Positions 1 through 64,000 of a DNA stretch of 64,000 bases are shown in pieces. This DNA comes from Methylocaldum szegediense (lineage in GTDB: Bacteria; Pseudomonadota; Gammaproteobacteria; Methylococcales; Methylococcaceae), in contig NZ_OX458333.1 of NCBI RefSeq assembly GCF_949769195.1, positions 4,498,001 through 4,562,000 on the forward strand. Reading direction: 5' to 3'. The notes beneath the pieces are model-generated. The model had not been told where the DNA came from and ran no database searches. It saw only the letters and a program-made list of their open reading frames with translations. Within the stretch, counting starts at the first letter, position 1. Every line of letters starts with the position of its first letter. A program made the position numbers and the translations under genes.

Positions 1-434
1 CCACTGATTTCAATAGCCTGAGCGTGATTCAATACGCCGTCGACGTGCTCAAGGTCAGCCACGTGATCGTGTGCGGACATTACAATTGCGGCGGCGTCAA
101 GGCAGCCTTGAGCCCGCAACGTTCGGAACTCTTGATCGTCAACAAATGGCTGATGCATATCAAGGACGTCTATCGGCTGCATCAAGGCGAAATCAACGCG
201 CTTCAGAGCGACCAGGAGAGGGCGGACCGGCTGGTGGAGCTCAATGTCATAGAACAGATTCAGAATCTCGCCCACACCTCGGTGATTCAGCACTCCTGGA
301 AGCGCCACCTACGCCCGGTTCTGCACGGATGCGTTTACGGCCTCACCGATGGCATCATCAAGGAACTCATTCGTCTTCCACCCGAGACGCTGATTCATCC
401 GATTTATCAATATACGGACTTGCCCGAGACCTGA
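1..434 (+). CDS. Beta-class carbonic anhydrase, 5'-truncated by window edge
   Basis: Interconverts CO2 and bicarbonate in the cytoplasm. The frame is open to the left edge, so the first codon is outside the window; about 143 C-terminal residues are present against roughly 200-220 in a full enzyme. The segment SVIQYAVDVLKVSHVIVCGH followed by YNCGGV carries the His-x2-Cys pair that binds zinc in this family; the upstream Cys-x-Asp-x-Arg part is missing because of the edge. The C-terminus (PIYQYTDLPET) is complete. Downstream is repeat-rich non-coding DNA, so it is probably the last gene of its unit. Confidence 0.93.
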   Translation, partial: TDFNSLSVIQYAVDVLKVSHVIVCGHYNCGGVKAALSPQRSELLIVNKWLMHIKDVYRLHQGEINALQSDQERADRLVELNVIEQIQNLAHTSVIQHSWKRHLRPVLHGCVYGLTDGIIKELIRLPPETLIHPIYQYTDLPET

Positions 435-624
435 AGACTCGGCTCGGCCGTTTACTCAGGAACCCTACGGCCCGACGACTTTCGGGCTGTTCGCACGCTG
501 TGCCTCGGGTACGGCGCATTTGCCGTGCGAGAACCGTTAGCGGTATAAGGGGGTCAGAGGAGGAGAAGCATCGGTCTTGGAGCCGGGCTCGGTAGGCCAT
601 TCGCCCTGAGCCTTTTTCCTCGGA

Positions 625-664
625 CCTGTCCTGAGCCACGTCGAAGGGCCTGTCCTGAGCTTAG
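625..664. repeat. CCTGTCCTGAGC repeat, two tandem copies
   Basis: CCTGTCCTGAGC occurs twice, separated by CACGTCGAAGGG. Related sequence recurs near 18633-18672, 36547-36597 and 57408-57435, always between genes. The second copy is interrupted at CTGAGCTTAG by the adjacent REP element. Confidence 0.7.
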
Positions 665-753
665 CCCCGTAGCCCGGATGGAGCGAATGCGGAATTCGGG
701 ACAAACCGATCCTCGATCTCCCGCATTCCACTGCGCTGCATGCGGGCAACGAG
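665..753. repeat. REP/BIME palindromic element, copy 1
   Basis: Two inverted REP units: GTAGCCCGGATGGAGCGAAT on the left and a unit containing CCCGCATTCCACTGCGCTGC on the right, with a variable middle. Same family as the elements at 10717-10840, 11447-11533 and 11598-11685 around the RAYT transposase remnant. It is bracketed by 10-bp direct repeats CTGAGCTTAG at 655-664 and 754-763. Confidence 0.85.
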
Positions 754-882
754 CTGAGCTTAGTCGAAGGGTTGGAGATCTACCGGGATCGGCTTTCGCA
801 GGCTCGCGTTGGCGCCGAACGCTTGCCCACGACCTCCGCCTCGGGAGGTTCGAACACATTTACCGGGAGTCGCGGAGAACAG

Positions 883-2274
883 ATGTTGCGAACTATCATC
901 GTCGCCTTCATCGGGTTATGGCTACTGGCGGGGATTGCCGGTGAAGCGCAGCAGGCGCCAGAACCTCCGACTTCGCAGCCGAAGGTGGTCGCGCAGTTGA
1001 CGATCGACGGCCCTATAGGGCCCGCTACCAGCGATTACGTCGATCGCGCGCTGAAAGACGCCGAGGCCCGCAACGCGGTTCTGGCGATTATCCGAATGGA
1101 TACGCCGGGCGGTCTCGACACAGCGATGCGCGAAATCATCCGAATGATCCTCGCTTCGCGCATACCGATCGCGACCTATGTCGCGCCGAGTGGAGCCCGA
1201 GCAGCCAGCGCCGGGACTTATATCTTGTATGCCAGCCACATCGCCGCCATGGCGCCCGCCACCAATCTCGGAGCGGCCACCCCGGTCGCCATCGGTGCGC
1301 CGGGACGAAACGATGACAGGCCGGGACCTGCGGAAAAAGACGAGCAGGAAACGCCGCGCGACTCCGGGGATGCCATGGCCAAAAAGATGGTCAACGACGC
1401 GGTGGCTTATCTGCGCGGCCTCGCTCACCTTCGGGGCCGAAACGCCGAATGGGCCGAGAAGTCCGTGCGTGAAGGGGCCAGTCTTACCGCTGAGGAAGCG
1501 CTGAAGATGCAGGTCATCGACCTCGTCGCCCCCGATGTTCCCGCATTGCTGTCCGAGTTGCAGGGGCGGCGCGTGGACGTGCTCGGCCGTACCGTGACAC
1601 TCGATTTGACCGGGACGACCGTAGAAACGATTGATCCCGATTGGCGTAGCCGCCTCCTCGCCGTTATCACCAATCCCAATGTCGCCTACATTCTGATGAT
1701 GATCGGGGTGTACGGGCTCATTCTGGAGTTGTACAACCCCGGATCGATCGTGCCGGGTACAGTGGGCGTCATCTCGCTGTTACTCGCGATGTATGCTTTT
1801 CAGGTTCTCCCAGTGAATTATGCCGGCCTCGCCCTGATCATCGTCGGAATCGGTCTGATGATTGCCGAGGCGTTCGCGCCAAGCTTTGGGGCCCTCGGAT
1901 TGGGCGGCATCGCAGCCTTTATCGCCGGCAGCGTGATCCTGATCGACACCGAACGGATGCCCGGTGCCGGCCTCAGTTGGGCGGTGATCGCAGCATTCGT
2001 CCTGTCCAGCCTTATGTTCTTCGGTGTCGCTATCAATCTGATTCTGAGATCGCGGCATAAGCCTGTCGTCACCGGACGCGAAGAAATGATCGGTGCCGTC
2101 GGGACGGCTCTCGAAGACTTCCAGGATCTAGGCAGAATCCAGGTCCGAAGCGAAATCTGGACGGCGCGGACCACGATGCCGGTGCGCAAGGGCCAACGCG
2201 TCCGGGTACAAGGGCTGGATGGGCTGATCCTTAGCGTTACGCCGTTGGAAGAACGAAAGGAGCTAGAGTCATGA
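883..2274 (+). CDS. NfeD-type membrane serine protease
   Basis: A 463-residue membrane protease of the NfeD/ClpP-like family, whose members cleave membrane substrates together with a slipin. The frame extends upstream, but the ATG at 883 follows a GGAG ribosome site and begins a signal peptide ([19 protein letters not shown]). An N-terminal ClpP-like domain contains the MDTPGG segment and [12 protein letters not shown], where the catalytic Ser is expected. Four to five transmembrane helices follow (about residues 260-410), then a soluble OB-fold C-terminus. The stop overlaps the slipin start by 4 bp (ATGA), the classic NfeD-slipin pair. Confidence 0.92.
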
Positions 2275-3032
2275 TCACCACCTATTTCGTCGTTTTCCTC
2301 GCCGTCATCATGTTGATGTTCCTGCTAGCGGCGATCAAAGTGTTGCGTGAATACGAGCGGGGCGTCATCTTTCTGTTGGGCCGGTTCTACAAGGTCAAGG
2401 GCCCGGGTCTCTTCATCGTCATCCCAATCATTCAGCAAATGGTCAAAGTGGACCTTAGGACCATTGTGATGGATGTTCCGACGCAGGACGTGATTTCGCG
2501 CGACAACGTCTCGGTCCGGGTAAACGCGATTGTCTTTTTTCGTGTGATCGACCCGGCAAAGGCGATCATCCAGGTGGAGAACTATTTCGAGGCGACCAGC
2601 CAGCTCGCGCAGACGACCTTGCGGTCGGTGCTGGGCCAGCACGAGTTGGACGAGATGCTGGCGGAGCGTGAAAAGCTGAACATGGACATCCAGAGTGTGC
2701 TCGACCAGCAGACCGACGCTTGGGGCATCAAAGTGTCCAATGTCGAGATCAAGCACGTCGATTTGGACGAAAGCATGGTGCGGGCTATCGCGCGGCAGGC
2801 GGAGGCCGAGCGGGAGCGCCGTGCCAAAGTGATACACGCCGAGGGCGAGTTCCAGGCCGCACAGCGTTTGGTCGAAGCGGCTCGAACGCTGGCGCAGTCC
2901 CCGCGAGCCATCGAACTTCGCTATCTCCAAACCCTGACCGAGGTTGCGGGCGACAGATCCTCGACCATCGTGTTTCCGCTACCGATGGAAGTCCTCAGTG
3001 CCTTCAAGAGCGGGGAGCCGACGGCATCCTGA
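2271..3032 (+). CDS. Slipin (stomatin/prohibitin family)
   Basis: A 253-residue SPFH/band-7 protein thought to scaffold membrane microdomains with its NfeD protease partner. One N-terminal membrane segment ([20 protein letters not shown]) is followed by the stomatin signature [20 protein letters not shown], the band-7 core, and a charged coiled-coil part ([20 protein letters not shown]). The length is usual for bacterial slipins. Translational coupling to the preceding gene by an ATGA overlap supports a joint function. Confidence 0.95.
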
Positions 3033-3134
3033 TCCGGTGGCGTTCGCCCGAACTCGACGCAAGCGGCGCTACGCGAGAAAAGAACAATACCGCCACTCTT
3101 TTCGGTTGTACCCCTCGGTAGGATAATCCCATTT

Positions 3135-3175
3135 CGCACAAGCAGAGCTTGTGCGAGTCGCGGCTCCGTCGCGAC
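3135..3175. other. Two tandem hairpins
   Basis: CGCACAAGC/GCTTGTGCG (3135-3143 and 3147-3155) forms a 9-bp stem with a 3-nt loop; GTCGCG/CGCGAC (3157-3162 and 3170-3175) forms a second. There is no T-run, so a role as RNA stabiliser or weak terminator after the slipin gene is only inferred. Confidence 0.5.
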
Positions 3176-3208
3176 CCTTTCCGACCATTCCAGCGAGGTG
3201 CTACTGAT

Positions 3209-3523
3209 ATGCCATTATTCATTTCGATCTTGCTTACCCTCGGCATCGTCTATTGGTACTACCGAACCGCAGAGCGGATGGGACTCAAGTCGCTACACTG
3301 GGGGGTTGCGGGAGCCATTGCCTACCAGGTGCCGGCCTGGGCATGGATGCTCTTGGTGTCCAAGCCGTATCTGTCTTCGCTTAGAGGAGTGGCAAAAACG
3401 GGGATGTCGTCCTTCCTGATCGGCCACTCCTGGATTCTCGTGGGGGCACTGTGTGCCCTTGCGGTTTACAAATTTTTTCTGCTGAAGGCCAACGTTCGGG
3501 CATCGTCGGGGGAACAATTTTAG
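3209..3523 (+). CDS. Small membrane protein, unknown function
   Basis: 104 residues with three predicted membrane segments: PLFISILLTLGIVYWYY, the middle segment from about residue 30, and SWILVGALCALAVYKFFLL. No family recognised. The ATG at 3209 gives an N-terminus that starts directly with a membrane helix; the frame extends upstream over the hairpins but that part looks non-coding. A strong terminator follows at 3567, so the gene ends its own transcript. Confidence 0.65.
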   Translation: MPLFISILLTLGIVYWYYRTAERMGLKSLHWGVAGAIAYQVPAWAWMLLVSKPYLSSLRGVAKTGMSSFLIGHSWILVGALCALAVYKFFLLKANVRASSGEQF

Positions 3524-3566
3524 GCCGAGATCGTACAGGCAGCGTCGGACTCGAGATTCGGGAAGA

Positions 3567-3598
3567 GGGATTCCGGGCGTTCGACCGGAATCCCTTTT
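3567..3598 (+). terminator. Rho-independent terminator
   Basis: Perfect 10-bp stem GGGATTCCGG/CCGGAATCCC (3567-3576 and 3585-3594), an 8-nt loop, then TTTT. It ends the transcript of the small membrane protein gene; the minus-strand gene at 3613 converges on it. Confidence 0.9.
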
Positions 3599-3612
3599 CG
3601 TTTGATGGGCCT

Positions 3613-4086
3613 TTACGCCAGATTTTGTGCGGCGACCATGAAATAGAGCATGGGGATCGAGAACATGGTGTTGAAACGGCTGGTCAGCATTGCTGTCCGC
3701 GCTGCCGTCTTCTTTTCGTCATCCGTGGCTTCCACCAGACCCAGGGCCTTTTTCTGATTCGGCCAGATGATGTTCCACACGTTGTAAGCCATGATTAGGC
3801 CAAGCCACATTCCGATTCCGATGTAGGTCTCTGGTCCGCCTTTGAAATAACCGAAGAGCAGGGCTTGGAGGACATAGCCGTTCAAGGTTGCCAAGATGAG
3901 TCCGGTCACCACCGTGGACAGGGCAGCCCAGCGGAACCAGAACAAAGCTGCCGGGGCGATGACTTTGCCGATTGCCGGTTTTTGTTCGTCAGGAATCTTC
4001 GGCATCGACGGAATCTGGACGAAATTGAAATACCAGAGCAGCCCGATCCACATGACCCCCGAAATAACGTGCAGCCAGCGAAACAA
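3613..4086 (-). CDS. PuuD-like (urate oxidase N-terminal type) membrane protein
   Basis: About 157 residues, four predicted membrane helices. FRWLHVISGVMWIGLLWYFN matches the first helix of the PuuD/urate-hydroxylase membrane domain, whose His residues are thought to bind heme. Only the membrane domain is present. The start is a problem: the longest frame begins at a TTG with no ribosome site, and 15 nt upstream in the same frame is a TAA (4102-4104) that ends a small ORF having a good ribosome site. Either the two are coupled genes or one gene broken by a stop. Confidence 0.75.
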   Translation of the reverse strand: MFRWLHVISGVMWIGLLWYFNFVQIPSMPKIPDEQKPAIGKVIAPAALFWFRWAALSTVVTGLILATLNGYVLQALLFGYFKGGPETYIGIGMWLGLIMAYNVWNIIWPNQKKALGLVEATDDEKKTAARTAMLTSRFNTMFSIPMLYFMVAAQNLA

Positions 4087-4101
4087 AAACGCAAACCAGG
4101 C

Positions 4102-4236
4102 TTACGACAGCTGGACCGTGCCGGTAGCCAGTGCCAGCGCCACAACCAGTACGAGCCCGAAGATCAACGCCCGTTCCAGTTTGTCTAAGCCGAATTTCGC
4201 GAGCGCGTCGATCACTTTAAGCATGACATTCTGCAT
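4102..4236 (-). CDS. Small single-helix protein in frame with the PuuD-like gene
   Basis: 44 codons from ATG 4236 (MQNVMLKVIDALAKFGLDKL) through one hydrophobic segment (ALIFGLVLVVALALATGTVQ) to TAA. A strong GAGGGGAG ribosome site precedes the ATG. The same frame continues after the stop into AWFAFLFRW of the PuuD-like protein. Changing the one stop codon would join them into a protein of about 206 residues, so this may be a separate small membrane protein or the N-terminus of an interrupted gene. Confidence 0.5.
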   Translation of the reverse strand: MQNVMLKVIDALAKFGLDKLERALIFGLVLVVALALATGTVQLS

Positions 4237-4679
4237 CGTGGTTCTCCCCTCTTGTTGTTAGTATTGACTTCGCCGCGCAAAATGTGCACGGGGTGAAAAG
4301 AGTATTCCTCTCCGACGTGACGATCAAATGAAATTCGGGGTTGGCGCGGGAGTGGCTTTCTGGGCGATGGGAAACGGACCAACCCACGGCACGGATGTTT
4401 GGTTGGCGGGTGGAAAGGGCCTTATTACGTCGCGCGGACGAGCGCGAAAACCCATCCGGGACACGAAAGAAGAACGGTTTTCGGGTAGAACCAGGACTGG
4501 AAATGAGCTTGGCCGATGTTGACGGCATCGAATTTCGGGATTTAAAGCGGGCGCGACTTGGGGCAGAACGCCGGACCGATTCCGGTGAGTCCCGCGAAGA
4601 GCAAGACCCGGTCTCGGTAAGCTAGACTCGCCTGCGAATCGGCACCCAGGCATGACGGGTCATGCCCGGGTATTCCGGA
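4237..4679. other. Intergenic region, 443 bp
   Basis: No gene supported; the open frames on both strands overlap each other and show no family resemblance. An imperfect 13-bp hairpin (4644-4656 with 4659-4671, one mismatch) lies just downstream of the minus-strand gene ending at 4680 and may act in transcript termination, although no T-run follows. Confidence 0.5.
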
Positions 4680-5024
4680 TTATTGGCGCTCCAGTTTGGC
4701 TTTGATGGCCGCCGCTTCGGCGCTGATGCGTTCGACCGCGGCTCGGAAACGAGCCTGCTCGGCGTTCGCCGCCTCCGCGATGGCGGCATTGTCGGCATTT
4801 GCTTCCTTGACGACGCAGTCGTTATAAGCTTGGGTTTTCTGTTGCCATTCCCGCACCGCTTTGAGACTCCGGTTATAGCCTTCGACGCTACGGGAATCGA
4901 TCTCCGGCGGGGCGGTTTGAGTTCCGCAATTCGAGGGGGTCCACTTACCGTCGGTCAGGGTTCCGGCCTGGGCACCGATCGCCGTCAGCGCGGTCAGTAA
5001 AACAATGGTCCGGTATGAAGGCAT
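4680..5024 (-). CDS. Secreted hypothetical protein
   Basis: 114 residues. A clear Sec signal peptide (MPSYRTIVLLTALTAIGAQA, cleavage after AQA) directs it to the periplasm. Two Cys remain in the mature part (PSNCG and NDCVV), allowing one disulfide. The C-terminal half is Ala/Glu-rich and helical (NAEQARFRAAVERISAEAAA), probably a coiled coil. No family recognised and no operon partner is close. Confidence 0.7.
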   Translation of the reverse strand: MPSYRTIVLLTALTAIGAQAGTLTDGKWTPSNCGTQTAPPEIDSRSVEGYNRSLKAVREWQQKTQAYNDCVVKEANADNAAIAEAANAEQARFRAAVERISAEAAAIKAKLERQ

Positions 5025-5166
5025 AGAGCACTCCCGTTTTCAGTAGATCAGACAAAAGAACACCGATGCGCGAAGCTCGTCATCGCGTTACCCATATAGA
5101 CGAACCAAGCGCCAAACAACGCCGCTCCCGCGACAACTTCTTCCGGCTCGTCGAACCGAACCTGCA

Positions 5167-5194
5167 GCCCGCATGCAGCGCAGCGGAATGCGGG
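5167..5194. repeat. REP half-element
   Basis: A single REP unit (GCCCGCATGCAGCGCAGCGG...) of the family described at 665-753, with no inverted partner. Confidence 0.6.
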
Positions 5195-5243
5195 GGAGCT
5201 CATCTCGCCGATCGAGCCCGGATTTCCTTGCGTTTCGATCGGC

Positions 5244-5654
5244 TTACACTTTTATCCTCGACGCGGCATCACCCCGAATCTCGAATTCCGGATCGCTGCT
5301 TAGTAGAACCGCCTTCTCCCGCAACGCAAGGGCTGCTGCGAAACAATCGGCATAGGATATGGGATAGGTCGCCTTGAGTTTTACGGCCTTCCAAAACAGA
5401 TCATCGTCAAAGGGAATGATCTCTATGGGCAGTAAGGCTATTTCACCATACTTGCGTTCCGCGACGGACCAGCTGAATTGCTTGGCGATGCGATACACGG
5501 CTTCGCCCAGGTTGATCTGATGCAAAAGAACCCGATGGCTGCCGGATTGGGCCTCGCTCAAAATGTCGGCGACTCGCTCTGCGCCCGGTTCATCTTGGGC
5601 CAGACGCAGTAGAGCGCAGGCATCCAGCACGTAGGTGGCCTTAGCCGGTTTCAT
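5244..5654 (-). CDS. PIN-domain ribonuclease toxin (VapC-like)
   Basis: 136 residues. VapC-type PIN toxins cleave RNA through an acidic metal centre. The N-terminal YVLDACALLRL carries the first conserved Asp, LGEAVYRI the conserved Glu, and SYADCFAAALA the second Asp cluster; LLSSDPEFE near the end fits the last acidic position. It overlaps the upstream AbrB-type gene by 14 bp, the usual antitoxin-toxin order. All catalytic positions look intact, while the paired antitoxin seems shortened at its N-terminus. Confidence 0.85.
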   Translation of the reverse strand: MKPAKATYVLDACALLRLAQDEPGAERVADILSEAQSGSHRVLLHQINLGEAVYRIAKQFSWSVAERKYGEIALLPIEIIPFDDDLFWKAVKLKATYPISYADCFAAALALREKAVLLSSDPEFEIRGDAASRIKV

Positions 5655-5829
5655 CGCGCGAGACTTCCGGCCGATGCTCGCGGATCAGGCCATCCGCCAG
5701 TGAAGTTTCGCTCTTCAGCGATCCACGAAAGGCGGCGACCGGATCGGCCGGCAGCGGGTAAATTTCCAGATGGTCCCCGGCATCGCGTATCTCGACCACG
5801 CAGCCCGGTTTAATCCCGCTGTTTCCCAA
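5641..5829 (-). pseudogene. VapB/AbrB-type antitoxin, N-terminus damaged
   Basis: The readable part IKPGCVVEIRDAGDHLEIYP is the second half of an AbrB/MazE swapped-hairpin domain, followed by a toxin-binding tail (PADPVAAFRGSLKSETSLAD). The expected start (Met...KGQVTIP...LG) is absent. The only start in the usual position is a TTG, and further upstream the frame reads LLSGFLSSRVFPRL, unlike the family, across a TCTTCCCG direct repeat, and then enters the truncated TonB gene. I read this as a 5'-truncated antitoxin at a rearrangement junction; an unusual but functional start cannot be excluded. Confidence 0.55.
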
Positions 5830-5861
5830 TCGCGGGAAGACACGGGAAGACAGGAATCCGC

Positions 5862-6548
5862 TCAGTAATCCTGGTTGAATCCCTCGACGTTGAGCGTCAA
5901 TTCGGTTCTGTCGTTAATCCGCCAGGTTACGCTCGGATTGACGATCACGCGGTCCAGCGAAACGAAGTCCCAGAACGAATTATTGCTTTGGTACGCTCCG
6001 GAGAAGCGGTAAAGCAGGGAACGGTCCTGTGTGACGGGACCGCCTGCGTCCCATAGGGTGCGGTAATAATCATACGAGCCGAACTGTTGTTCCAGCGCGT
6101 AATAGGGTTCGTCCAATGGGCGCTTGGTGGTGACGTTGATCAGGCCGCCCGGCTCGATCCGGCCGAACAGCATGGCCTCCGGGCCTTTGAGGACCACGAT
6201 GCTTTCCAGATTGGCAGTGTCGAGATCGGTTGACAGTCCGCCAAAGCCGTTTATTAGCCCCAACCCATTGCGATAGATACGGGAACCGGTGGGAAAGCCA
6301 CGGATGATATAGGCATTTCCGAATCCCGGGCTCCGCTGCGGTCGTACGCCGCTGACATTCTCTAGCGCATCCTTGATCCTTAGCGTTTTCTGGTCGTTCA
6401 TGACTACCCACGGTACGACTTGTGTCGATACCGGCGTTTCCATCACGCGCGTATCGGTCTTGGTGGCAGCGGTGGCGCGGCGGACAGGGTAGTCCTCACT
6501 GTACGGATCGCTGGGATCAGACTCCTCAGCTTCGGCGCTGATGGTCAT
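5862..6548 (-). pseudogene. TonB-dependent siderophore receptor fragment
   Basis: About 228 residues covering the TonB box region (TISAEAEES), the plug (ENVSGVRPQR, IIRGFPTGSRIYRNG, VLKGPEAMLFGRIEPGG) and the first barrel strands. Intact receptors have 700-900 residues. Signal peptide, STN domain and most of the barrel are missing; a stop follows NVEGFNQDY. Upstream the frame still reads SIALEK, matching TIALDK in the complete receptor at 11763-14384, so homology extends a little past the Met. It is a paralogue of that receptor truncated at both ends, and ends where the damaged antitoxin begins. Confidence 0.85.
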
Positions 6549-6725
6549 TTTTTCGAGTGCGATCGATCGCCCACAGTATGGGCTCGACCAGCCGCTCTTC
6601 GGTTCGCATGAGGCGATTCAGGCATGCTTTGGCCGCGTTTTGCGCCGGGAAAGGTTTCCGACCTACCGAATCGGAACATGCTCTAATCCGGGCAACAATC
6701 GGAGCCGATGAGAAGACCTTCGGTT

Positions 6726-8156
6726 TCAGGAACCGGCCACCCGGTAGCGCCGAACCGCAATCGATGCCAGCCACCCCATGAGCAGCGCCGGAGCGGCCAG
6801 TCCGAGCAGATCCGTCCCGACCCGTCCCGCGAGATCGCCGGCGGACTCCTCCCGGTATTCGAAGCGGGGAATGTCGTCGAACGCATCGAAAGCGAAATCC
6901 CCGCGGATCAGCTTGGGATTGAAGAAATCCCGCAGTTCGGCGTGGTAGGCATCGATCTGGGCGAGGAATTGGCGGTGTCGGGCCAGGCCGGTACCGGTCA
7001 GCTCCAAAAATGCACTCTGCGTCAGCAGAGCCGGCGAGAAAAACTTGAGGCGCTCGGCGAGATCCTGCTGGTGCTGCAGCGCATCGGTGAATTCGGCGAC
7101 CGCCGCCTGCATGCGCCGATCCAGTTCGAGCTGGCCTAGAACCCATTTCGATTCATCGTCCGCGCTTTCCGCGTCCGGTCGCAGCTCCGGGTGGTCGGCG
7201 AAAAAGCCCTCGGCGATTTCGTCCGTGGCTTTGCGAATGTCGTCGGCCGCATCCCGCAAGCGCACGATGTAGTCCATTCGGTTCGGCATCGGGTATGCTG
7301 CGGCGAGGAACATGTTCACGCCCGCCGGCACGAGAATCACCACCGTCAACCACGAAGCGGCGAGGACCGCGGCATTGGTGGCGGAGCGCCAGCCAAGGCT
7401 GACGACGAGCATCGCCAGCGCGAACCAGAATCCGCAATAGGCGAACACGATCCCGAACCAGCTGACGAGGCGCCAGCCGACTCCGGGTTGGCGGGGGTCG
7501 ATTCCGGCGACTGCTACGGCGATGAGCAGCAGACCCGCCGTCAGGAGCAGAAGCAATCCCAGACGAAAGCCGATCTTGAACGACAGGAGCCGCCTCAGGG
7601 AAACCGGCTGGGCGGCGAGCAGGCCGAGAATGCCCGCCTCCTTCTCGGAGGCCAGCAGATCGTGGCTGAGCGCCAGAACAAACAGGGGCAGCAGATAGAC
7701 GATCACGAAGGCGGGATCGAACGGCCCCAGCAGCAGCTTGCGCGGATTCACGGTTTCGTAGGCGTCGGCGAAACCGGCCTTGGCGTTGATGTTTAGCTTC
7801 ACCAAATACGGGTAGAGATCGCTCTGGCCCACGGCGAGCGGCGCCAGCGGAGCCGGCGGTTTGGCCGCGTAGCGTACCAGGTGCGCCCAGGTGAAGCCGC
7901 GTACGTCGATCGGGCTGTTCCAGTACGAAACCTGCTCCTCGCCTTTGCGGACGCGCTCGGCCTGGCGTTTCGACGCGACGATGGCTTCGTTTTCCTCGGC
8001 GCGGGCGGAGGCGATGGCCCGTTCCTGGAAACGGGCCCAGGACATGCCGTTGTAAAGGCCGTAGGCGATCAGTCCGGCCAATACCGCCGCCAGGCCGAAA
8101 ACCAGGCGGTCCGCCGCCAGAAGTTTCAGTTCATGCTTCCACTGGACGATCCACAT
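6726..8156 (-). CDS. ABC transporter permease, DUF3526-type (second of pair)
   Basis: 476 residues, ABC-2-like permease with N-terminal helix (LVFGLAAVLAGLIAYGLYNG), a long periplasmic part of about 110 residues, a bundle of five helices (for example FVIVYLLPLFVLALSHDLLA), then a second periplasmic loop and a terminal helix. The segment LLASEKEAGILGLLAAQPVS is typical of the NosY/DUF3526 permeases. The gene overlaps the upstream permease by 26 bp and shares its architecture, so the two probably form a heterodimer with the ATPase at 9576-10274. Substrate unknown; association with TonB receptors suggests siderophore or peptide traffic. Confidence 0.85.
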   Translation of the reverse strand: MWIVQWKHELKLLAADRLVFGLAAVLAGLIAYGLYNGMSWARFQERAIASARAEENEAIVASKRQAERVRKGEEQVSYWNSPIDVRGFTWAHLVRYAAKPPAPLAPLAVGQSDLYPYLVKLNINAKAGFADAYETVNPRKLLLGPFDPAFVIVYLLPLFVLALSHDLLASEKEAGILGLLAAQPVSLRRLLSFKIGFRLGLLLLLTAGLLLIAVAVAGIDPRQPGVGWRLVSWFGIVFAYCGFWFALAMLVVSLGWRSATNAAVLAASWLTVVILVPAGVNMFLAAAYPMPNRMDYIVRLRDAADDIRKATDEIAEGFFADHPELRPDAESADDESKWVLGQLELDRRMQAAVAEFTDALQHQQDLAERLKFFSPALLTQSAFLELTGTGLARHRQFLAQIDAYHAELRDFFNPKLIRGDFAFDAFDDIPRFEYREESAGDLAGRVGTDLLGLAAPALLMGWLASIAVRRYRVAGS

Positions 8157-9575
8157 CGGACTCTTCCTTTTTCCATATGAAATCGGTTATCGAAGGCACG
8201 AGCCGGCGAACGACGCGGGCTCCCCAGACCACGCAGGCGACCGACCAGGCCAGCAGCAAGAACGCGGCGGTTCGATAACGGCCGGCCAGATCGCGGAACG
8301 GAGGCGATTCGTAGCGAAATTCCGGAATCCGCCCCCAGAGCTCCGGGCCGGCCTTGTATTCGCCCCAATCCTTTTCGAGATGCCGGCTCAAATCCTCGTT
8401 GAGGATCCACTGCATGCGGCGCCGGTGGTCTTCGGCGGCGCGCAGAAAATGGCGGTGATGCTCGAAGTCGGTGCCGGCCAGAGCCATGGACAGGGTTTGC
8501 AAGGCGAGCAGAGGAGAAATCAGGGCGCCCCATTGATAGATTTCGTCCTGCCGCCGAATCTGATCGAAGATCCGGCCGAAATGGCGGTCGAATACCTCGT
8601 TGCTTGCTTCTTCGTTCCTCTGGATCAGGACTCCGCGCCAGTTCACCGGCAAATTCTCGACCTTGTCGACCCCGTAGTGCCGCATCAACTCGGCCTTTAT
8701 CTTTTGTTCGCTCAGATGTCCGGCTTTTAGGTCCGCCTTGAGCGCTGCCCTCCATTCGTTCGCGGCGGGCAGCGGGTAAAGCGACTCGGCGATACTCGCT
8801 ACGGCTCGGGGCGCCAGAATGCACGAGAAGGCCCACAGGCTTAGAAGGATGGCGAGGGATGTCCGCGCCGATTCGGCTCGGGCCGAGACCGCCAGAGTGA
8901 GGCCGGCGAATATGGCGAGATACAGAAAATAAGCCGCCGCGTACGGCAGCGCACGGCTCCAAAGGAGGGGTAGGTCGTCTCCTGCGAAGACCGACGCGAT
9001 TCCGGCCGGCATCAAAACGAACAACGCCACGCCCAGCAACAGAGCGGACTTGCCCAGAATCCAGCCGCGCAAGTCGGCGCCCTGGCTCAATACCTGGCGC
9101 AGCGTTCCTTGTTCGCGCTCTCCGGCGACAGCGTTGAATCCGAGCAGGATGATCAGCAGCGGTCCGAAAAGCTGTAGGGCCATGGCCGCCGTCAGCGGCG
9201 CGAAACGCTGCGCGGCGGTAGCGTCCTGGGCCGGGCGGTAGACCGATTCGTTCTGACGATGGGCTTCCAGCCACACGCTCTGTCCGACGAAATTGACGAT
9301 GCCGGGGTCCAGTGTCGACAACGCGTTCTGCGGGCGGAATACATAGACTCCGTAATGGGCGGCGTTGTGCGGGTTGTTTTCGCCCTGGTCCAGCCAGCGC
9401 GCGCGTTCCGCCTGCGCCGCCGCGAGCCGCTGCCGCTCCAGGTCCCGGCCGTGCTGCCAGCCGGCCGCGCCGGCGGCGGCGACCAGGGAGAACACGATCA
9501 GCACGCAGGCCAGGAGGCGCCCGTCGCGCCGGACTTCCTTGAACTCCTTAACCAGGGTCGCACGGAATGCGGTGT

Positions 9576-9579
<4 letters not shown>
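8131..9579 (-). CDS. ABC transporter permease, DUF3526-type (first of pair)
   Basis: 482 residues with the same layout as the following permease: N-terminal helix (LLACVLIVFSLVAAAGAAGW), large extracytoplasmic segment, the conserved LLGFNAVAGEREQGTLRQVL loop before the central helices, a second soluble domain (about residues 265-425) and a final membrane helix. It overlaps the ATPase gene by 4 bp and the next permease by 26 bp, a tightly coupled operon. The large periplasmic domains separate these from simple ABC-2 exporters. Confidence 0.85.
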
Positions 9580-10274
<695 letters not shown>

Positions 10275-10887
10275 TGGAAGACTCCCTTTCTTTCCGGTGG
10301 AGGAGCCGATTCGCGGCTCGAATACGGCAAAACATCGATGTCGTGGGCGAGGGGGCGGCACCGCCAAGTCAAGTCCAGTCTCGTCATTTCGGCGGAAAAC
10401 GCCTTAATCCGGAAGCCATGGTTGGCGTTGGCTAGAATCACCTCAATGTGCGTAGGATGTCGGCAGTTCCAACAGCGATCCGTCGCTTTAGACGCAGATC
10501 CCCCGCCTGCCGACATGACGATTTGACTCGGAGAACGGACGAGGCCGTATCCCATGGCCTATGTCCGGTTTCGACACGGTCGCCTCCCCCTCTACCGAAT
10601 AAGACGTATGAGGAACGAAAATCCCCCGTTGTCCGATGAAAAATTTTTCGATCGGTGACTAAGGCAGTGATTAAAAAGTGAAATTTTCTCTCGTTCCGGT
10701 CTGCCGAGTTCCTTTTCCCCGCATTCCGCTGCGCTTCATGCGGGTTACGAGCCCGTAGCCCGGATGGAGCGAACGCGGAATCCGGGATAACCGGGACCAC
10801 GAACGTCCCGTATTTCGCTACGCTTCATACGGGCTACAGCTACTACAGCTACGGTTTGTCTTTCACTGGCATCAACGAGGTGACCCG
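10275..10887. other. Intergenic region, 613 bp
   Basis: Upstream region of the ABC operon. Its right part carries REP units (10717-10840) leading into the RAYT remnant. The left 440 bp show no gene I can support and no clear regulatory motif. Confidence 0.6.
10717..10840. repeat. REP/BIME elements, copy 2 (three REP units)
   Basis: One unit at 10717-10746 (CCCGCATTCCGCTGCGCTTC...), then an inverted pair at 10753-10840 beginning GTAGCCCGGATGGAGCGAAC and ending CTTCATACGGGCTAC. They lie just upstream of the RAYT pseudogene, the usual arrangement for these transposase-linked palindromes. Confidence 0.85.
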
Positions 10888-11420
10888 ATGGTTTTGTATC
10901 GGCGGAATCGCGTGGCGGGTGGGACGTATTTCTTTACGCTCACACTGAAACATCGACACCAGTCTCTCTTGGTAGACCACATCGAAGCCTTGCGCGATGC
11001 CGTTCGGGACGCCCGGAGCCGGAAACCATTTCGGATCGATGCCGGGTGGTGCTGCCCGAGCATCTGCACGCGATCTTGACCTTGCCGAGCGGCGATCACG
11101 ATTATTCGGGACGTTGGCGGCTCATCAAGCGCACTTTTTCCCGCCGCCTCACCCAATTAGGCGTACCCGTCGAGAAAAACCGCCGCGGCGAGTACGATCT
11201 CTGTGCACGCCGGTTTTGGGAACATACGATCCGTGACGAATCCGACTTCGCCCATCATCTCGATTACATCCATTACAACCCCGTCAAACACGGATGGGTC
11301 AAACGGCCGCTGGAATGGCCATATTCCACATTTCACCGTTATGTCGCCGCGGGTCTTTATCCCGCCGACTGGGGAAGCCAGCCGCTTCTCTCGAAAGGTG
11401 AATACGGCGAATGGGAGTAG
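10888..11420 (+). pseudogene. REP-associated tyrosine transposase (RAYT), frameshifted
   Basis: RAYTs are single-strand transposases of the IS200/Y1 type thought to spread REP palindromes. The first part ([20 protein letters not shown]) is in the frame of 10888; the rest ([20 protein letters not shown] onward) is in another frame. The two join at [14 protein letters not shown] near 11043, where one base appears lost (GATGCC then GGGTGGTG). The HUH-type motif HLH and the catalytic Tyr region [15 protein letters not shown] are present in the second part. REP units flank it on both sides. Unless the shift is a sequencing error, the enzyme is inactive. Confidence 0.88.
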
Positions 11421-11446
11421 GCAGGATCGGGTTCCCACGACAAGCT

Positions 11447-11533
11447 CCCGTAGCCCGGATGAAGCGAATGCGGAATCCGGGGACGATCGAAGCCTTCTAT
11501 TCCCCGCATTCCGCTGCGCTTCATGCGGGCTAC
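11447..11533. repeat. REP/BIME element, copy 3
   Basis: Inverted REP pair (GTAGCCCGGATGAAGCGAAT ... GCTTCATGCGGGCTAC) just after the RAYT remnant. Together with the preceding 50 bp, which include the 3' end of the RAYT frame, it is duplicated imperfectly at about 11542-11685. Confidence 0.85.
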
Positions 11534-11597
11534 TGCACTTCTTTCGAAAGGCGAATACGGGGAATGGGAGTAAGTGGGACCGGTTCCCCGTGACAAG

Positions 11598-11685
11598 TCC
11601 CCGTAGCCCGGATGGAGCGAATGCGGAATCCGGGAGCGCGGCGGTCCGGATCTTCCCGCATTCCGCTGCGCTGCATGCGGGCTAC
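11598..11685. repeat. REP/BIME element, copy 4, within a tandem duplication
   Basis: Same REP pair as copy 3. The stretch before it (GAATACGGGGAATGGGAGTA and onward) repeats the last codons of the RAYT gene and its trailer at 11401-11446, so a unit of about 145 bp was duplicated in tandem. Confidence 0.85.
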
Positions 11686-11762
11686 GAGCTACGAACCCAC
11701 CGTCCGATAGGAAACCCTTCGGCGTTACCTGAACTTCACTACGGTGTTTTTAGGATCCCGCC

Positions 11763-14384
11763 TCAGTACTCCAGGCGCACCAAACCCATGAAGGTCAACG
11801 GTTCGCCCGGGAAATTTTTGTAGGCGGTCGCGCCGAACAGCTGCGTGTCACCATTGAAGAAATGACGTTTGTCGAGAATGTTGTTCACATTGAACTGTGT
11901 GGTGAGCCTGGTCGCGCCGATATTGAAGGTATAAGCGGCGTAGGCGTCCCATCGCACATATCCCGGCAGGGTCACAGTATTGCCGGTATCGGCCTGGCGA
12001 GCGGAAGCCAAATATACGCCCGTGCCCAAACTGAGTCCCTGCAGTTCGCTCTGCTGAAAAGTGTATTTTCCCCAAAAGCTCGCTGCATGCTCCGGCACGT
12101 TGGGGAGGCGATTGCCTTCGTTGCCGTCGTTGTTTTTGGTAATGCGGGCATCGGTGTAGGCGTAGGTCGCTATCAGGCTCAGGCCATCGTAAACCTCGCC
12201 CGCGATGTCCAGTTCGATGCCCTGGCTCCGGGCCTTCCCGATGGTGGAGAGAATGGGTACGTCTACGGCCTTTCGGGTCAGAATGTTTTCCTTCGTCAAA
12301 TGGTAATAAGCGAAGTTCGACACCAGCTTTCCACCGAACCACTCGGTCTTGATCCCGGCCTCGAAATTCGTCGCGGTTTCGGGATCCAGCGGCTTGTTGT
12401 TTTCCGAGCGGCCGTTGTTGACGCCGAAAGACTCAACGAAGTTTCCGTAAATCGACAGCCAGGACCAGGGTTGATATACGATCCCGACGCGGGGACTGAA
12501 GAATTCAGTGTTCACGATATTGATGTCACTGTCCTGGATCGGCTGGCTGGAAAAGGCATTTTTGACCCTGGTCCAGTCATGACGTCCGCCACCGAGAATA
12601 TGGAGTTTTTCCCACAAGGTGATCTGATCCTGGAAATAAAGGCCGTACCAGGATTCTTCCAAGAACCCAAAATCGTTAGGCGCTGTTTTTCGTAAGTTTT
12701 CGGCGGCGGCGAGGTCTATGGGCGGCTTAAGGGTAGAGCGGTCGAACACGTTGACGAAGGTGAAGAACCGCTCTCTTTGTTCGTCCGTCCCCGCAAAGGC
12801 GGCAAATCCTTTCGAGCTGGTTTCCTTGTCGTAATAGTCCCCTCCCAGCAAGACTTTATGGCGGATGCCCCAGGTTTCGAACTCTCCGGTGAGATTCAAA
12901 TAAACCGTATGCATGTCGCGGCTGAAATCCTCGAAATAGAGTCCCCGGCGCAGAAATGGATCTTCGAGAGAAAAACGTGTCTGGAATTCGGCAGTCGGCA
13001 GTTCGCGGAACTCATAGTCCACCAACTGCGCGACCACGCCGTTCTGGATTTTCCAGTGCTCGCCGAATCTGTGCGACCAATTGAAATCGACGAGTTTGCT
13101 TTCGATATGATCCTGCCGCATCGGCTGGTTTAGGTTCCGGCTGATCGGCACGTCGATCACACGCCCGTTGAGAGCGGGCAAACCGGAATCATAGGGTACG
13201 TTTTCCGAGCGATATTCGAAGCTCAGATTGAACTCGGTGTCCTCGGCCGGTCGCCAGCTCAGGCTAGGAGCGAGAAAAATGCGATCGCGGTTGACGGCAT
13301 CTCGGAAGGAGCCCGCGTCGAGATATGACAAATTGAACCGGTAGGCCAGCTCTCCGTTGTCCGTGAGCGGTCCCGTGGCATCGACGGTAGTCCGGTACAG
13401 ATCATAGGAGCCGAATTGTTGCTGGATCGAGTAATAAGGGGTCGCCAGCGGGCGCTTGGTTACGACGCTGATCATGCCACCCGGATCGATACGGCCATAG
13501 AGCATGGCGGAAGGTCCCTTAAGCACCTCGACACGCTCCACATTCGCCAAATCAATGGCATGTTCGGGCAGACGGACGCCGTTGCGGAAGTGTTGGAGGG
13601 TGGGGAAGCCTCTGAGGATGAATGAATCGTAAAAGTTTCCGCCACCCCAGAGCTGTTGCACGCCGCTGACGTTTTTTACAACGTTCTCCAGACCTATCGC
13701 TTGCTGATCCTTCAAGACTTGCTGCGGCACCACCTGAATCGATGCCGGGGTCTCCATGATCGGCGTGTCGGTCTTGGTGGCTGTAGTAGCATTGGGAACC
13801 GCATAGTCTTCGTTGTACGGATCGTCTTGATCGTATTCCGCTGTTGCACTCACGGTCATCTTGTCGAGGGCGATGGTATCCCCTGAGCTGCTGCCCGACG
13901 AGATGGGCACCGCCTCGCGCTCCAGCGTAATCGTATTCGAACGGCTGAAGCGGTAGCCGAGACCGGAGCCTTCCAAAATTCGCTTCAGCGCTTCCTCAAT
14001 GGTGAATTGCCCGTTTACGCCGGGCGAGGTGAGTCGCTTGACCATTTCGGCGGTGTATACGAACTGAATGCCGCCCTGTTCGGCCAGGGCGGCGAGCGCC
14101 GAATACAGCGGTTGCTTGCCGATGTCGAAGCGGTGCAGCCCCGCCTTCGCCTGGGTTGCCGTGATGGACTCCTGAGCCTGAACCGTAGCCGGGAGGCTCA
14201 GGGCCAGCAATGCCGAGGCCATGGCGATGCGAGCCTTGTGTGTCGCGCTCTGCGCGGTCTTGTCCAGCATGAAGAGGGGATCGAGCGAGGTTCCGTCTTG
14301 TGGGTTTGATTCCCGGGTGCCGGTCGCCGGAGTGGATGTGTTGTTTTTTTTCATCGGTCGTTCTCGTTTTTCGGATGCGTGCAT
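11763..14384 (-). CDS. TonB-dependent siderophore receptor with STN signalling domain
   Basis: 873 residues (863 if the second Met at 14354 is used). Outer-membrane ferric-siderophore receptor of the FpvA/FoxA type. Order: signal segment (IAMASALLALSLPATVQAQE), STN domain at about 70-135 (LYSALAALAEQGGIQFVYTA), TonB box region (DKMTVSATAE), plug with FILRGFPTLQHFRNGVRLPE and GPSAMLYGRIDPGG, then a 22-stranded barrel ending FMGLVRLEY. The STN domain signals to the FecR protein encoded just upstream, giving a FecI-FecR-receptor circuit in which ligand binding induces the receptor. Siderophore not identifiable from sequence. Confidence 0.95.
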   Translation of the reverse strand: MHASEKRERPMKKNNTSTPATGTRESNPQDGTSLDPLFMLDKTAQSATHKARIAMASALLALSLPATVQAQESITATQAKAGLHRFDIGKQPLYSALAALAEQGGIQFVYTAEMVKRLTSPGVNGQFTIEEALKRILEGSGLGYRFSRSNTITLEREAVPISSGSSSGDTIALDKMTVSATAEYDQDDPYNEDYAVPNATTATKTDTPIMETPASIQVVPQQVLKDQQAIGLENVVKNVSGVQQLWGGGNFYDSFILRGFPTLQHFRNGVRLPEHAIDLANVERVEVLKGPSAMLYGRIDPGGMISVVTKRPLATPYYSIQQQFGSYDLYRTTVDATGPLTDNGELAYRFNLSYLDAGSFRDAVNRDRIFLAPSLSWRPAEDTEFNLSFEYRSENVPYDSGLPALNGRVIDVPISRNLNQPMRQDHIESKLVDFNWSHRFGEHWKIQNGVVAQLVDYEFRELPTAEFQTRFSLEDPFLRRGLYFEDFSRDMHTVYLNLTGEFETWGIRHKVLLGGDYYDKETSSKGFAAFAGTDEQRERFFTFVNVFDRSTLKPPIDLAAAENLRKTAPNDFGFLEESWYGLYFQDQITLWEKLHILGGGRHDWTRVKNAFSSQPIQDSDINIVNTEFFSPRVGIVYQPWSWLSIYGNFVESFGVNNGRSENNKPLDPETATNFEAGIKTEWFGGKLVSNFAYYHLTKENILTRKAVDVPILSTIGKARSQGIELDIAGEVYDGLSLIATYAYTDARITKNNDGNEGNRLPNVPEHAASFWGKYTFQQSELQGLSLGTGVYLASARQADTGNTVTLPGYVRWDAYAAYTFNIGATRLTTQFNVNNILDKRHFFNGDTQLFGATAYKNFPGEPLTFMGLVRLEY

Positions 14385-14533
14385 TCACAAGAACGCCTGG
14401 AATCATGGCGATCCTCAAAGAAGATCTGCGGCAGATTGTCGCAGGGGCTCGCCGTTTTCCGTTTCGGATGGTCCGGGAGGGCAGAGGTAGGCCGGGAATC
14501 TTTTCGCGGCGCAAAGAGCCGCTTTGATCGGAA

Positions 14534-15616
14534 TCAGGATTCCAGTAGGACGATGGGGCCTACGCGGCGGATGCGGACGGGTAGCGTCTCACCCAGGGCG
14601 TCCAGCCAGGCATCGATATTCCGGATGTCGATGGAGACGTTGATTTCGCGCCGAGCGAGGCCGTCGTTGAACAGAATGACCTGTCCCCGGCGGTAGCGGT
14701 TGATTTCCGCTATCACGTCTTTCAGCGCCACGAAATGCATGATCAGACGTCCGCGGCGCCAGGCATCGGCGGATGCCGGGTCGACGGACTGAATCTCGCC
14801 CAAGGTCTGTTCATCGAATACCAATCGCTCGCCGGGTTTGAGATCGACGGCGGCGATAGCTTCGCCGCGCGGCGAAACGTGGTCGGTGCGGACTTTCCCG
14901 TCCAGCAGCGTGACCGTTCCTACCGAGCCGTCGTAACGAACGACGAAGCGGGTGCCCAGAGCTTCCATGACGGTGTTGCCGGCCTTCACCCGAAAAGGGC
15001 GAAGACCGTCATGCGCGACTTCGAATTCGGCTTCCCCCCGAAGCAGGGCGACGGACCTTTCCTCAAGGTCGAGACGGACGTTCAGGGCGGTATCGGTGTT
15101 GAGATAGACGGTGCTGCCATCGGCCAAATGGACGGCGGTTTGTTCGCCGATGCGGGTGCGGTAATCGGCCAGCGGATACTGAAGATAATCCGGAAAAAAA
15201 GCGATTCCCACCGCGAGTAACAACGAGGCCGCAGCAGCGAGCCCAAAGCGCCGACGGAGCGAGCTTGCCCGACGAGGGGCGCCCGTAGCACGATCGCGCG
15301 CCGTTTTCCCGGGTGCCGGGCCGATTGCGGGTACGGCAGCTACCTCGTCGTGGTCGGCCGCCGAGGGTTCGGCGGCTTTTTTCGCCGCGTGGCGGCGTGC
15401 GCGGTCGGCGATGAGCGGCGCCTCGAGCATGCGCCAGAGCTCCTCGATTTTGCGGTAAGCGCTGTCATGGGCCGGACTCTGAGCACGCCATTGCTCGAAC
15501 CGGTCGCGTTCGCCGACATTCATGTTTCCCGACATTCGGCGGGCGTACCAGGCGACGGCCTCTTGCTCCAGGCGGTCGCGCGCTTTTGCGTCGGATTCAT
15601 TCATCGGCGTGTTCAT
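14534..15616 (-). CDS. FecR-type anti-sigma/sigma-regulator protein
   Basis: 360 residues. Inner-membrane protein that holds or activates the ECF sigma factor encoded upstream in response to the receptor's STN domain. N-terminal DUF4880 helical domain (AVAWYARRMSGNMNVGERDR), one membrane helix (FGLAAAASLLLAVGIAFF, about 127-145), a periplasmic FecR domain (TAVHLADGSTVYLNTDTALN, GEAEFEV, FRVKAGNTVMEALGTRFVV) and a C-terminal secretin/TonB-like short domain. Lies between sigma gene and receptor gene in the standard order. Confidence 0.94.
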   Translation of the reverse strand: MNTPMNESDAKARDRLEQEAVAWYARRMSGNMNVGERDRFEQWRAQSPAHDSAYRKIEELWRMLEAPLIADRARRHAAKKAAEPSAADHDEVAAVPAIGPAPGKTARDRATGAPRRASSLRRRFGLAAAASLLLAVGIAFFPDYLQYPLADYRTRIGEQTAVHLADGSTVYLNTDTALNVRLDLEERSVALLRGEAEFEVAHDGLRPFRVKAGNTVMEALGTRFVVRYDGSVGTVTLLDGKVRTDHVSPRGEAIAAVDLKPGERLVFDEQTLGEIQSVDPASADAWRRGRLIMHFVALKDVIAEINRYRRGQVILFNDGLARREINVSIDIRNIDAWLDALGETLPVRIRRVGPIVLLES

Positions 15617-15692
15617 ACGATTTTCCGGCGGGCTCTATAACGATAACGAACGGACCGGCATTCGACCACACGGGCGCGGACGGAGCGAGGCG

Positions 15693-16211
15693 TCAACTGT
15701 GGTCTTCTTTGTCCGTTGCGCGCCGGCAGTGGTTGAGTGCGCGCGCGACTTCCTTTTCCACCAGACTGGTGGAGATACCGAGGCGCGCGGCGATTTCAGT
15801 GTGGGTTAAACCTTCGATCCGGCTCAGATACAGGATTTCGGCGCAACGGTCGGGAAGCTCGGAGAGCGCCGTTTGGAGTGCCCGGAGTTGTTCGAAAGCC
15901 GAGGCGGCTTGCTCCGGGGTTGCCGCTTCGTCGATATCGCTTTTCCCACTGTAGTGTTCTTCGAGTAAGCCGGCGTGACGTTGTTCCGCGCGCAGGTAAT
16001 CGAGCGACAGGTTGGCGGCGACGCGAAACAGCCAGTTACGGACTTCTTGGCCGGTGCAGGGTGCCGGTTGAAGCTTGGGAAGGCGGAAATAAAGGTCCTG
16101 AACCAGGTCGGCCGCGGTGTCGGGACATTGCAGTCGCCTGCTGAAAAACGCATGGAGCCGAGTTCGGGTGTGCAGGTAGATGCGCTGGATTTCGTCGTCC
16201 GTTAGCGGCAT
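15693..16211 (-). CDS. FecI-type ECF sigma factor
   Basis: 172 residues. Directs RNA polymerase to the promoter of the adjacent receptor gene. Region 2 is at about 15-85 (TAADLVQDLYFRLPKLQPA, VRNWLFRVAANLSLDYLRAE) and region 4 at about 110-165 (ALSELPDRCAEILYLSRIEG, LTHTEIAARLGISTSLVEKE). First gene of the minus-strand fecI-fecR-receptor set; 76 bp separate it from fecR. Such genes are usually Fur-repressed, but I did not find a convincing Fur box. Confidence 0.94.
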   Translation of the reverse strand: MPLTDDEIQRIYLHTRTRLHAFFSRRLQCPDTAADLVQDLYFRLPKLQPAPCTGQEVRNWLFRVAANLSLDYLRAEQRHAGLLEEHYSGKSDIDEAATPEQAASAFEQLRALQTALSELPDRCAEILYLSRIEGLTHTEIAARLGISTSLVEKEVARALNHCRRATDKEDHS

Positions 16212-16241
16212 GGCGGAAAGCGTGCGGAGAAGGCGGGATAA

Positions 16242-16520
16242 TCAAAAACGAGACTGAATCGAACCAGGACGTTGGTACGAAGCGATGGTCGTGCCAATCG
16301 CGGTTTGTAAGCGCATCGCGCTACTTAGGTCGATGTGACGCGATGTTGACTGCGGCAGATCGCTCAGAATCGAGTCATATGACACAGCCGGGCTTTCCGC
16401 CGAGGAAGCGATCCCGGAACGGCGCTTGCGCATGATCAAGCGTGTGCCGGGAGGGAGGATCCGCTTTCCCCGTAATTCTCTGTATTGATCGCGTAACGTC
16501 TCGAGTGCATTCTTTCGCAT
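16242..16520 (-). CDS. Possible small protein, weakly supported
   Basis: 92 codons from ATG 16520 (MRKNALETLRDQYRELRGKR). Basic and Ser-rich, no family recognised. It occupies the otherwise empty 459 bp between the sigma-factor gene and the divergent membrane-protein gene. Nothing beyond an open frame argues for it. Confidence 0.2.
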   Translation of the reverse strand: MRKNALETLRDQYRELRGKRILPPGTRLIMRKRRSGIASSAESPAVSYDSILSDLPQSTSRHIDLSSAMRLQTAIGTTIASYQRPGSIQSRF

Positions 16521-16670
16521 GATGTGACCGGCGAAATGTATCGAAAGCGCGTATGCCGCGTTTCGCGAGCAATCCGGTCTTGCCGAATTCGCCGGTCGAA
16601 AAGATATCGAATGCCGAACCGGCATCTGAATGGATATGAAGGATCATGGAGTCTTCGTAAGGGAGAATGC

Positions 16671-17363
16671 ATGGCACAGGACGACAGCCCGAGATCCGAC
16701 AAGGCGTCCGCATCCCCGGAGGAGACCAATGGACCAGGCCGGGCGCCGATGTCGTCCGAATATTGGCTGGATATCGCCAGCGCCATTCTGCTGTCGGTAG
16801 CGGCTCTGGCTTCATCGTGGGCCGGATATCAGTCCAAACGCTGGAGCGGCGTGCAATCGTCCAGCTACAACGAGTCCGCTACGCTGTGGGTTCAGTCGTT
16901 CCGCTCCGCAACCTTTGCCTATCTTTATCGTTCCGTCGATCTGCAGCTTTTCATCGAGTGGCTCAATGCCTACGAGGACGGCGACAAAGAACGGGCGATA
17001 TTTTTCGAGCAGCGGTTTCGGTCCGAATTCAGGCCGGCCTTCGAAGCCTGGCTGGCTACCCGGCCATGGGAAAATCCGGCAGCACCGAGTTCGCCCTTCG
17101 TCCTGCCGGAGTACCGGTCGGAACTTTCGGATCAGGCCAGCGAACTGGAGCAGGAAGCGGAAGCAGCCTCCAATCGCGCCCGGGCCGCCAACGAGCAAGG
17201 CGACGAATACGTGTTGACGACCGTTATCTTCTCCGCCGCCCTGTTCTTCACGGGCATCGCCGCGCATTTCAGCAAGTTCCGTGTCCGTGTCGCTTTGTTG
17301 AGCATCGCCGGATTGATGGTTCTAGTGGGACTGGTCCAGTTGGCGACCTATCCAGTCAGATAA
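16671..17363 (+). CDS. Membrane protein of unknown function, three helices
   Basis: 230 residues from ATG 16671, preceded by GGGAGA; the longer upstream frame is basic and unlikely to be coding. One membrane helix near the N-terminus (WLDIASAILLSVAALASSWA), a soluble middle of about 120 residues rich in Glu/Arg and ending in a coiled coil (SELEQEAEAASNRARAANEQ), then two helices (YVLTTVIFSAALFFTGIAAH and ALLSIAGLMVLVGLVQLATY). I do not recognise the family with certainty. It precedes the patatin gene by 107 bp on the same strand. Confidence 0.75.
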   Translation: MAQDDSPRSDKASASPEETNGPGRAPMSSEYWLDIASAILLSVAALASSWAGYQSKRWSGVQSSSYNESATLWVQSFRSATFAYLYRSVDLQLFIEWLNAYEDGDKERAIFFEQRFRSEFRPAFEAWLATRPWENPAAPSSPFVLPEYRSELSDQASELEQEAEAASNRARAANEQGDEYVLTTVIFSAALFFTGIAAHFSKFRVRVALLSIAGLMVLVGLVQLATYPVR

Positions 17364-17470
17364 CACGAGGCAGCGACACAGCCGATTCCCTGCAAAACGG
17401 AGAGCACGACGTAAGGAGTCGATCGTCTCGCTCACTAACGGCTCGACGCTATGTCGGAGGAGTTTTCGCG

Positions 17471-18586
17471 ATGAAACCCAAAGTCGCTATTGCCTGCCAG
17501 GGAGGCGGCAGCCAAACGGCGTTTACCGCCGGCGTCTTCAAAGCCCTTGCGGAAAACAATGTACGAGATCATTTCGATATCGTCAGCATCAGCGGAACGT
17601 CGGGCGGCGCCATCTGCGGCTTCCTGCTGTGGTACGCCATGAAACGCGACGAAAAACCCCTTTGCCAACGCGTACTGGATTTCTGGGACGACAATATCGC
17701 CAAAACCCCCCGGGAGCGGCTTTTCAACGACGCCGTGATTCATTCTCTTTATTTAGCCGGAAAAGGGCTGATCCCCCAATATCATCTGAGCCCCTCATCT
17801 CCGCTGGTACGAGGTTCCCTTAAGGCCGCCACGTTCGGTATCCGAAGCGAATTCTCGGATCTTAAGGCCTTGCTGGAAGCCCATGTCGACGCTCACGAAC
17901 TCGCCGCCTTAGGTCGGCAGCCGGAACCGCCGATCCTGATCATAGGCGCCTGCAATGTGTTAACCGGAAGACTCCACAAGTTCAGCTCGTACCTCGAGCC
18001 GATCAAGATCGACCATCTTCTGGCATCGGCCTGCGTCCCCAGCATCTTCCCGGCCGTACAGATCGACGGAATGGCTTATTGGGACGGGCTGTTCTCCGAT
18101 AATCCGCCGATCGCCACATTGATCGATCCCCGGTTCGTCGGGTCTAGGAATATCCCCAACGAGATCTGGGTGATCAAGATCAATCCGACTGCAGCAGACG
18201 AAATCCCGGTCGCTCCGGACGACATCCTCGACCGGCACAACGAGCTGACCGGCAACATCTCCTTGTTCCACAGTCTGCGCCAGATCGAGCGGATCAACGA
18301 CTTCATTATCGAAGGCGCGTTCAAGGACGAGTTTCTGGCGAAGTTCGATATCAAGGAGCCGATCAAGATCCCGCGCTCCTTCCCCGATGATCCGGAAGCG
18401 CCGTATCACATCCCCAGAATCGAGATGTCGGTCGAATTGGCAAAAAGCCTTACCTACGAAAGCAAGCTCGACCGCTCTCCCGAACATATCGCACGCCTCA
18501 TCCGGGATGGTGAAGAGCAAGGTGCATGGTTTCTGGCATCGAGGTTAAAACAAGCCGATGCGAGACCTCAGGGACGCTCTGAATAA
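17471..18586 (+). CDS. Patatin-like phospholipase
   Basis: 371 residues from ATG 17471. Ser-Asp dyad lipase/esterase of the patatin family. The oxyanion-hole glycines are in IACQGGGSQTAFTAGVF, the nucleophile elbow is ISGTSGGAICGFLL (GTSGG), and the catalytic Asp lies in YWDGLFSDNPPI. No signal peptide; probably cytoplasmic or membrane-associated. The C-terminal 120 residues are outside the core fold. It follows the unknown membrane protein gene; a shared role is not evident. Confidence 0.93.
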   Translation: MKPKVAIACQGGGSQTAFTAGVFKALAENNVRDHFDIVSISGTSGGAICGFLLWYAMKRDEKPLCQRVLDFWDDNIAKTPRERLFNDAVIHSLYLAGKGLIPQYHLSPSSPLVRGSLKAATFGIRSEFSDLKALLEAHVDAHELAALGRQPEPPILIIGACNVLTGRLHKFSSYLEPIKIDHLLASACVPSIFPAVQIDGMAYWDGLFSDNPPIATLIDPRFVGSRNIPNEIWVIKINPTAADEIPVAPDDILDRHNELTGNISLFHSLRQIERINDFIIEGAFKDEFLAKFDIKEPIKIPRSFPDDPEAPYHIPRIEMSVELAKSLTYESKLDRSPEHIARLIRDGEEQGAWFLASRLKQADARPQGRSE

Positions 18587-18896
18587 GTGCTTCCCTCGGG
18601 AACGAATTAAGTCCGCGAATGATGCCTGCCCTAAACCTGTCGAACGGCCTGTCCTAAGCTTGGCCGAAGGACGGTTCGCTTCGCTCACCACGTCCTACGA
18701 TCGATAGCTTGTCGGATCGGTGAAGGATCAACCGCGCCGATAACGATTTGGTTTATCGAATTAGGGCTGGATGTGGAATATTGAACGTAGATCGAAACCG
18801 ACAAAAGGCAATGGTAGGCGATACGTATGAATACGCATTTCCACATCACCAGTGTCCGAACAAAATATCCCCGCCAACCAGGTTCACGGATGAACC

Positions 18897-18920
18897 GCCC
18901 CCGTCACAGGGGGCTTTTTA
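18897..18920 (+). terminator. Rho-independent terminator, plus strand
   Basis: Stem GCCCCC/GGGGGC (18897-18902 and 18909-18914), loop GTCACA, then TTTTTATTT. The nearest plus-strand gene is patatin, 310 bp upstream, so it may end that transcript or an unknown RNA. Confidence 0.85.
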
Positions 18921-18926
18921 TTTCCC

Positions 18927-18952
18927 AATAAAAAACCCGGCCGAAGCCGGGT
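18927..18952 (-). terminator. Rho-independent terminator, minus strand, UUCG loop
   Basis: Read on the minus strand: ACCCGGC, TTCG tetraloop, GCCGGGT, then TTTTTATT. There is no annotated minus-strand gene upstream of it before 21003, so it points to an unrecognised transcript. Confidence 0.85.
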
Positions 18953-19259
18953 CAGCTCAAGATTCGCTTGAGGTGGAGGATAAGATATGCCGTGAGTATT
19001 CAAGCAATCTTGGTGCCAGCTCTTAAGCTTGGGCTATGTGCCTGAATGATCGTCAAGTCCTCAACGTTCCACTACGCGTTAGAAGAAACGGCTCTGATAG
19101 CCTTGCGCCAATCCAGTGCCGCTCCGTCCAAAATGGTTCGGCGCGAACTCTGAAGCCTACCGTGACTGCACCATAAGAGGTAGACCTGTGCCCTATTCGC
19201 TAGCACTCATGGCGTCCCAGGGCGACCCGAGGAGTGAAAGCGGATCCCTCAGCCCGATG

Positions 19260-19275
19260 TGTAGGAAGTCTTACA
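19260..19275 (+). promoter_or_regulatory. NifA upstream activator site before cysE
   Basis: Exact TGT-N10-ACA (TGTAGGAAGTCTTACA). It lies 94 bp before the -24 element at 19370, a normal distance for NifA. Confidence 0.75.
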
Positions 19276-19369
19276 AAAGAATGCCGATTGTCGTGTTCGC
19301 CACGAGTCACTTCGATCGGCATAAGCTTATTAGTCTTTGATCTGAAAGAGCTTTTATCGTGTCTTGCCA

Positions 19370-19385
19370 TGGCACGGCACATGCT
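19370..19385 (+). promoter_or_regulatory. Sigma-54 promoter before cysE
   Basis: TGGCACGGCACATGCT matches the TGGCAC-N5-TTGC consensus with one change (ATGC for TTGC); the GG and GC pairs are exactly 10 nt apart. With the NifA site upstream it predicts nitrogen-fixation control of the serine acetyltransferase gene 200 bp downstream. Confidence 0.75.
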
Positions 19386-19581
19386 TTTGGAGAAGAAAGC
19401 ATGCGCCGAGCGGCAGGGTCTCCAAGCCTTCAAGCCATTATCGGCATTTTTCACGAATCGGTTTCCAGTCGTTGAACGCCGCAGGGGCGAGACCAGAGGT
19501 AGCGGGACCATGAAAGACCAAGTACCCCATGTGACTTCAGGCCGCAACGCCGACTCTCCCCAGAAATCGGGAGGCGGAAAG

Positions 19582-20310
19582 ATGACACGCCGGTTGCCGA
19601 GTTTGTTCGCGGAATGGCGGGAGGACGTGAACTGCGTTTTCGACCGCGATCCCGCGGCACGCACCCGCTTCGAAGTGCTGACGACTTACCCCGGTCTGCA
19701 TGCCATTCTCATACATCGCATCAGTCATCGCCTGTGGCGGCGCGGTTTTTTCTATGCCGCGCGTTTTCTGGCCTTTCTAGTGCGGCTTTGGACCAATATC
19801 GACATTCATCCCGGAGCGACCATAGGTCGCCGCTTTTTCATAGATCACGGCGCGGGAGTCGTCATCGGCGAGACGGCCGAGATCGGCGATGATGTCACGC
19901 TTTACCACGGCGTCACGTTGGGAGGAACGAGCTGGAACAAGGGCAAGCGCCATCCGACTCTAGGCGATGGTGTTCTGGTCGGTGCCGGCGCCAAAATACT
20001 CGGGCCCATAACTCTGGGCGACAATGTGCGGGTCGGGGCCAATTCGGTCGTGGTCAAAGACGTGCCGGCGAATCGTACCGTGGTCGGGATTCCCGGCCGG
20101 ATCGTGCAGTCGAGGGATCGCGCCACTGTGAATCCGAAACGGCCCGATCTCGACCACAACAATATCCCGGATGTCGTAAATCAGACCATATCCGAGATGA
20201 TGACCCGCATCGAGTCGCTGGAGAAGCTCGTTGCCGCGATGAGACGACCTGAAAACGATAGCCGATATATTGTTCGGACCGTCGGGAACATGCGCGGCCA
20301 GCGGATTTGA
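19582..20310 (+). CDS. cysE: Serine O-acetyltransferase (CysE/NifP type)
   Basis: 242 residues from ATG 19582 (GGGAGGCGG ribosome site); an in-frame ATG at 19510 is possible. Makes O-acetylserine from serine and acetyl-CoA, the precursor of cysteine. N-terminal helical domain ([20 protein letters not shown]), then the left-handed beta-helix with hexapeptide repeats ([20 protein letters not shown]) and the active-site region [20 protein letters not shown]. The NifA/sigma-54 promoter upstream suggests it is the nif-specific enzyme (as nifP in Azotobacter), supplying cysteine for the NifS desulfurase. Confidence 0.95.
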
Positions 20311-20436
20311 GCCGGCCCGCTCGGCGCGATTTCGTATCCGTATGGAAGACGTGTGTCGTTCTCGGACGGAACGAAGTGAGATTCGAGAGCGCAGCGACCT
20401 TCGGCTTTCCTGCCTTCCGCTGCGCTGTGTGAAGGC

Positions 20437-21003
20437 TTACTCGCGCGTCTTTTTTCTAATTGGCGCGGGTATATTGGCCAAGATGGCGTGAAATAAGGTC
20501 GGATCGTAACCGACGGCGAACCCCAGCAAGGATAAGAGTCCCGCGATTCTTAGATACTGGGCGGGGTTCGTATCGCTCAGAGCGTCCGTTCCACCGGGAA
20601 TTCCGATTGCCAAGCCGGCGATGTACAGCAGATAGACCAAGAAGCTCCGGCACATGCTGGCGAGGGGAGACTCGACCCGATAGGCTATGCTGATCGAAAC
20701 CGACTGGCCATCGGGTAGAGTAGATTCGCTTTGGGTCTCCGAAATCGGTTCGAACTTCCTGAACGTCAACCGGCTTGACACACCGCCAATCACACCGGCA
20801 AGACAGGTCAAAAGGGCAACATTGGTATAGGTGTAAAGAGAAACGGCAGCGGCAAGATCGGTCCAACTGAATGAGGTCGCGAGCTTGCTACGGTAAGGAC
20901 CGGACGAAATCAGCAGTCCTGAGCCAAACAGTGTGATCCAAGCGGCAAGACTGAAAAATCCCGCGACATAATCGATCCATTTTCGATACGAAATCGTTCT
21001 CAT
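20437..21003 (-). CDS. Membrane protein, unknown function
   Basis: 188 residues with four predicted helices: WIDYVAGFFSLAAWITLFGS, the segment around ALLTCLAGVIGGVSS, SFLVYLLYIAGLAIGIPGG and LRIAGLLSLLGFAVGYDPTL. No family recognised. It stands alone on the minus strand between cysE and the Fe-S/Rnf block. Confidence 0.65.
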   Translation of the reverse strand: MRTISYRKWIDYVAGFFSLAAWITLFGSGLLISSGPYRSKLATSFSWTDLAAAVSLYTYTNVALLTCLAGVIGGVSSRLTFRKFEPISETQSESTLPDGQSVSISIAYRVESPLASMCRSFLVYLLYIAGLAIGIPGGTDALSDTNPAQYLRIAGLLSLLGFAVGYDPTLFHAILANIPAPIRKKTRE

Positions 21004-21042
21004 CTCAGAGTCTCCTAGGCATAGCGCCCTGATTTCAACCTT

Positions 21043-21213
21043 ATAAACCGCAGTTGAATGTCCGAAATGGCGGCATGCCCCATCAGCGGTTGCCTTCCCT
21101 CACCCCAACCTCTCTCGCAATGGGCAAAGGGCTAAACTCCCTTCTCTGTCTGGGATAAGCGCTGGCGATGAAGGTCTAGCGCTTTTCAGCTCGTATCCAA
21201 CTGCCGGATCTAG
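21043..21213. repeat. CCCTCACCCCAACC hairpin element, copy 1
   Basis: Begins at AACCGCAGTTGAATG and ends at TATCCAACTGCCGGAT. It shares start, inner CCCTCACCCCAACC block and end with the two tandem copies at 51961-52305. The inner part can fold on itself (in copy 2 as CCCTCACCCCAACCC against GGGTTGGGGATGAGGG). Confidence 0.75.
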
Positions 21214-21279
21214 GTTCAAAGATCGGAGCACCGATCGCCTCGGGTTTCGCTGCTTCATCCGGGCTACGCCGGTTTTCCC

Positions 21280-21477
21280 CTAGTATTCGATCTCTGTCTC
21301 CTCGGCCAGATCCGGCTCTTGCGTGACGAAGCGTTCCCGGTGGACGCTGACCTTGCTCGGGTATTCTTCCGCGTTCGAGCGGCTTTCGGTCAGCGCAAAT
21401 TCGTGCCGATGAAAGCAGCGTTCTCCGACGTCACCGAATTCGGATTCCTTCTTGGCGTGCGCAAAGACGTCCTGTCC
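21280..21477 (-). pseudogene. Possible gene remnant (C-terminal coding fragment)
   Basis: Between two in-frame TAG codons the minus strand reads 65 residues of protein-like composition (GQDVFAHAKKESEFGDVGER, CFHRHEFALTESRSNAEEYP) ending ETEIEY. There is no start codon. The even use of charged and aromatic residues looks coding rather than random, so this may be the tail of a decayed gene. Family not recognised. Confidence 0.35.
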
Positions 21478-21752
21478 CTATGACGTTCGAAACGCACGGA
21501 CCTGATAGCTTGGGGATGATACTCCTGCGGCAGACCAACCCTCCACTGGATTGTCATTCCGAATCCCTTTGATTGAGCACCGAAGAGTGCCGGCTCGGAC
21601 TCTTGTCGACCTCGATTCGCGCCAAGCCGGGCTAGGTATGTCCGATTTTGCCTTGATTCTCTATATATTTAAGGATTGAAATAACGAAGTCCCCATAAAC
21701 GCCGTCCAAGACGTTCTCCGACCATGACAAAGGACATGCAGAAGCGGCCTTT

Positions 21753-21768
21753 TGTCATGAACCTGACA
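21753..21768 (+). promoter_or_regulatory. NifA upstream activator site before the Fe-S/rnf block
   Basis: Exact TGT-N10-ACA (TGTCATGAACCTGACA), 77 bp before the -24 element. Confidence 0.75.
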
Positions 21769-21845
21769 AGACGGAAGCGCGAATCGAATCCGGATGACAT
21801 CCGACTTACCCTGTTAAAACAAAGGGATACATTGTTTTTGAGAAT

Positions 21846-21861
21846 GGGCATCATTATTGCT
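21846..21861 (+). promoter_or_regulatory. Sigma-54-like promoter before the Fe-S/rnf block
   Basis: GGGCATCATTATTGCT: GG and GC pairs 10 nt apart, CA after GG and TTGC conserved; two positions of TGGCAC differ. Its position after an exact NifA site supports it. The predicted transcript start, about 21872, is 28 nt before the first gene. Confidence 0.65.
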
Positions 21862-21899
21862 TGAAGCCTGACGACAGGCTTTTGTTCTCATGCAGCGTA

Positions 21900-23243
21900 A
21901 TGGATACCCAACTCGATTGGTCGGCCTATGACAGCTACGGTGCGGGCGATGCTTACGCGGCGCTACCGGCGACGGGCGGCGCCTTCGGCAAGGCGGCGGC
22001 GGTCTGCATAGGCAACCGGCAGTGTCAACGCACCGAAAAGGGTGTCATGTGCCCGAGCTTTCGAGCTACCTTGGATGCTGCCCATTCGACCCAGCACAGG
22101 GCTGCGACGCTCAAGGCCGCTCTGAATGGGGAATACGGCCCGGAACCTTTTGCCGGGCCCGAGCTCGCCGCGGCGATGGATCTTTGCGTCGGCTGCAAGG
22201 GGTGCAAGCGCGAGTGCCCGAACGGGGTGGACATGGCGCTGCTTCGTGTCGAGACTCTCGCCCAACGTTGGGCGGCGCTCGGCGGGGCGCCTCTACGCGA
22301 ACGGCTCTTCGCCCATCTGCCGCGCTTCGCGCGCTGGCTTGGGCTGCTGAATCCGCTTCTTTCTCTGCGTGAACGCTGGCCGGCTTTGGCTCGCTGGATG
22401 GAGCGCCGCTTGGGGATAGCCGCCCGGCGTTCGTTGCCGCGGGGTGCCGCCCGCAGCTTTCTTTCCTCGGTGCCGACCGAGGCCGTCGGGGCTGCTGACG
22501 GACGTGAAATCGTCCTGCTGGTGGATACCTTTTCCAACCATTTCGATACCGAAACCGCGAAGGCTGCACTGGAGCTGTTGGCGGCCGGCGGCTACCGGAT
22601 CTACATCGCGCGCGCGGCGGCAGGCGAACGGCCCTTGTGCTGCGGGCGCACGTTTCTTTCTCATGGTTTGATCGCGGAAGCGCGGGCCGAAGCTCGGCGC
22701 ATGGTCGATGCGCTCTGGCCTTTCGTGGAGCGCGGGTTGCCCGTGGTCGGGCTGGAACCGTCCTGCCTGCTCATGCTGCGCGACGAGTATCACAGCCTTG
22801 GATTAGGCGAGAAAGTCGACAAGATCGCCAAGGCGGCCGTGTTGCTCGAAGAATTTCTGGCCCGTGAGCATGACGCCAAGCGCCTCGGGCTGGCGTTCAA
22901 GACCATGCCCGGCGCACGGGCGTTAGTGTACGGACATTGTCATCAAAAGGCCTTCGGCGCTCTGAAAGCGATGCGGAAAGTCTTGGGGTTGGTGCCGGAA
23001 CTCCAGGTCGAGTTCATCGAGTCGAGCTGCTGCGGCATGGCTGGTGCCTTCGGCCTCGAAGCCGAGCACTACGATGTGTCGATGCGGATGGCGGAGCTCG
23101 CCCTACTGCCGAAGGTGCGCGAGGCCGATTCCGACACGCTGCTGATCGCCAACGGCATCAGCTGTCGTCACCAGATCCGCGACGGTGCCGGACGCGACAG
23201 TATGCATTTCGCGCGGGTGCTGCGCATGGCGCTCGCTGCGTGA
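21900..23243 (+). CDS. Fe-S protein: free-standing C-terminal half of a YdiJ/D-lactate-dehydrogenase-type oxidoreductase
   Basis: 447 residues from ATG 21900; the frame extends to a TTG inside the promoter, so 21900 is preferred. The N-terminal C36-x5-C42-x8-C51-P pattern (CIGNRQCQRTEKGVMCPSFR) and C96-V-G-C99-K-G-C102-K-R-E-C106-P bind iron-sulfur clusters as in the C-terminal part of FAD-linked YdiJ-like enzymes. The second half has two CCG-type modules (LCCGRTFLSHG, ESSCCGMAGAFG). The FAD-binding domain is absent and no neighbour supplies one. Position behind a NifA promoter and ahead of rnfA suggests electron transfer to or from Rnf; this is inference. Confidence 0.82.
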   Translation: MDTQLDWSAYDSYGAGDAYAALPATGGAFGKAAAVCIGNRQCQRTEKGVMCPSFRATLDAAHSTQHRAATLKAALNGEYGPEPFAGPELAAAMDLCVGCKGCKRECPNGVDMALLRVETLAQRWAALGGAPLRERLFAHLPRFARWLGLLNPLLSLRERWPALARWMERRLGIAARRSLPRGAARSFLSSVPTEAVGAADGREIVLLVDTFSNHFDTETAKAALELLAAGGYRIYIARAAAGERPLCCGRTFLSHGLIAEARAEARRMVDALWPFVERGLPVVGLEPSCLLMLRDEYHSLGLGEKVDKIAKAAVLLEEFLAREHDAKRLGLAFKTMPGARALVYGHCHQKAFGALKAMRKVLGLVPELQVEFIESSCCGMAGAFGLEAEHYDVSMRMAELALLPKVREADSDTLLIANGISCRHQIRDGAGRDSMHFARVLRMALAA

Positions 23244-23261
23244 ATTCAGGGAGAACGAAGC

Positions 23262-23486
23262 ATGACGGTTGCATCAGGTTTTTTCGTGGACTGGGCCGGT
23301 AACGCCCGCCGGACCGAGGAGCGGGGCGGCGGTTACCGTTGCGAGGTCGATACCGTGGCGCGTTACGTCGCCGTGCTCTCGCAGAAGGGCACGCTTATTC
23401 ATGAGGCCACCTTTTACAAAACCCTAGCGGACATGGAAGCGGCCGGCATCAAAGCCAAGCTGGTGGACGTTTCGGTGCCCTGGTAG
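23262..23486 (+). CDS. Small hypothetical protein in the rnf operon
   Basis: 74 residues (TVASGFFVDWAGNARRTEER start), no cysteine clusters apart from one Cys, no membrane segment. Family not recognised. Preceded by GGGAGAACG and 18 bp after the Fe-S protein gene, so it is co-transcribed with it and with the Rieske gene 9 bp downstream. Confidence 0.75.
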   Translation: MTVASGFFVDWAGNARRTEERGGGYRCEVDTVARYVAVLSQKGTLIHEATFYKTLADMEAAGIKAKLVDVSVPW

Positions 23487-23495
23487 GTAGCGGCA

Positions 23496-23819
23496 ATGAG
23501 CTACACCACCGTATGCAAATACCGGAATCTCGGCGAAGGGGAGATGGTTCCCTTCACCGTGGACGGCCGTAAGATCCTGCTGGTATGGCCGGACGGCGGC
23601 GAGCTCAAGGCGTTTCAAGGCACCTGCCCGCACCAGAACGCGGCTTTGAAATACGGCGGATTCAACGGTCGGATCATCACCTGCCCCCTCCACAACTGGG
23701 CGTTCGATGCCCGCACCGGAAGGGGCGTGAGTCCTCCGGGGTGTGCTCTGGAAGAGTATCCGCTACGTATCGAAGACGGCATGGTCCAGGTGGATCTTTC
23801 GGGAACCGATCCGACTTGA
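23496..23819 (+). CDS. Rieske-type [2Fe-2S] ferredoxin
   Basis: 107 residues, a small soluble Rieske protein of the NirD/BphF type. Cluster ligands are C44 and H46 in GTCPHQNAAL and C63 and H66 in ITCPLHNWAF. No transmembrane anchor or Tat signal, so it is a cytoplasmic carrier. Located in the NifA-controlled run between the CCG Fe-S protein and rnfA; probably an electron-transfer partner within this module (inference). Confidence 0.92.
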   Translation: MSYTTVCKYRNLGEGEMVPFTVDGRKILLVWPDGGELKAFQGTCPHQNAALKYGGFNGRIITCPLHNWAFDARTGRGVSPPGCALEEYPLRIEDGMVQVDLSGTDPT

Positions 23820-23880
23820 GCTGGACAGCGGTCGGACGAAGTTTGATTTTTCTTACGCGCATTACTTCGGGAAGTTTGTT

Positions 23881-24162
23881 ATGGCGAGTTACGAAAAATT
23901 GAAGAGCGATATGTCGGTCTGCGACGGCGAAAGAGTGGGCGGATATCCCTTTCCCTGTCACGGGCAGTTATACCGCTGTTTGGCCTGCGGAGCCGTTGGC
24001 TGCCGGCAAACCAAGGACCATGCGTGCAGCAAGCAGGGCTTCGATGTTTCGTTCAAGTGTTATGGCTGTGGCGTAGCCGGACAGTACGAAGCGGTGGCGT
24101 CCGGCCACGTCCAAAGCAAGAGCGCCGCCTGCTCGCCGGAGCGGATCGCGAACGCCGATTGA
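23881..24162 (+). CDS. Cysteine-rich small protein, possible metal-ribbon
   Basis: 93 residues from ATG 23881; the longer frame upstream overlaps the Rieske gene. Cysteines are paired ([15 protein letters not shown] and [12 protein letters not shown]) with additional C and H, like a zinc ribbon or Fe-S binding site. No family recognised. It directly precedes rnfA by 31 bp and belongs to the same transcription unit. Confidence 0.7.
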
Positions 24163-24193
24163 GAGACCGAATACCGGCGGAGGCGACACGACG

Positions 24194-24775
24194 ATGGGCG
24201 ATTACCTGATGCTGTTGCTGGGCACCGCGTTGGTCAACAACGTGGTACTGGTCAAGTTCCTGGGACTGTGCCCCTTCATGGGCGTGTCGAAAAAGCTGGA
24301 TTCGGCGCTGGGCATGGGTATGGCGACCACCTTCGTGCTGACCCTGACGGCCGTCGCCAGTTGGCTTCTAGAGCACTACCTGCTGGCCCCGCTCGGCATC
24401 GGTTTCCTTCGGATTCTGTCGTTCATTCTGGTAATCGCCGCCGTGGTCCAGTTCACCGAGATGGTGGTGCGCAAGACCAGTCCGGTGCTCTATCAGGTGC
24501 TCGGCATTTTTCTGCCGCTCATCACGACCAACTGCGCCGTGCTGGGGGTCGCCCTTTTGAACATCCAGCAGGAATACGATTTTCTCCATAGCGCCTTGTT
24601 CGGATTCGGCTCCGCGCTGGGGTTCACCCTGGTCATGGTCATTTTCGCCGGAATTCGGGAGCGGCTAGCCCTCATGAGCGTTCCGGAAGCCTTTGCCGGC
24701 GGGCCTATCGCTTTCATTTCCGCCGGGATTCTGTCCCTGGCGTTCATGGGATTCGCGGGACTCAACACGCATTAG
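24194..24775 (+). CDS. rnfA: Electron transport complex subunit RnfA
   Basis: 193 residues, integral membrane subunit of the Rnf complex, which uses the ion gradient to reduce low-potential ferredoxin for nitrogenase. Six helices; the conserved [20 protein letters not shown] and [20 protein letters not shown] segments carry the Cys residues that bind a membrane [2Fe-2S] cluster with RnfE. Length equals that of known RnfA. First of six rnf genes, rnfB starts 8 bp after it. Confidence 0.97.
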
Positions 24776-24783
24776 GCCAGCTT

Positions 24784-25329
24784 ATGTACATCTTATTCGC
24801 CGTTGTCAGCCTCGCCGCCTTGGGACTTGCTCTCGGTTTCATGCTGGGCGCCGCCGCCCGCTACTTCAAGGTCGAAGACAATCCGCTGGTCGACGAGATC
24901 GAAAAGATGATGCCGGGCTCGCAATGCGGCCAATGCGGCTATCCCGGCTGCCGGCCGGCGGCGGAAGCGCTGGTGGCGGGAAAGGCGCCGGCCACGCTGT
25001 GTCCGCCCGGCGGCAGAGCTTTGGCCGAACAGTTGGCGAACAAGCTCTCGCTCGAGATCGACCTGGCCAGCGTGCAAGACCAGGTGCCCATGGTGGCGAG
25101 AGTGAGCGAAGCGACCTGTATCGGCTGCACCCGTTGTTTGAAGGTATGTCCCACCGACGCCATCGTCGGCGCGCCCAAGCAGATCCATGCCGTCATTGCC
25201 GATGCCTGCATCGCCTGCGGGAAATGCGTGGAAGTCTGTCCGACCGAATGCCTAGGGATGCAGCCGGTCAAGACCACCTTGCGTAACTGGCGCTGGAGCA
25301 AGCCGGAGCCGGCACCGGCGGGAGCCTGA
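24784..25329 (+). CDS. rnfB: Electron transport complex subunit RnfB
   Basis: 181 residues. Polyferredoxin subunit that meets the soluble electron carrier. N-terminal membrane anchor (LFAVVSLAALGLALGFMLGA), a four-Cys cluster domain (PGSQCGQCGYPGC) and two [4Fe-4S] ferredoxin motifs (CIGCTRCLKVCP and CIACGKCVEVCP). All cluster cysteines present. Lies between rnfA and rnfC. Confidence 0.97.
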   Translation: MYILFAVVSLAALGLALGFMLGAAARYFKVEDNPLVDEIEKMMPGSQCGQCGYPGCRPAAEALVAGKAPATLCPPGGRALAEQLANKLSLEIDLASVQDQVPMVARVSEATCIGCTRCLKVCPTDAIVGAPKQIHAVIADACIACGKCVEVCPTECLGMQPVKTTLRNWRWSKPEPAPAGA

Positions 25330-25331
25330 AC

Positions 25332-26804
25332 ATGGTGGTACTGGACATCGGCGCACTATGGCGTAGGCGGAGGAGGATCCGGGGCGGCGTCCACCCGGAG
25401 CCGCGCAAGGAATCGACCGCGGACAAACCCATCGTCACGGATTTTCCTCTGCCGGAACGGCTTTACCTGCCGTTGCAGCAACACCTGGGGCAGCCGGCGG
25501 AGCCCGTGGTCCGGGTCGGCGATAAGGTTTTGAAAGGGCAGTTGCTCGCGGCCGGCCGGGGCGCGGTCTCGGCCCCGGTGCACGCCTCGACCTCGGGAAC
25601 CGTGGCCGCCATTGAAGATTATCCGGCACCGCATCCTTCGGGACTCCCGACTCCGACCATCGTGCTCGAACCGGATGGGGAGGATCGCTGGATCGAGGAA
25701 AGCGAGGAAATCGACCCGTTCGGCCTGACGCCAGACGAGATCTGCGCCCGCGTCGACCGCGCCGGTATCGTCGGCCTGGGCGGAGCCGCGTTCCCGTCTG
25801 CAGTGAAACTGAACCTCGGGTGGCGGACCCGCATTCGTACCCTCATCCTCAACGGCGGCGAGTGCGAACCGTATCTGACCTGCGACGACCGCCTGATGCG
25901 AGAGCGCGCCGCGGAGATCGTCGAAGGCGTCCGAATCATGTTGCACGGGCTGCAATGCCCGACCGCCCTGATCGCGATCGAGGACAACAAGCCGGAAGCC
26001 TACGCCGCCATGCAGGACGCGGCTATGAAACACGGCCGCATCGAGGTCGTGAAGGTGCCATCCCTCTATCCCATGGGCTGGGAAAAGAATCTCATCACCC
26101 ATCTGACCGGGAAAGAAGTGCCGGCGGGCGGCCGCCCCACCGATGTCGGCGTGCTGCTGCACAACGTGGCGACCGCCTATGCCGTGCAGCAGGCGGTTCG
26201 ATACGGACGGCCGCTGATCAGCCGTGTGGTCACGGTCAGCGGCGAAGCGGTGGAGTCGCCGCGCAACGTGGAGGCTCCGTTCGGCACGCTGTTGTCGGAA
26301 CTTCTCGCCTTTTGTAGGCATCGGCCCGAACGGACCGCCCGTTACGTGATGGGCGGCCCCATGATGGGCGACGTTCTGCCCCATGTTCAGGTCCCGATTG
26401 TCAAGCGCACCAGCGGCATACTGGCGCTCACGCCGGAGGAAATCCAAGCCACGGACGCCCGGCCCTGCATCCGCTGCGGACGTTGTGTTTCAGCCTGCCC
26501 GGTCGGGTTGTTGCCGTTGGAAATGATGAGCCGGATACGGGCGGGGCAGTTCGATGCGGCGGTAAGTTTCGGTCTTCGCGACTGCATCAATTGCAGTTCC
26601 TGTTCCTATGTTTGCCCCTCGCGGATTCCCCTGGTGCATTACTTCAAGTACGCGAGCGGAGAGCTGATGGCGCGCCAGGAGGCGCAGCAGAAAACCGAGC
26701 GGACCAATCGTCTGGCCGAAGAGAAGCGACGCCGGCTGGAGCGTGCCAAGCAGGCGGCAGCGGCGCGTAAGGCGCAGGCTTCCGCTAAGGAGGATGCGTC
26801 ATGA
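25332..26804 (+). CDS. rnfC: Electron transport complex subunit RnfC
   Basis: 490 residues. Peripheral NADH/FMN subunit of Rnf. The NuoF-like part has GIVGLGGAAFPSAVKLN and LNGGECEPYLTCDDRL; the C-terminus holds two [4Fe-4S] motifs, CIRCGRCVSACPVG and CINCSSCSYVCPSRIP. It ends in a charged Ala/Lys-rich helix (KTERTNRLAEEKRRRLERAK). The stop overlaps rnfD by 4 bp (ATGA). Confidence 0.97.
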   Translation: MVVLDIGALWRRRRRIRGGVHPEPRKESTADKPIVTDFPLPERLYLPLQQHLGQPAEPVVRVGDKVLKGQLLAAGRGAVSAPVHASTSGTVAAIEDYPAPHPSGLPTPTIVLEPDGEDRWIEESEEIDPFGLTPDEICARVDRAGIVGLGGAAFPSAVKLNLGWRTRIRTLILNGGECEPYLTCDDRLMRERAAEIVEGVRIMLHGLQCPTALIAIEDNKPEAYAAMQDAAMKHGRIEVVKVPSLYPMGWEKNLITHLTGKEVPAGGRPTDVGVLLHNVATAYAVQQAVRYGRPLISRVVTVSGEAVESPRNVEAPFGTLLSELLAFCRHRPERTARYVMGGPMMGDVLPHVQVPIVKRTSGILALTPEEIQATDARPCIRCGRCVSACPVGLLPLEMMSRIRAGQFDAAVSFGLRDCINCSSCSYVCPSRIPLVHYFKYASGELMARQEAQQKTERTNRLAEEKRRRLERAKQAAAARKAQASAKEDAS

Positions 26805-27880
26805 GTAAGGTTTACCTGCCCGTTGCGCCGTTAACGCGTGCCGATCATCCGGTGCAAGCCATCATGGCGCGGGTCGTTCTGGCTTTGGTGCCGGCCACCG
26901 CTTTTGGACTGTTTTTGTTCGGATGGCCGGCAGTCTATCTGTTCTCGATTACAGTTTTAGCAGCGGTGCTATTCGAAGCCGTTTGCCTGAAGCTCGCAGG
27001 CAAACCGGCTTCGCTTTTTCTGTGGGACGGCTCCGCATTGCTGACCGGTTGGCTTCTCGCCTTGAGTCTTCCACCCTGGGCACCCTGGTGGATCGGCGTG
27101 ACCGGGGCAGGTCTCGCCATCGCCGTCGGCAAGCAGGTTTATGGCGGCATCGGCCAAAACCTGTTCAACCCCGCGATGCTCGCGCGCGTCGCTCTGCTGG
27201 TGTCGTATCCGCTGGAAATGACCACCTGGGTCAAGCCGGTGCCTTTGTTTTCCGAACACGCTCCTGATCCCCTCGCGGCCTTGGGGATCACCTTCGGCGG
27301 TAGCAGCATCGATGGCTTCACTGGTGCGACTTTCATAGGCCATGTCAAAACCGAGCTGTCGCAGGGACGAACGCTGGAGCAGGCTTTCGAGAACGGCCAG
27401 TTCGGTCTGGCCGAAGCCTGGCTGGGATGGACGCCGGGAAGCCTAGGCGAAACATCGGCTCCGCTAGTAGCAGCTGGTGGTTTATGGCTGCTCCGGAAAA
27501 GGATCATCACCTGGCATATTCCGGTTTCCTTGCTGGCAACTGTCACCGTTCTGGCTAGCCTGTTCCATCTTGTCGACGGCGACCGTTATTTCGGTCCTCT
27601 GTGGCATCTCGGGTCCGGCGGTGTGATGCTAGCCGCCTTTTTCATCGCCACCGATTACGTCACTTCGCCGGCCAGTCCCAAGGGGCAACTCATTTTCGGA
27701 GCCGGCTGCGGGCTCCTGATCTTCGTCATTCGTACCTGGGGCGGATTCCCTGAGGGTGTGGGTTTCGCCGTGCTGCTGATGAATGCGCTGACTCCGGTGA
27801 TCGACTATTACGTCCGGCCCCGGATCTACGGACGCGATTACAAGGGCAGGCCCTTGAAATTGCCGGAGAGCAAAGAATGA
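26801..27880 (+). CDS. rnfD: Electron transport complex subunit RnfD
   Basis: 359 residues, membrane subunit with about nine helices and a covalently bound FMN. The flavinylation-type site is GFTGATFIGH near residue 173. The conserved IATDYVTSPASPKGQLIFGA segment is present. Overlaps rnfC and rnfG by 4 bp on each side. Confidence 0.96.
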   Translation: MSKVYLPVAPLTRADHPVQAIMARVVLALVPATAFGLFLFGWPAVYLFSITVLAAVLFEAVCLKLAGKPASLFLWDGSALLTGWLLALSLPPWAPWWIGVTGAGLAIAVGKQVYGGIGQNLFNPAMLARVALLVSYPLEMTTWVKPVPLFSEHAPDPLAALGITFGGSSIDGFTGATFIGHVKTELSQGRTLEQAFENGQFGLAEAWLGWTPGSLGETSAPLVAAGGLWLLRKRIITWHIPVSLLATVTVLASLFHLVDGDRYFGPLWHLGSGGVMLAAFFIATDYVTSPASPKGQLIFGAGCGLLIFVIRTWGGFPEGVGFAVLLMNALTPVIDYYVRPRIYGRDYKGRPLKLPESKE

Positions 27881-28581
27881 TCACCATGAATCGAGAAACG
27901 CTTTCGCAGTTTGCACTCGCCCAGTGGCAAAAACTGCGGCGGCAGTTCGACGATCTCGACGCGCTTCGGCAACGCTTGGACTATCAGACCTTTTTGCTGG
28001 CCGCCTGCGCTATGGTCGCCAGTTTGGCACTCGGTGTGGGCGATCTGGTCACGAAGGGCGCGATCGCGGAACGTCAGGCCGAGGATCTTCGAGCGACCCT
28101 GGGGCAGGTGCTACCGGAAGGGCTTTACGATAATGACGTGCTCGCAAACCCCCGGGTTATTCCGTCGGCGGGCGAGGAGACCGGCCTCGACCAAACCGAG
28201 GTTTTCATCGCCAAGAAGGGCGGGGAAGTCACTGCCGTCGCATTCAAAATGCTGGCCAAGGGCGGCTACGCCGGCGACCTCTCGCTGATGCTGGGCGTAG
28301 ACCGCGAGGGACGGATACTGGGCGTTCGGGTGATCGCCCATGCTGAGACACCGGGGTTGGGCGATAAGGTCGAAACCTCCAAGTCCGACTGGATCTTGGG
28401 CTTCGACGGCCGTTCCTTGTCCAACACTCCCCCGCAGGGCTGGCGGGTCAAGAAGGACGGCGGCGATTTCGATCAGTTCGCTGGGGCCACGATTACGCCG
28501 CGGGCGGTAGTCAAGGGCGTCGAAGGGGGGCTTCGATTCTTCGAGCGCCACCGGCAGGCACTTTTAACGGCAACCGAATAG
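27877..28581 (+). CDS. rnfG: Electron transport complex subunit RnfG
   Basis: 234 residues. Membrane-anchored periplasmic flavoprotein. One N-terminal helix (LLAACAMVASLALGVGDLVT), then an FMN-binding domain with AHAETPGLGDKVETSKSDW and the covalent-FMN site in FAGATITPRAVVKG (Ala rather than Ser/Thr before GAT). Start chosen at the ATG overlapping the rnfD stop; a second ATG lies 9 bp on. Confidence 0.95.
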   Translation: MITMNRETLSQFALAQWQKLRRQFDDLDALRQRLDYQTFLLAACAMVASLALGVGDLVTKGAIAERQAEDLRATLGQVLPEGLYDNDVLANPRVIPSAGEETGLDQTEVFIAKKGGEVTAVAFKMLAKGGYAGDLSLMLGVDREGRILGVRVIAHAETPGLGDKVETSKSDWILGFDGRSLSNTPPQGWRVKKDGGDFDQFAGATITPRAVVKGVEGGLRFFERHRQALLTATE

Positions 28582-28596
28582 CGGAGGAGATCCGTC

Positions 28597-29286
28597 ATGT
28601 CCGAATCCTTGAGCCGAATCGCCAAAGAGGGTTTGTGGAGCAACAACATCGTGTTCAGTCAGAGCATCGCTCTGTGCCCGCTTTTGGCGGTGACCGGAAC
28701 GACGACCAACGGGCTGGGCATGGGGCTCGCTACGACCGCGGTCCTGGTGGTCTGCAACGTGCTGATTTCTTACGGCCGCTTGCTCATACCTTCGGAAATC
28801 CGAATTCCCGTCTTCGTCGCCCTGATCGCCATGGTCGTCACCCTGGTGGACATGGTGATGAACGCCTGGTTGCACGAGCTGCACAAGGTGCTGGGGTTGT
28901 TTATTCCGCTGATCGTGACCAACTGCGCCATATTGGGCCGCGCGGAAGCCTATGCGTCGCGCAAACCTCCGGCCTATGCCGCGTTCGACGGGCTCATGAT
29001 GGGCTTGGGGTTCACTCTAGCCCTGGTTGTCTTGGGCGCGGTTCGGGAAGTTAGCGGCTCCGGCACCCTGTTCGCCAACGCTTCCCTGCTGTTGGGGCAG
29101 GGCTTCGCCTGGCTGGAAACCACGCTGATTCCTGAATACCGCGGTTTTCTGCTCATGGCGCTGCCGCCGGGCGGCTTTCTGATGCTGGGTTTTCTGCTCG
29201 CCGGCAAAAGGATTCTGGATAAGCGCCTGGCCCGCCGGCCGGCACGAAATGCGGCCATCGAACAGCGTTTGGCCGAAAACGTCTAA
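28597..29286 (+). CDS. rnfE: Electron transport complex subunit RnfE
   Basis: 229 residues, paralogue of RnfA with six helices. Conserved segments GLWSNNIVFSQSIALCPLLA and IVTNCAILGRAEAYASRKPP contain the Cys pair that shares the membrane cluster with RnfA. A GGAGGAG ribosome site precedes the ATG. Confidence 0.96.
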   Translation: MSESLSRIAKEGLWSNNIVFSQSIALCPLLAVTGTTTNGLGMGLATTAVLVVCNVLISYGRLLIPSEIRIPVFVALIAMVVTLVDMVMNAWLHELHKVLGLFIPLIVTNCAILGRAEAYASRKPPAYAAFDGLMMGLGFTLALVVLGAVREVSGSGTLFANASLLLGQGFAWLETTLIPEYRGFLLMALPPGGFLMLGFLLAGKRILDKRLARRPARNAAIEQRLAENV

Positions 29287-29300
29287 ACGGGTGAAGAAAT

Positions 29301-29576
29301 ATGCACGTCGGTGTATGTTACGCAGAAGCGGATCGGCAGGTATGGATGCGGCTGGAAGTTCCGGAGAACACCGTGGTGGAAGAAGCAATTCGGCGTTCGG
29401 GAATCCTGGAGTGCTTCCCCGAAATCGATCTCACCAAGCAAAAGGTCGGCATCTTCGGAAAGCTCGTGAAGCTTGACAGTCCCGTCAGCGACGGCGATCG
29501 CATCGAGATTTACCGGCCCATAACGGCTGACCCGAAAACGGTCAAGCGTCGCCGTATCGCAAACGATGACGATTGA
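29301..29576 (+). CDS. rnfH: RnfH-family protein
   Basis: 91 residues, ubiquitin-like fold of the RnfH/RatB family that in diazotrophs accompanies Rnf. Typical segments: VGVCYAEADRQVWMRLEVPE, EAIRRSGILECFPEIDL and KLDSPVSDGDRIEIYRPITA. Lies 14 bp after rnfE, completing the rnf set. Confidence 0.94.
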   Translation: MHVGVCYAEADRQVWMRLEVPENTVVEEAIRRSGILECFPEIDLTKQKVGIFGKLVKLDSPVSDGDRIEIYRPITADPKTVKRRRIANDDD

Positions 29577-29624
29577 GCGTACAGTGTTCGAAGTTCTTAA
29601 CGAAACAAATGGAGAACCTTCCCG

Positions 29625-30089
29625 GTGAAAGGCGACACGAAAGTTATCGAATATCTCAATAAGATCCTCACCAACGAACTGACGGCGATCAACCAATATT
29701 TCCTGCACGCTCGGATGTTCAAGAACCGGGGCCTGAACAAGCTCAACGAGAAGGAGTACCACGAGTCCATCGATGAGATGAAGCACGCCGATCGCTTGAT
29801 CGAACGGATTCTTTTCCTTGAAGGACTGCCGAACCTCCAGGACCTCGGCAGGCTCAAGATTGGGGAGCACACGGTAGAAATGCTGGAATGCGATTTGGCA
29901 CTGGAAAGGGAAGCCTTGCCGCTGCTCCGCGAAGCCATCGCGTATTGCGAGCAGGCCAACGACTACATAAGCCGCGAGCTTCTCGAACACATCCTCGAAA
30001 GCGAGGAAGAACATCTCGACTGGCTGGAAACCCAGTTGGATCTGATTGCCAAGATCGGCATCCAGAATTACGAGCAGTCGATGATGTAA
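29625..30089 (+). CDS. bfr: Bacterioferritin
   Basis: 154 residues with a GTG start (GGAGA ribosome site 11 nt before). Iron-storage 24-mer with ferroxidase centres. Diiron ligands fit E18 ([14 protein letters not shown]), E51/H54 ([14 protein letters not shown]), E94, E127 and H130 ([14 protein letters not shown]); M52 is the expected heme ligand. Last gene of the rnf unit, directly before a strong terminator; it may store iron for nitrogenase clusters or limit iron-driven oxidation (inference). Confidence 0.96.
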
Positions 30090-30117
30090 ACCCTATCGTA
30101 TGCGAAAGGCAAACTCG

Positions 30118-30142
30118 GGCGGTCCTCGGACCGCCTTTTTTT
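30118..30142 (+). terminator. Rho-independent terminator after bfr
   Basis: Perfect 8-bp stem GGCGGTCC/GGACCGCC with a 2-nt spacer, followed by seven T. Separates the rnf-bfr unit from the nifB unit. Confidence 0.95.
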
Positions 30143-30181
30143 GTCCGCTTTTAAACAAATCCCCTTCGATGTCGGTTGCTT

Positions 30182-30197
30182 TGTATTGCTCCGAACA
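30182..30197 (+). promoter_or_regulatory. NifA upstream activator site before nifB
   Basis: Exact TGT-N10-ACA (TGTATTGCTCCGAACA), 53 bp before the -24 element. Confidence 0.8.
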
Positions 30198-30250
30198 TTC
30201 CCGACTTCCCTAAGTTTATTTATCTAATTGATTATAAAAGAAGATTTAAG

Positions 30251-30266
30251 TGGTACGCGGATTGCA
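30251..30266 (+). promoter_or_regulatory. Sigma-54 promoter before nifB
   Basis: TGGTACGCGGATTGCA: one change from TGGCAC, exact TTGCA, GG-GC spacing 10 nt. Transcript start expected near 30277; nifB begins at 30389. Confidence 0.85.
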
Positions 30267-30388
30267 CTGTAAACATCGGTACTAGGTTGAACGGATGTTT
30301 CGTCACCGATGGCCGAGCCGCACGACGAGGAGGCGCTCACGCAGCCGGCGGGACGGAGCAGAGCGAATAGACAGATCAGGAGCGAGCC

Positions 30389-31966
30389 ATGCAGACAGTG
30401 CAGCACCAAGCGCGTGCCGACGGCATAGAACCGCGCGCCGGAGCGAACATAGACGAAATCATGCAAAAGGTTGCCGAGCATAAAGGCTGCGGCACCTCGG
30501 GAGGTTCAGGAAAAGCGAGTTGCGGTTCCGGGGCGGGGCAAAACGATCTTCCCCCGGAAATCTGGGAAAAGGTCAAGAATCATCCTTGTTACAGCGAGGA
30601 AGCCCATCACCATTATGCCCGCATGCACGTGGCGGTGGCTCCGGCCTGTAACATCCAGTGCAATTACTGCAACCGCAAATACGACTGCGCCAACGAAAGC
30701 CGCCCTGGCGTAGTGAGCGAAAAGCTCACGCCGGAACAGGCGGCGAAGAAGGTTTTGGCGGTAGCCTCCGCGATTCCGCAGATGACCGTGCTCGGTATCG
30801 CAGGTCCAGGCGATCCTCTCGCCAACCCGGAAAAAACCTTCAAGACCTTCGAATTGGTCGCCAAGCACGCGCCCGACATCAAGCTGTGTGTTTCCACCAA
30901 CGGCCTAGCGCTGCCTGACTACGTAGACCGGCTGGCTCAGTACAACATCGATCACGTCACCATCACGATCAACATGATCGATCCGGAGGTCGGGGCCAAG
31001 ATCTATCCCTGGATCTACTTCAACAAGAAACGTTACAAAGGCGTGGAAGCGGCCAAGATCCTCAGCGAGCGCCAGCTTCAGGGCCTCGAGATGCTGACCG
31101 AGCGCGGCATCCTGTCCAAGATCAACTCGGTGATGATTCCGGGGATCAACGACGAGCACCTGGTCGAGGTCAACAAGGCCGTCAAGCAGCGTGGCGCTTT
31201 CCTGCACAACATCATGCCGCTCATCTCGGCGCCCGAACACGGCACGTATTTCGGCCTGAACGGCCAGCGCGGTCCCACGGCGCAAGAGCTCAAGGCTTTG
31301 CAGGACAAGTGCGAAGGCGAGATGAATATGATGCGCCATTGCCGCCAGTGCCGGGCCGACGCCGTCGGGCTTCTGGGCGAGGACCGCAGCGCCGAGTTCA
31401 CCACCGACAAGATCATGGAGATGGAAGTCAACTATGACCTCGAATCCCGCAAGGCCTATCAGGCCGCGGTTGAGAAGGAGCGCCAGGCGGTGGTCGAGGC
31501 GAAGAAGGCCGAGCTTGAGGGACTCGCGGGCGAGCACTCCGACATCAGGATGCTCGTCGCCGTGGCCACCAAGGGCGGCGGCAAGATCAACGAGCACTTC
31601 GGACATGCCAAGGAGTTCCAGGTTTACGAACTTTCGACCGCGGGCGCCAAATTCATCGGCCACCGCCGCGTCGACCTCTACTGCCAGGGCGGCTACGGCG
31701 AGGAAGATTCGCTCGCGACCATCATCCGCGCCATCAACGACTGCCACGCGGTATTCGTCGCCAAGATCGGCGGCTGTCCGAAAAACGACCTGAAGGCGGC
31801 CGGTATCGATCCGGTGGATCAATACGCCGGTCAATTCATCGAGCAATCCGCGATCGCTTATTTCAAGAACTACTTGGAAAAAGTGAAAAGCGGCGAAATC
31901 CAGCACGTGGAGCGCGGCGACGCGCACATCCGTCAGGGTGCGCTGACCGCTGCGGAAGCGGCTTAA
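30389..31966 (+). CDS. nifB: Nitrogenase cofactor biosynthesis protein NifB
   Basis: 525 residues. Radical-SAM enzyme that inserts carbide and fuses two [4Fe-4S] clusters into NifB-co, the FeMo-cofactor core. The radical-SAM cysteines are C87, C91 and C94 in [17 protein letters not shown]. Further Cys positions (about 34, 45, 67 and near 325 in [13 protein letters not shown]) fit auxiliary cluster sites. The C-terminal NifX-like domain ([20 protein letters not shown]) holds the product. First gene of a long nif operon behind its own NifA/sigma-54 promoter. Confidence 0.98.
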
Positions 31967-32055
31967 AACCCATACCGTTACTCGGTATCCGCCCGTCTTC
32001 CGGGACGACGAGCTGACCCGGAAGACGGCCCAACCACTGACAGAGGAGTAAACAA

Positions 32056-32280
32056 ATGGCCTACAAGATCGTGAAGGACAATTGCACCGGCTGTTCCGCT
32101 TGTGAGCCCGAGTGTCCGAACCAGGCGATTTCCGAGACGAAGGACGGTCTTTTCACCATCGACCCCGCGAAATGCACGGAGTGCATCGGGTTTTACGACG
32201 AACCCCAGTGTGTTGCCGTCTGCCCGATCGACGACACCTGCGTCATCGACGAGAACTATCCCCGTTACCAAGCGGCCTAG
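32056..32280 (+). CDS. 2[4Fe-4S] ferredoxin (FdxN-like)
   Basis: 74 residues, nif-type ferredoxin with [16 protein letters not shown] and [18 protein letters not shown]; the long second loop is typical of the nifB-linked ferredoxins, which supply electrons to NifB. GAGGAG ribosome site. 89 bp after nifB, and the next gene begins within 10 bp. Confidence 0.95.
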
Positions 32281-32289
32281 GTGGAAACC

Positions 32290-32664
32290 ATGGAGTTCAC
32301 GATTACCCCGAGTGCGGAAAAATTCATTCGGCGTATGGTGCGCTTCGGCGGTGCCGGCGAGGACGCTGGTTTTCGCCTGTCGGTAAGACCGGGCGGTTGT
32401 TCGGGCCTCGCATCGGAATTCAGCGTTGAAGCGGAACCTCGACCGGGAGACGCCGTGGTCGTCATCAACGGCATCAAGCTGTTCCTGCCGGCCGAAAGCC
32501 GCCTACTGCTGCAAGGCGTCACCATCGATTTTTCGGAAACGCCGACCTCCAGCGGGTTCGTGTTCCACAATCCCAATTCGACGGGCTGCAGCTCATGCAG
32601 CAGCGCGTCGGCGGGGCCGGCGACCGTTGCGGTCTCCTCGATTCAAGTCAAGAGCAGCCATTGA
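32290..32664 (+). CDS. IscA/HesB-type Fe-S carrier
   Basis: 124 residues from ATG 32290, which has an AGGTGG ribosome site; a GTG at 32281 is possible. A-type Fe-S carrier with the conserved GGCSGLASEF and a C-terminal CSSCSS; the three ligand cysteines are present. C-terminal 20 residues beyond the CSSC motif are Ser/Ala/Val-rich. Position behind the ferredoxin suggests cluster delivery to NifB or nitrogenase proteins. Confidence 0.92.
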   Translation: MEFTITPSAEKFIRRMVRFGGAGEDAGFRLSVRPGGCSGLASEFSVEAEPRPGDAVVVINGIKLFLPAESRLLLQGVTIDFSETPTSSGFVFHNPNSTGCSSCSSASAGPATVAVSSIQVKSSH

Positions 32665-32681
32665 CGGCAGGTCAGGCCGAT

Positions 32682-33254
32682 ATGCAAGACGCCCGGTTGT
32701 ACGCGGATTTAGCTTTAGCCTCGCCTCCTCCGGCGGACGTTCCGGACTTCGCGGCCGGCATAGACGATGCCGCAGCGGCCTGCCTGGGCTTGGGGCTTCC
32801 GGAGGCGGCGGAGCGGCATCTGCGTCTGGCGGGGCTTTGTTATCACCGCGAGGAGGAGTCTCTGGCGCACCTGCAAGCGGCTTGGGAAGCTGCTCCGGGT
32901 CATGCCGCGGTGTATATCGGCCTGTACCGGTTCTATTTCTACAAGAACCGGCTGCGTGAAGCCCTCGATGTGGCGCGGGATTGTCTCAAGAAGGCCGCCC
33001 GGGACAACGGATTCTCCGAGAACTGGCGGAACGTGAAAGCGGCAGATGCGGATTTCGGCAGCTTCGATGCGGTACTTCCCCGTTTTTTCCTGTTCACGCT
33101 CAAAGCCTACGGCTATCTGCATCTGCGCTTGGGACAGCTCGACGAGGGACGGGCGGCTATCGAAAAACTGCTGGAACTCGATCCCAGCGACAAGCTCGGT
33201 GGCAAGGTGCTGCTGAACGTCCTCGAGAGGCAGGGCGATGAGTACGAGGACTGA
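32682..33254 (+). CDS. TPR-like protein of the nif operon
   Basis: 190 residues from ATG 32682. All-helical with repeats resembling tetratricopeptides: LGLPEAAERHLRLAGLCYHR, AAVYIGLYRFYFYKNRLREA, AYGYLHLRLGQLDEGRAAIE. Probably a protein-protein adaptor. It overlaps the following LRV gene by 17 bp, and TPR-LRV pairs are known beside nifB in other diazotrophs. Molecular function unknown. Confidence 0.85.
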   Translation: MQDARLYADLALASPPPADVPDFAAGIDDAAAACLGLGLPEAAERHLRLAGLCYHREEESLAHLQAAWEAAPGHAAVYIGLYRFYFYKNRLREALDVARDCLKKAARDNGFSENWRNVKAADADFGSFDAVLPRFFLFTLKAYGYLHLRLGQLDEGRAAIEKLLELDPSDKLGGKVLLNVLERQGDEYED

Positions 33255-34026
33255 CATCGACGAAGCCCCAGACTGGCACGGCAATCTGCTCGATTGCTCG
33301 ACATGCGAGCGTCGCGCAGAACTGGCTCACGGTCGCTGTCGACTGGGGCACGCTTGCGTGCATGACCGCTATGCACGACGCATCGATCGGTTTTTCCGCT
33401 GGAATCCGCATCTCGCTAAGGACTATCTCGATCATCCTTACTTCGAGACGCGAGCGGTGGCCGCGAAATACGTCGAGGTATTTCTGTTGCCGCGCTTGAT
33501 CGAGGATCCCGACGAGACCGTGCGGCAAAGCGTGGCGCAGCGTCTGCCGGTTAGCTCTCGGCACCTCAAGGCGCTGGTCCGGGACCCGCACCGCGAGGTG
33601 CGCATTCGAGTGGCGGAACGCTTGGAAATCGGAGATCTCGTCTCGATGATCGATGATCCCGACTACTACGTCAGACAGATCGTGGCCCGGCGGCTTCCGC
33701 CGAGCATGCTGGTTCGCATGCTGCACGATCCGGACCGGGAAGTGCGCAAGGTCGTAGCCCGGCGCGTGGGTCCCGAATGGTTGCACACCATGGCGGGAGA
33801 CCCGGAATTGGGCGTTCGCCTCGAAGCGATACGGCGCATGGACGATAAGCAATTAAAGCGTTATCGCGACGACCCGGATTGGCGCGTGCGCTACGAGGTT
33901 GCCAGCCGCTTGGACCCGAGCGAGCTCGGGCCTATGCGCAACGATACCGACGCCGCGGTGCGGGAACTGGTCGAGCAGCGCCTCGCTGGGCCGCACGGCT
34001 CCGACGTTCTGCCGAAAGCGAGTTAA
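33238..34026 (+). CDS. LRV Fe-S protein (leucine-rich repeat variant)
   Basis: 262 residues. N-terminal cysteine cluster C20-x2-C23-x10-C34-x5-C40 (DCSTCERRAELAHGRCRLGH) binds [4Fe-4S], followed by eight or so 24-residue LRV repeats marked by DPD/VR...VA.R (DPDETVRQSVAQRL, DPDREVRKVVARRV, DPDWRVRYEVASRL). Same architecture as the Azotobacter vinelandii LRV protein encoded near nifB. Role in nitrogen fixation is unknown; likely a scaffold that senses redox or clusters. Confidence 0.93.
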   Translation: MSTRTDIDEAPDWHGNLLDCSTCERRAELAHGRCRLGHACVHDRYARRIDRFFRWNPHLAKDYLDHPYFETRAVAAKYVEVFLLPRLIEDPDETVRQSVAQRLPVSSRHLKALVRDPHREVRIRVAERLEIGDLVSMIDDPDYYVRQIVARRLPPSMLVRMLHDPDREVRKVVARRVGPEWLHTMAGDPELGVRLEAIRRMDDKQLKRYRDDPDWRVRYEVASRLDPSELGPMRNDTDAAVRELVEQRLAGPHGSDVLPKAS

Positions 34027-34054
34027 TCCGCAACTACGTAAGAAGAGGTGCGAT

Positions 34055-34384
34055 ATGGCTACCAACATCGTTCGCGACAGCGATGTCAACGAGCTGAACG
34101 GCCCGCCGAAGTTCAAGTTCGGCGAAAAGGTGAGATCGAAAAAGATGATTCGCAACGACGGCACCTTTGTCGGCCGCGAAATCGGCGAGGTCCTGGTCAA
34201 GAAGGGCGAGGTGGGATACATCAAGAGTATCAACACCTTCCTTCAACAGTTTTACATCTACGCGGTGGATTTTCCCGAAAGAGGTTACGCGGTGGGCATG
34301 AAGGGCCGCGAAATCGAATCCCTGGACAATCCGCCGCCCCCGAAATCCACCAAGATTCCAGACGAAGAAGGGGAGGCCGAATGA
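34055..34384 (+). CDS. nifZ: NifZ-family protein, first copy
   Basis: 109 residues from ATG 34055 (AGAAGAGG ribosome site). NifZ helps form the second P-cluster of the MoFe protein. Family features: PKFKFGEKVRSKKMIRNDGT, GEVLVKKGEVGYIKSINTFL and YIYAVDFPERGYAVGMKGRE. The stop overlaps the next gene by 4 bp. Confidence 0.93.
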   Translation: MATNIVRDSDVNELNGPPKFKFGEKVRSKKMIRNDGTFVGREIGEVLVKKGEVGYIKSINTFLQQFYIYAVDFPERGYAVGMKGREIESLDNPPPPKSTKIPDEEGEAE

Positions 34385-34650
34385 TCGAACCACGCATGCC
34401 GATCTTTCAGTGGGGCCAAAAGGTCTGGGCGGAGACCGATCTTTACAACGATGGCAGCTATCCCGACCGCGAGCCTGATGCTTTGCTGGTCGCGGCGGGC
34501 ACCGAGGGTGAGATCGTGCAGGTCGGGTATCACGAGGAGGCCAACATCCCGGTCTATCTGGTCGAGTTTCCGAACGGCTGTGTCGTGGGCTGTTTCGAAG
34601 AGGAACTGCGCGCCGAGCACGGCAAAGGGCAGGTCGCCGGCCTCATTTAA
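34381..34650 (+). CDS. NifZ-family protein, second copy
   Basis: 89 residues. Related to the preceding gene: PIFQWGQKVWAETDLYNDGS, GTEGEIVQVGYHEEANIPVY and FPNGCVVGCFEEELR align with the NifZ fold. The ATGA overlap suggests coupled synthesis. Two adjacent small NifZ-type genes could represent the two parts found joined in longer NifZ proteins (inference). Confidence 0.88.
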   Translation: MIEPRMPIFQWGQKVWAETDLYNDGSYPDREPDALLVAAGTEGEIVQVGYHEEANIPVYLVEFPNGCVVGCFEEELRAEHGKGQVAGLI

Positions 34651-34904
34651 AAGGCCGGTGTATCGGTCGCAAGCGATTGCCTACCGACAAGGCGTCGCGG
34701 CATTGGACCGGAGGCATTCCGAGATTGCGAAGCTTTTCTCGGCTTTTGGTCAGGTTGGGAACGGAAACGCAGGCGTCGGCAAGGGATTGCCAACCTACAA
34801 AGTCCTTGGATGAGGCGTTCCCGAGCCGCTGCTTAGGAACGAACAGGCGGGGAGCGAGAACGGGCGGAACGAGCATGGAGTAGTTGTGTGGAGGTCTTGA
34901 TCCG
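34651..34904. repeat. Gap with GTCGGCAAGCGATTGCC-type repeats
   Basis: TCGGTCGCAAGCGATTGCCT at about 34666 and GTCGGCAAGGGATTGCCAAC at about 34768 are two copies of a repeat seen again near 40060-40085 and 50551-50578. No gene. A GGAGG ribosome site at the right end belongs to the next gene. Confidence 0.55.
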
Positions 34905-35264
34905 ATGAACGGCCATCTGGCGGTGTCCCATTCGATGTCCGTGTGTCCACATCCCAACGAGGTGGATCGAAAGCGCATCATCCGCGCACTCGCGAAACGC
35001 AGGCGCTACCGCTACGTAACGCCGGAGGTCCTGCTGGTCGAGGCGGGGTACCACATCGTGAGCCCTTGTTGTTCGCGCAATATCGATCCGGAAGGTGGGG
35101 TCATCGATATCGCCCGGCTGGAGTTCCAGGACCGCTCGCGGTGTTGGAAGCTCTACCGCAAGGATCATAAGGCGGGATGCTGGATCGAGCACGGCGAGTT
35201 TCACGCCCTGGCCCAGATTCTCGAACTCTTGAACGAAGACCCGGATAGGCAGTTCTGGCAATGA
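34905..35264 (+). CDS. Conserved nif-operon protein, unknown function
   Basis: 119 residues from ATG 34905, with GGAGG nine nt upstream. One Cys in the N-terminal part (SMSVCPHPNEVDRKR) and a CC pair (YHIVSPCCSRNIDPEGGVID); the middle contains FQDRSRCWKLYRKDHKAGCW. Resembles small DUF3024-type proteins in style, but I cannot assign it firmly. The stop overlaps the nifS start (ATGA), so it is probably functionally tied to sulfur or cluster supply. Confidence 0.75.
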   Translation: MNGHLAVSHSMSVCPHPNEVDRKRIIRALAKRRRYRYVTPEVLLVEAGYHIVSPCCSRNIDPEGGVIDIARLEFQDRSRCWKLYRKDHKAGCWIEHGEFHALAQILELLNEDPDRQFWQ

Positions 35265-36409
35265 GCGACGCGATCGTTTATCTCGACAACAACGCTACCA
35301 CGGTGGTGGCGCCCGAGTGCATCGAGGCCATGGTGCACTGTCTGCGGGAAACCTACGGCAATCCCTCGAGCAAGCACGGGATAGGCGAATCGGCTAAGGT
35401 CGAGACCATCGCCGCGCGCAGCAAGGTAGCGGCGCTCCTCGGTGCCACGCCGCCGGAAATCGTATTCACCAGCGGCGGCACCGAATCCAATCACCAGGCG
35501 ATTCTCGGGGGGCTCGCCTTGTCGCCGGGCAAGCGCCATATCGTGACCAGCCAAGTCGAACATCCATCTACCCTGGCGCTCATGCGTCATCTCGAATCCC
35601 AGGGCGTGCAGGTGAGCTATCTGCCCGTAGACAGCCATGGCCGCCTCGATCTTGAGGACCTCGAACGGGCGATTACCGAGGATACCGCCCTGGTTTCCCT
35701 GATGTGGGCCAACAACGAAACCGGTGTTTTGTTTCCGATCGAGGACGCAGTCGCGATCGCCCGAACCAAGGGCGTCTTGTTTCATACCGACGCAGTGCAG
35801 GCAGTAGGCAAGACGCCTATCGATCTAGCCCGAGTTCCGGTGGACTTCCTGTCTTTTTCGAGCCACAAGATTCACGGACCCAAAGGCATCGGCGTCCTGT
35901 TCGTGCGTAAGGGCCGGAAGTTGCCGCCGCTCTTGTTCGGACATCAGGAGCGGGGCCGCCGCGGCAGTACTGAGAATGTGCCGGGGATGGTTGCGCTCGG
36001 CGTGGCGGCCGAATTGGCCGCAGCCGGGCTGGCAAGCTCTGGACCCCGGATCGGAGCCTTGCGTGACCGTCTGGAGAACGAATTGCTGGCCCTCATCCCA
36101 GGTGCTTTCGTCAATGGTGCCGGCGCCGAACGGGTCGCGAATACGACCAGCCTCTGCCTTGGAACTATTGAAGCGGAGCCGATTCTCGACAAACTCGATC
36201 GGGCCGGCATCTGTGCCTCGGCCGGTGCGGCCTGCACCGCTTCGGGCACCGAGCCTTCGCACGTGTTGACCGCTATGGGGCGGTCCGCGGAAGCCGCCCT
36301 GGCCACGATCCGATTCTCCTTGAGCCGCTACACCACCGAGGAAGAAATCGACCGGGTCATAGAGGTTCTGCCGGGAATCGTTCGAACGTTCAGGGCGGAG
36401 GCAGCATGA
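35261..36409 (+). CDS. nifS: Cysteine desulfurase NifS
   Basis: 382 residues. PLP enzyme that releases sulfur from cysteine for nitrogenase Fe-S clusters. PLP-lysine K203 in SFSSHKIHGPKGIGVLF; catalytic cysteine C325 in CASAGAACTASGTEPSHVL; N-terminal YLDNNATTVVAPE. The active-site loop matches class I (NifS/IscS) enzymes. Cysteine substrate would come from the NifA-controlled cysE. nifU is not adjacent. Confidence 0.96.
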   Translation: MSDAIVYLDNNATTVVAPECIEAMVHCLRETYGNPSSKHGIGESAKVETIAARSKVAALLGATPPEIVFTSGGTESNHQAILGGLALSPGKRHIVTSQVEHPSTLALMRHLESQGVQVSYLPVDSHGRLDLEDLERAITEDTALVSLMWANNETGVLFPIEDAVAIARTKGVLFHTDAVQAVGKTPIDLARVPVDFLSFSSHKIHGPKGIGVLFVRKGRKLPPLLFGHQERGRRGSTENVPGMVALGVAAELAAAGLASSGPRIGALRDRLENELLALIPGAFVNGAGAERVANTTSLCLGTIEAEPILDKLDRAGICASAGAACTASGTEPSHVLTAMGRSAEAALATIRFSLSRYTTEEEIDRVIEVLPGIVRTFRAEAA

Positions 36410-36650
36410 ATCCGAAGAGCGACGATTTTTGTTTCCTCTCACACTGCGAGAAAGGACAAAACGTAGGATGCGGTGACGAAGGAACCGCATCGATCGCGAA
36501 CGACGCAGTGTGCGCAGAACCGACCTCTGCCGGAAACGCTTCCTCCTTCGACGTTGCTCAGGACAGGCCCTCCGACTTCGCTCGGGACAAGCTTATTCCG
36601 GTCTATCAAACGACAAGACATCGTTTTTTGAAAACCAACTGGAGTACCGC
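36410..36650. other. Gap with CCTGTCCTGAGC-type repeat
   Basis: Contains the inverted form of the CCTGTCCTGAGC repeat at about 36547-36597 (GCTCAGGACAGG). A frame of 82 codons starting at the nifS stop runs through the repeat and is not credible as a gene. The repeat separates nifS from nifT within the operon. Confidence 0.55.
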
Positions 36651-36863
36651 ATGAAGGTGATGATTAGAAGAAATGCCGCTGGCGAGCTATCCGTCTATGT
36701 TCCGAAGAAAGACCTAGAGGAACCTATCGTTTCCCAGGAAAAGCCGGAACTGTGGGGTGGGGTGGTGACGCTGGCGAACGGCTGGGAGCTGTCGCTGCCG
36801 GCCATGGCCGCGGATACCGCGCTGCCGGTTACGGTCGAGGCACGCCGCTTGAGCGGGGACTGA
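36651..36863 (+). CDS. nifT: NifT/FixU-family protein
   Basis: 70 residues from ATG 36651 (GGAG ribosome site). Small nif-cluster protein of unclear function. MKVMIRRNAAGELSVYVPKK, DLEEPIV and GGVVTLANGWELSLPAMAAD match the NifT family throughout. The next gene starts 2 bp after the stop. Confidence 0.95.
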   Translation: MKVMIRRNAAGELSVYVPKKDLEEPIVSQEKPELWGGVVTLANGWELSLPAMAADTALPVTVEARRLSGD

Positions 36864-36865
36864 CT

Positions 36866-37129
36866 ATGGCGCTCAGTTACGAGGCGCTCGAAGAAATTCG
36901 AAAGCTTCTGGAAAGCGAGGCACCCGCCGAGGAGCGCTGTGCGAATGTGCGCAAGAACTTCCCGGGTCTGTCGCTGACCCGTTGCGAGGCCAGCGACATG
37001 AGTTTCGAAACGCCGATTTTCGAAACCCCCGAGTTCTGCGTTTATCTGATCGACACCTCGGAACACTGCGTACGCATTACCGGCGATCCGGCTGCGGCAA
37101 GCGGCCTGGTCGTTGCCCAGAAACGGTAG
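36866..37129 (+). CDS. Small nif-associated protein, unknown function
   Basis: 87 residues from ATG 36866. Pattern: ALSYEALEEIRKLLESEAPA, NFPGLSLTRCEASDMS and FCVYLIDTSEHCVRITGDPA. Alpha/beta, soluble. I recognise it only as a small protein that accompanies nifT in diazotrophs. 2 bp after nifT and 9 bp before the DegT-family gene, so translation is coupled. Confidence 0.82.
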   Translation: MALSYEALEEIRKLLESEAPAEERCANVRKNFPGLSLTRCEASDMSFETPIFETPEFCVYLIDTSEHCVRITGDPAAASGLVVAQKR

Positions 37130-37138
37130 TCATCGATC

Positions 37139-38293
37139 ATGAAAACCTCTCCTACCATACTGCTTTCGGACCCCGACATCAGCATGACCGAGCTTGAGGC
37201 GGTGGAAGAAGTCCTGAAATCGCCTCGCCTGAGCGCTGGTCTTACGGTCGAAGCCTTCGAACAAGCCTTCGCGGACTATCTTGGCCGCAAGCACGCTGTG
37301 GCGGTGAGTAGCGCGACCATCGGCCTGATGCTGGTGCTCAAGGCTTCCGGCATCGGTCCGGGCGATGAGGTCATCGCTTCCGCCTTCGGTTTCCGCGAGA
37401 CCGCTCACGGCATCGCCCTGGCCGGGGCGATGCCGATCTTCGCCGATGTCGATTACTGGTCCGGAACCCTGGTCCCAGAAAAGGCCGCGGCGGCGATCAC
37501 GCCGAAAACGCGAGCCATCGTGGCCGCCAACACCAACGGCCATCCGGCGATGTGGCCGGCATTCCGCGAGCTGGCCGGAAAACACGGCCTGCTGCTGATC
37601 GAGGATTCCAGCGAAGCGATCGGTTCGCGTTACCAGGGGAAGCTGGTGGGGAGTTTCGGCGATTGTTCGGTGTTCGATCTGTCCCAGCCTTCGCCGCTTA
37701 CCTGTGGCGAGGGCGGCATGGTGGTGACGGACGATAGCGATTTGGCCGCAAAACTACGTGGTTTTCGAAGCCGCCGCCTCGACGAACGCCATTCGGTGGT
37801 GTTGGGCGAGATGCCGCCGTACCGGGCGGAACTCAGCGAAATCGCCGCTGCGCTGGGTCTGGTTCAGTTACGGCGGCTTCCGGGAATCCTGGAGCGCCGC
37901 AAGCTGATCGAAGCTTATTACAACGCACACATGATGTCGTTCGAGGGTATCAAACCACCTTATCTCGCTCCGGACGTGGACGAGGCGCACTGGCTTCTCT
38001 ACCTGGTCCATCTCGGCACCCGTTTCTCCCGTTCCAGCCGGGATGCCATCATCAACGATTTGGAGACCGAGCAGATCGAAGCCGTGGCCTATTGCCGGCC
38101 GCTGCATCAGCAGCGCTTTTACGCGAATCTCGGCTACCGTAAGGGCGATTTCTTCGTCACCGAAAAGCTGGCGGACCGCGCGATTGCGCTGCCTTTTCAC
38201 AACCATCTTACGGAGGATCAGGTGGGCTTCATCGTCAAGACCGCCAAGGATGCCTCGATCAACGTCGGGGCGGGATCGGCCATATATCTCTGA
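37139..38293 (+). CDS. DegT/DnrJ/EryC1/StrS-family protein without the PLP lysine
   Basis: 384 residues, fold type I aminotransferase of the sugar-aminotransferase (DegT) family: AVAVSSATIGLMLVLKASGI, GDEVIASAFGFRETAH, the Asp that contacts the cofactor ring in LIEDSSEAIGSR. In active enzymes the Schiff-base Lys sits in a motif of the form F-x5-K-x2-TTGEGG. Here the segment is FDLSQPSPLTCGEGGMVV, with Ser185 at that position and no Lys nearby. Transamination is therefore unlikely. It lies between nifT and a ferredoxin, with no sugar-nucleotide genes, so a nif-specific non-catalytic or altered role is inferred. Confidence 0.88.
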   Translation: MKTSPTILLSDPDISMTELEAVEEVLKSPRLSAGLTVEAFEQAFADYLGRKHAVAVSSATIGLMLVLKASGIGPGDEVIASAFGFRETAHGIALAGAMPIFADVDYWSGTLVPEKAAAAITPKTRAIVAANTNGHPAMWPAFRELAGKHGLLLIEDSSEAIGSRYQGKLVGSFGDCSVFDLSQPSPLTCGEGGMVVTDDSDLAAKLRGFRSRRLDERHSVVLGEMPPYRAELSEIAAALGLVQLRRLPGILERRKLIEAYYNAHMMSFEGIKPPYLAPDVDEAHWLLYLVHLGTRFSRSSRDAIINDLETEQIEAVAYCRPLHQQRFYANLGYRKGDFFVTEKLADRAIALPFHNHLTEDQVGFIVKTAKDASINVGAGSAIYL

Positions 38294-38308
38294 CGCCGCT
38301 CCGAAACC

Positions 38309-38644
38309 ATGTCGGGCTTTTTGCGGACCGAAAAGAGGAGGAATGCAAAAGCCTGGGTGACCGTGCTTCCTTCGGGCAAGACGGTGCAGGTGGCGAGAGG
38401 CGCCAAATTGCTCGAGGCCATCGCGGCGGCGGGCGAGACCATCGCCCAGCGCTGCGGCGGACGGGCCCGTTGCGGCGAGTGCCATGTGCTCGTGCGACAG
38501 GGCTGGCGCGGCTTATCCAAGGTGCGCCAGGCAGAACGCGATCGGCTCACGCAGCTTTGCGGAGCAGAATCGCTGTCCAGGCTGGCTTGTCAGGCCGCCC
38601 TGGGCGTTCATAACAAAGTCGTCATCGAACTGATAAACCATTGA
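38309..38644 (+). CDS. [2Fe-2S] plant-type ferredoxin
   Basis: 111 residues. Cluster motif RCGGRARCGECHVLV (C-x5-C-x2-C) with the fourth Cys in LSRLACQAAL, as in adrenodoxin or FdxD-type ferredoxins of nif clusters. Start uncertain: the upstream 16 residues are basic (FLRTEKRRNAKAW), and a GAGGAGG site lies inside this part, so a GTG at 38357 is an alternative. Probably an electron carrier for nitrogenase or cofactor assembly. Confidence 0.9.
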   Translation: MSGFLRTEKRRNAKAWVTVLPSGKTVQVARGAKLLEAIAAAGETIAQRCGGRARCGECHVLVRQGWRGLSKVRQAERDRLTQLCGAESLSRLACQAALGVHNKVVIELINH

Positions 38645-38660
38645 CCAGAGGATCGTTGTT

Positions 38661-38954
38661 ATGGATACCAAAGAAGCTGTCGCTACTGTTTCCGAACCGG
38701 AAGCGCCCAGCCCAACACCCAGTGTGCAGGTGCCGGACGAATGCATGATCCACGTCCGTTTCTTTCCGAACGGGACGGTGGCCGAAATCAGCGAACGCCC
38801 TCCCGAGGTGGAGCCGCACGACTGGTACAAATTCCTGTGCAAGAACACCCAGAATCGCTTTCAGGCCTTGTCCGGCGGACGCGGGCTGTTTCGCATTCCG
38901 CGCGCCGATATAGAGACTTTGAAAGCGGCCTGTGTCGCGGGGACCACATCATGA
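38661..38954 (+). CDS. Small nif-associated protein, unknown function
   Basis: 97 residues. Disordered, Pro-rich N-terminus (SEPEAPSPTPSVQVPDE), then a compact part (IHVRFFPNGTVAEISERPPE, WYKFLCKNTQNRFQALSGGR). One Cys in the compact part. No family assigned. Overlaps the SIR2-like gene by 4 bp (ATGA), implying a stoichiometric partner. Confidence 0.78.
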   Translation: MDTKEAVATVSEPEAPSPTPSVQVPDECMIHVRFFPNGTVAEISERPPEVEPHDWYKFLCKNTQNRFQALSGGRGLFRIPRADIETLKAACVAGTTS

Positions 38955-39805
38955 GCGCAGTGTTTTCGAATCAACTGGCAGAAGACCTGGCAGCGGGACG
39001 GATCATTCCGTATCTCGGCCCGGGCGTTCTGGGGCTGGGCCCGAACAGCGCGGTTCCGAGCTCGCCGGAAGCCTTGGTGGAATTGATTACCGCCAAGGTT
39101 ACGGTGCCTCACAAGATTCGCAAGAATCTGACCGCGGCCAGCCAATACGTGGAGAACTTCAAGCACCGGAAGACCTTGGTGAGCCTTTTGCAGGAAGCTT
39201 TTCGGAGTCCTCCCGAACCGAACGTTCTGCACGTGTTTCTGGCGAATCTGCCGAACCCGCTGCCCTTGATCGTCGATGTCTGGTACGACGCCAGCATGGC
39301 CGCCGCCCTGGCTTCGCGCACGGATTTCGGGCAAGTGCAGGGCGTGAGCCGCGCGGAACACTTGGGCGAGTGGGTCCATTATTTCCGCGCCGACGGGACC
39401 AAGGCGGAGCCGGAGGAAGCAGCGGGATGGGCGACCTTACTGTACAAGCCGCTGGGCTCCATCTCGCCCGCGTCCAATTTCATCATCTCGGATTCCGACT
39501 ACGTGGAAGTGCTGACCGAAATCGACATTCAGACGCCGATTCCCGATCGGGTGAAAGAGATTCGAACGGGGCGCGGCTTCCTGTTCCTGGGCTGCCATTT
39601 CCGAAACCAATTGGAGCGCAATTATGCGCGGCAGATCATGAAGCGTTCCGGCGGTCAGCATTTCGCGGTTCTGGAAGGAGAACTCACCCGCAACGAGGCG
39701 CGGTTCCTCAAGGAACAGGGCATCGAACGGATCGACATGCCTTTGGCCGAGTTCGTCGCTGAGCTTACCGGAACGCCTTTGGAGTCCCGCAGAGCTGTGG
39801 CTTAA
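38951..39805 (+). CDS. SIR2-like domain protein of the nif island
   Basis: 284 residues from ATG 38951. N-terminal GRIIPYLGPGVLGLGP resembles the nucleotide-binding loop of SIR2-like proteins, and FLFLGCHFRNQLERNYARQI plus HFAVLEGELTRNEARFLKEQ near the end match the pattern of SIR2_2-type domains. No zinc-ribbon as in classical sirtuin deacetylases. Such domains occur in NAD-hydrolysing defence proteins, but here the gene is embedded in the nif operon. Target and reaction unknown. Confidence 0.78.
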   Translation: MSAVFSNQLAEDLAAGRIIPYLGPGVLGLGPNSAVPSSPEALVELITAKVTVPHKIRKNLTAASQYVENFKHRKTLVSLLQEAFRSPPEPNVLHVFLANLPNPLPLIVDVWYDASMAAALASRTDFGQVQGVSRAEHLGEWVHYFRADGTKAEPEEAAGWATLLYKPLGSISPASNFIISDSDYVEVLTEIDIQTPIPDRVKEIRTGRGFLFLGCHFRNQLERNYARQIMKRSGGQHFAVLEGELTRNEARFLKEQGIERIDMPLAEFVAELTGTPLESRRAVA

Positions 39806-39842
39806 TCCGAATTCGGTAGGCAGCGGCTTACAGGAGCTAAAT

Positions 39843-39868
39843 AACCCGGCTTATATAGAGGCCGGGTT
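39843..39868. other. Perfect hairpin
   Basis: AACCCGGC/GCCGGGTT (39843-39850 and 39861-39868) with a 10-nt AT-rich loop, 37 bp after the SIR2-like gene. No T-run. May mark the 3' end or a processing site within the operon. Confidence 0.6.
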
Positions 39869-40155
39869 GAACCGGCGCAGCGACAAGCTGCGTGACGCTA
39901 CGCCGTGCGTGTACCGGTCCGGGACGAAATACCAGGAGGGAGTTTACGGGCCTGATGAGCAGTGGGCCTTGGGCGGTTCCGTTGGTCAGGATGCCTTTCC
40001 AGTCGCAAACGAGGTCTCCGGGGAGTGCCGGGCGCGCTCTTCCCGACGCAAAGTGCGGCGAGACCGCTCGTCGGCGAGGGATTGCCGGCCCAGGAACCGC
40101 ATGGCTCAAGCCAGATCATTTACACCTTTGAGGTGAATCGTGGAGGCGAGGCCTC
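39869..40155. other. Gap of about 290 bp
   Basis: Open frames on both strands lack protein-like features. Contains one copy of the GTCGGCGAGGGATTGCCGG repeat (about 40066-40085). A GGAGG ribosome site (40141) belongs to bolA. Confidence 0.5.
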
Positions 40156-40431
40156 ATGACTACGGATCGCAGTGCGCGTCTTCGGACGCTCTTGGAACAG
40201 GCCTTCGAGCCCGTTTACCTGGAAATCGTCGACGACAGCCGCTCCCATGCCGGTCATGCCCACGCGGGCGGCGGCCACTTTTTTGTGACCGTGTGTTCCC
40301 ACCGCTTCGAAGGCCGTTCGATGCTGGAGCGCCATCGGCTGGTTTATTCGGCGGTTAGCGAGATGATGCCGGGCGATATCCATGCTCTGAGTATCACTGC
40401 CCTGACGCCCGCGGAGCGGCAGGCGGCTTAG
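40156..40431 (+). CDS. BolA-family protein
   Basis: 91 residues. BolA proteins partner monothiol glutaredoxins to handle [2Fe-2S] clusters. Recognisable: FEPVYLEIVDDSRSHAGHAH, GGGHFFVTVCSHRFEGRSML, RHRLVYSAVSEMMPGDIHAL; the conserved His residues are present. In a nif operon it probably serves cluster trafficking. GGAGG ribosome site. Confidence 0.93.
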   Translation: MTTDRSARLRTLLEQAFEPVYLEIVDDSRSHAGHAHAGGGHFFVTVCSHRFEGRSMLERHRLVYSAVSEMMPGDIHALSITALTPAERQAA

Positions 40432-40469
40432 AGCGAATTTTTTAACGGCTTTTTGGCAATCAGCAGAGA

Positions 40470-42167
40470 ATGAAGCTTCAAATCGAGCGCCCCTATTTCG
40501 AAGCGATGGTCGAGGAATTCCCGGATTTGGGTTACCTCAAGTACCAATTGCGCTTCGGCAATCGTGTCGAGGTGTCGTTCCGGCAGCTATCGAGCCCGGC
40601 GCTCGCTTTCCTGGGAAAGCTTTACCGGCAAGCGGGACCGGAGATGCAGGCCAAGGCCGCACAGATTGCTACGCTGCAGCAGGTCATGAACGACGACGGG
40701 AGACGCTTCGGGGCGGAGGACCTAGAGATGGTGTTGCCGGCCATCGCCCGCTACTTGGCGACAGATGCGATTCGAGGCTGGCTGTTTACTGCGAGCGTCG
40801 CCGGCCGGCTCCTGCCTTATGTCATCACTCGGCTCGACTATACCCCGGCCTCGAGCGATGAGATCGGAAAAATCTTCATCGAGCTGAAGGCCAATGCGAA
40901 AGGTGCGATCGCCACCCAAACCATGCGTATCATGCCGAGCGACATCGCCGGCAAGACGGTACCAGAGATTTTCGCCGCCAAGGGTTACTTCAAGGAGACG
41001 CCGGAGCTCATCCGCAATTACGATGAGACCGCGGAGCGCTACGTTGATTGGCGTGCCCGCTACGGCGCTCAGTTTTCCGGACAAGGCATCGGTTTCTACG
41101 CGGAGGACCCGACGGCTACGCACCGGGATACCGATTGGTCCCGCAAGGACGTGGTGGTGCTCTCGTCCGGGGGCGGCAGCGCGCGCCTGGTCAACGACGA
41201 GGGCATCCTGAGCTCACGCGCGATGACCCTGGATGCGCCCGGAGACATTCTGGGACCTTATCTGCGTAAAGCGGCCAAGAGCAATCACTATGAGGCCGAG
41301 GATGAAGTCCGGGAATCGCAGGATGCCATGCCCAAGGGCTTGTTCACCCAACTGCCGGTGCATTTCTACATCCTCATGTTCCACCTGGAGCTGCACCATT
41401 ATGTCTGGGTGCACGTGGACGACATCACGCCCTACCAGTATCAGCCGGCCCTGAAGCAAAAGCTGATTCTGCCGGAGGAGCAGACCGAACTCATCGATAT
41501 CCTGACCGCCGAGATGGACGTGCTGATGGACGATATCGTCGCCGGCAAGTCCGGCGGGACGACCGTGCTGTGCGCCGGCCCTCCCGGTGTCGGCAAGACG
41601 TTGACCGCCGAGGTCTATTCCGAAATCATCCAGCGGCCGCTGTACCGGGTGCATTCGGGGCAATTAGGGCTGAACGTCGCGGCCATGGAGACAGCGCTTA
41701 AGGAGGTTCTAACCCGCGCCCAGCGCTGGGGCGCGGTGATGCTGATCGACGAAGCGGATGTCTACATCAAGCGGCGCGACGACAACATCACCATGAACGC
41801 TGTGGTCGGAGTGTTTTTGCGGGTGCTCGAATATTTCAACGGGCTGCTGTTTCTCACCACGAACCGGGTGGACGATATCGACGAGGCCAACGTGTCGCGC
41901 TGTATCGCGCTGATCAAGTTCTATCCGCCGGACCGGGAGAATCGGATCAAGATCTGGAAAGTGATGACCGAACAGTTCGCGCTGGACGTGGCCCCGCCGC
42001 TGATCGACGAACTGGCGGATCTGTTTCCGACGGCGACGGGGCGCGACATCAAAGGACTGGCCAAGCTGGTGGCGAAATATTGCCAGCAGAAACGTGTTCC
42101 GCCATCTCTGGAGGTTTTCAAGCGCTGCTCGATATTCCGGGGGATGGATTTAAGGTTGGCTGCCTAG
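40470..42167 (+). CDS. AAA-type ATPase of the nif island, unknown function
   Basis: 565 residues. About 340 N-terminal residues have no recognised domain (mainly helical, LGYLKYQLRFGNRVEVSFRQ); then an AAA module with Walker A AGPPGVGKTLTAEVYSE near 370, Walker B AVMLIDEADVYI near 425, sensor-1 LLFLTTNRVDD and an Arg-containing NVSRCIAL. Last gene of the nifB-to-AAA run. AAA proteins of this kind remodel partner proteins; in nif context a chaperone for nitrogenase or an assembly factor is inferred. Confidence 0.85.
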   Translation: MKLQIERPYFEAMVEEFPDLGYLKYQLRFGNRVEVSFRQLSSPALAFLGKLYRQAGPEMQAKAAQIATLQQVMNDDGRRFGAEDLEMVLPAIARYLATDAIRGWLFTASVAGRLLPYVITRLDYTPASSDEIGKIFIELKANAKGAIATQTMRIMPSDIAGKTVPEIFAAKGYFKETPELIRNYDETAERYVDWRARYGAQFSGQGIGFYAEDPTATHRDTDWSRKDVVVLSSGGGSARLVNDEGILSSRAMTLDAPGDILGPYLRKAAKSNHYEAEDEVRESQDAMPKGLFTQLPVHFYILMFHLELHHYVWVHVDDITPYQYQPALKQKLILPEEQTELIDILTAEMDVLMDDIVAGKSGGTTVLCAGPPGVGKTLTAEVYSEIIQRPLYRVHSGQLGLNVAAMETALKEVLTRAQRWGAVMLIDEADVYIKRRDDNITMNAVVGVFLRVLEYFNGLLFLTTNRVDDIDEANVSRCIALIKFYPPDRENRIKIWKVMTEQFALDVAPPLIDELADLFPTATGRDIKGLAKLVAKYCQQKRVPPSLEVFKRCSIFRGMDLRLAA

Positions 42168-42173
42168 CCGTTC

Positions 42174-42267
42174 GGCGGAATACGCTCTGCTATTCCGCCC
42201 TACGGAAGAGCCTTAATCGCGTCGAAAGTGAAGTAGGGCGGGTTAAGCCGCTAGGCTGTAACCCGCC
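42174..42267. repeat. Two hairpins after the AAA gene (TAGGGCGGGTT family)
   Basis: GGCGGAATA/TATTCCGCC (42174-42182 and 42191-42199) and GGCGGGTTA/TAACCCGCC (42237-42245 and 42259-42267). The second resembles the palindrome at 60723-60781 between nifK and nifE. They could end the nifB operon transcript, though no T-run follows. Confidence 0.65.
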
Positions 42268-42567
42268 GCATGCCGCGAAATGGCGGAACATGCGGACTGA
42301 TCGGCCCTATAGACAGCCTTTGTGGAGGCGTGCCATTGAAGGTTCGACCCTCGACATTCGGACACCGTGTGATGGCTAGGGCTTTTCCGATCATTCTGAG
42401 GCTATCCACTACGGGAAAACGATTTCCGACATAGGTGATGTTGTCATGTGTAAGAGTGCGCATATTGCGATCTCGAGGTATCCGGAGCAATGTGCTCGTT
42501 CCGCGTGGAGGATTTTCTGCGGCTCAGGATACGGGAGCGGGTATTCGACTAAGGATCGGGCTTTTTC
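42268..42567. other. Gap before the NRDE gene
   Basis: Nothing recognisable: no gene, no sigma-54 or NifA motif. Confidence 0.5.
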
Positions 42568-43461
42568 ATGAGCACGGTAGCACTGGCCTGGGGCGCCCAT
42601 CCCGATTTTCCCCTCATTCTGTTCGGCAACCGAGACGAAAGGCATGCACGTGCTACCGCACCGGCGGCATGGTGGTCGGAGGAACCCGCGTGTCTGGCCG
42701 GCCGCGACTTGGAGCGGGGCGGAACCTGGTTCGCCGTGACCCGCGACGGACGCTTCGCGCTGGTCACACCATGTCGCGACGGCGCACCCTCCGACCCGGA
42801 CGCGCCAACGCGCGGCCAGCTACCGCTCGACTATCTTGCTTCCGGAGAGGATCCGGTCGTCCATGCCCGCCGTTTCTCCCGCAGCCGCGGCGGACATTCG
42901 CCTTTCAATTTGCTGATCGGCTCGCCGCGCCAGATTTACTACGCCGCCACCCGCGCACGTTTGCCCTTGGCGCTCACTCCCGGCATTCACACCTTGTCTG
43001 ACGGACTGCTGGACGAACCCTGGCCCAAGTGCGTCCGCCTGGACACGCTGCTCGGTTCCTATTTGAGAACGCACGGCGGCTTCGCCATGCTGCTGGGTGC
43101 CTATTCGGATCTCTCCAAGGCTGGCGTTAGGGGCGCCAATGATCCGATCTGCACTGCCAAGCCGGTTTCCCCTGCCGACTTCGCGAAAGCGGGTTTCGCC
43201 ATGCTGGCGGATCGCGAAACCACGAGCGAGGGTTTGCCCGATACCGGCATCGGCCGCGAGGAAGAAGAACGCCTGTCCGCCTGCTTCGTCGTGGGGGCCG
43301 AGTCTGGAACCCGATCCAGCACCGCTCTGGTCATGGCTCGGGACGGCCGGGTTTATTTCGAGGAACGCAGTTTCGATGCGGAAGGCGTCGAATGCGGGCG
43401 TGTGGTCGAAGAATGGAGCATTGACCCTCGAGTCTTTTCCGGGAGTGCCGGCGATGACTGA
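42568..43461 (+). CDS. NRDE-family protein (TANGO2-like)
   Basis: 297 residues. N-terminal LFGNRDERHARATAPAAWW is the NRDE motif for which the family is named; FNLLIGSPRQIYYA and LTPGIHTLSDGLLDEPWPKC are other family landmarks. Human TANGO2 has been linked to heme handling; bacterial function is unclear. Overlaps selO by 8 bp. Confidence 0.9.
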   Translation: MSTVALAWGAHPDFPLILFGNRDERHARATAPAAWWSEEPACLAGRDLERGGTWFAVTRDGRFALVTPCRDGAPSDPDAPTRGQLPLDYLASGEDPVVHARRFSRSRGGHSPFNLLIGSPRQIYYAATRARLPLALTPGIHTLSDGLLDEPWPKCVRLDTLLGSYLRTHGGFAMLLGAYSDLSKAGVRGANDPICTAKPVSPADFAKAGFAMLADRETTSEGLPDTGIGREEEERLSACFVVGAESGTRSSTALVMARDGRVYFEERSFDAEGVECGRVVEEWSIDPRVFSGSAGDD

Positions 43462-45061
43462 GACTCGTAAGGCCCGCTCCGACACTGTGCGCTCGCGCCG
43501 GAAAGCTTCAGCGAGGCTGGGGCAGGCGGGCCGTGCGCCTTTGAGATCCGAAATCATGCACGGGTTCTTGCCGCGCCATTCTCATCGGGAACTGCCTTTG
43601 GCACCGCGCTACAAGGCGTTGGGCGAGCCATATCATGTGCCGGTATCGGCAACGCCCTTGCCGGAACCGAGGATGATCCATTTCAACAAGTCTCTGGCGC
43701 TGGAACTGGGGCTCGACGTCAGCGAAGCTGATTCCCCGAAGCTCCTGGAGATTCTCGCCGGCAACCGGCCCTGGCCGAAATATGAGCCTTTGGCATCGGT
43801 TTATGCCGGGCATCAATTCGGGGTTTGGGTTCCTCAGCTCGGCGACGGACGCGCCCTCATGATCGCGGAGGTTCGAACGCCCGCCGGGGCGCGCATGGAA
43901 CTCCAGCTCAAGGGCTCGGGACCGACGCCGTATTCGCGCGGACTGGATGGTCGCGCGGTGCTGCGTTCTTCGATACGGGAATATCTCTGCTCGGAAGCGA
44001 TGCACGCCCTCGGCGTCCCCACCGCGCGCTGCCTGAGCCTGGTGGCGTCGCCGGAACCGGTGTACCGGGAAACGGTGGAAACCGCGGCCGTGGTTTGCCG
44101 GGTGTCTCCGAGTTTCGTCCGTTTCGGACACTTCGAGTTTTACTATCACAACGGACAGTGGCAGCACCTAGCTCCCTTGGCCGACCATGTGATCGACGAG
44201 CATTTTCCACATCTGAAAGATCGTCCCGACCGCTATGCCGCCTGGCTCGGGGAGGTAGTCGAGCGCACCGCCCGGCTGATCGCGCAGTGGCAAACCTTCG
44301 GGTTCTGCCACGGCGTCATGAACACCGACAATTTTTCGGTACTGGGCCTGACCCTGGATTACGGCCCTTTCGGCTTCATGGATGCTTTCCGGCAATACCA
44401 TGTCTGCAACCATTCCGATTTCGAGGGGCGCTACGCGTTTTACGCCCAGCCCGAGATCGGACAGTGGAATTGCTCACGGCTGTTGCGGGCGACCTTGCCT
44501 CTGCTTTCGGACAGCGAGGAGGAAGCCCTGGACATCGCGACCGGCATTTTCGAGCGCTACGCTCCGGTGTATTCCCAGGCGGTTATGCGCCGCTGGGCCG
44601 ACAAGCTGGGGTTTTACGAGGTGCGCGAAGGCGATGCCGACCTGGTCAACCGATTCCTCGCTATCCTGCAGCGCGGCAAGAGCGATTTCACCCGGAGTTT
44701 CCGTCATCTTTCCAAGGTGCGTACCGACAGTGACGAGCCGGCGACGGGCGCTCGCGAAGAGATCGTGGATCTGGAAGCGTACGACGCCTGGATCGCCGAT
44801 TACCGCACGCGATTGCGCGCCGAGGGCAATACCAACGACGAAGCGCGAGCTAGGCGCATGAACCGCGTCAATCCCAAATATGTGCTGCGCAATCACCTGG
44901 CCCAGGCCGCCATCGAGAAGGCGCAGGCTGGGGACGATTCGGAGGTCGCTAAGCTCATGCGTCTGCTCGCCCGGCCTTTTGACGAACAGCCGGAGATGGA
45001 GGCTTATGCCGCCCCGCCTCCGGAAGAACTGCGGCACATTGAAGTCAGCTGCTCGTCATGA
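43454..45061 (+). CDS. selO: SelO/YdiU protein adenylyltransferase
   Basis: 535 residues from ATG 43454; a Met at 43556 would give the usual length of about 500. Pseudokinase-fold enzyme that transfers AMP to protein hydroxyls. YAGHQFGVWVPQLGDGRALM, MELQLKGSGPTPYSRGLDGR, the catalytic FCHGVMNTDNFSVLGLTLDY and the redox-type C-terminal SCSS are all present. Known SelO acts in oxidative stress. Coupled to the HD-remnant gene by an ATGA overlap. Confidence 0.95.
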   Translation: MTETRKARSDTVRSRRKASARLGQAGRAPLRSEIMHGFLPRHSHRELPLAPRYKALGEPYHVPVSATPLPEPRMIHFNKSLALELGLDVSEADSPKLLEILAGNRPWPKYEPLASVYAGHQFGVWVPQLGDGRALMIAEVRTPAGARMELQLKGSGPTPYSRGLDGRAVLRSSIREYLCSEAMHALGVPTARCLSLVASPEPVYRETVETAAVVCRVSPSFVRFGHFEFYYHNGQWQHLAPLADHVIDEHFPHLKDRPDRYAAWLGEVVERTARLIAQWQTFGFCHGVMNTDNFSVLGLTLDYGPFGFMDAFRQYHVCNHSDFEGRYAFYAQPEIGQWNCSRLLRATLPLLSDSEEEALDIATGIFERYAPVYSQAVMRRWADKLGFYEVREGDADLVNRFLAILQRGKSDFTRSFRHLSKVRTDSDEPATGAREEIVDLEAYDAWIADYRTRLRAEGNTNDEARARRMNRVNPKYVLRNHLAQAAIEKAQAGDDSEVAKLMRLLARPFDEQPEMEAYAAPPPEELRHIEVSCSS

Positions 45062-45909
45062 AGACCGATTTCATTCCATCCGTTCTAGGCGACGATCCGC
45101 TGGACGTCCTGCGACTCGCGGCGTGTGCCGCGCACATCCCGGATTTCGTGGTGCCACCCGAAGCCATGGTCAGGCTCGTCGCCCTGGTGGCGGACGGCGT
45201 TCTCGACACGCTGAACCCCGAGGTGGCCTGGCCGGAATTGTCGAACGGCCTGATGGGCGGGCGTCCGTCGCGAATGTTGGAAGTCCTGCGCAGTTGCGGC
45301 GCTCTGGCTCGATTGCTGCCGGAACTGGACGCGCTGTTCGGAATTCCGCAGAGCGCGGACGATCCGCCGGAAGTCGACGTGGGCGAACACCAACTGCTAC
45401 TGCTTGACGAGACTGCGCGGATAAACGCCCCGCTCGCCGCGCGCTGGGCGGCGCTGCTGCACAAGGTGGGGAAAGCGGTATCGCCGCGCGAATTCTGGCC
45501 CGCCCATTACCGTCACGAGGCGCGCGGCGAACCATTGGTGGCAGCGATTTGCGAACGCTTCAAGGTTCCTGCCGAGTGTCGTGATCTGGCGCTTCTGGTG
45601 CTGCGCGAATGCGACCGAGTCCATCGCGCCGTCGACATGCGGGCGGCTGCGATCGCCACCATGTTGGAACGGGTGGAAGCTCTGCGTTACCCCGGACGCT
45701 TCGAGCAGTTGTTGGCGGTTTGTACGTGCGACTATCGCGCCTATCCGGGGCGGGCCGGCGCGCAGTATCCCAAGGCCGAGTTGCTGCGGCGGGCGTTCAA
45801 AGCCTTCGCCGCTGAGAGGACGCCTGAATCCGAACCGGCCGAGACGTTCGAGAGGCGCGTGCAAGCCGTGGCCGCTGCTTTGTGCAGCGAGCGCTGGGCC
45901 AATGCATAG
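45058..45909 (+). CDS. HD region of a CCA tRNA nucleotidyltransferase-like protein, catalytic domain absent
   Basis: 283 residues. It aligns with the part of the bacterial CCA enzyme after the polymerase head: DPLDVLRLAACAAHIPDFVV, LRSCGALARLLPELDALFGI and FWPAHYRHEARGEPL. The N-terminal nucleotidyltransferase head is missing, with the gene starting cleanly at the selO stop. In the phosphohydrolase motif the expected HD (THDLGK) is replaced: ALLHKVGKAV has His-Lys at residues 135-136. Neither CCA addition nor HD chemistry seems possible; the role may be RNA or protein binding. Confidence 0.85.
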   Translation: MKTDFIPSVLGDDPLDVLRLAACAAHIPDFVVPPEAMVRLVALVADGVLDTLNPEVAWPELSNGLMGGRPSRMLEVLRSCGALARLLPELDALFGIPQSADDPPEVDVGEHQLLLLDETARINAPLAARWAALLHKVGKAVSPREFWPAHYRHEARGEPLVAAICERFKVPAECRDLALLVLRECDRVHRAVDMRAAAIATMLERVEALRYPGRFEQLLAVCTCDYRAYPGRAGAQYPKAELLRRAFKAFAAERTPESEPAETFERRVQAVAAALCSERWANA

Positions 45910-45949
45910 CGCGAATTTCATTACCCAACTTTCTACGAGGAGCAGTCCG

Positions 45950-46144
45950 ATGAAATGGAGCGATACCTTCGACATTGCCATCGCACTGGCCGAAAACCAC
46001 CCTGACGTCGATCCAAGGTACGTGCGGTTTACCGATTTGCTTGACTGGATCCTGAAACTGGAGGGCTTTGAGGACAGCGCCGAGAACTGCAACGAGAAAG
46101 TGCTGGAAGCCGTGCAGATGGCGTGGATAGACGAGGTGAGTTAG
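45950..46144 (+). CDS. IscX-like Fe-S assembly protein
   Basis: 64 residues from ATG 45950 (GAGGAG ribosome site). KWSDTFDIAIALAENHPDVD, RFTDLLDWILKLEGFED and NEKVLEAVQMAWIDE match IscX/YfhJ throughout. IscX binds the desulfurase IscS and modulates cluster synthesis; here it may act with NifS. It lies 40 bp after the HD-remnant gene. Confidence 0.94.
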   Translation: MKWSDTFDIAIALAENHPDVDPRYVRFTDLLDWILKLEGFEDSAENCNEKVLEAVQMAWIDEVS

Positions 46145-46513
46145 CGCGTTTTTCCTCGACTTTAACTTCGAAACGGGAGCCGTCGTCGGCGGCAAGTGGG
46201 TTTGAGCAGGGGTGCTTGCTCAGGCAGTAGTCGTTTGCAAGATGCCATCTTTCCCTGGTGCGAACCCTGCGCGTCGAAATGTGTGCCCGCAACATTCGGT
46301 TTTGGGCCAGCTAAGACAAACTCACGGGGACCGGAATGAGACGGACAACGTTTGCTGAAAGGGTAGCGTTCAGGAAAGGATGTTGTTACTGGACAGCCAA
46401 AGGCTGGCCCGAACGACAAGCGCCATGGAAGGCGTTTGCGTAGGCCGTTCACCGGCAGGCCGAGATTTGCCGCATTCTTTTTCGAGCGTATACCAGCAAT
46501 GAAAACGCGCTAA
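46141..46513. repeat. 12-bp perfect inverted repeats bracketing a 349-bp gap
   Basis: TTAGCGCGTTTT at 46141-46152 is exactly complementary to AAAACGCGCTAA at 46502-46513. Each arm contains the stop codon of one of two convergent genes. No gene between. It may be a small non-autonomous element or two related gene-end sequences. Confidence 0.6.
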
Positions 46514-46830
46514 TCCTCGGCGGATTCGGTGTTGATCACGGCGCCGTTTTCATCGAACTTCATGGCCTTTCGATCACCGTCGGCATCGATGATTTCCACC
46601 GACCTCAGGGCGCCGTTGGCATGATAGGTATAGCGGTGTTCCATCTCCACTTCGCCGTAGACCATTTTCTGCAGGCCGATCAGCCGGTCCTGCTCGTCGA
46701 AATAGCCGCGGAAATAGGTATTGCGGTTTTCCAACTGCGCCGGTTCCAGTTCGGTCATCAGTTTGAGCGGCAGTTTCACGCCGGTGTAGGTGAGAAAATA
46801 ACGGCAACGGCCGTGCATGGCATCGGTCAT
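46510..46830 (-). CDS. Small conserved-looking protein, unknown function
   Basis: 106 residues. CRYFLTYTGVKLPLKLMTEL, NRNTYFRGYFDEQDRLIGLQ, MEHRYTYHANGALRSVEIID: a beta-rich fold with repeated aromatic-plus-Asp/Gly turns, as in antiparallel sheets of YD/toxin-antitoxin-like repeats. I have seen such a small protein near nif genes but cannot name the family. 51 bp after the FAH-family gene on the same strand. Confidence 0.75.
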   Translation of the reverse strand: MTDAMHGRCRYFLTYTGVKLPLKLMTELEPAQLENRNTYFRGYFDEQDRLIGLQKMVYGEVEMEHRYTYHANGALRSVEIIDADGDRKAMKFDENGAVINTESAED

Positions 46831-46881
46831 GGTGTGTTCGCTTGGAGATGGAAGGTTAATAAAGGTCGGATGAAAACATGA

Positions 46882-47571
46882 TCATCCGATAGTGATGCTC
46901 AAAGGTTTCAGCCCCGCGATGCTTGCATCGAGAACATCGCCTTTGACCACCGGAGCGGGACCGGCTGGTGTGCCGGTAAAGATCAGGTCGCCGGGACGGA
47001 TTTCCACCAGGTTGGACAGATAGCTCATGGTCTCGGGTATCTTCCAGATCATCTCGGAGACGTCGGCACTTTGCCGCACCCTCCCGTTGACCTTAAGCTC
47101 GATCTTGCCCCGATCGATCACGCCGGTATGGGATACGGGCGTAATGGCGGAACAAGGGGCCGAGTGATCGAATCCTTTAGCCATGTCCCAAGGCAGCCCT
47201 TTCTCGCGCGCATTCTTTTGCACATCACGCAAGGTCATGTCGAGACCCACGGCATAGCCGAAGATGTGATCGTTGGCGTTCTCGACGGGAATTTGCTTGC
47301 CTCCGAGCCCGATAGCGACGACCAATTCCACTTCCGGCTGCAGGTCCTGGGTTCCGGGCGGGTAGGGCAGGACCGAGTTGTTGGGTAGGATGGCGTCGAC
47401 GGGCTTCATAAAGAAGAACGGCGGCTCGCGCTCCGGGTCGGCGCCCATTTCTCGGGCGTGGTCCGGATAATTGCGTCCGACACAGAAAACGCGCCGCACC
47501 GGAAACAGATCGCAGGATATGACGGGAAGAGTAACGATCGGAGCGGGGGCGAAAGCGTAACTCATGTTCAA
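46882..47571 (-). CDS. Fumarylacetoacetate hydrolase-family protein
   Basis: 229 residues. FAH-family hydrolase/decarboxylase close to the YcgM type. VFCVGRNYPDHAREMGADPE, metal ligands in QPEVELVVAIG and AVGLDMTLRDVQ, and RPGDLIFTGTPAGPAPV near the C-terminus. Cytoplasmic; acts on acylpyruvate-like or oxaloacetate-like substrates. No catabolic partner genes are nearby. Confidence 0.93.
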   Translation of the reverse strand: MNMSYAFAPAPIVTLPVISCDLFPVRRVFCVGRNYPDHAREMGADPEREPPFFFMKPVDAILPNNSVLPYPPGTQDLQPEVELVVAIGLGGKQIPVENANDHIFGYAVGLDMTLRDVQKNAREKGLPWDMAKGFDHSAPCSAITPVSHTGVIDRGKIELKVNGRVRQSADVSEMIWKIPETMSYLSNLVEIRPGDLIFTGTPAGPAPVVKGDVLDASIAGLKPLSITIG

Positions 47572-47782
47572 GCACCTCTACGACGGACAAATAAGCCGAC
47601 AATACCGTTGATCCGACAAGTCGGCAAACCCGGCGAATGCGGTTTCTTCGGGTCTCGGACGGGTCGGATCGGGTTGCAAAATAACCATATAAATTGTGTT
47701 AGAATTCGACTCCGAAGTGCCTCGCGTGCACTTACATAAGCCCTTATTTTCATTCACCAAAAACAGAAATTGAGGAGGTAAC

Positions 47783-48094
47783 ATGGTGCGTGAATTCTCG
47801 TATCGAGGAGAAACCTTCAGGGCTACGATACACGGCCGCCCCGGCATCGAAGAGCTTTTCCTCATCCACATGGTCGACGATGAAGAAGGCCCGGAGATTT
47901 CTCTGGACCGGTTCGAAGATCCCAACAACGATCCCACCCAGAGTTTGGAAGACAAGCTCTCTGAGCTGGCGGATCAGCTCATGCAGGAGCATGGGGTGAC
48001 GCCGATGGACCCGGATGCGGGATTCGCCTGGGCGAAGCCCAAGACCGGCGTGAAAGTGCACAGCGGGGTTCAACACCACGCCATGGAAGCTTAG
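47783..48094 (+). CDS. Small acidic protein, unknown function
   Basis: 103 residues. The start is well supported by GAGGAGGT seven nt before the ATG. VREFSYRGETFRATIHGRPG, then an acidic stretch (MVDDEEGPEISLDRFEDPNN) and an amphipathic helix (LEDKLSELADQLMQEHG). Family not recognised. Divergent from the FAH-family gene across a 211-bp AT-richer region, convergent with the rhodanese-ankyrin gene. Confidence 0.75.
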   Translation: MVREFSYRGETFRATIHGRPGIEELFLIHMVDDEEGPEISLDRFEDPNNDPTQSLEDKLSELADQLMQEHGVTPMDPDAGFAWAKPKTGVKVHSGVQHHAMEA

Positions 48095-48130
48095 GCCGGC
48101 CGACAAATCAGCGCGCGGCGGCACGGATTG

Positions 48131-48901
48131 TTACCGTGTTGCTGCGCGCAGCAAGTTCAGGCAATCCAGATTGGCAGCCATGTCTAGGGCGGTGAAATCG
48201 TCCACGTTCCTGATGTTGGGATCGGCACCGGCCGCCAGCAAGCGAGCGACCACCGCCGTTTTGCCGGTAGATGCGGCGTACATGAGGCAGGTGGCGCCGT
48301 TTTCGTTTTGATGGTCTATCGCAATGCCGTGCTCGATCAGTCGGTCGATGATGTCGAGGCTCTCGCTATAACAGGCCAGCCAAAGGGCGTTATTGCCGTC
48401 GCTGTTGAGCGGCTCTAGCGAGGCGCCGGCTTCAAGCAGCGCATCCACGATCGCTTTGTCTCCTAGCCGGCAGGCGTGCATCAGGGGCGTCATCCGATTG
48501 TCACGGGTCGCTTCGATGTCGTCGGGCGGAAATCCGTGTTCGCTCAGCCACTCGCGAAGGGCAGGGCTGAGGTTTCGGGGAACCGGTTCTGTTACGGCGG
48601 CGCGCCAGCCCTCGTAGCCGTCGATGAGGCCGTAGACGGTCTTGAATCCGAAGTCGCGGAACATTTGCGCATAGATCTGGCTGGCATTGCCGTGGTAGCA
48701 ATAGATCAATACCGGCTGCGACTTAGGCGTCCGCAAGAGCACGTGTTCCAGGTTGGCCCCGGATAGATGGCGGGCCCCGCCGATGCGTCCCGCCGCGAAT
48801 GAATCCGCGTCTCGCACATCGAAGATCAACAGGTCCGGTTGTTGCAGCAAGGCTTGTGTTTCGGAGACGGTTACCCGTCGCCAGGCGGTTTCCTCACTCA
48901 T
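48131..48901 (-). CDS. Rhodanese-ankyrin protein of nif island (RhdN-like)
   Basis: 256 residues. N-terminal GlpE-like rhodanese domain with LLIFDVRDADSFAAGRIGGA and active-site loop IYCYHGNASQIYA (Cys nucleophile present), then four ankyrin repeats (RMTPLMHACRLGDKAIVDAL, NALWLACYSESLDIIDRLI, ATCLMYAASTGKTAVVARLL). Sulfurtransferases of this build are found in the Azotobacter nif region. Likely sulfur relay directed by ankyrin contacts. Follows the SagB-type gene by 31 bp. Confidence 0.92.
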   Translation of the reverse strand: MSEETAWRRVTVSETQALLQQPDLLIFDVRDADSFAAGRIGGARHLSGANLEHVLLRTPKSQPVLIYCYHGNASQIYAQMFRDFGFKTVYGLIDGYEGWRAAVTEPVPRNLSPALREWLSEHGFPPDDIEATRDNRMTPLMHACRLGDKAIVDALLEAGASLEPLNSDGNNALWLACYSESLDIIDRLIEHGIAIDHQNENGATCLMYAASTGKTAVVARLLAAGADPNIRNVDDFTALDMAANLDCLNLLRAATR

Positions 48902-48932
48902 AAGAACTCCTTGAATGGGGGTTGATATACCC

Positions 48933-50528
48933 TTATGGGCGGTCGGCGTAAGGCGGCAAGGTGAGTATCCGCGTATCGATCAAGGGGAAACCCACCGTGA
49001 AGTGATACAAGGACTGAAAGGTCCGGCCGGAAAGTCCGAGAAGCTCGTGAAAGACGTCGTCGAAATAGCAACCGATGCCGGTTCCACGGACGCCGATGGC
49101 TTCCGCCTCGAGATAGAGCACCTGACCCAAGAGCCCCGCTTCCCAAAACAATTGCCGATAACGCCATGGCGCTTTTTCGACAATCGGCTCGAATTCCGCC
49201 AACATTCCCAAGGCGAAGGCACAGTCGGCAGCGATCGCCTGATGGCAATGAATAACTCTCGACAGTCTGCCGCAATCGCCTTCTGCCAGGCGGTAAAAGG
49301 GCAGATGGTCCGGGCAGCCGGTCGGCTTGATCCAAGTGAAGTCTGAGCGGAAGGCGGCTCTTAATTCGGATTCGATCGCCGATCGGCGGGGCAGGGCGTA
49401 GAGTCCGGGTTCCAGCCCTTCGACGCGGTGTACGAACAACACTGGGTGGATGCGCGGAATGAGCTCCCACACGTCCCAGGGCGGAGCCCGCCGCAGCAGC
49501 AGAGCGTCCAGCAGATGGTAAAAGCCTGCAGTGCTCAGGACTTCACGCCGGTCGAAATGTTGCGCGCTGCGTCTTTGCCGGATGAGCGCAGCAGCCGGCT
49601 CCGGACAATCGGCCTGCCGTGGCGGGTAGGTTTCGATCACGCCGGGTTCAGGCGTCGTGGCGGGCGGTTGGGTTGCTTCCGCGACTTCATCAATCACCGG
49701 CCAGCGGTAAATCGGGTGAGGATCGAGCACGTTGGCCCTGCCGTGCCATTCTGCTGCCGGCGGAAGCGGAACTGTCGCTCCTGATTCCATGGACGCTGGA
49801 TCGACGATCACTTCTAGCAGCAGCTCCGCGTCCTCCCGTTCGGCTCCTGAAAAGTCCTCGTCCCGATCGAGTCCGAGACCGGCGGCCAGTTCGGCAAAGC
49901 CGATACCGCTCACCCAGCGGAGGCGCCAGCCGAGAGCTGCCGCCGCATAGCGCAAGGCACCGATGGCATGGCCGGTATCTAGCTGGCAGTAGCGGAAGGC
50001 CCGTTCGCCGTATTTCCATGCTTCCCGCCAGTGAATGGAGCTCAAGGCGATAAACAGTCGCGGGGTCTCGCCGGGTTCGGCGAACCGGCAGCGCTGTTCC
50101 AGGATATGGTCCCGGCTGACGTAGTGATAAACACCGTCGGGACTGTCTGGAACCGCACGGCAGATGACATAGCCTTCGGTCGGATGCAGATTGCCGCTCG
50201 ACGGATTGCAGCGCAGGGCCCAACGGTCCGGGCCGTACTGCTTCCAGGCGGAGAGTCCTAAGGACAATTCCAGCAAAATAGCGATCGGCTCGAGCGAGAG
50301 TGGTTGCGGCGGCACGGTTTCCGGAGCGGCCAGCGCGCCGAAGGGCGTCGCCAGTCGGCCCGCAGCCAAAGGCAGCCGGATCGTCGGCGCTCCTTCGAAA
50401 CGTCGGAAAGGATCGGGTTGGCTGTCCCAATCGAGCGTCTCGGGCCCGGCCGCATAGCGGTTCAGGTGGTGCTTGGTCCGTTCGTGATAGTCCAGTACTC
50501 GCGCCAGAGCGTCCGATACGGTGTTCAT
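48933..50528 (-). CDS. SagB-type dehydrogenase with two nitroreductase-like halves
   Basis: 531 residues from ATG 50528. First half (about 60-250): LPLAAGRLATPFGALAAPET, RCNPSSGNLHPTEGYVICRA and LDTGHAIGALRYAAAALGWR. Second half (about 310-525): RQRRSAQHFDRREVLSTAGF, IAADCAFALGMLAEFEPIVE and FWEAGLLGQVLYLEAEAIGV. Each resembles an FMN-dependent SagB/nitroreductase domain. SagB enzymes oxidise azolines in peptide maturation, but no precursor or cyclodehydratase gene is near. Association with nifO and rhodanese suggests a nif-linked redox role. Confidence 0.87.
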   Translation of the reverse strand: MNTVSDALARVLDYHERTKHHLNRYAAGPETLDWDSQPDPFRRFEGAPTIRLPLAAGRLATPFGALAAPETVPPQPLSLEPIAILLELSLGLSAWKQYGPDRWALRCNPSSGNLHPTEGYVICRAVPDSPDGVYHYVSRDHILEQRCRFAEPGETPRLFIALSSIHWREAWKYGERAFRYCQLDTGHAIGALRYAAAALGWRLRWVSGIGFAELAAGLGLDRDEDFSGAEREDAELLLEVIVDPASMESGATVPLPPAAEWHGRANVLDPHPIYRWPVIDEVAEATQPPATTPEPGVIETYPPRQADCPEPAAALIRQRRSAQHFDRREVLSTAGFYHLLDALLLRRAPPWDVWELIPRIHPVLFVHRVEGLEPGLYALPRRSAIESELRAAFRSDFTWIKPTGCPDHLPFYRLAEGDCGRLSRVIHCHQAIAADCAFALGMLAEFEPIVEKAPWRYRQLFWEAGLLGQVLYLEAEAIGVRGTGIGCYFDDVFHELLGLSGRTFQSLYHFTVGFPLIDTRILTLPPYADRP

Positions 50529-50627
50529 GCTTGGGCTTCCCGTAGCTTCATGTGTCGGCAAGCGATAGCCGACCGACGCGGCATTCCTAAGGGGTGGCTT
50601 GGCAGTTCGGGAACGCTAGTATGTTCA
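50529..50627. repeat. Gap with GTCGGCAAGCGATAGCCGACC repeat
   Basis: GTCGGCAAGCGATAGCCGAC (about 50551-50570) is a member of the repeat family at 34666, 34768 and 40066. No promoter motif was found. Confidence 0.5.
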
Positions 50628-51059
50628 TCAGGCCGAATGCTTCCCCGGCGCCGGGCAATGCTCGGTACGCCGGCACTGTTCGAGATTCGCGGTTTCGCCG
50701 GTGCCCGCAGCCAAGCCGATCCAGTCGTGGACGCGCTGCATGTCGAAACCCGCTTCCCGGCGATCGCCTACTTGCATCAAGGGGCGCCTTATCAGCAGGG
50801 GATCTTCCAGCATGAGAGCTAGCGCCTCCTGTTCACCGAGCGCTTCCGGTACCACTTCGCCGGATTTCACTCTGGGCGCCGCCCGGTTGAACCATTCGGG
50901 CACCGGCTTATCGCCAAAAAACGCGCGCAGTTCTTCCGCGGTCCAACGCGTCTCCAGAAGATTGCGTACGATGAGCTCGTGGCCGGCTTCCATCAATAAG
51001 CGTTTCTGCCGGGTGTTGTTGGCGCAGCCCGGTTTTTCGTAAAAGAGAATGGTTGCCAT
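50628..51059 (-). CDS. nifO: Nitrogenase-associated ArsC-family protein NifO
   Basis: 143 residues. Thioredoxin-fold protein of the ArsC/Spx family, the nif-linked subgroup. ILFYEKPGCANNTRQKRLLM has the single Cys, ELIVRNLLETRWTAEELRAF and LEDPLLIRRPLMQVGDRREA the family core. In Azotobacter NifO affects the use of molybdate for nitrogenase versus nitrate reductase. The last 25 residues are less conserved. Its gene is between the SagB-type and the TSUP genes. Confidence 0.92.
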   Translation of the reverse strand: MATILFYEKPGCANNTRQKRLLMEAGHELIVRNLLETRWTAEELRAFFGDKPVPEWFNRAAPRVKSGEVVPEALGEQEALALMLEDPLLIRRPLMQVGDRREAGFDMQRVHDWIGLAAGTGETANLEQCRRTEHCPAPGKHSA

Positions 51060-51113
51060 AGATTTGGTCCGCTTTACTAGGACAGGTCTGTCGAACGACT
51101 TACTCAGAATTTC

Positions 51114-51926
51114 CTAGCGATGGCGCCATATCTTTGCGGCTGAGATCAGCAATATTCCAGCCAACAAAGGCAGTAACACGGTACTGGTAACGACCCCTAG
51201 CAACTGGCCGCCCAAGAAAGCACCCGCCAGCGATCCAAGCGCCATAAACAGTACAAAGCTGCGGTTTTCTCCAAGTACCGCAAAACTCTCGTCACGGCGG
51301 TAGCGTGCAAAACCAGCCAGCATGGTGGGCAAACTCACCGCGAGGGCCAAACTGCCCGCTAGCTTGATGTCGGCGCCGAAGAGAAAAACCAATGTAGGAA
51401 TGAGCAGTTCACCGCCGGCTACTCCTAGTAACGAGGCAACGACGCCGATACCAAAGCCCGCGCCGGCACCCGAAAACACCTGAATTGGGCCGGAAAAAAG
51501 CGGCTCGCCCTGCGTGTTTGCCCCATGACCGAATAGGAGTGCCAAGGCAATCGCTACGAGCAGGATGGCCATGATCCGGTATAGCGTTTTGGACTTGAGC
51601 CGCGTCGCCCAATCCGCCCCAAGCCAGGCCCCTAAAAGGCTTCCCGCCAAGAGATTCGCGATGACATCCCAATGTTGGGCGATACTGCTAAAAGGCACGG
51701 TCGAGGTACGGAAAGGCAAGGCGGAAGCGACAACGATGAGGCTCATCGCCTTATTGAGAATGACCGCTTCCAAGGCAGCGAAGCGGAACGTGCCGATCAA
51801 CACCGGCAAACGGAATTCCGCTCCACCGAGTCCGATCAGTCCCCCCAGTGTTCCGATGACGGTACCGCTACCGAATGCCGCCAGTCTCTGTTGTTTTACC
51901 AATGCCCCATCAGAAATCGATCTCAT
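51114..51926 (-). CDS. TSUP-family membrane transporter (TauE/SafE)
   Basis: 270 residues, eight predicted helices in two halves: GTVIGTLGGLIGLGGAEFRL and GIGVVASLLGVAGGELLIPT are the paired Gly-rich signatures of TauE/SafE sulfite/anion exporters. Substrate unknown; sulfur or oxyanion transport would fit a nif operon, but this is inference. 54 bp upstream of nifO on the same strand. Confidence 0.93.
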   Translation of the reverse strand: MRSISDGALVKQQRLAAFGSGTVIGTLGGLIGLGGAEFRLPVLIGTFRFAALEAVILNKAMSLIVVASALPFRTSTVPFSSIAQHWDVIANLLAGSLLGAWLGADWATRLKSKTLYRIMAILLVAIALALLFGHGANTQGEPLFSGPIQVFSGAGAGFGIGVVASLLGVAGGELLIPTLVFLFGADIKLAGSLALAVSLPTMLAGFARYRRDESFAVLGENRSFVLFMALGSLAGAFLGGQLLGVVTSTVLLPLLAGILLISAAKIWRHR

Positions 51927-51960
51927 TGGCTCCTCATCGTTTTGGCCCGTTATGCTCTGT

Positions 51961-52305
51961 GATCCTAAAAACTGCAGTTGACTACTGAAATGACCGCAAT
52001 CTCCGTCAGCCGCGGTATTCCCTCACCCCAACCCCTCTCCCAGAGGGCGAGGGGCTTAACTCCCTTCTCCTTTTGGCAGAAGGGTTGGGGATGAGGGCCG
52101 GGTGCTTTTTGGTGCGTTATGATCTGTTCTATTGATCCTGAAAGCCGCAGTTGACTACCGACATCACTGCAATCCCCATCAGCCGCTTCATTCCCTCACT
52201 CCAACCCTCTATCCCAGAGCGAGGCTAAGCTCCCTTCTCCCTCTGAGAGAAGCGCTGGGGATGAGGTTCTGGCGGTTTTCACGTTGTATCCAACTGCCGG
52301 ATTTA
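51961..52305. repeat. CCCTCACCCCAACC hairpin element, two tandem copies
   Basis: Copy 2 begins at GATCCTAAAAACTGCAGTTG (51961) and is followed by copy 3 from GATCCTGAAAGCCGCAGTTG (about 52135) ending TATCCAACTGCCGGAT (about 52304). In copy 2 CCCTCACCCCAACCC pairs with GGGTTGGGGATGAGGG. Copy 3 has the same right end as copy 1 at 21043-21213; copy 2 lacks it. No gene in this 386-bp gap. Confidence 0.8.
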
Positions 52306-52312
52306 GGCTGAT

Positions 52313-52720
52313 CTATACCGTAAACGATTTGCTGAGGAAACCGGTTTTGCCCGACAAAATGAGATGGGTCGAATCGAATGGGAAGTCGCCAACAAATCGG
52401 CTGTTCTCCGGCGGTTTGTGCTTGAAGATCAGCGCCGCAGCACAGCGCTCCAGGGTTTCGGCGTCCATGGGGGCGAAGCTGAAGCAGAGTTCTTCGCCGG
52501 TGTCGATGTGGGACTCCCAGCCGGCCTGTTTGGCGTGATCCTCGAGGCAGTCGCGAACGTTTTCCGAGGCGCCGATGTAAACCAGCTTTTGTAGGGAACA
52601 AGTCTGTTTCTTGCCGTTGTAAATGCAGGTGTACACGCAATAGATTCCGGATTTCGCCGGTATCCCGCGCTTTTTCTTCTCTCTCCAATAGCCCTCGAAT
52701 TCGATCGAAAACGTTTCCAT
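52313..52720 (-). CDS. GIY-YIG domain protein
   Basis: 135 residues. GIY-YIG nuclease fold: AKSGIYCVYTCIYNGKKQ, KLVYIGASENVRDCLEDH, then ERCAAALIFKHKPPENSR. The Arg and Tyr positions of the core appear kept (GIY-10/11-YIG and NVRD), Glu of the last helix is less clear. GGAGG ribosome site; starts 20 bp after draG on the same strand, so probably the last gene of the NifA-controlled draTG unit. Its purpose there is unknown. Confidence 0.85.
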   Translation of the reverse strand: METFSIEFEGYWREKKKRGIPAKSGIYCVYTCIYNGKKQTCSLQKLVYIGASENVRDCLEDHAKQAGWESHIDTGEELCFSFAPMDAETLERCAAALIFKHKPPENSRFVGDFPFDSTHLILSGKTGFLSKSFTV

Positions 52721-52740
52721 TGATGTCCGTCCTCCGGAAA

Positions 52741-53661
52741 TCAGGTACCAGTCGGGGGCACCCAGCCCACTGGCTGCCCATGCTTGCTTGCGATGCCGAG
52801 AAGCGCGTCGGTTTGCCGCTCGATATGCCTTACCACCTCGGCGTCCAGGCTTTTCAGCCAGCGCGTGGGGATGGCGGAGACGCCGTAAGCCGCTCCGGCC
52901 AGCATGCCGGCGAGCGCGCCGGTGGTGTCGGCGTCATCGCCCTGATTGACCACGCCCACGACGCAGTCGGCAAAGGAATCGGTAGTCAGGAAAAAATGCA
53001 GTACGGTTTGCACGGTGTCGACGATGTAGCCGCTGGCGCGTCCGGGGTAGGGGTCGAAGGAGAACTCCGGATGGGCTTCGACCAGTGCCGCCGCGAGCGG
53101 AAGGCAGTCCTCCAGCGAGCCCCCGCAAACCAGGCGCTGCACCATGCGGCCCAAGGTCAGCGTGGCTGCGTCAGAAAGCGGATGGTGGTGGGTGAAATGG
53201 CACTGCTCCAGCGTCCATTGCGTGAAGGCTTCCGCATTTCCGAGTGTGGCCAGTGCCACCGGGAGGTTGCGCATGCAGGCACCGTTGCCGGCGTCGCCGG
53301 GGTTAGGCGGGCCGGCAAGGCTTCCGTCCAGCAAGTAGCGCCGAATACCGCGGCGGCAGGTATTGCCCACGTCGATCGGTTTTCCTTTCAGCCAAGCCGC
53401 GAAAGCGTCCGCTACGGCCTTGAGGTTCCAGCCGCCGCTTTCGATGATCGCCCGGCCCAGCACCAGGGACATCTCGGTATCGTCTGTCACCTGGCCAGCC
53501 TTGAGCTTGAGCCAGCCGCCGCCGATGATCTTGTCGTGAACGCCGTACTGATGGCGGATCTCCCGAGGTGTCATGAACTCTACGGTGGCACCCAGCGCGT
53601 CGCCGACGGCGAGTCCCAGATAAGCGCCCAGGGCGCGGTTATGGAGTTCTTGCGTGTCCAT
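52741..53661 (-). CDS. draG: Dinitrogenase reductase-activating glycohydrolase DraG
   Basis: 306 residues from ATG 53661 overlapping the draT stop (TGATG). Removes ADP-ribose from the nitrogenase Fe protein and restores activity. Dimanganese ligands fit TDDTEMSLVLGRA near the N-terminus and QGDDADTTGALAGMLAGA near the C-terminus; NRALGAYLGLAVGDALGATV is the family opening. Longer upstream frame discarded. Confidence 0.95.
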   Translation of the reverse strand: MDTQELHNRALGAYLGLAVGDALGATVEFMTPREIRHQYGVHDKIIGGGWLKLKAGQVTDDTEMSLVLGRAIIESGGWNLKAVADAFAAWLKGKPIDVGNTCRRGIRRYLLDGSLAGPPNPGDAGNGACMRNLPVALATLGNAEAFTQWTLEQCHFTHHHPLSDAATLTLGRMVQRLVCGGSLEDCLPLAAALVEAHPEFSFDPYPGRASGYIVDTVQTVLHFFLTTDSFADCVVGVVNQGDDADTTGALAGMLAGAAYGVSAIPTRWLKSLDAEVVRHIERQTDALLGIASKHGQPVGWVPPTGT

Positions 53662-54476
53662 CAGTAATAGGAGGCTTTGACGCGATACTCGCCGCCGATA
53701 ACCAGATATTCCCATTCGCCTTTGAGCGGGTGACGCGGCAACAGGTTGTTGAAGAAGAGAATTTTCACTACGGGCACCTGTACCTCCAGGATGAAGTCAC
53801 CGAACTCGCAGGCGGTCTCACGGTTCGATGTGAACGACACCAGGTTGTTGAGCCGCACGGTGAGCCAGCGACCGTCGCGGGGGCCGATCTGTCGCTGTTC
53901 GTCGAAACGATTTTCGCCCCGGTAGAGGGTGACGTGGCGTCTGCCCGGCAAGCCGAACCGGGCGATGGCCCACTGGCAGAATTCGTACAAGAGGTCGAGC
54001 TGGAGATTGATGCTGTTGTTGTGGAACCGACTCGACATTTTTTCTTCGATGTAGGTGATCCAGGCCGGAGAATTGAAGCGTGTCAGCGGTTCCTTGTGGA
54101 AGGTCGGAAACAAGCCGAAGCGGCTTTCCACCCAGCCCTTGAGAACCGCGCCCTGGGGATTGTTTGAATCGAATCCCCAGCCGCTCAGCAGCTTGAGATA
54201 GCTGGAGCGGAAACGACGCGGGCCGGCGTCTTGTTGCCCGGCGCGGGGTTCCCCGTTCAGGCCGAATAGCACGTACATGTACTCCTGAAAAATCTCCGCC
54301 GCCGTATGCACGTCCTCGGCTTTTTTCAGTGCATCGAACAAACCGTAGTTCGCTTCCCGCACGCCGCTGATATGCAGCGGCAGCGGGTGCTCGTTGAATG
54401 CCGCGCTGGCCAAGAGCCCGGTCGGAATGCCCACCAGATTGGTGCTGTGGCCGATACGGGCGATGTCTTGGGCCAT
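53661..54476 (-). CDS. draT: NAD+-dinitrogen-reductase ADP-ribosyltransferase DraT
   Basis: 271 residues. Inactivates the Fe protein by ADP-ribosylating an arginine (R102 in NifH of this window). Recognisable: GHSTNLVGIPTGLLASAAFN, RHVTLYRGENRFDEQRQIG (Arg-Gly in the NAD site), LNNLVSFTSNRETACEFGDF. Adjacent draG and a NifA-controlled promoter upstream of the unit complete the switch-off system. Confidence 0.96.
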   Translation of the reverse strand: MAQDIARIGHSTNLVGIPTGLLASAAFNEHPLPLHISGVREANYGLFDALKKAEDVHTAAEIFQEYMYVLFGLNGEPRAGQQDAGPRRFRSSYLKLLSGWGFDSNNPQGAVLKGWVESRFGLFPTFHKEPLTRFNSPAWITYIEEKMSSRFHNNSINLQLDLLYEFCQWAIARFGLPGRRHVTLYRGENRFDEQRQIGPRDGRWLTVRLNNLVSFTSNRETACEFGDFILEVQVPVVKILFFNNLLPRHPLKGEWEYLVIGGEYRVKASYY

Positions 54477-54494
54477 GCGGTAGCGAGATTCCGT

Positions 54495-55079
54495 TCAGAC
54501 CGGCCGATTCTCGGGAATTTTGATCGGCCCCATGATCTTCAAGCCCTCTTCGAAACTGATTTCCGGAAACTTCTCGTTGAACTCGGCCGCGGCGTCCGCG
54601 ACGATCTGCAGTTTGCCCGCGGTATCGAGCTTTTTCAAATCGCCGCGATCGATGTTGAACAAGTCGCGGAGTTCGTTGTACACGGTCGCTTCGTCCAGCG
54701 GTAATACCCAGAAGGTGGTGCCGCCGTAGGCAATCTGATAGCGCAGGGAAATATCCAGGTTGCCGGCGAAGAAGAAGTATTTGCCGGTAGGCGAGAGCTT
54801 ATCCCCCATGACCTCGCACAATAGCTTCAGATGCTCTAGGGACAGCACGACACCCGCGAGGAACGAGATGGTCGGTTCGCCTGCCTTGGCGACGATCATC
54901 ACCTGATCGAAGCGAATTTCCGGCGGGCGGGCTTCGTCGCTGAGCTGTTGGGCGAACTTCAGAGCGATTTCGCCTCGGAACCCGAAATAGCCCGGCTTGG
55001 TCTCGCCCATGAAAACCGGGGATATTAGGCGCTTTTCAGCGTCGAGGCTGGCGAGGGCGGTTTCGTTGATCGTGGTCAT
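54495..55079 (-). CDS. Unknown protein of the draTG operon
   Basis: 194 residues. Soluble alpha/beta: KRLISPVFMGETKPGYFGFR, AKAGEPTISFLAGVVLSLEH, KYFFFAGNLDISLRYQIAYG, FWVLPLDEATVYNELRDLFN. No cysteine cluster apart from one Cys, no membrane segment. Family not recognised. Overlaps the hemoglobin gene by 4 bp and precedes draT by 18 bp, so it is produced with both. Confidence 0.82.
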   Translation of the reverse strand: MTTINETALASLDAEKRLISPVFMGETKPGYFGFRGEIALKFAQQLSDEARPPEIRFDQVMIVAKAGEPTISFLAGVVLSLEHLKLLCEVMGDKLSPTGKYFFFAGNLDISLRYQIAYGGTTFWVLPLDEATVYNELRDLFNIDRGDLKKLDTAGKLQIVADAAAEFNEKFPEISFEEGLKIMGPIKIPENRPV

Positions 55080-55522
55080 GACACTCCTTCAGGTAGGTTG
55101 CGGAGAAAATCGGCGGTCTTGAAAAGGGAAGCGGCGAGCCGTGCCCGCAGCTCGGCATCGGATACTTGTTCTTCCAACGCCCGGTTCATGCAGGCCATCC
55201 AGGCGTCCCGAGCGGCTGCGTCGATGGGAAAGGGCAGATGTTTCTGCCGAAGCCGCGGTGGCCCGTAGCGCTCCGCGTACAGCGGTGGACCGCCCAGCCA
55301 GCCGGATAGAAACTGGAACAGTTTTTCTTTCGACGGGCCGAGATCTTCAGGATGCATCGCGCGGATGGCGCGCGCCTCCGGAAGCTCGTCCATCAGCTGA
55401 TAGAAACGCTCAACCAGGCGGCGCACGGCGGGTTCGCCGCCGAGCTGGCGGTAATGAGGATTGGCGAGTGTTGCCGGCAGCGCCACCGCGGTGGCGCGTG
55501 GTATGGCGGTTTTCTGTTTCAC
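55076..55522 (-). CDS. Group II truncated hemoglobin
   Basis: 148 residues with a GTG start at 55522 overlapping the stop of the receiver gene (GTGTGA); the longer frame overlaps that gene. Heme globin fold: NPHYRQLGGEPAVRRLVERF, B10 Tyr41, WLGGPPLYAERYGPPRLRQK, proximal His95 in RQKHLPFPID, and Trp108 of group II (DAWMACMNRAL). May bind O2 or NO near nitrogenase. Placed under a NifA-type promoter with draTG. Confidence 0.95.
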   Translation of the reverse strand: MKQKTAIPRATAVALPATLANPHYRQLGGEPAVRRLVERFYQLMDELPEARAIRAMHPEDLGPSKEKLFQFLSGWLGGPPLYAERYGPPRLRQKHLPFPIDAAARDAWMACMNRALEEQVSDAELRARLAASLFKTADFLRNLPEGVS

Positions 55523-55944
55523 ACGACTTGAACCGGGATGCTCAGTTTTACCGGACGCCCGAGCTGCACATCGACCTTCTGGCGGGTCTTTTCTATGGTC
55601 AGAGGTTTCGCCAGGATGGAATTGACGCCGTTCTTGAGACAATCCTTGGCCAAAGGGTCGGCCGCTGAATCCGCGACCAGAATGATCTTGAGGTCGGCTA
55701 TTCGCGAGTGGATCTCCGTTAGCACGTCCATCCCTTTTTCCTTGACGATGCCGATGCCTAGCAGCAGAACGTCCGGTTTCCAGTCCTTCGCCTTGGCGTA
55801 AGCCGCTTCCAGGCTGGACAATTCGTGCGTCTCGATTTCGTCGTGAAGCATGAACTGCAGGGCCGCGCTGGTGATTTCGTCATTGTCGACGATGAACACC
55901 CGCCGGTTGTCGACGGCCCTTTCTGTATCTACACCGATCTGCAT
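55519..55944 (-). CDS. Pseudo-receiver domain protein (phospho-acceptor missing)
   Basis: 141 residues from ATG 55944 (GAGGAG ribosome site). Response-regulator receiver fold alone: RRVFIVDNDEITSAALQFML with acidic D20/D22, AKDWKPDVLLLGIGIVKEKG, LKIILVADSAADPLAKDCLK, NGVNSILAKPLTIEKTRQKV with the conserved Lys113. At the phosphorylation position the usual Asp is Gly63 (LLLGIG). No output domain and no kinase gene nearby. First gene of the hemoglobin-draTG unit. Confidence 0.9.
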   Translation of the reverse strand: MQIGVDTERAVDNRRVFIVDNDEITSAALQFMLHDEIETHELSSLEAAYAKAKDWKPDVLLLGIGIVKEKGMDVLTEIHSRIADLKIILVADSAADPLAKDCLKNGVNSILAKPLTIEKTRQKVDVQLGRPVKLSIPVQVV

Positions 55945-56025
55945 AGGCGACTCCTCGATGTGTAAAACGATTGCGCGAATGCCCGGCATGCGCTCGGGCG
56001 GCCACGCGAGTGACGCCTAGGCTGT

Positions 56026-56041
56026 AGCAATCTTCGTTCCA
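56026..56041 (-). promoter_or_regulatory. Sigma-54 promoter, minus strand, for the receiver-globin-draTG unit
   Basis: On the minus strand TGGAACGAAGATTGCT: one change from TGGCAC, exact TTGCT, GG-GC spacing 10 nt. Lies 82 bp upstream of ATG 55944 and about 90 bp from the nearest NifA site. Confidence 0.8.
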
Positions 56042-56130
56042 TTCCACCAGCCTCTGAACGGAGACGCCGAAGTCGCTGATTTCGCGTTGCTCGAACGGCT
56101 GATATTCGGTTTCGAGCCGTGCGGACGGTT

Positions 56131-56146
56131 TGTATCGTTCCTTACA
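56131..56146. promoter_or_regulatory. NifA site 1 in the divergent nifH region
   Basis: Exact TGT-N10-ACA (TGTATCGTTCCTTACA). Palindromic, so it can serve either promoter; 89 bp from the minus-strand -24 element. Confidence 0.85.
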
Positions 56147-56159
56147 AACCGTATGGTTT

Positions 56160-56175
56160 TGTCCGGTTAATAACA
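56160..56175. promoter_or_regulatory. NifA site 2 in the divergent nifH region
   Basis: Exact TGT-N10-ACA (TGTCCGGTTAATAACA), 90 bp before the -24 element of nifH. The centres of sites 1 and 2 are 29 bp apart. Confidence 0.85.
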
Positions 56176-56265
56176 TCCGTTCAAGGATCGAAAAGCGACA
56201 TCGATTCCGGATTTTGGGCAACTTTTCTTCGTAGAAACAGGCCTTTACGCACATCCTCTGGCGTG

Positions 56266-56281
56266 TGGCACAGAGGTTGCT
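56266..56281 (+). promoter_or_regulatory. Sigma-54 promoter of nifHDK
   Basis: TGGCACAGAGGTTGCT, a full match to TGGCAC-N5-TTGC with GG-GC spacing of 10 nt. Transcript start expected near 56292; nifH starts at 56443. Confidence 0.95.
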
Positions 56282-56364
56282 CGATGGCTGTCGACCAGTA
56301 CGCGTCCATTCACCGAAAGAAACGGTGACAAAGAAGAAAAAAAAGAAATGTTCGCCGCGTTTGA

Positions 56365-57324
<960 letters not shown>

Positions 57325-57521
57325 GAGTCGAATGGGGAGCGGGAGCGTACGGCGCGACTGCGTAGGATGCGGCGAGCGTTGCGAACCGCATCGATCCCGG
57401 AACGTTGTCTACCCTGAGCCTCGTCGAAGGACGGTTCCGTCGTCACCTCATCCTACGTAGTGCGCCGCACGCCCACGCCCTTTCAGCGTCATCCATCCAA
57501 CAACTGAATCTGGAGAGCAAG
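57325..57521. other. nifH-nifD spacer with a repeat
   Basis: 197 bp. Contains a CCCTGAGCCTCGTCGAAGG repeat member at about 57411. Longer than usual nifH-nifD spacers; no terminator with a T-run was seen, so read-through into nifD is likely. Confidence 0.55.
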
Positions 57522-58991
57522 ATGAGCCTCACAGTTGAGCAAACCAAACAGCGAAACAAGGAACTCATCCAGGAGGTCCTGTCGGTTTATCCGGACAAGA
57601 CCGCCAAACGACGCGCCAAGCACCTCGGTGTCTATGAAGAAGGCAAGCCCGACTGCGGGGTGAAATCCAACGTCAAGTCGATCCCCGGGGTCATGACCAT
57701 CCGCGGCTGCGCTTATGCCGGTTCCAAAGGCGTGGTTTGGGGTCCCATCAAGGACATGATCCACATCAGCCATGGTCCGGTCGGCTGCGGTCAGTACTCC
57801 TGGGCTGCGCGCCGTAACTACTACATCGGCACGACCGGTATCGATACCTTTGTCACCATGCAGTTCACCTCGGACTTCCAGGAAAAGGATATTGTCTTCG
57901 GCGGCGACAAGAAGCTGGAAAAGATCATCGACGAGATCCAGGAGCTGTTCCCGCTGAACCACGGCATCACCGTTCAGTCGGAGTGCCCGATCGGTCTCAT
58001 CGGCGACGACATCGAAGCGGTTTCCAAGAAAAAATCCAAGGAATATGGCGGCAAGACCATCGTTCCGGTGCGTTGCGAAGGCTTCCGCGGCGTTTCACAG
58101 TCCTTGGGCCACCACATCGCCAACGACTCGATCCGCGACTGGGTGTTCGATAAAGCCGCCGACAAGCATAAGGACTTCAAGACGACGCCGTATGACGTCG
58201 CCATCATCGGCGACTACAACATCGGCGGCGACGCCTGGTCCTCCCGCATTCTGCTCGAGGAAATGGGGCTCCGTGTCATCGCACAGTGGTCCGGTGACGG
58301 TACTTTGGCCGAATTGGAGAACACCCCCAAGGCCAAGCTGAACGTGCTGCACTGCTACCGCTCGATGAACTACATCTCGCGGCACATGGAAGAGAAGTAC
58401 GGGATTCCGTGGGTGGAATACAACTTCTTCGGCCCCACTAAGATCGAGGAGTCGTTACGCAAAATCGCCAGTTTCTTCGACGACAAAATCAAGGAAGGCG
58501 CCGAGCGCGTGATCGCGAAGTACCGTCCGCTGATGGATGCCGTCATTGCCAAGTACCGCCCGCGTCTCGAAGGCAAGAAAGTCATGCTGTTCGTAGGCGG
58601 CCTGCGTCCGCGTCACGTGATCGGCGCTTATGAGGATCTGGGCATGGAGGTTGTCGGTACGGGCTACGAGTTCGGACACAACGACGACTATCAGCGTACT
58701 ACTCACTATGTCAAGGACGGGACTCTGATCTACGACGACGTGACCGGTTACGAGTTCGAGAAGTTCGTCGAAGCCATACAGCCGGACCTGGTCGGCTCAG
58801 GCATCAAGGAAAAGTACGTCTTCCAGAAGATGGGCGTGCCGTTCCGTCAGATGCACTCCTGGGATTATTCGGGTCCGTATCACGGCTATGACGGTTTCGC
58901 GATCTTCGCCCGCGACATGGACATGGCGATCAACAATCCGGTCTGGGGCATGGCTAAGACGCCCTGGAAACGGAACGGGGTGCACGCCTAG
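57522..58991 (+). CDS. nifD: Nitrogenase MoFe protein alpha chain NifD
   Basis: 489 residues from ATG 57522. With NifK forms the N2-reducing component. P-cluster ligands C63 (IRGCAYAG), C89 (PVGCGQYS) and C155 (QSECPIGL); FeMo-cofactor ligands C278 (LHCYRSMN) and H445 (RQMHSWDYS); H197 of SQSLGHHI matches the catalytic His195 of Azotobacter. All functional residues of Mo-nitrogenase are intact. Confidence 0.99.
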
Positions 58992-59009
58992 TCCGGATAA
59001 AGGCGCATT

Positions 59010-59059
59010 GGGTGCGCCGCGTGCACCACTCTGATCGATCCGGTGCGCACCGCGCACCC
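59010..59059. other. Long inverted repeat between nifD and nifK
   Basis: 18-nt arms (59010-59027 and 59042-59059) starting GGGTGCGC and ending GCGCACCC, with a few mismatches in the middle and a 14-nt loop. No T-run. May stabilise upstream RNA or tune nifK expression. Confidence 0.65.
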
Positions 59060-59085
59060 TATAACCGCTATTGTGGAGTTAAACC

Positions 59086-60645
59086 ATGAGCCAGAATGCA
59101 GAGAAGGTTCTCGACCATTTCAACCTGTTCCGCCAACCGGAGTACGTGGAGCTGTTCGAGAACAAGAAAAAAGAATTCGAATTCGCCGAACCGGCTGACA
59201 AGGTCGAGGAGGTGAGGGAGTGGACCAAGACCTGGGAATACCGGGAGAAAAACTTCGCCCGCGAGGCTTTGACGGTCAACCCCGCTAAGGCGTGTCAGCC
59301 GCTGGGTGCGGTGTTCGCCGCGGTCGGTTTCGAGGGCACCATTCCCTTCGTGCACGGTTCGCAAGGCTGCGTCGCCTATTATCGCAGTCACTTCAGCCGC
59401 CACTTCAAGGAACCCTCGTCTTGCGTATCCTCGTCCATGACCGAGGACGCCGCGGTGTTCGGGGGACTCTCCAACATGGTCGACGGCTTGGCCAACACGT
59501 ACAACATGTACAAACCGAAGATGATCGCGGTCTCGACCACCTGCATGGCGGAAGTGATCGGCGACGACCTCAACGCCTTTATCAAGACCGCGAAGGATAA
59601 GGGCAGCATTCCCCAGGATTTCGACGTACCTTTCGCCCATACGCCAGCCTTCGTCGGCAGCCACATCACCGGCTATGACAACGTGCTCAAGGGTATCCTG
59701 ACGCACTTCTGGGATGGTAAGGCGGGAACGACCGAACCTCTGACGCGCGTCCCTAACGAGAAGATCAACTTCATCGGCGGCTTCGATGGCTACACCGTCG
59801 GCAATCTGCGGGAAATCAAACGCATCTTCGATCTGATGGGCGTGGAGTACACCATCCTCGCGGATAACAGCGACGTTTGGGACACGCCGACCGACGGCAC
59901 CTTCCGCATGTACGATGGCGGCACCACCCTGGAAGATACCGCCAATGCCCTGCACGCCAAGGCCACCATCTCGATGCAGGAATTCTGCACGGAGAAAACC
60001 TTGCCGTTTATCGCGGAGCACGGCCAGGAAACTTACGCGTTCAACCATCCCATCGGCGTGAAGGCGACCGACGAGTTTCTGATGACCATCTCGCGCATCA
60101 CCGGCAAACCGATTCCGGAAGCCTTGGAGAAGGAACGCGGACGCCTGGTCGATGCCATCGCCGATTCCACGGCCCACATTCACGGCCAGAAGTTCGCCAT
60201 CTACGGCGATCCCGACCTGTGTTTGGGGCTAACCGGCTTCCTGTTGGAACTCGGTGCGGAACCGGTTCACGTGCTCTCCACCAACGGCAACAAGGCGTGG
60301 GCGGACAAGGTGCAGGCGCTGTTCGATTCCTCGCCCTTCGGTAAGGGCTGCCATGTGTATCCGGGTAGAGATCTATGGCACATGCGCTCGTTGCTCTTCA
60401 CCGAACCAGTCGATTTCCTGATCGGCAATACCTACGGCAAATACCTGGAGCGCGATACCGGAACGCCTCTAATCCGTATCGGCTTCCCGATTTTCGACCG
60501 GCATCACCATCACCGCTATCCGGTGTGGGGTTACCAAGGTGGTCTGAACGTTCTCGTCTGGATTCTGGACAAGATCTTCGACGAGATGGACAAGAACACC
60601 ATCGTCCCGGCGAAGACGGACTACAGCTACGACATCATCCGCTAA
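59086..60645 (+). CDS. nifK: Nitrogenase MoFe protein beta chain NifK
   Basis: 519 residues. P-cluster ligands C70 (PAKACQPLG), C95 (GSQGCVAYY) and C153 ([10 protein letters not shown]). The N-terminal extension ([20 protein letters not shown]) is the one that wraps the alpha subunit in group I enzymes. C-terminal YDIIR is usual. 94 bp after nifD, a spacer filled mostly by a hairpin. Confidence 0.99.
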
Positions 60646-60722
60646 GGCCGGAAGGCGTGTTCGGTTGGATAGGCCGCACACGCCATCACTTAAGCGGTGA
60701 CTCGATGGACCGGTTTCGATTG

Positions 60723-60781
60723 TAGGGCGGGTCAGCGTAGTTCAGCCTGACCGTCGTGAAAGCAGCGTGTAACCCGCCCTA
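60723..60781. repeat. TAGGGCGGGT palindrome between nifK and nifE
   Basis: TAGGGCGGGT (60723-60732) pairs with ACCCGCCCTA (60772-60781). Related to the hairpin at 42237-42267. Located in the 162-bp spacer; no T-run. Confidence 0.7.
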
Positions 60782-60807
60782 TCAGCGCTTTGAGAGCGGA
60801 GTAAGCC

Positions 60808-62496
60808 ATGAGCAGCTTGTCAAGCAAGATTCAAGACGTTTTCAACGAGCCCGGTTGCGGAAAGAACCAGGCCAAGTCGGAAAAGGAACGCAAGAAGGGC
60901 TGCACCAAGCAGTTGCAGCCGGGCGGGGCTGCCGGAGGCTGCGCTTTCGACGGCGCCAAGATCGCGCTCCAGCCCATCACCGACGTGGCCCATCTGGTAC
61001 ACGGCCCCATCGCCTGTGAGGGCAACTCCTGGGATAACCGGGGTTCCAAATCCTCCGGCTCCAATCTCTGGCGTACCGGTTTCACGACGGACATCAACGA
61101 AACCGATGTGGTGTTTGGCGGCGAGAAGCGCTTGTTCAAGTCGATTAAGGAAATTATCGAGAAATACGATCCGCCCGCGGTTTTCGTCTATCAGACCTGC
61201 GTTCCGGCCATGATCGGCGACGACATCGAAGCCGTGTGCAAGGCGGCCTCGAAAAAATTCGGGAAACCCGTGGTGCCCGTCAATTCGCCGGGCTTCGTGG
61301 GTCCCAAGAACCTCGGCAACAAGCTGGCCGGGGAAGCGCTCCTCGATTACGTCATCGGCACTGAGGAGCCCGAATACACCACGCCTTACGACATCAACAT
61401 CATCGGCGAATACAACCTTTCCGGCGAACTGTGGCAGGTCAAGCCACTGCTCGACGAGCTAGGTATCCGCATCCTGGCCTGTATCTCCGGGGATGCGAAA
61501 TACCGCGACATCGCCTGCGCGCATAGGGCGAGGGCCGCCATGATGGTGTGCTCGAAATCCATGATCAACATCGCCCGCAAGATGGAGGAGCGCTACGGCA
61601 TTCCTTTCTTCGAGGGCTCGTTCTACGGCATCGGAGACACCAGCGATGCGTTGCGTCAGATTTCGCGCCTCTTGATCGAGCGCGGCGCGCCCGCTGAACT
61701 TATGGAGCGTACCGAAGCCCTGATTGCCCGCGAAGAAGCGCGCGCCTGGGCCGCGATCGAGCCCTACAAGAAACGACTGACCGGCAAGAAGGTGTTGCTC
61801 ATCACCGGCGGCGTGAAGTCCTGGTCGGTCGTGGCCGCGCTGCAGGAAAGCGGCATGGAAGTGGTCGGCACCAGCGTGAAGAAATCGACCAAGGAGGACA
61901 AGGAGCGGATCAAGCAACTCATGGGCGAAGACGCCCACATGATCGAGGATATGACGCCGCGCGAGATGTACAAGATGCTCAAGGAAGCCAAGGCCGACAT
62001 CATGCTGTCCGGCGGCCGCTCCCAGTTCGTGGCCCTCAAAGCCAAGGTGCCGTGGCTCGACATCAATCAGGAACGCCACCATGCCTATATGGGTTATGTC
62101 GGTATGGTCGAACTGGTCAAGGAAATCGACAAGGCGCTGTACAACCCGGTCTGGGAACAAGTACGTAAGCGCGCGCCCTGGGAAGAATCCACCTGGGAAG
62201 ACGTAGCCGATTCAGCCATTGCCGCCGAGGCGGCCGCGTTGGCTGCCAATCCGGAACTCGCCCGCGAAAAACGCCGTTCCACATTGGTTTGCAACTGCAA
62301 ATCCGTCCTACGGGGAGCTATCGAGGACGCCATCGTCGAATACGGTCTGACTACGGCAGACGCGGTTTCGGAAAAGACGCTGGCGGGCACGGGTTGCGGA
62401 AGCTGCAAGGGCAAGCTGGAGAAGATACTCGAAACCATGGACCACTGGCACCCGGACGCCGGGAATGCCGCGGCGCAGGCGCAGCAGGCCGCATGA
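60808..62496 (+). CDS. nifE: FeMo-cofactor scaffold NifE with C-terminal [2Fe-2S] BFD-like domain
   Basis: 562 residues, against about 475 for most NifE. The NifE part (1-480) has the normal N-terminus (GCTKQLQPGGAAGGCAFDGA) and the cluster-binding PIACEGNSWDNRGS region; with NifN it matures NifB-co. The extra C-terminus starting near 490 contains CNCK (C495, C497) and GTGCGSCKGKLEKILE (C530, C533), the CxC...CxxC pattern of Fer2_BFD domains, as in NifU's middle domain. A final Ala/Gln tail follows. It looks like a genuine fusion, the nifN gene starting 9 bp later. Confidence 0.95.
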   Translation: MSSLSSKIQDVFNEPGCGKNQAKSEKERKKGCTKQLQPGGAAGGCAFDGAKIALQPITDVAHLVHGPIACEGNSWDNRGSKSSGSNLWRTGFTTDINETDVVFGGEKRLFKSIKEIIEKYDPPAVFVYQTCVPAMIGDDIEAVCKAASKKFGKPVVPVNSPGFVGPKNLGNKLAGEALLDYVIGTEEPEYTTPYDINIIGEYNLSGELWQVKPLLDELGIRILACISGDAKYRDIACAHRARAAMMVCSKSMINIARKMEERYGIPFFEGSFYGIGDTSDALRQISRLLIERGAPAELMERTEALIAREEARAWAAIEPYKKRLTGKKVLLITGGVKSWSVVAALQESGMEVVGTSVKKSTKEDKERIKQLMGEDAHMIEDMTPREMYKMLKEAKADIMLSGGRSQFVALKAKVPWLDINQERHHAYMGYVGMVELVKEIDKALYNPVWEQVRKRAPWEESTWEDVADSAIAAEAAALAANPELAREKRRSTLVCNCKSVLRGAIEDAIVEYGLTTADAVSEKTLAGTGCGSCKGKLEKILETMDHWHPDAGNAAAQAQQAA

Positions 62497-62505
62497 GGGA
62501 ACGCT

Positions 62506-64000
62506 ATGGCCACCGTGATCACGCCTAAGAAATCCTGCACGGTCAATCCCCTGAAGATGAGCCAGCCGATCGGCAGCGCGCTCGCCTTCATGGGAATCAA
62601 GAACTGCATGCCGCTATTCCACGGCTCGCAAGGCTGTACCTCGTTCGGATTGGTGCTGTTCGTACGGCATTTCAAAGAGGCTATTCCCTTGCAAACCACG
62701 GCCATGAGCGAAGTGGCGACCGTGCTTGGGGGATTCGAAAACGTGGAGCAGGCGATCATCACCATCGCCAACCGGCAAAAACCCTCCATTATCGGCATTT
62801 CGTCCACCGGCGTGACCGAGACCAAGGGCGACGACGTGGACGCTTTCATCAAGCTTATCCGCGAGAAACATCCCGAGCTGGATCACATCACGCTGGTTTA
62901 CGTCTCGACGCCCGATTTCAAAGATGCGTTCCAAGACGGTTGGGCTAAAACCGTGACTAAGCTGGTCGAACAACTCGTCGAACCGGTTCCGGCCGGCGCC
63001 GCACGCCTGCCCAATCGGGTGAATCTTTTGCCGGGCGCCCACGTGACGCCTGGCGACATCGACGAGCTGCGCGACGTGTTCGAAGCTTTCGGCCTGGAAG
63101 TCCTGGTCCTGCCGGATCTTTCGGGCTCGCTGGACGGGCACATCCCTGAAGATTTCACGCCGACCACCCTGGGCGGCATTTCTTTGGAAGAAATCGCCAG
63201 CCTCGGCCGATCGGTCCACACCATCGCGGTCGGCGAACAGATGCGCGCGGCGGCAGAGGCTTTGGAAGCCAAGACCGGCGTTCCCTACACCTTGTTCGAC
63301 CGCCTCACCGGTTTGGAGCCGAACGATCGCCTGATCAGCCTGTGCGCCCGAATCAGCAAGCGGCCGGTGCCGACCAAGATTCGCCGTCAGCGCGGTCAGT
63401 TGGTCGACGCCATGCTCGATGCCCATTTCTATTTCGGCGGCAAGAAAATCGCCATAGGCGCGGAGCCCGATCTCTTGTGGACCTTGAGCGAATGGGCCAG
63501 GGAACTCGGCGCCGAAACCGCTGCTGCGGTGACGACCACCGCATCGCCGCTCCTCGAGCGTATCGCGACCGAGGAAATCCTGATCGGAGACTTGGAAGAC
63601 CTGGAAGCTCGGGCGGGCGGTTGCGATCTTCTGATGACGCACTCTCATGGGAGGCAGATGGCGGAAAGGCTGAAGATTCCTTTCTACCGCATCGGCATCC
63701 CCATGTTCGACCGGCTCGGCGCCGCGCATCAGACCATCGTCGGCTATCGCGGGACCCGCAACCTCACTTTCGAGATTGCCAATATGTTCATCGCCAACGG
63801 CCACGAGCCCACGCCCGAAACCTGGTATCGACCCGAGGAGCCTGCGGAAAAACCTACTGCGCACCCCGATGACGGCGTCGCGCGGTGCTCGGCCTCCTCA
63901 TGTACCTCCACGTACACTCCGGGGCCTGTGCTCCGGGCTCCTTGTCCTCAGGGTGCTCGCGACGGTTTTTCCGCAACCTCTCAGGAGACCGAACATGCTG
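62506..64000 (+). CDS. nifN: FeMo-cofactor scaffold NifN, frame open at window end
   Basis: From ATG 62506 the frame reads MATVITPKKSCTVNPLKMSQ, GIKNCMPLFHGSQGCTSFGL, VTETKGDDVDAFIKLIRE, RIGIPMFDRLGAAHQTIVGY: a NifN, partner of NifE. The NifN-like part ends near residue 446 (HEPTPETWYRPEEP), about the normal length. The frame has no stop after this and goes on for over 50 codons through a palindromic repeat (63844-63974) into the start of the next gene, with a Cys/Ser/Pro-rich tail unlike NifN. The repeat seems to have replaced the native end. Confidence 0.93.
   Translation, partial: MATVITPKKSCTVNPLKMSQPIGSALAFMGIKNCMPLFHGSQGCTSFGLVLFVRHFKEAIPLQTTAMSEVATVLGGFENVEQAIITIANRQKPSIIGISSTGVTETKGDDVDAFIKLIREKHPELDHITLVYVSTPDFKDAFQDGWAKTVTKLVEQLVEPVPAGAARLPNRVNLLPGAHVTPGDIDELRDVFEAFGLEVLVLPDLSGSLDGHIPEDFTPTTLGGISLEEIASLGRSVHTIAVGEQMRAAAEALEAKTGVPYTLFDRLTGLEPNDRLISLCARISKRPVPTKIRRQRGQLVDAMLDAHFYFGGKKIAIGAEPDLLWTLSEWARELGAETAAAVTTTASPLLERIATEEILIGDLEDLEARAGGCDLLMTHSHGRQMAERLKIPFYRIGIPMFDRLGAAHQTIVGYRGTRNLTFEIANMFIANGHEPTPETWYRPEEPAEKPTAHPDDGVARCSASSCTSTYTPGPVLRAPCPQGARDGFSATSQETEHA
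63844..63974. repeat. 131-bp palindrome-ended element at the nifN 3' end
   Basis: Perfect 11-bp inverted ends: GCGGAAAAACC (63844-63854) and GGTTTTTCCGC (63964-63974). The inside has short internal repeats (GTGCTCGGCC, GTGCTCCGGG). It keeps the nifN frame open throughout. Confidence 0.7.
63995..64000 (+). CDS. Start of the next gene (nifX expected)
   Basis: ATG at 63995, seven nt after a CAGGAGA ribosome site; only two codons are in the window. In most diazotrophs nifX follows nifN, but identity cannot be seen here. Confidence 0.35.

Follow-up and report, generated by a model that had tools for sequence, protein, structure and literature searches.

Both a NifA-dependent gene divergent from nifH and pairs of divergent sigma-54 promoters are already known. 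In Pseudomonas stutzeri A1501, pnfA lies opposite nifHDK, depends on NifA and RpoN according to qRT-PCR, and is required at 0.5% oxygen for nitrogenase to reach full activity; no draTG genes are reported for this strain (PMC2820453). The gene azo0536 of Azoarcus BH72, located near nifH (azo0538) in the nif cluster, has predicted NifA and RpoN sites (PMC3916325). For Rhodospirillum and Magnetospirillum, candidate NifA sites are reported ahead of draTG (PMC4999443), and RNA-Seq of the methanotroph Methylomicrobium buryatense shows a joint increase of draTG and nifHDK (PMC7154130). Adjacent divergent sigma-54 operons under one activator are described in Salmonella (PMC3844500).

The locus described here lies in a 64,000-nucleotide stretch of the Methylocaldum szegediense genome, the whole of which is called the window. 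Like the pnfA/nifHDK region of A1501, it carries TGT-N10-ACA sites and a -24/-12 promoter for a gene divergent from nifHDK, but A1501 PnfA is a protein of 31.7 kDa (PMC2820453), whereas the window gene encodes a pseudo-receiver of the 15-kDa class that is 141 amino acids long and is followed by globin and draTG genes. Size thus sets the window gene apart from those encoding ~31.7-kDa PnfA-type proteins. The draTG genes of Rhodospirillum and Magnetospirillum are also predicted to be under NifA, although the accessible text mentions neither a receiver gene nor a site pair common with nifH (PMC4999443). The Salmonella hyc/hyp (FhlA) and zraP/hydHG (ZraR) loci resemble the present one in that two operons are expressed from adjacent sigma-54 promoters under the same activator, but the activators and genes are different (PMC3844500). 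A receiver gene opposite nifH is not described in the accessible text of PMC9769520, PMC6925177 and PMC8788690, nor in the remainder of the literature searched, which was mostly non-subscription and without supplements and is therefore weak evidence of absence. Three features of the locus were not met with in the literature searched: an arm with a pseudo-receiver, the weaker consensus match of its promoter in most relatives, and how widely the layout occurs.

NifA-type sites and divergent promoters upstream of nifH

The intergenic region between the minus-strand receiver gene and nifH (56443..57324, plus strand, the first gene of the plus operon) is 498 bp long (window 55945-56442). Two NifA-type sites (UAS) reside in it: UAS1 (56131..56146, TGTATCGTTCCTTACA), which is kept in all 19 related loci that we compared, and UAS2 (56160..56175, TGTCCGGTTAATAACA), 29 bp from UAS1. 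Both are exact TGT-N10-ACA sequences, as originally predicted. A sigma-54-type promoter for nifHDK lies to the right at 56266..56281 on the plus strand (TGGCACAGAGGTTGCT), and another for the receiver operon lies to the left at 56026..56041 on the minus strand (TGGAACGAAGATTGCT). When scored against the consensus TGGCACG-N4-TTGCW, each has one mismatch (10/11), and the GG-N10-GC of the -24/-12 element is present in both arms. The gaps between the UAS pair and these promoters are 90 bp on the nifH side and 89 bp on the receiver side, and in both arms TGT-N10-ACA is placed at least about 100 bp ahead of the expected start. The original prediction placed a full-match promoter 90 bp to the right and a one-mismatch promoter about 90 bp to the left. 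Both distances and the single mismatch of the minus-strand element proved accurate, but the nifH element is a full match only if G or A is allowed at the one base that differs. At this locus, the UAS in the window occur only between the two divergent promoters.

Lone TGT-N10-ACA sites carry little weight, because the window contains 10 exact instances versus 5.4 expected, and 8 of 100 shuffles reach 10. One further exact site, at 56444-56459 within the start of the nifH coding sequence, is probably a chance occurrence. The exact pair with 29-bp spacing is the single case in the window, and when one mismatch is allowed, pairs at this spacing are found twice versus 0.02 expected. Promoter-like sites with up to two mismatches occur in the window at chance level (11 versus 10.15 expected). 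A pattern consisting of TGGMRC-N5-TTGC with a UAS 61-91 bp upstream, which is narrow and misses the promoters of nifB and of the cysE-type gene elsewhere in the window, has two matches in the 4.9-Mb genome, and these are the two promoters in question; the reversed control of this pattern has none in the same genome. The combination of UAS and promoter is not due to chance.

Weak IHF-like sequences, each with two mismatches and alone not significant, are tentatively located in the nifH arm (56235..56247, plus strand) and in the receiver arm (56092..56104, minus strand). Among 71 of the regions compared below, IHF-like sites with at most one mismatch number 27 versus 5.5 expected in nifH arms, and 10 versus 2.1 expected in receiver arms. 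In the nifH leader, an A-rich stretch (56330-56350) is conserved over the 19 related loci. The predicted fold of this leader is no better than that of shuffled sequences (z -0.42), and positions 55400-57000 have no Rfam match.

Other nif-related elements are found in the window and elsewhere in the genome. A second UAS pair with 29-bp spacing and one mismatch is found within 19260-19385, with the sigma-54-like sequence TGGCACGGCACATGCT at 19370, and precedes a cysE-type serine acetyltransferase ORF; this arrangement looks like another NifA promoter. Upstream of nifB (TIGR01290), positions 30142-30266 contain exact UAS at 30142 and 30182, and TGGTACGCGGATTGCA at 30251. A second nifH-like gene (G000:C1:2255333-2256211) is 91% identical to the window nifH and may belong to another nitrogenase. 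A search of the genome found no other close match to the receiver.

Conservation and asymmetry of the layout

The original prediction proposed that the spacer be compared in related genomes. Among 61 such genomes, the receiver has 19 unambiguous orthologues (E at most 6e-51), with the next matches at E 6e-8 or weaker. The receiver is opposite nifH in all 19 loci, and each spacer contains two UAS, spaced by 29 or 30 bp and flanked by sigma-54-type promoters. When these loci are aligned, the conserved islands are both promoters and the UAS pair. In these loci UAS2 stands 83, 94-97 or 106 bp away from the nifH promoter.

To obtain a wider sample, GTDB species genomes were scanned with the receiver alignment, and the best 80 of 177 relatives were used. 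These 80 were retrieved with peptide patterns including QFMLHDE, which biases the survey, so the conservation of this segment among them is partly due to selection. They include Methylocaldum, Methylococcus, Methyloglobulus, Hydrogenophilales, Thiobacillus and Sulfuricella, as well as Hyphomicrobium, Methylocella, Methylocystis, Bradyrhizobium, Azorhizobium and Novosphingobium, and one metagenome-assembled genome labelled Fibrobacteria that is possibly misbinned. In all 76 loci with nifH in the DNA examined, this gene is divergent from the receiver; for the remaining four, the DNA examined extends merely 290 to 1,430 bases upstream. The receiver is thus kept opposite nifH across Alpha-, Beta- and Gammaproteobacteria.

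The 95 regions from the two samples (19 and 76) were reduced to 85 distinct regions by removing repeats. They share descent and were picked by receiver similarity, and the counts that follow are therefore not independent trials. The nifH promoter scores 10/11 or 11/11 in every region. An opposing receiver promoter of at least 8/11, with GG and GC exact, is present in 84 of 85, versus 6.04 expected from dinucleotide shuffles; the sole exception (L083) carries a 7/11 site. Scores of at least 9/11 are reached in 68 regions (1.2 expected), and of 10/11 in 22 (0.12 expected). TT precedes the GC of the receiver promoter in all 85 regions, though the search did not require it, and information is limited to the -24 and -12 elements, with nearly none in the flanks. 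Three loci from a separate search (L153-L155) likewise show the two promoters together with one or two UAS; the sites of L153 are the same as those of L067.

As a control, we considered nifH loci that lack the receiver, represented by 11 loci from 14 receiver-less genomes. A nifH promoter is present in each of the 11, accompanied by one or more UAS. A minus-strand site scoring 8/11 or better occurs within up to 1 kb in 7 of the 11, so a stretch of 1 kb commonly contains one. This control is loose, because the scanned stretch is longer than in the receiver set, and dinucleotide shuffles are the fairer null. Two loci, L130 (10/11) and L133 (9/11), have a minus-strand sigma-54-like site ~40 bp upstream of a different divergent ORF, and these ORFs may be other users of the slot opposite nifH.

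In most regions (72 of 85) the layout is compact, with promoters at most 260 bp apart, and 68 of these 72 have one to three UAS that are clear of the nifH promoter. Exact UAS between compact promoters number two in 42 regions, one in 21 and three in 5. The other four (L072, L077, L082 and L094), which are Methylocystis-type or alphaproteobacterial, lack any exact UAS that does not overlap the nifH promoter, and the presence of UAS between the promoters is therefore not universal. The arms are split, with promoters further apart, in the remaining 13 regions. Here, nifH has its own group of UAS in all 13, and the receiver promoter has a UAS pair near it in 12 and a single UAS in L043. A second plus-strand sigma-54 site is found ~200-226 bp from the receiver start in 12 of the 13. 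Among nine such split regions, five contain an ORF that presumably begins like an Rrf2-type regulator, three others contain an ORF whose visible part ends at that start, and L056 contains none. In L040, L046, L051, L053 and L080, a presumed Rrf2-like gene separates nifH from the receiver and has a sigma-54-like site of its own, and a UAS pair is close to the receiver. A test for a helical-phase rule in the receiver arm found none (mean resultant 0.10 at 10.5 bp).

The two promoters mostly differ in quality. Among the 85 regions, the nifH promoter scores higher than the receiver promoter in 69, equally in 16 and lower in none (Wilcoxon p 2e-13, relatedness ignored). The nifH element always starts with TGGCA, whereas the receiver element mostly starts with [TC]GGAA; the fourth base is C in all 85 nifH promoters, and A in 64, C in 15 and T in 6 of the receiver promoters. 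The window is one of the ties, with both promoters at 10/11, although its receiver promoter carries a GGAAC variant. The symmetry noted in the original prediction is thus seen in the gaps and in the scores of the window, but does not extend to promoter quality across the family. Consensus quality is taken to reflect the strength of sigma-54 promoters. If it does so here, the arms would be co-regulated with unequal output, and this is probably the case across the family. For the window itself, unequal output would be predicted from its relatives, because its own two promoters have the same score.

The minus-strand operon and its pseudo-receiver

The first gene of the minus operon encodes the pseudo-receiver (55519..55944; PF00072, 55.9 bits, cut-off 30.2). 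It is followed on the same strand by genes for a bacterial globin with a GTG start (55076..55522; PF01152, 121.3 bits on a longer ORF to 55642), a 194-amino-acid protein without a Pfam or NCBIfam match (54495..55079), the dinitrogenase reductase ADP-ribosyltransferase DraT (53661..54476; PF07357, 364 bits), the ADP-ribosyl-dinitrogenase-reductase hydrolase DraG with an internal ATG start (52741..53661; TIGR02662, 465.5 bits), and, 20 bp from draG, a 135-amino-acid protein that also lacks a Pfam or NCBIfam match (52313..52720). The receiver stop overlaps the globin start as GTGA, the globin stop overlaps the start of the 194-amino-acid protein as ATGA, and draT and draG overlap as TGATG. Elsewhere in the operon the genes are separated by 18 and 20 bp, and the 135-amino-acid gene is the last before a gap of 386 bp. 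These overlaps and short gaps, followed by a long gap, support a single transcription unit from the receiver to the 135-amino-acid gene.

Further along the minus strand are a TauE-like gene and genes for a nitrogenase-associated ArsC-like protein (TIGR01616) and a SagB-like nitroreductase. A similar ArsC-like protein is encoded directly after the receiver in 7 of 21 loci viewed by eye, and the one checked, from L058, matches TIGR01616. Given this position directly behind the receiver, the minus arm may go back to an old accessory arm of nif, with the globin and draTG arriving later. In the flanking DNA examined for the 80 loci of the wide sample, the receiver is followed on its own strand by draT or draG in 19, and by a globin domain in 8. 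The globin and draTG are thus lineage-specific additions, and the receiver is the constant partner. The original prediction paired nitrogenase with its ADP-ribosylation switch, a hemoglobin and a pseudo-receiver; as a general arrangement, this holds for the receiver but not for the other genes. Of the 80 receiver loci, 9 have a well-conserved copy of the 194-amino-acid protein, and distant relatives of it (23-26% identity) are found in L043 and L048.

The receiver matches the PF00072 profile over the whole domain. It shares with response regulators of this family the profile itself, an acidic residue at D22, and Lys113, but unlike these proteins it has no phospho-acceptor Asp, a conserved MQIGV N-terminus, and no output domain within its 141 amino acids. 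In an alignment of 99 rows (19 and 80, some loci being entered twice), with the phospho-acceptor position assigned via alignment to YycF, this position is Gly in 91 rows, including the window protein, Ala in 6 and Ser in 2, and Asp in none of the 99. D22 and Lys113 are each kept in 97 rows, and MQIGV is nearly invariant.

All 19 related genomes with the receiver have nifH. In a sample of the phylum, the receiver was detected in 4 of 398 genomes, all among the 41 with nifD, and nifH is opposite the receiver in all three new loci from this sample. In the samples tested, the receiver is therefore found solely alongside nif genes. It is dispensable for nitrogen fixation as such, because 14 of 33 nifH-containing genomes among the relatives lack it. 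Our best guess is that the receiver is a phosphorylation-independent binding partner. More tentatively, this nif-specific, non-phosphorylatable pseudo-receiver could be an unrecognised regulator of nitrogen fixation that binds NifA, NifL, PII or nitrogenase and is kept at a fixed lower ratio by the promoter asymmetry, an idea that we consider possible but somewhat less probable than its converse.

A candidate bidirectional NifA enhancer

The genome encodes one protein above the TIGR01817 cut-off for NifA (669.6 bits, cut-off 528.85), adjoined by NifL (697.4 bits) at C1:934,400, outside the window. Some 20 other proteins in the genome have sigma-54 activator domains, and because there are many of these, RpoN is very likely encoded as well. 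The sites, promoters, gene order, overlaps and conservation observed at this locus point to a bidirectional NifA enhancer, in which one pair of sites drives both nifHDK and the pseudo-receiver/globin/draTG operon, and we assign this reading a probability of about 85%. Every sequence test made agrees with the original prediction on this point. That the products of the two operons are made together under NifA is what we infer from these features, as are binding of NifA and its control of the minus-strand promoter.

Under the proposed mechanism, NifL would release NifA under N2-fixing conditions, and NifA would then occupy both TGT-N10-ACA sites. Through DNA looping, perhaps assisted by IHF bends, it would contact sigma-54 RNA polymerase at the two divergent -24/-12 promoters. 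The right promoter would express nifHDK, and the left promoter would express a translationally coupled operon encoding the pseudo-receiver, globin, a protein of no known family, DraT, DraG and one more protein. A single occupancy of the enhancer would thereby switch on both arms. Since the left promoter is generally poorer across relatives, we propose that nitrogenase would be made in excess of the shielding and switching proteins.

Three other explanations were considered. If this element were a chance match, as might be supposed given that two-mismatch sites in the window are as frequent as in shuffles, it would not be expected to recur; its presence in 84 of 85 distinct regions versus 6.04 expected, with information restricted to the -24 and -12 elements, makes such an origin extremely improbable, and we consider it ruled out by conservation. 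The UAS pair might instead serve nifH only, with the minus operon expressed either from its sigma-54 promoter by means of another enhancer-binding protein or from an unrecognised sigma-70 promoter, and draTG consequently untied from NifA. The ~20 additional activator-domain proteins in the genome could supply such a regulator, and four of 72 compact regions have no clear exact UAS. However, NifA-type sites are found in the window at a distance of 89 bp from the minus promoter, and when the arms are split (13 of 85 regions), UAS stay by the receiver promoter, as a pair in 12 and as one site in L043. In addition, pnfA, which is also opposite nifH, has been shown to be NifA-dependent (PMC2820453). 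We therefore regard a nifH-only role as improbable.

An arrangement with one UAS per promoter, whereby UAS1 acts on the receiver promoter and UAS2 on the nifH promoter so that the enhancers are adjacent and not shared, is more plausible than the preceding alternatives, though still unlikely. In its favour, 42 of the 72 compact regions have two UAS, and the spacing is 29-30 bp in all 19 related loci, but 21 of the 72 hold a single exact UAS, even if degenerate extra sites are possible in these. At the hyc/hyp and zraP/hydHG loci, activator sites are shared by both promoters. Sharing of the UAS pair by the two promoters, as in the bidirectional enhancer that we favour, is predicted for the present locus, as is the ratio of their outputs.

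If the bidirectional enhancer exists, nitrogenase and the genes that shield and switch it would be turned on via one activator site, in a layout maintained over three classes of proteobacteria. The region would then serve as a naturally occurring promoter for two directions, whose outputs are predictably unequal. It would also draw attention to a conserved pseudo-receiver that is seen here only in genomes with nitrogenase genes.
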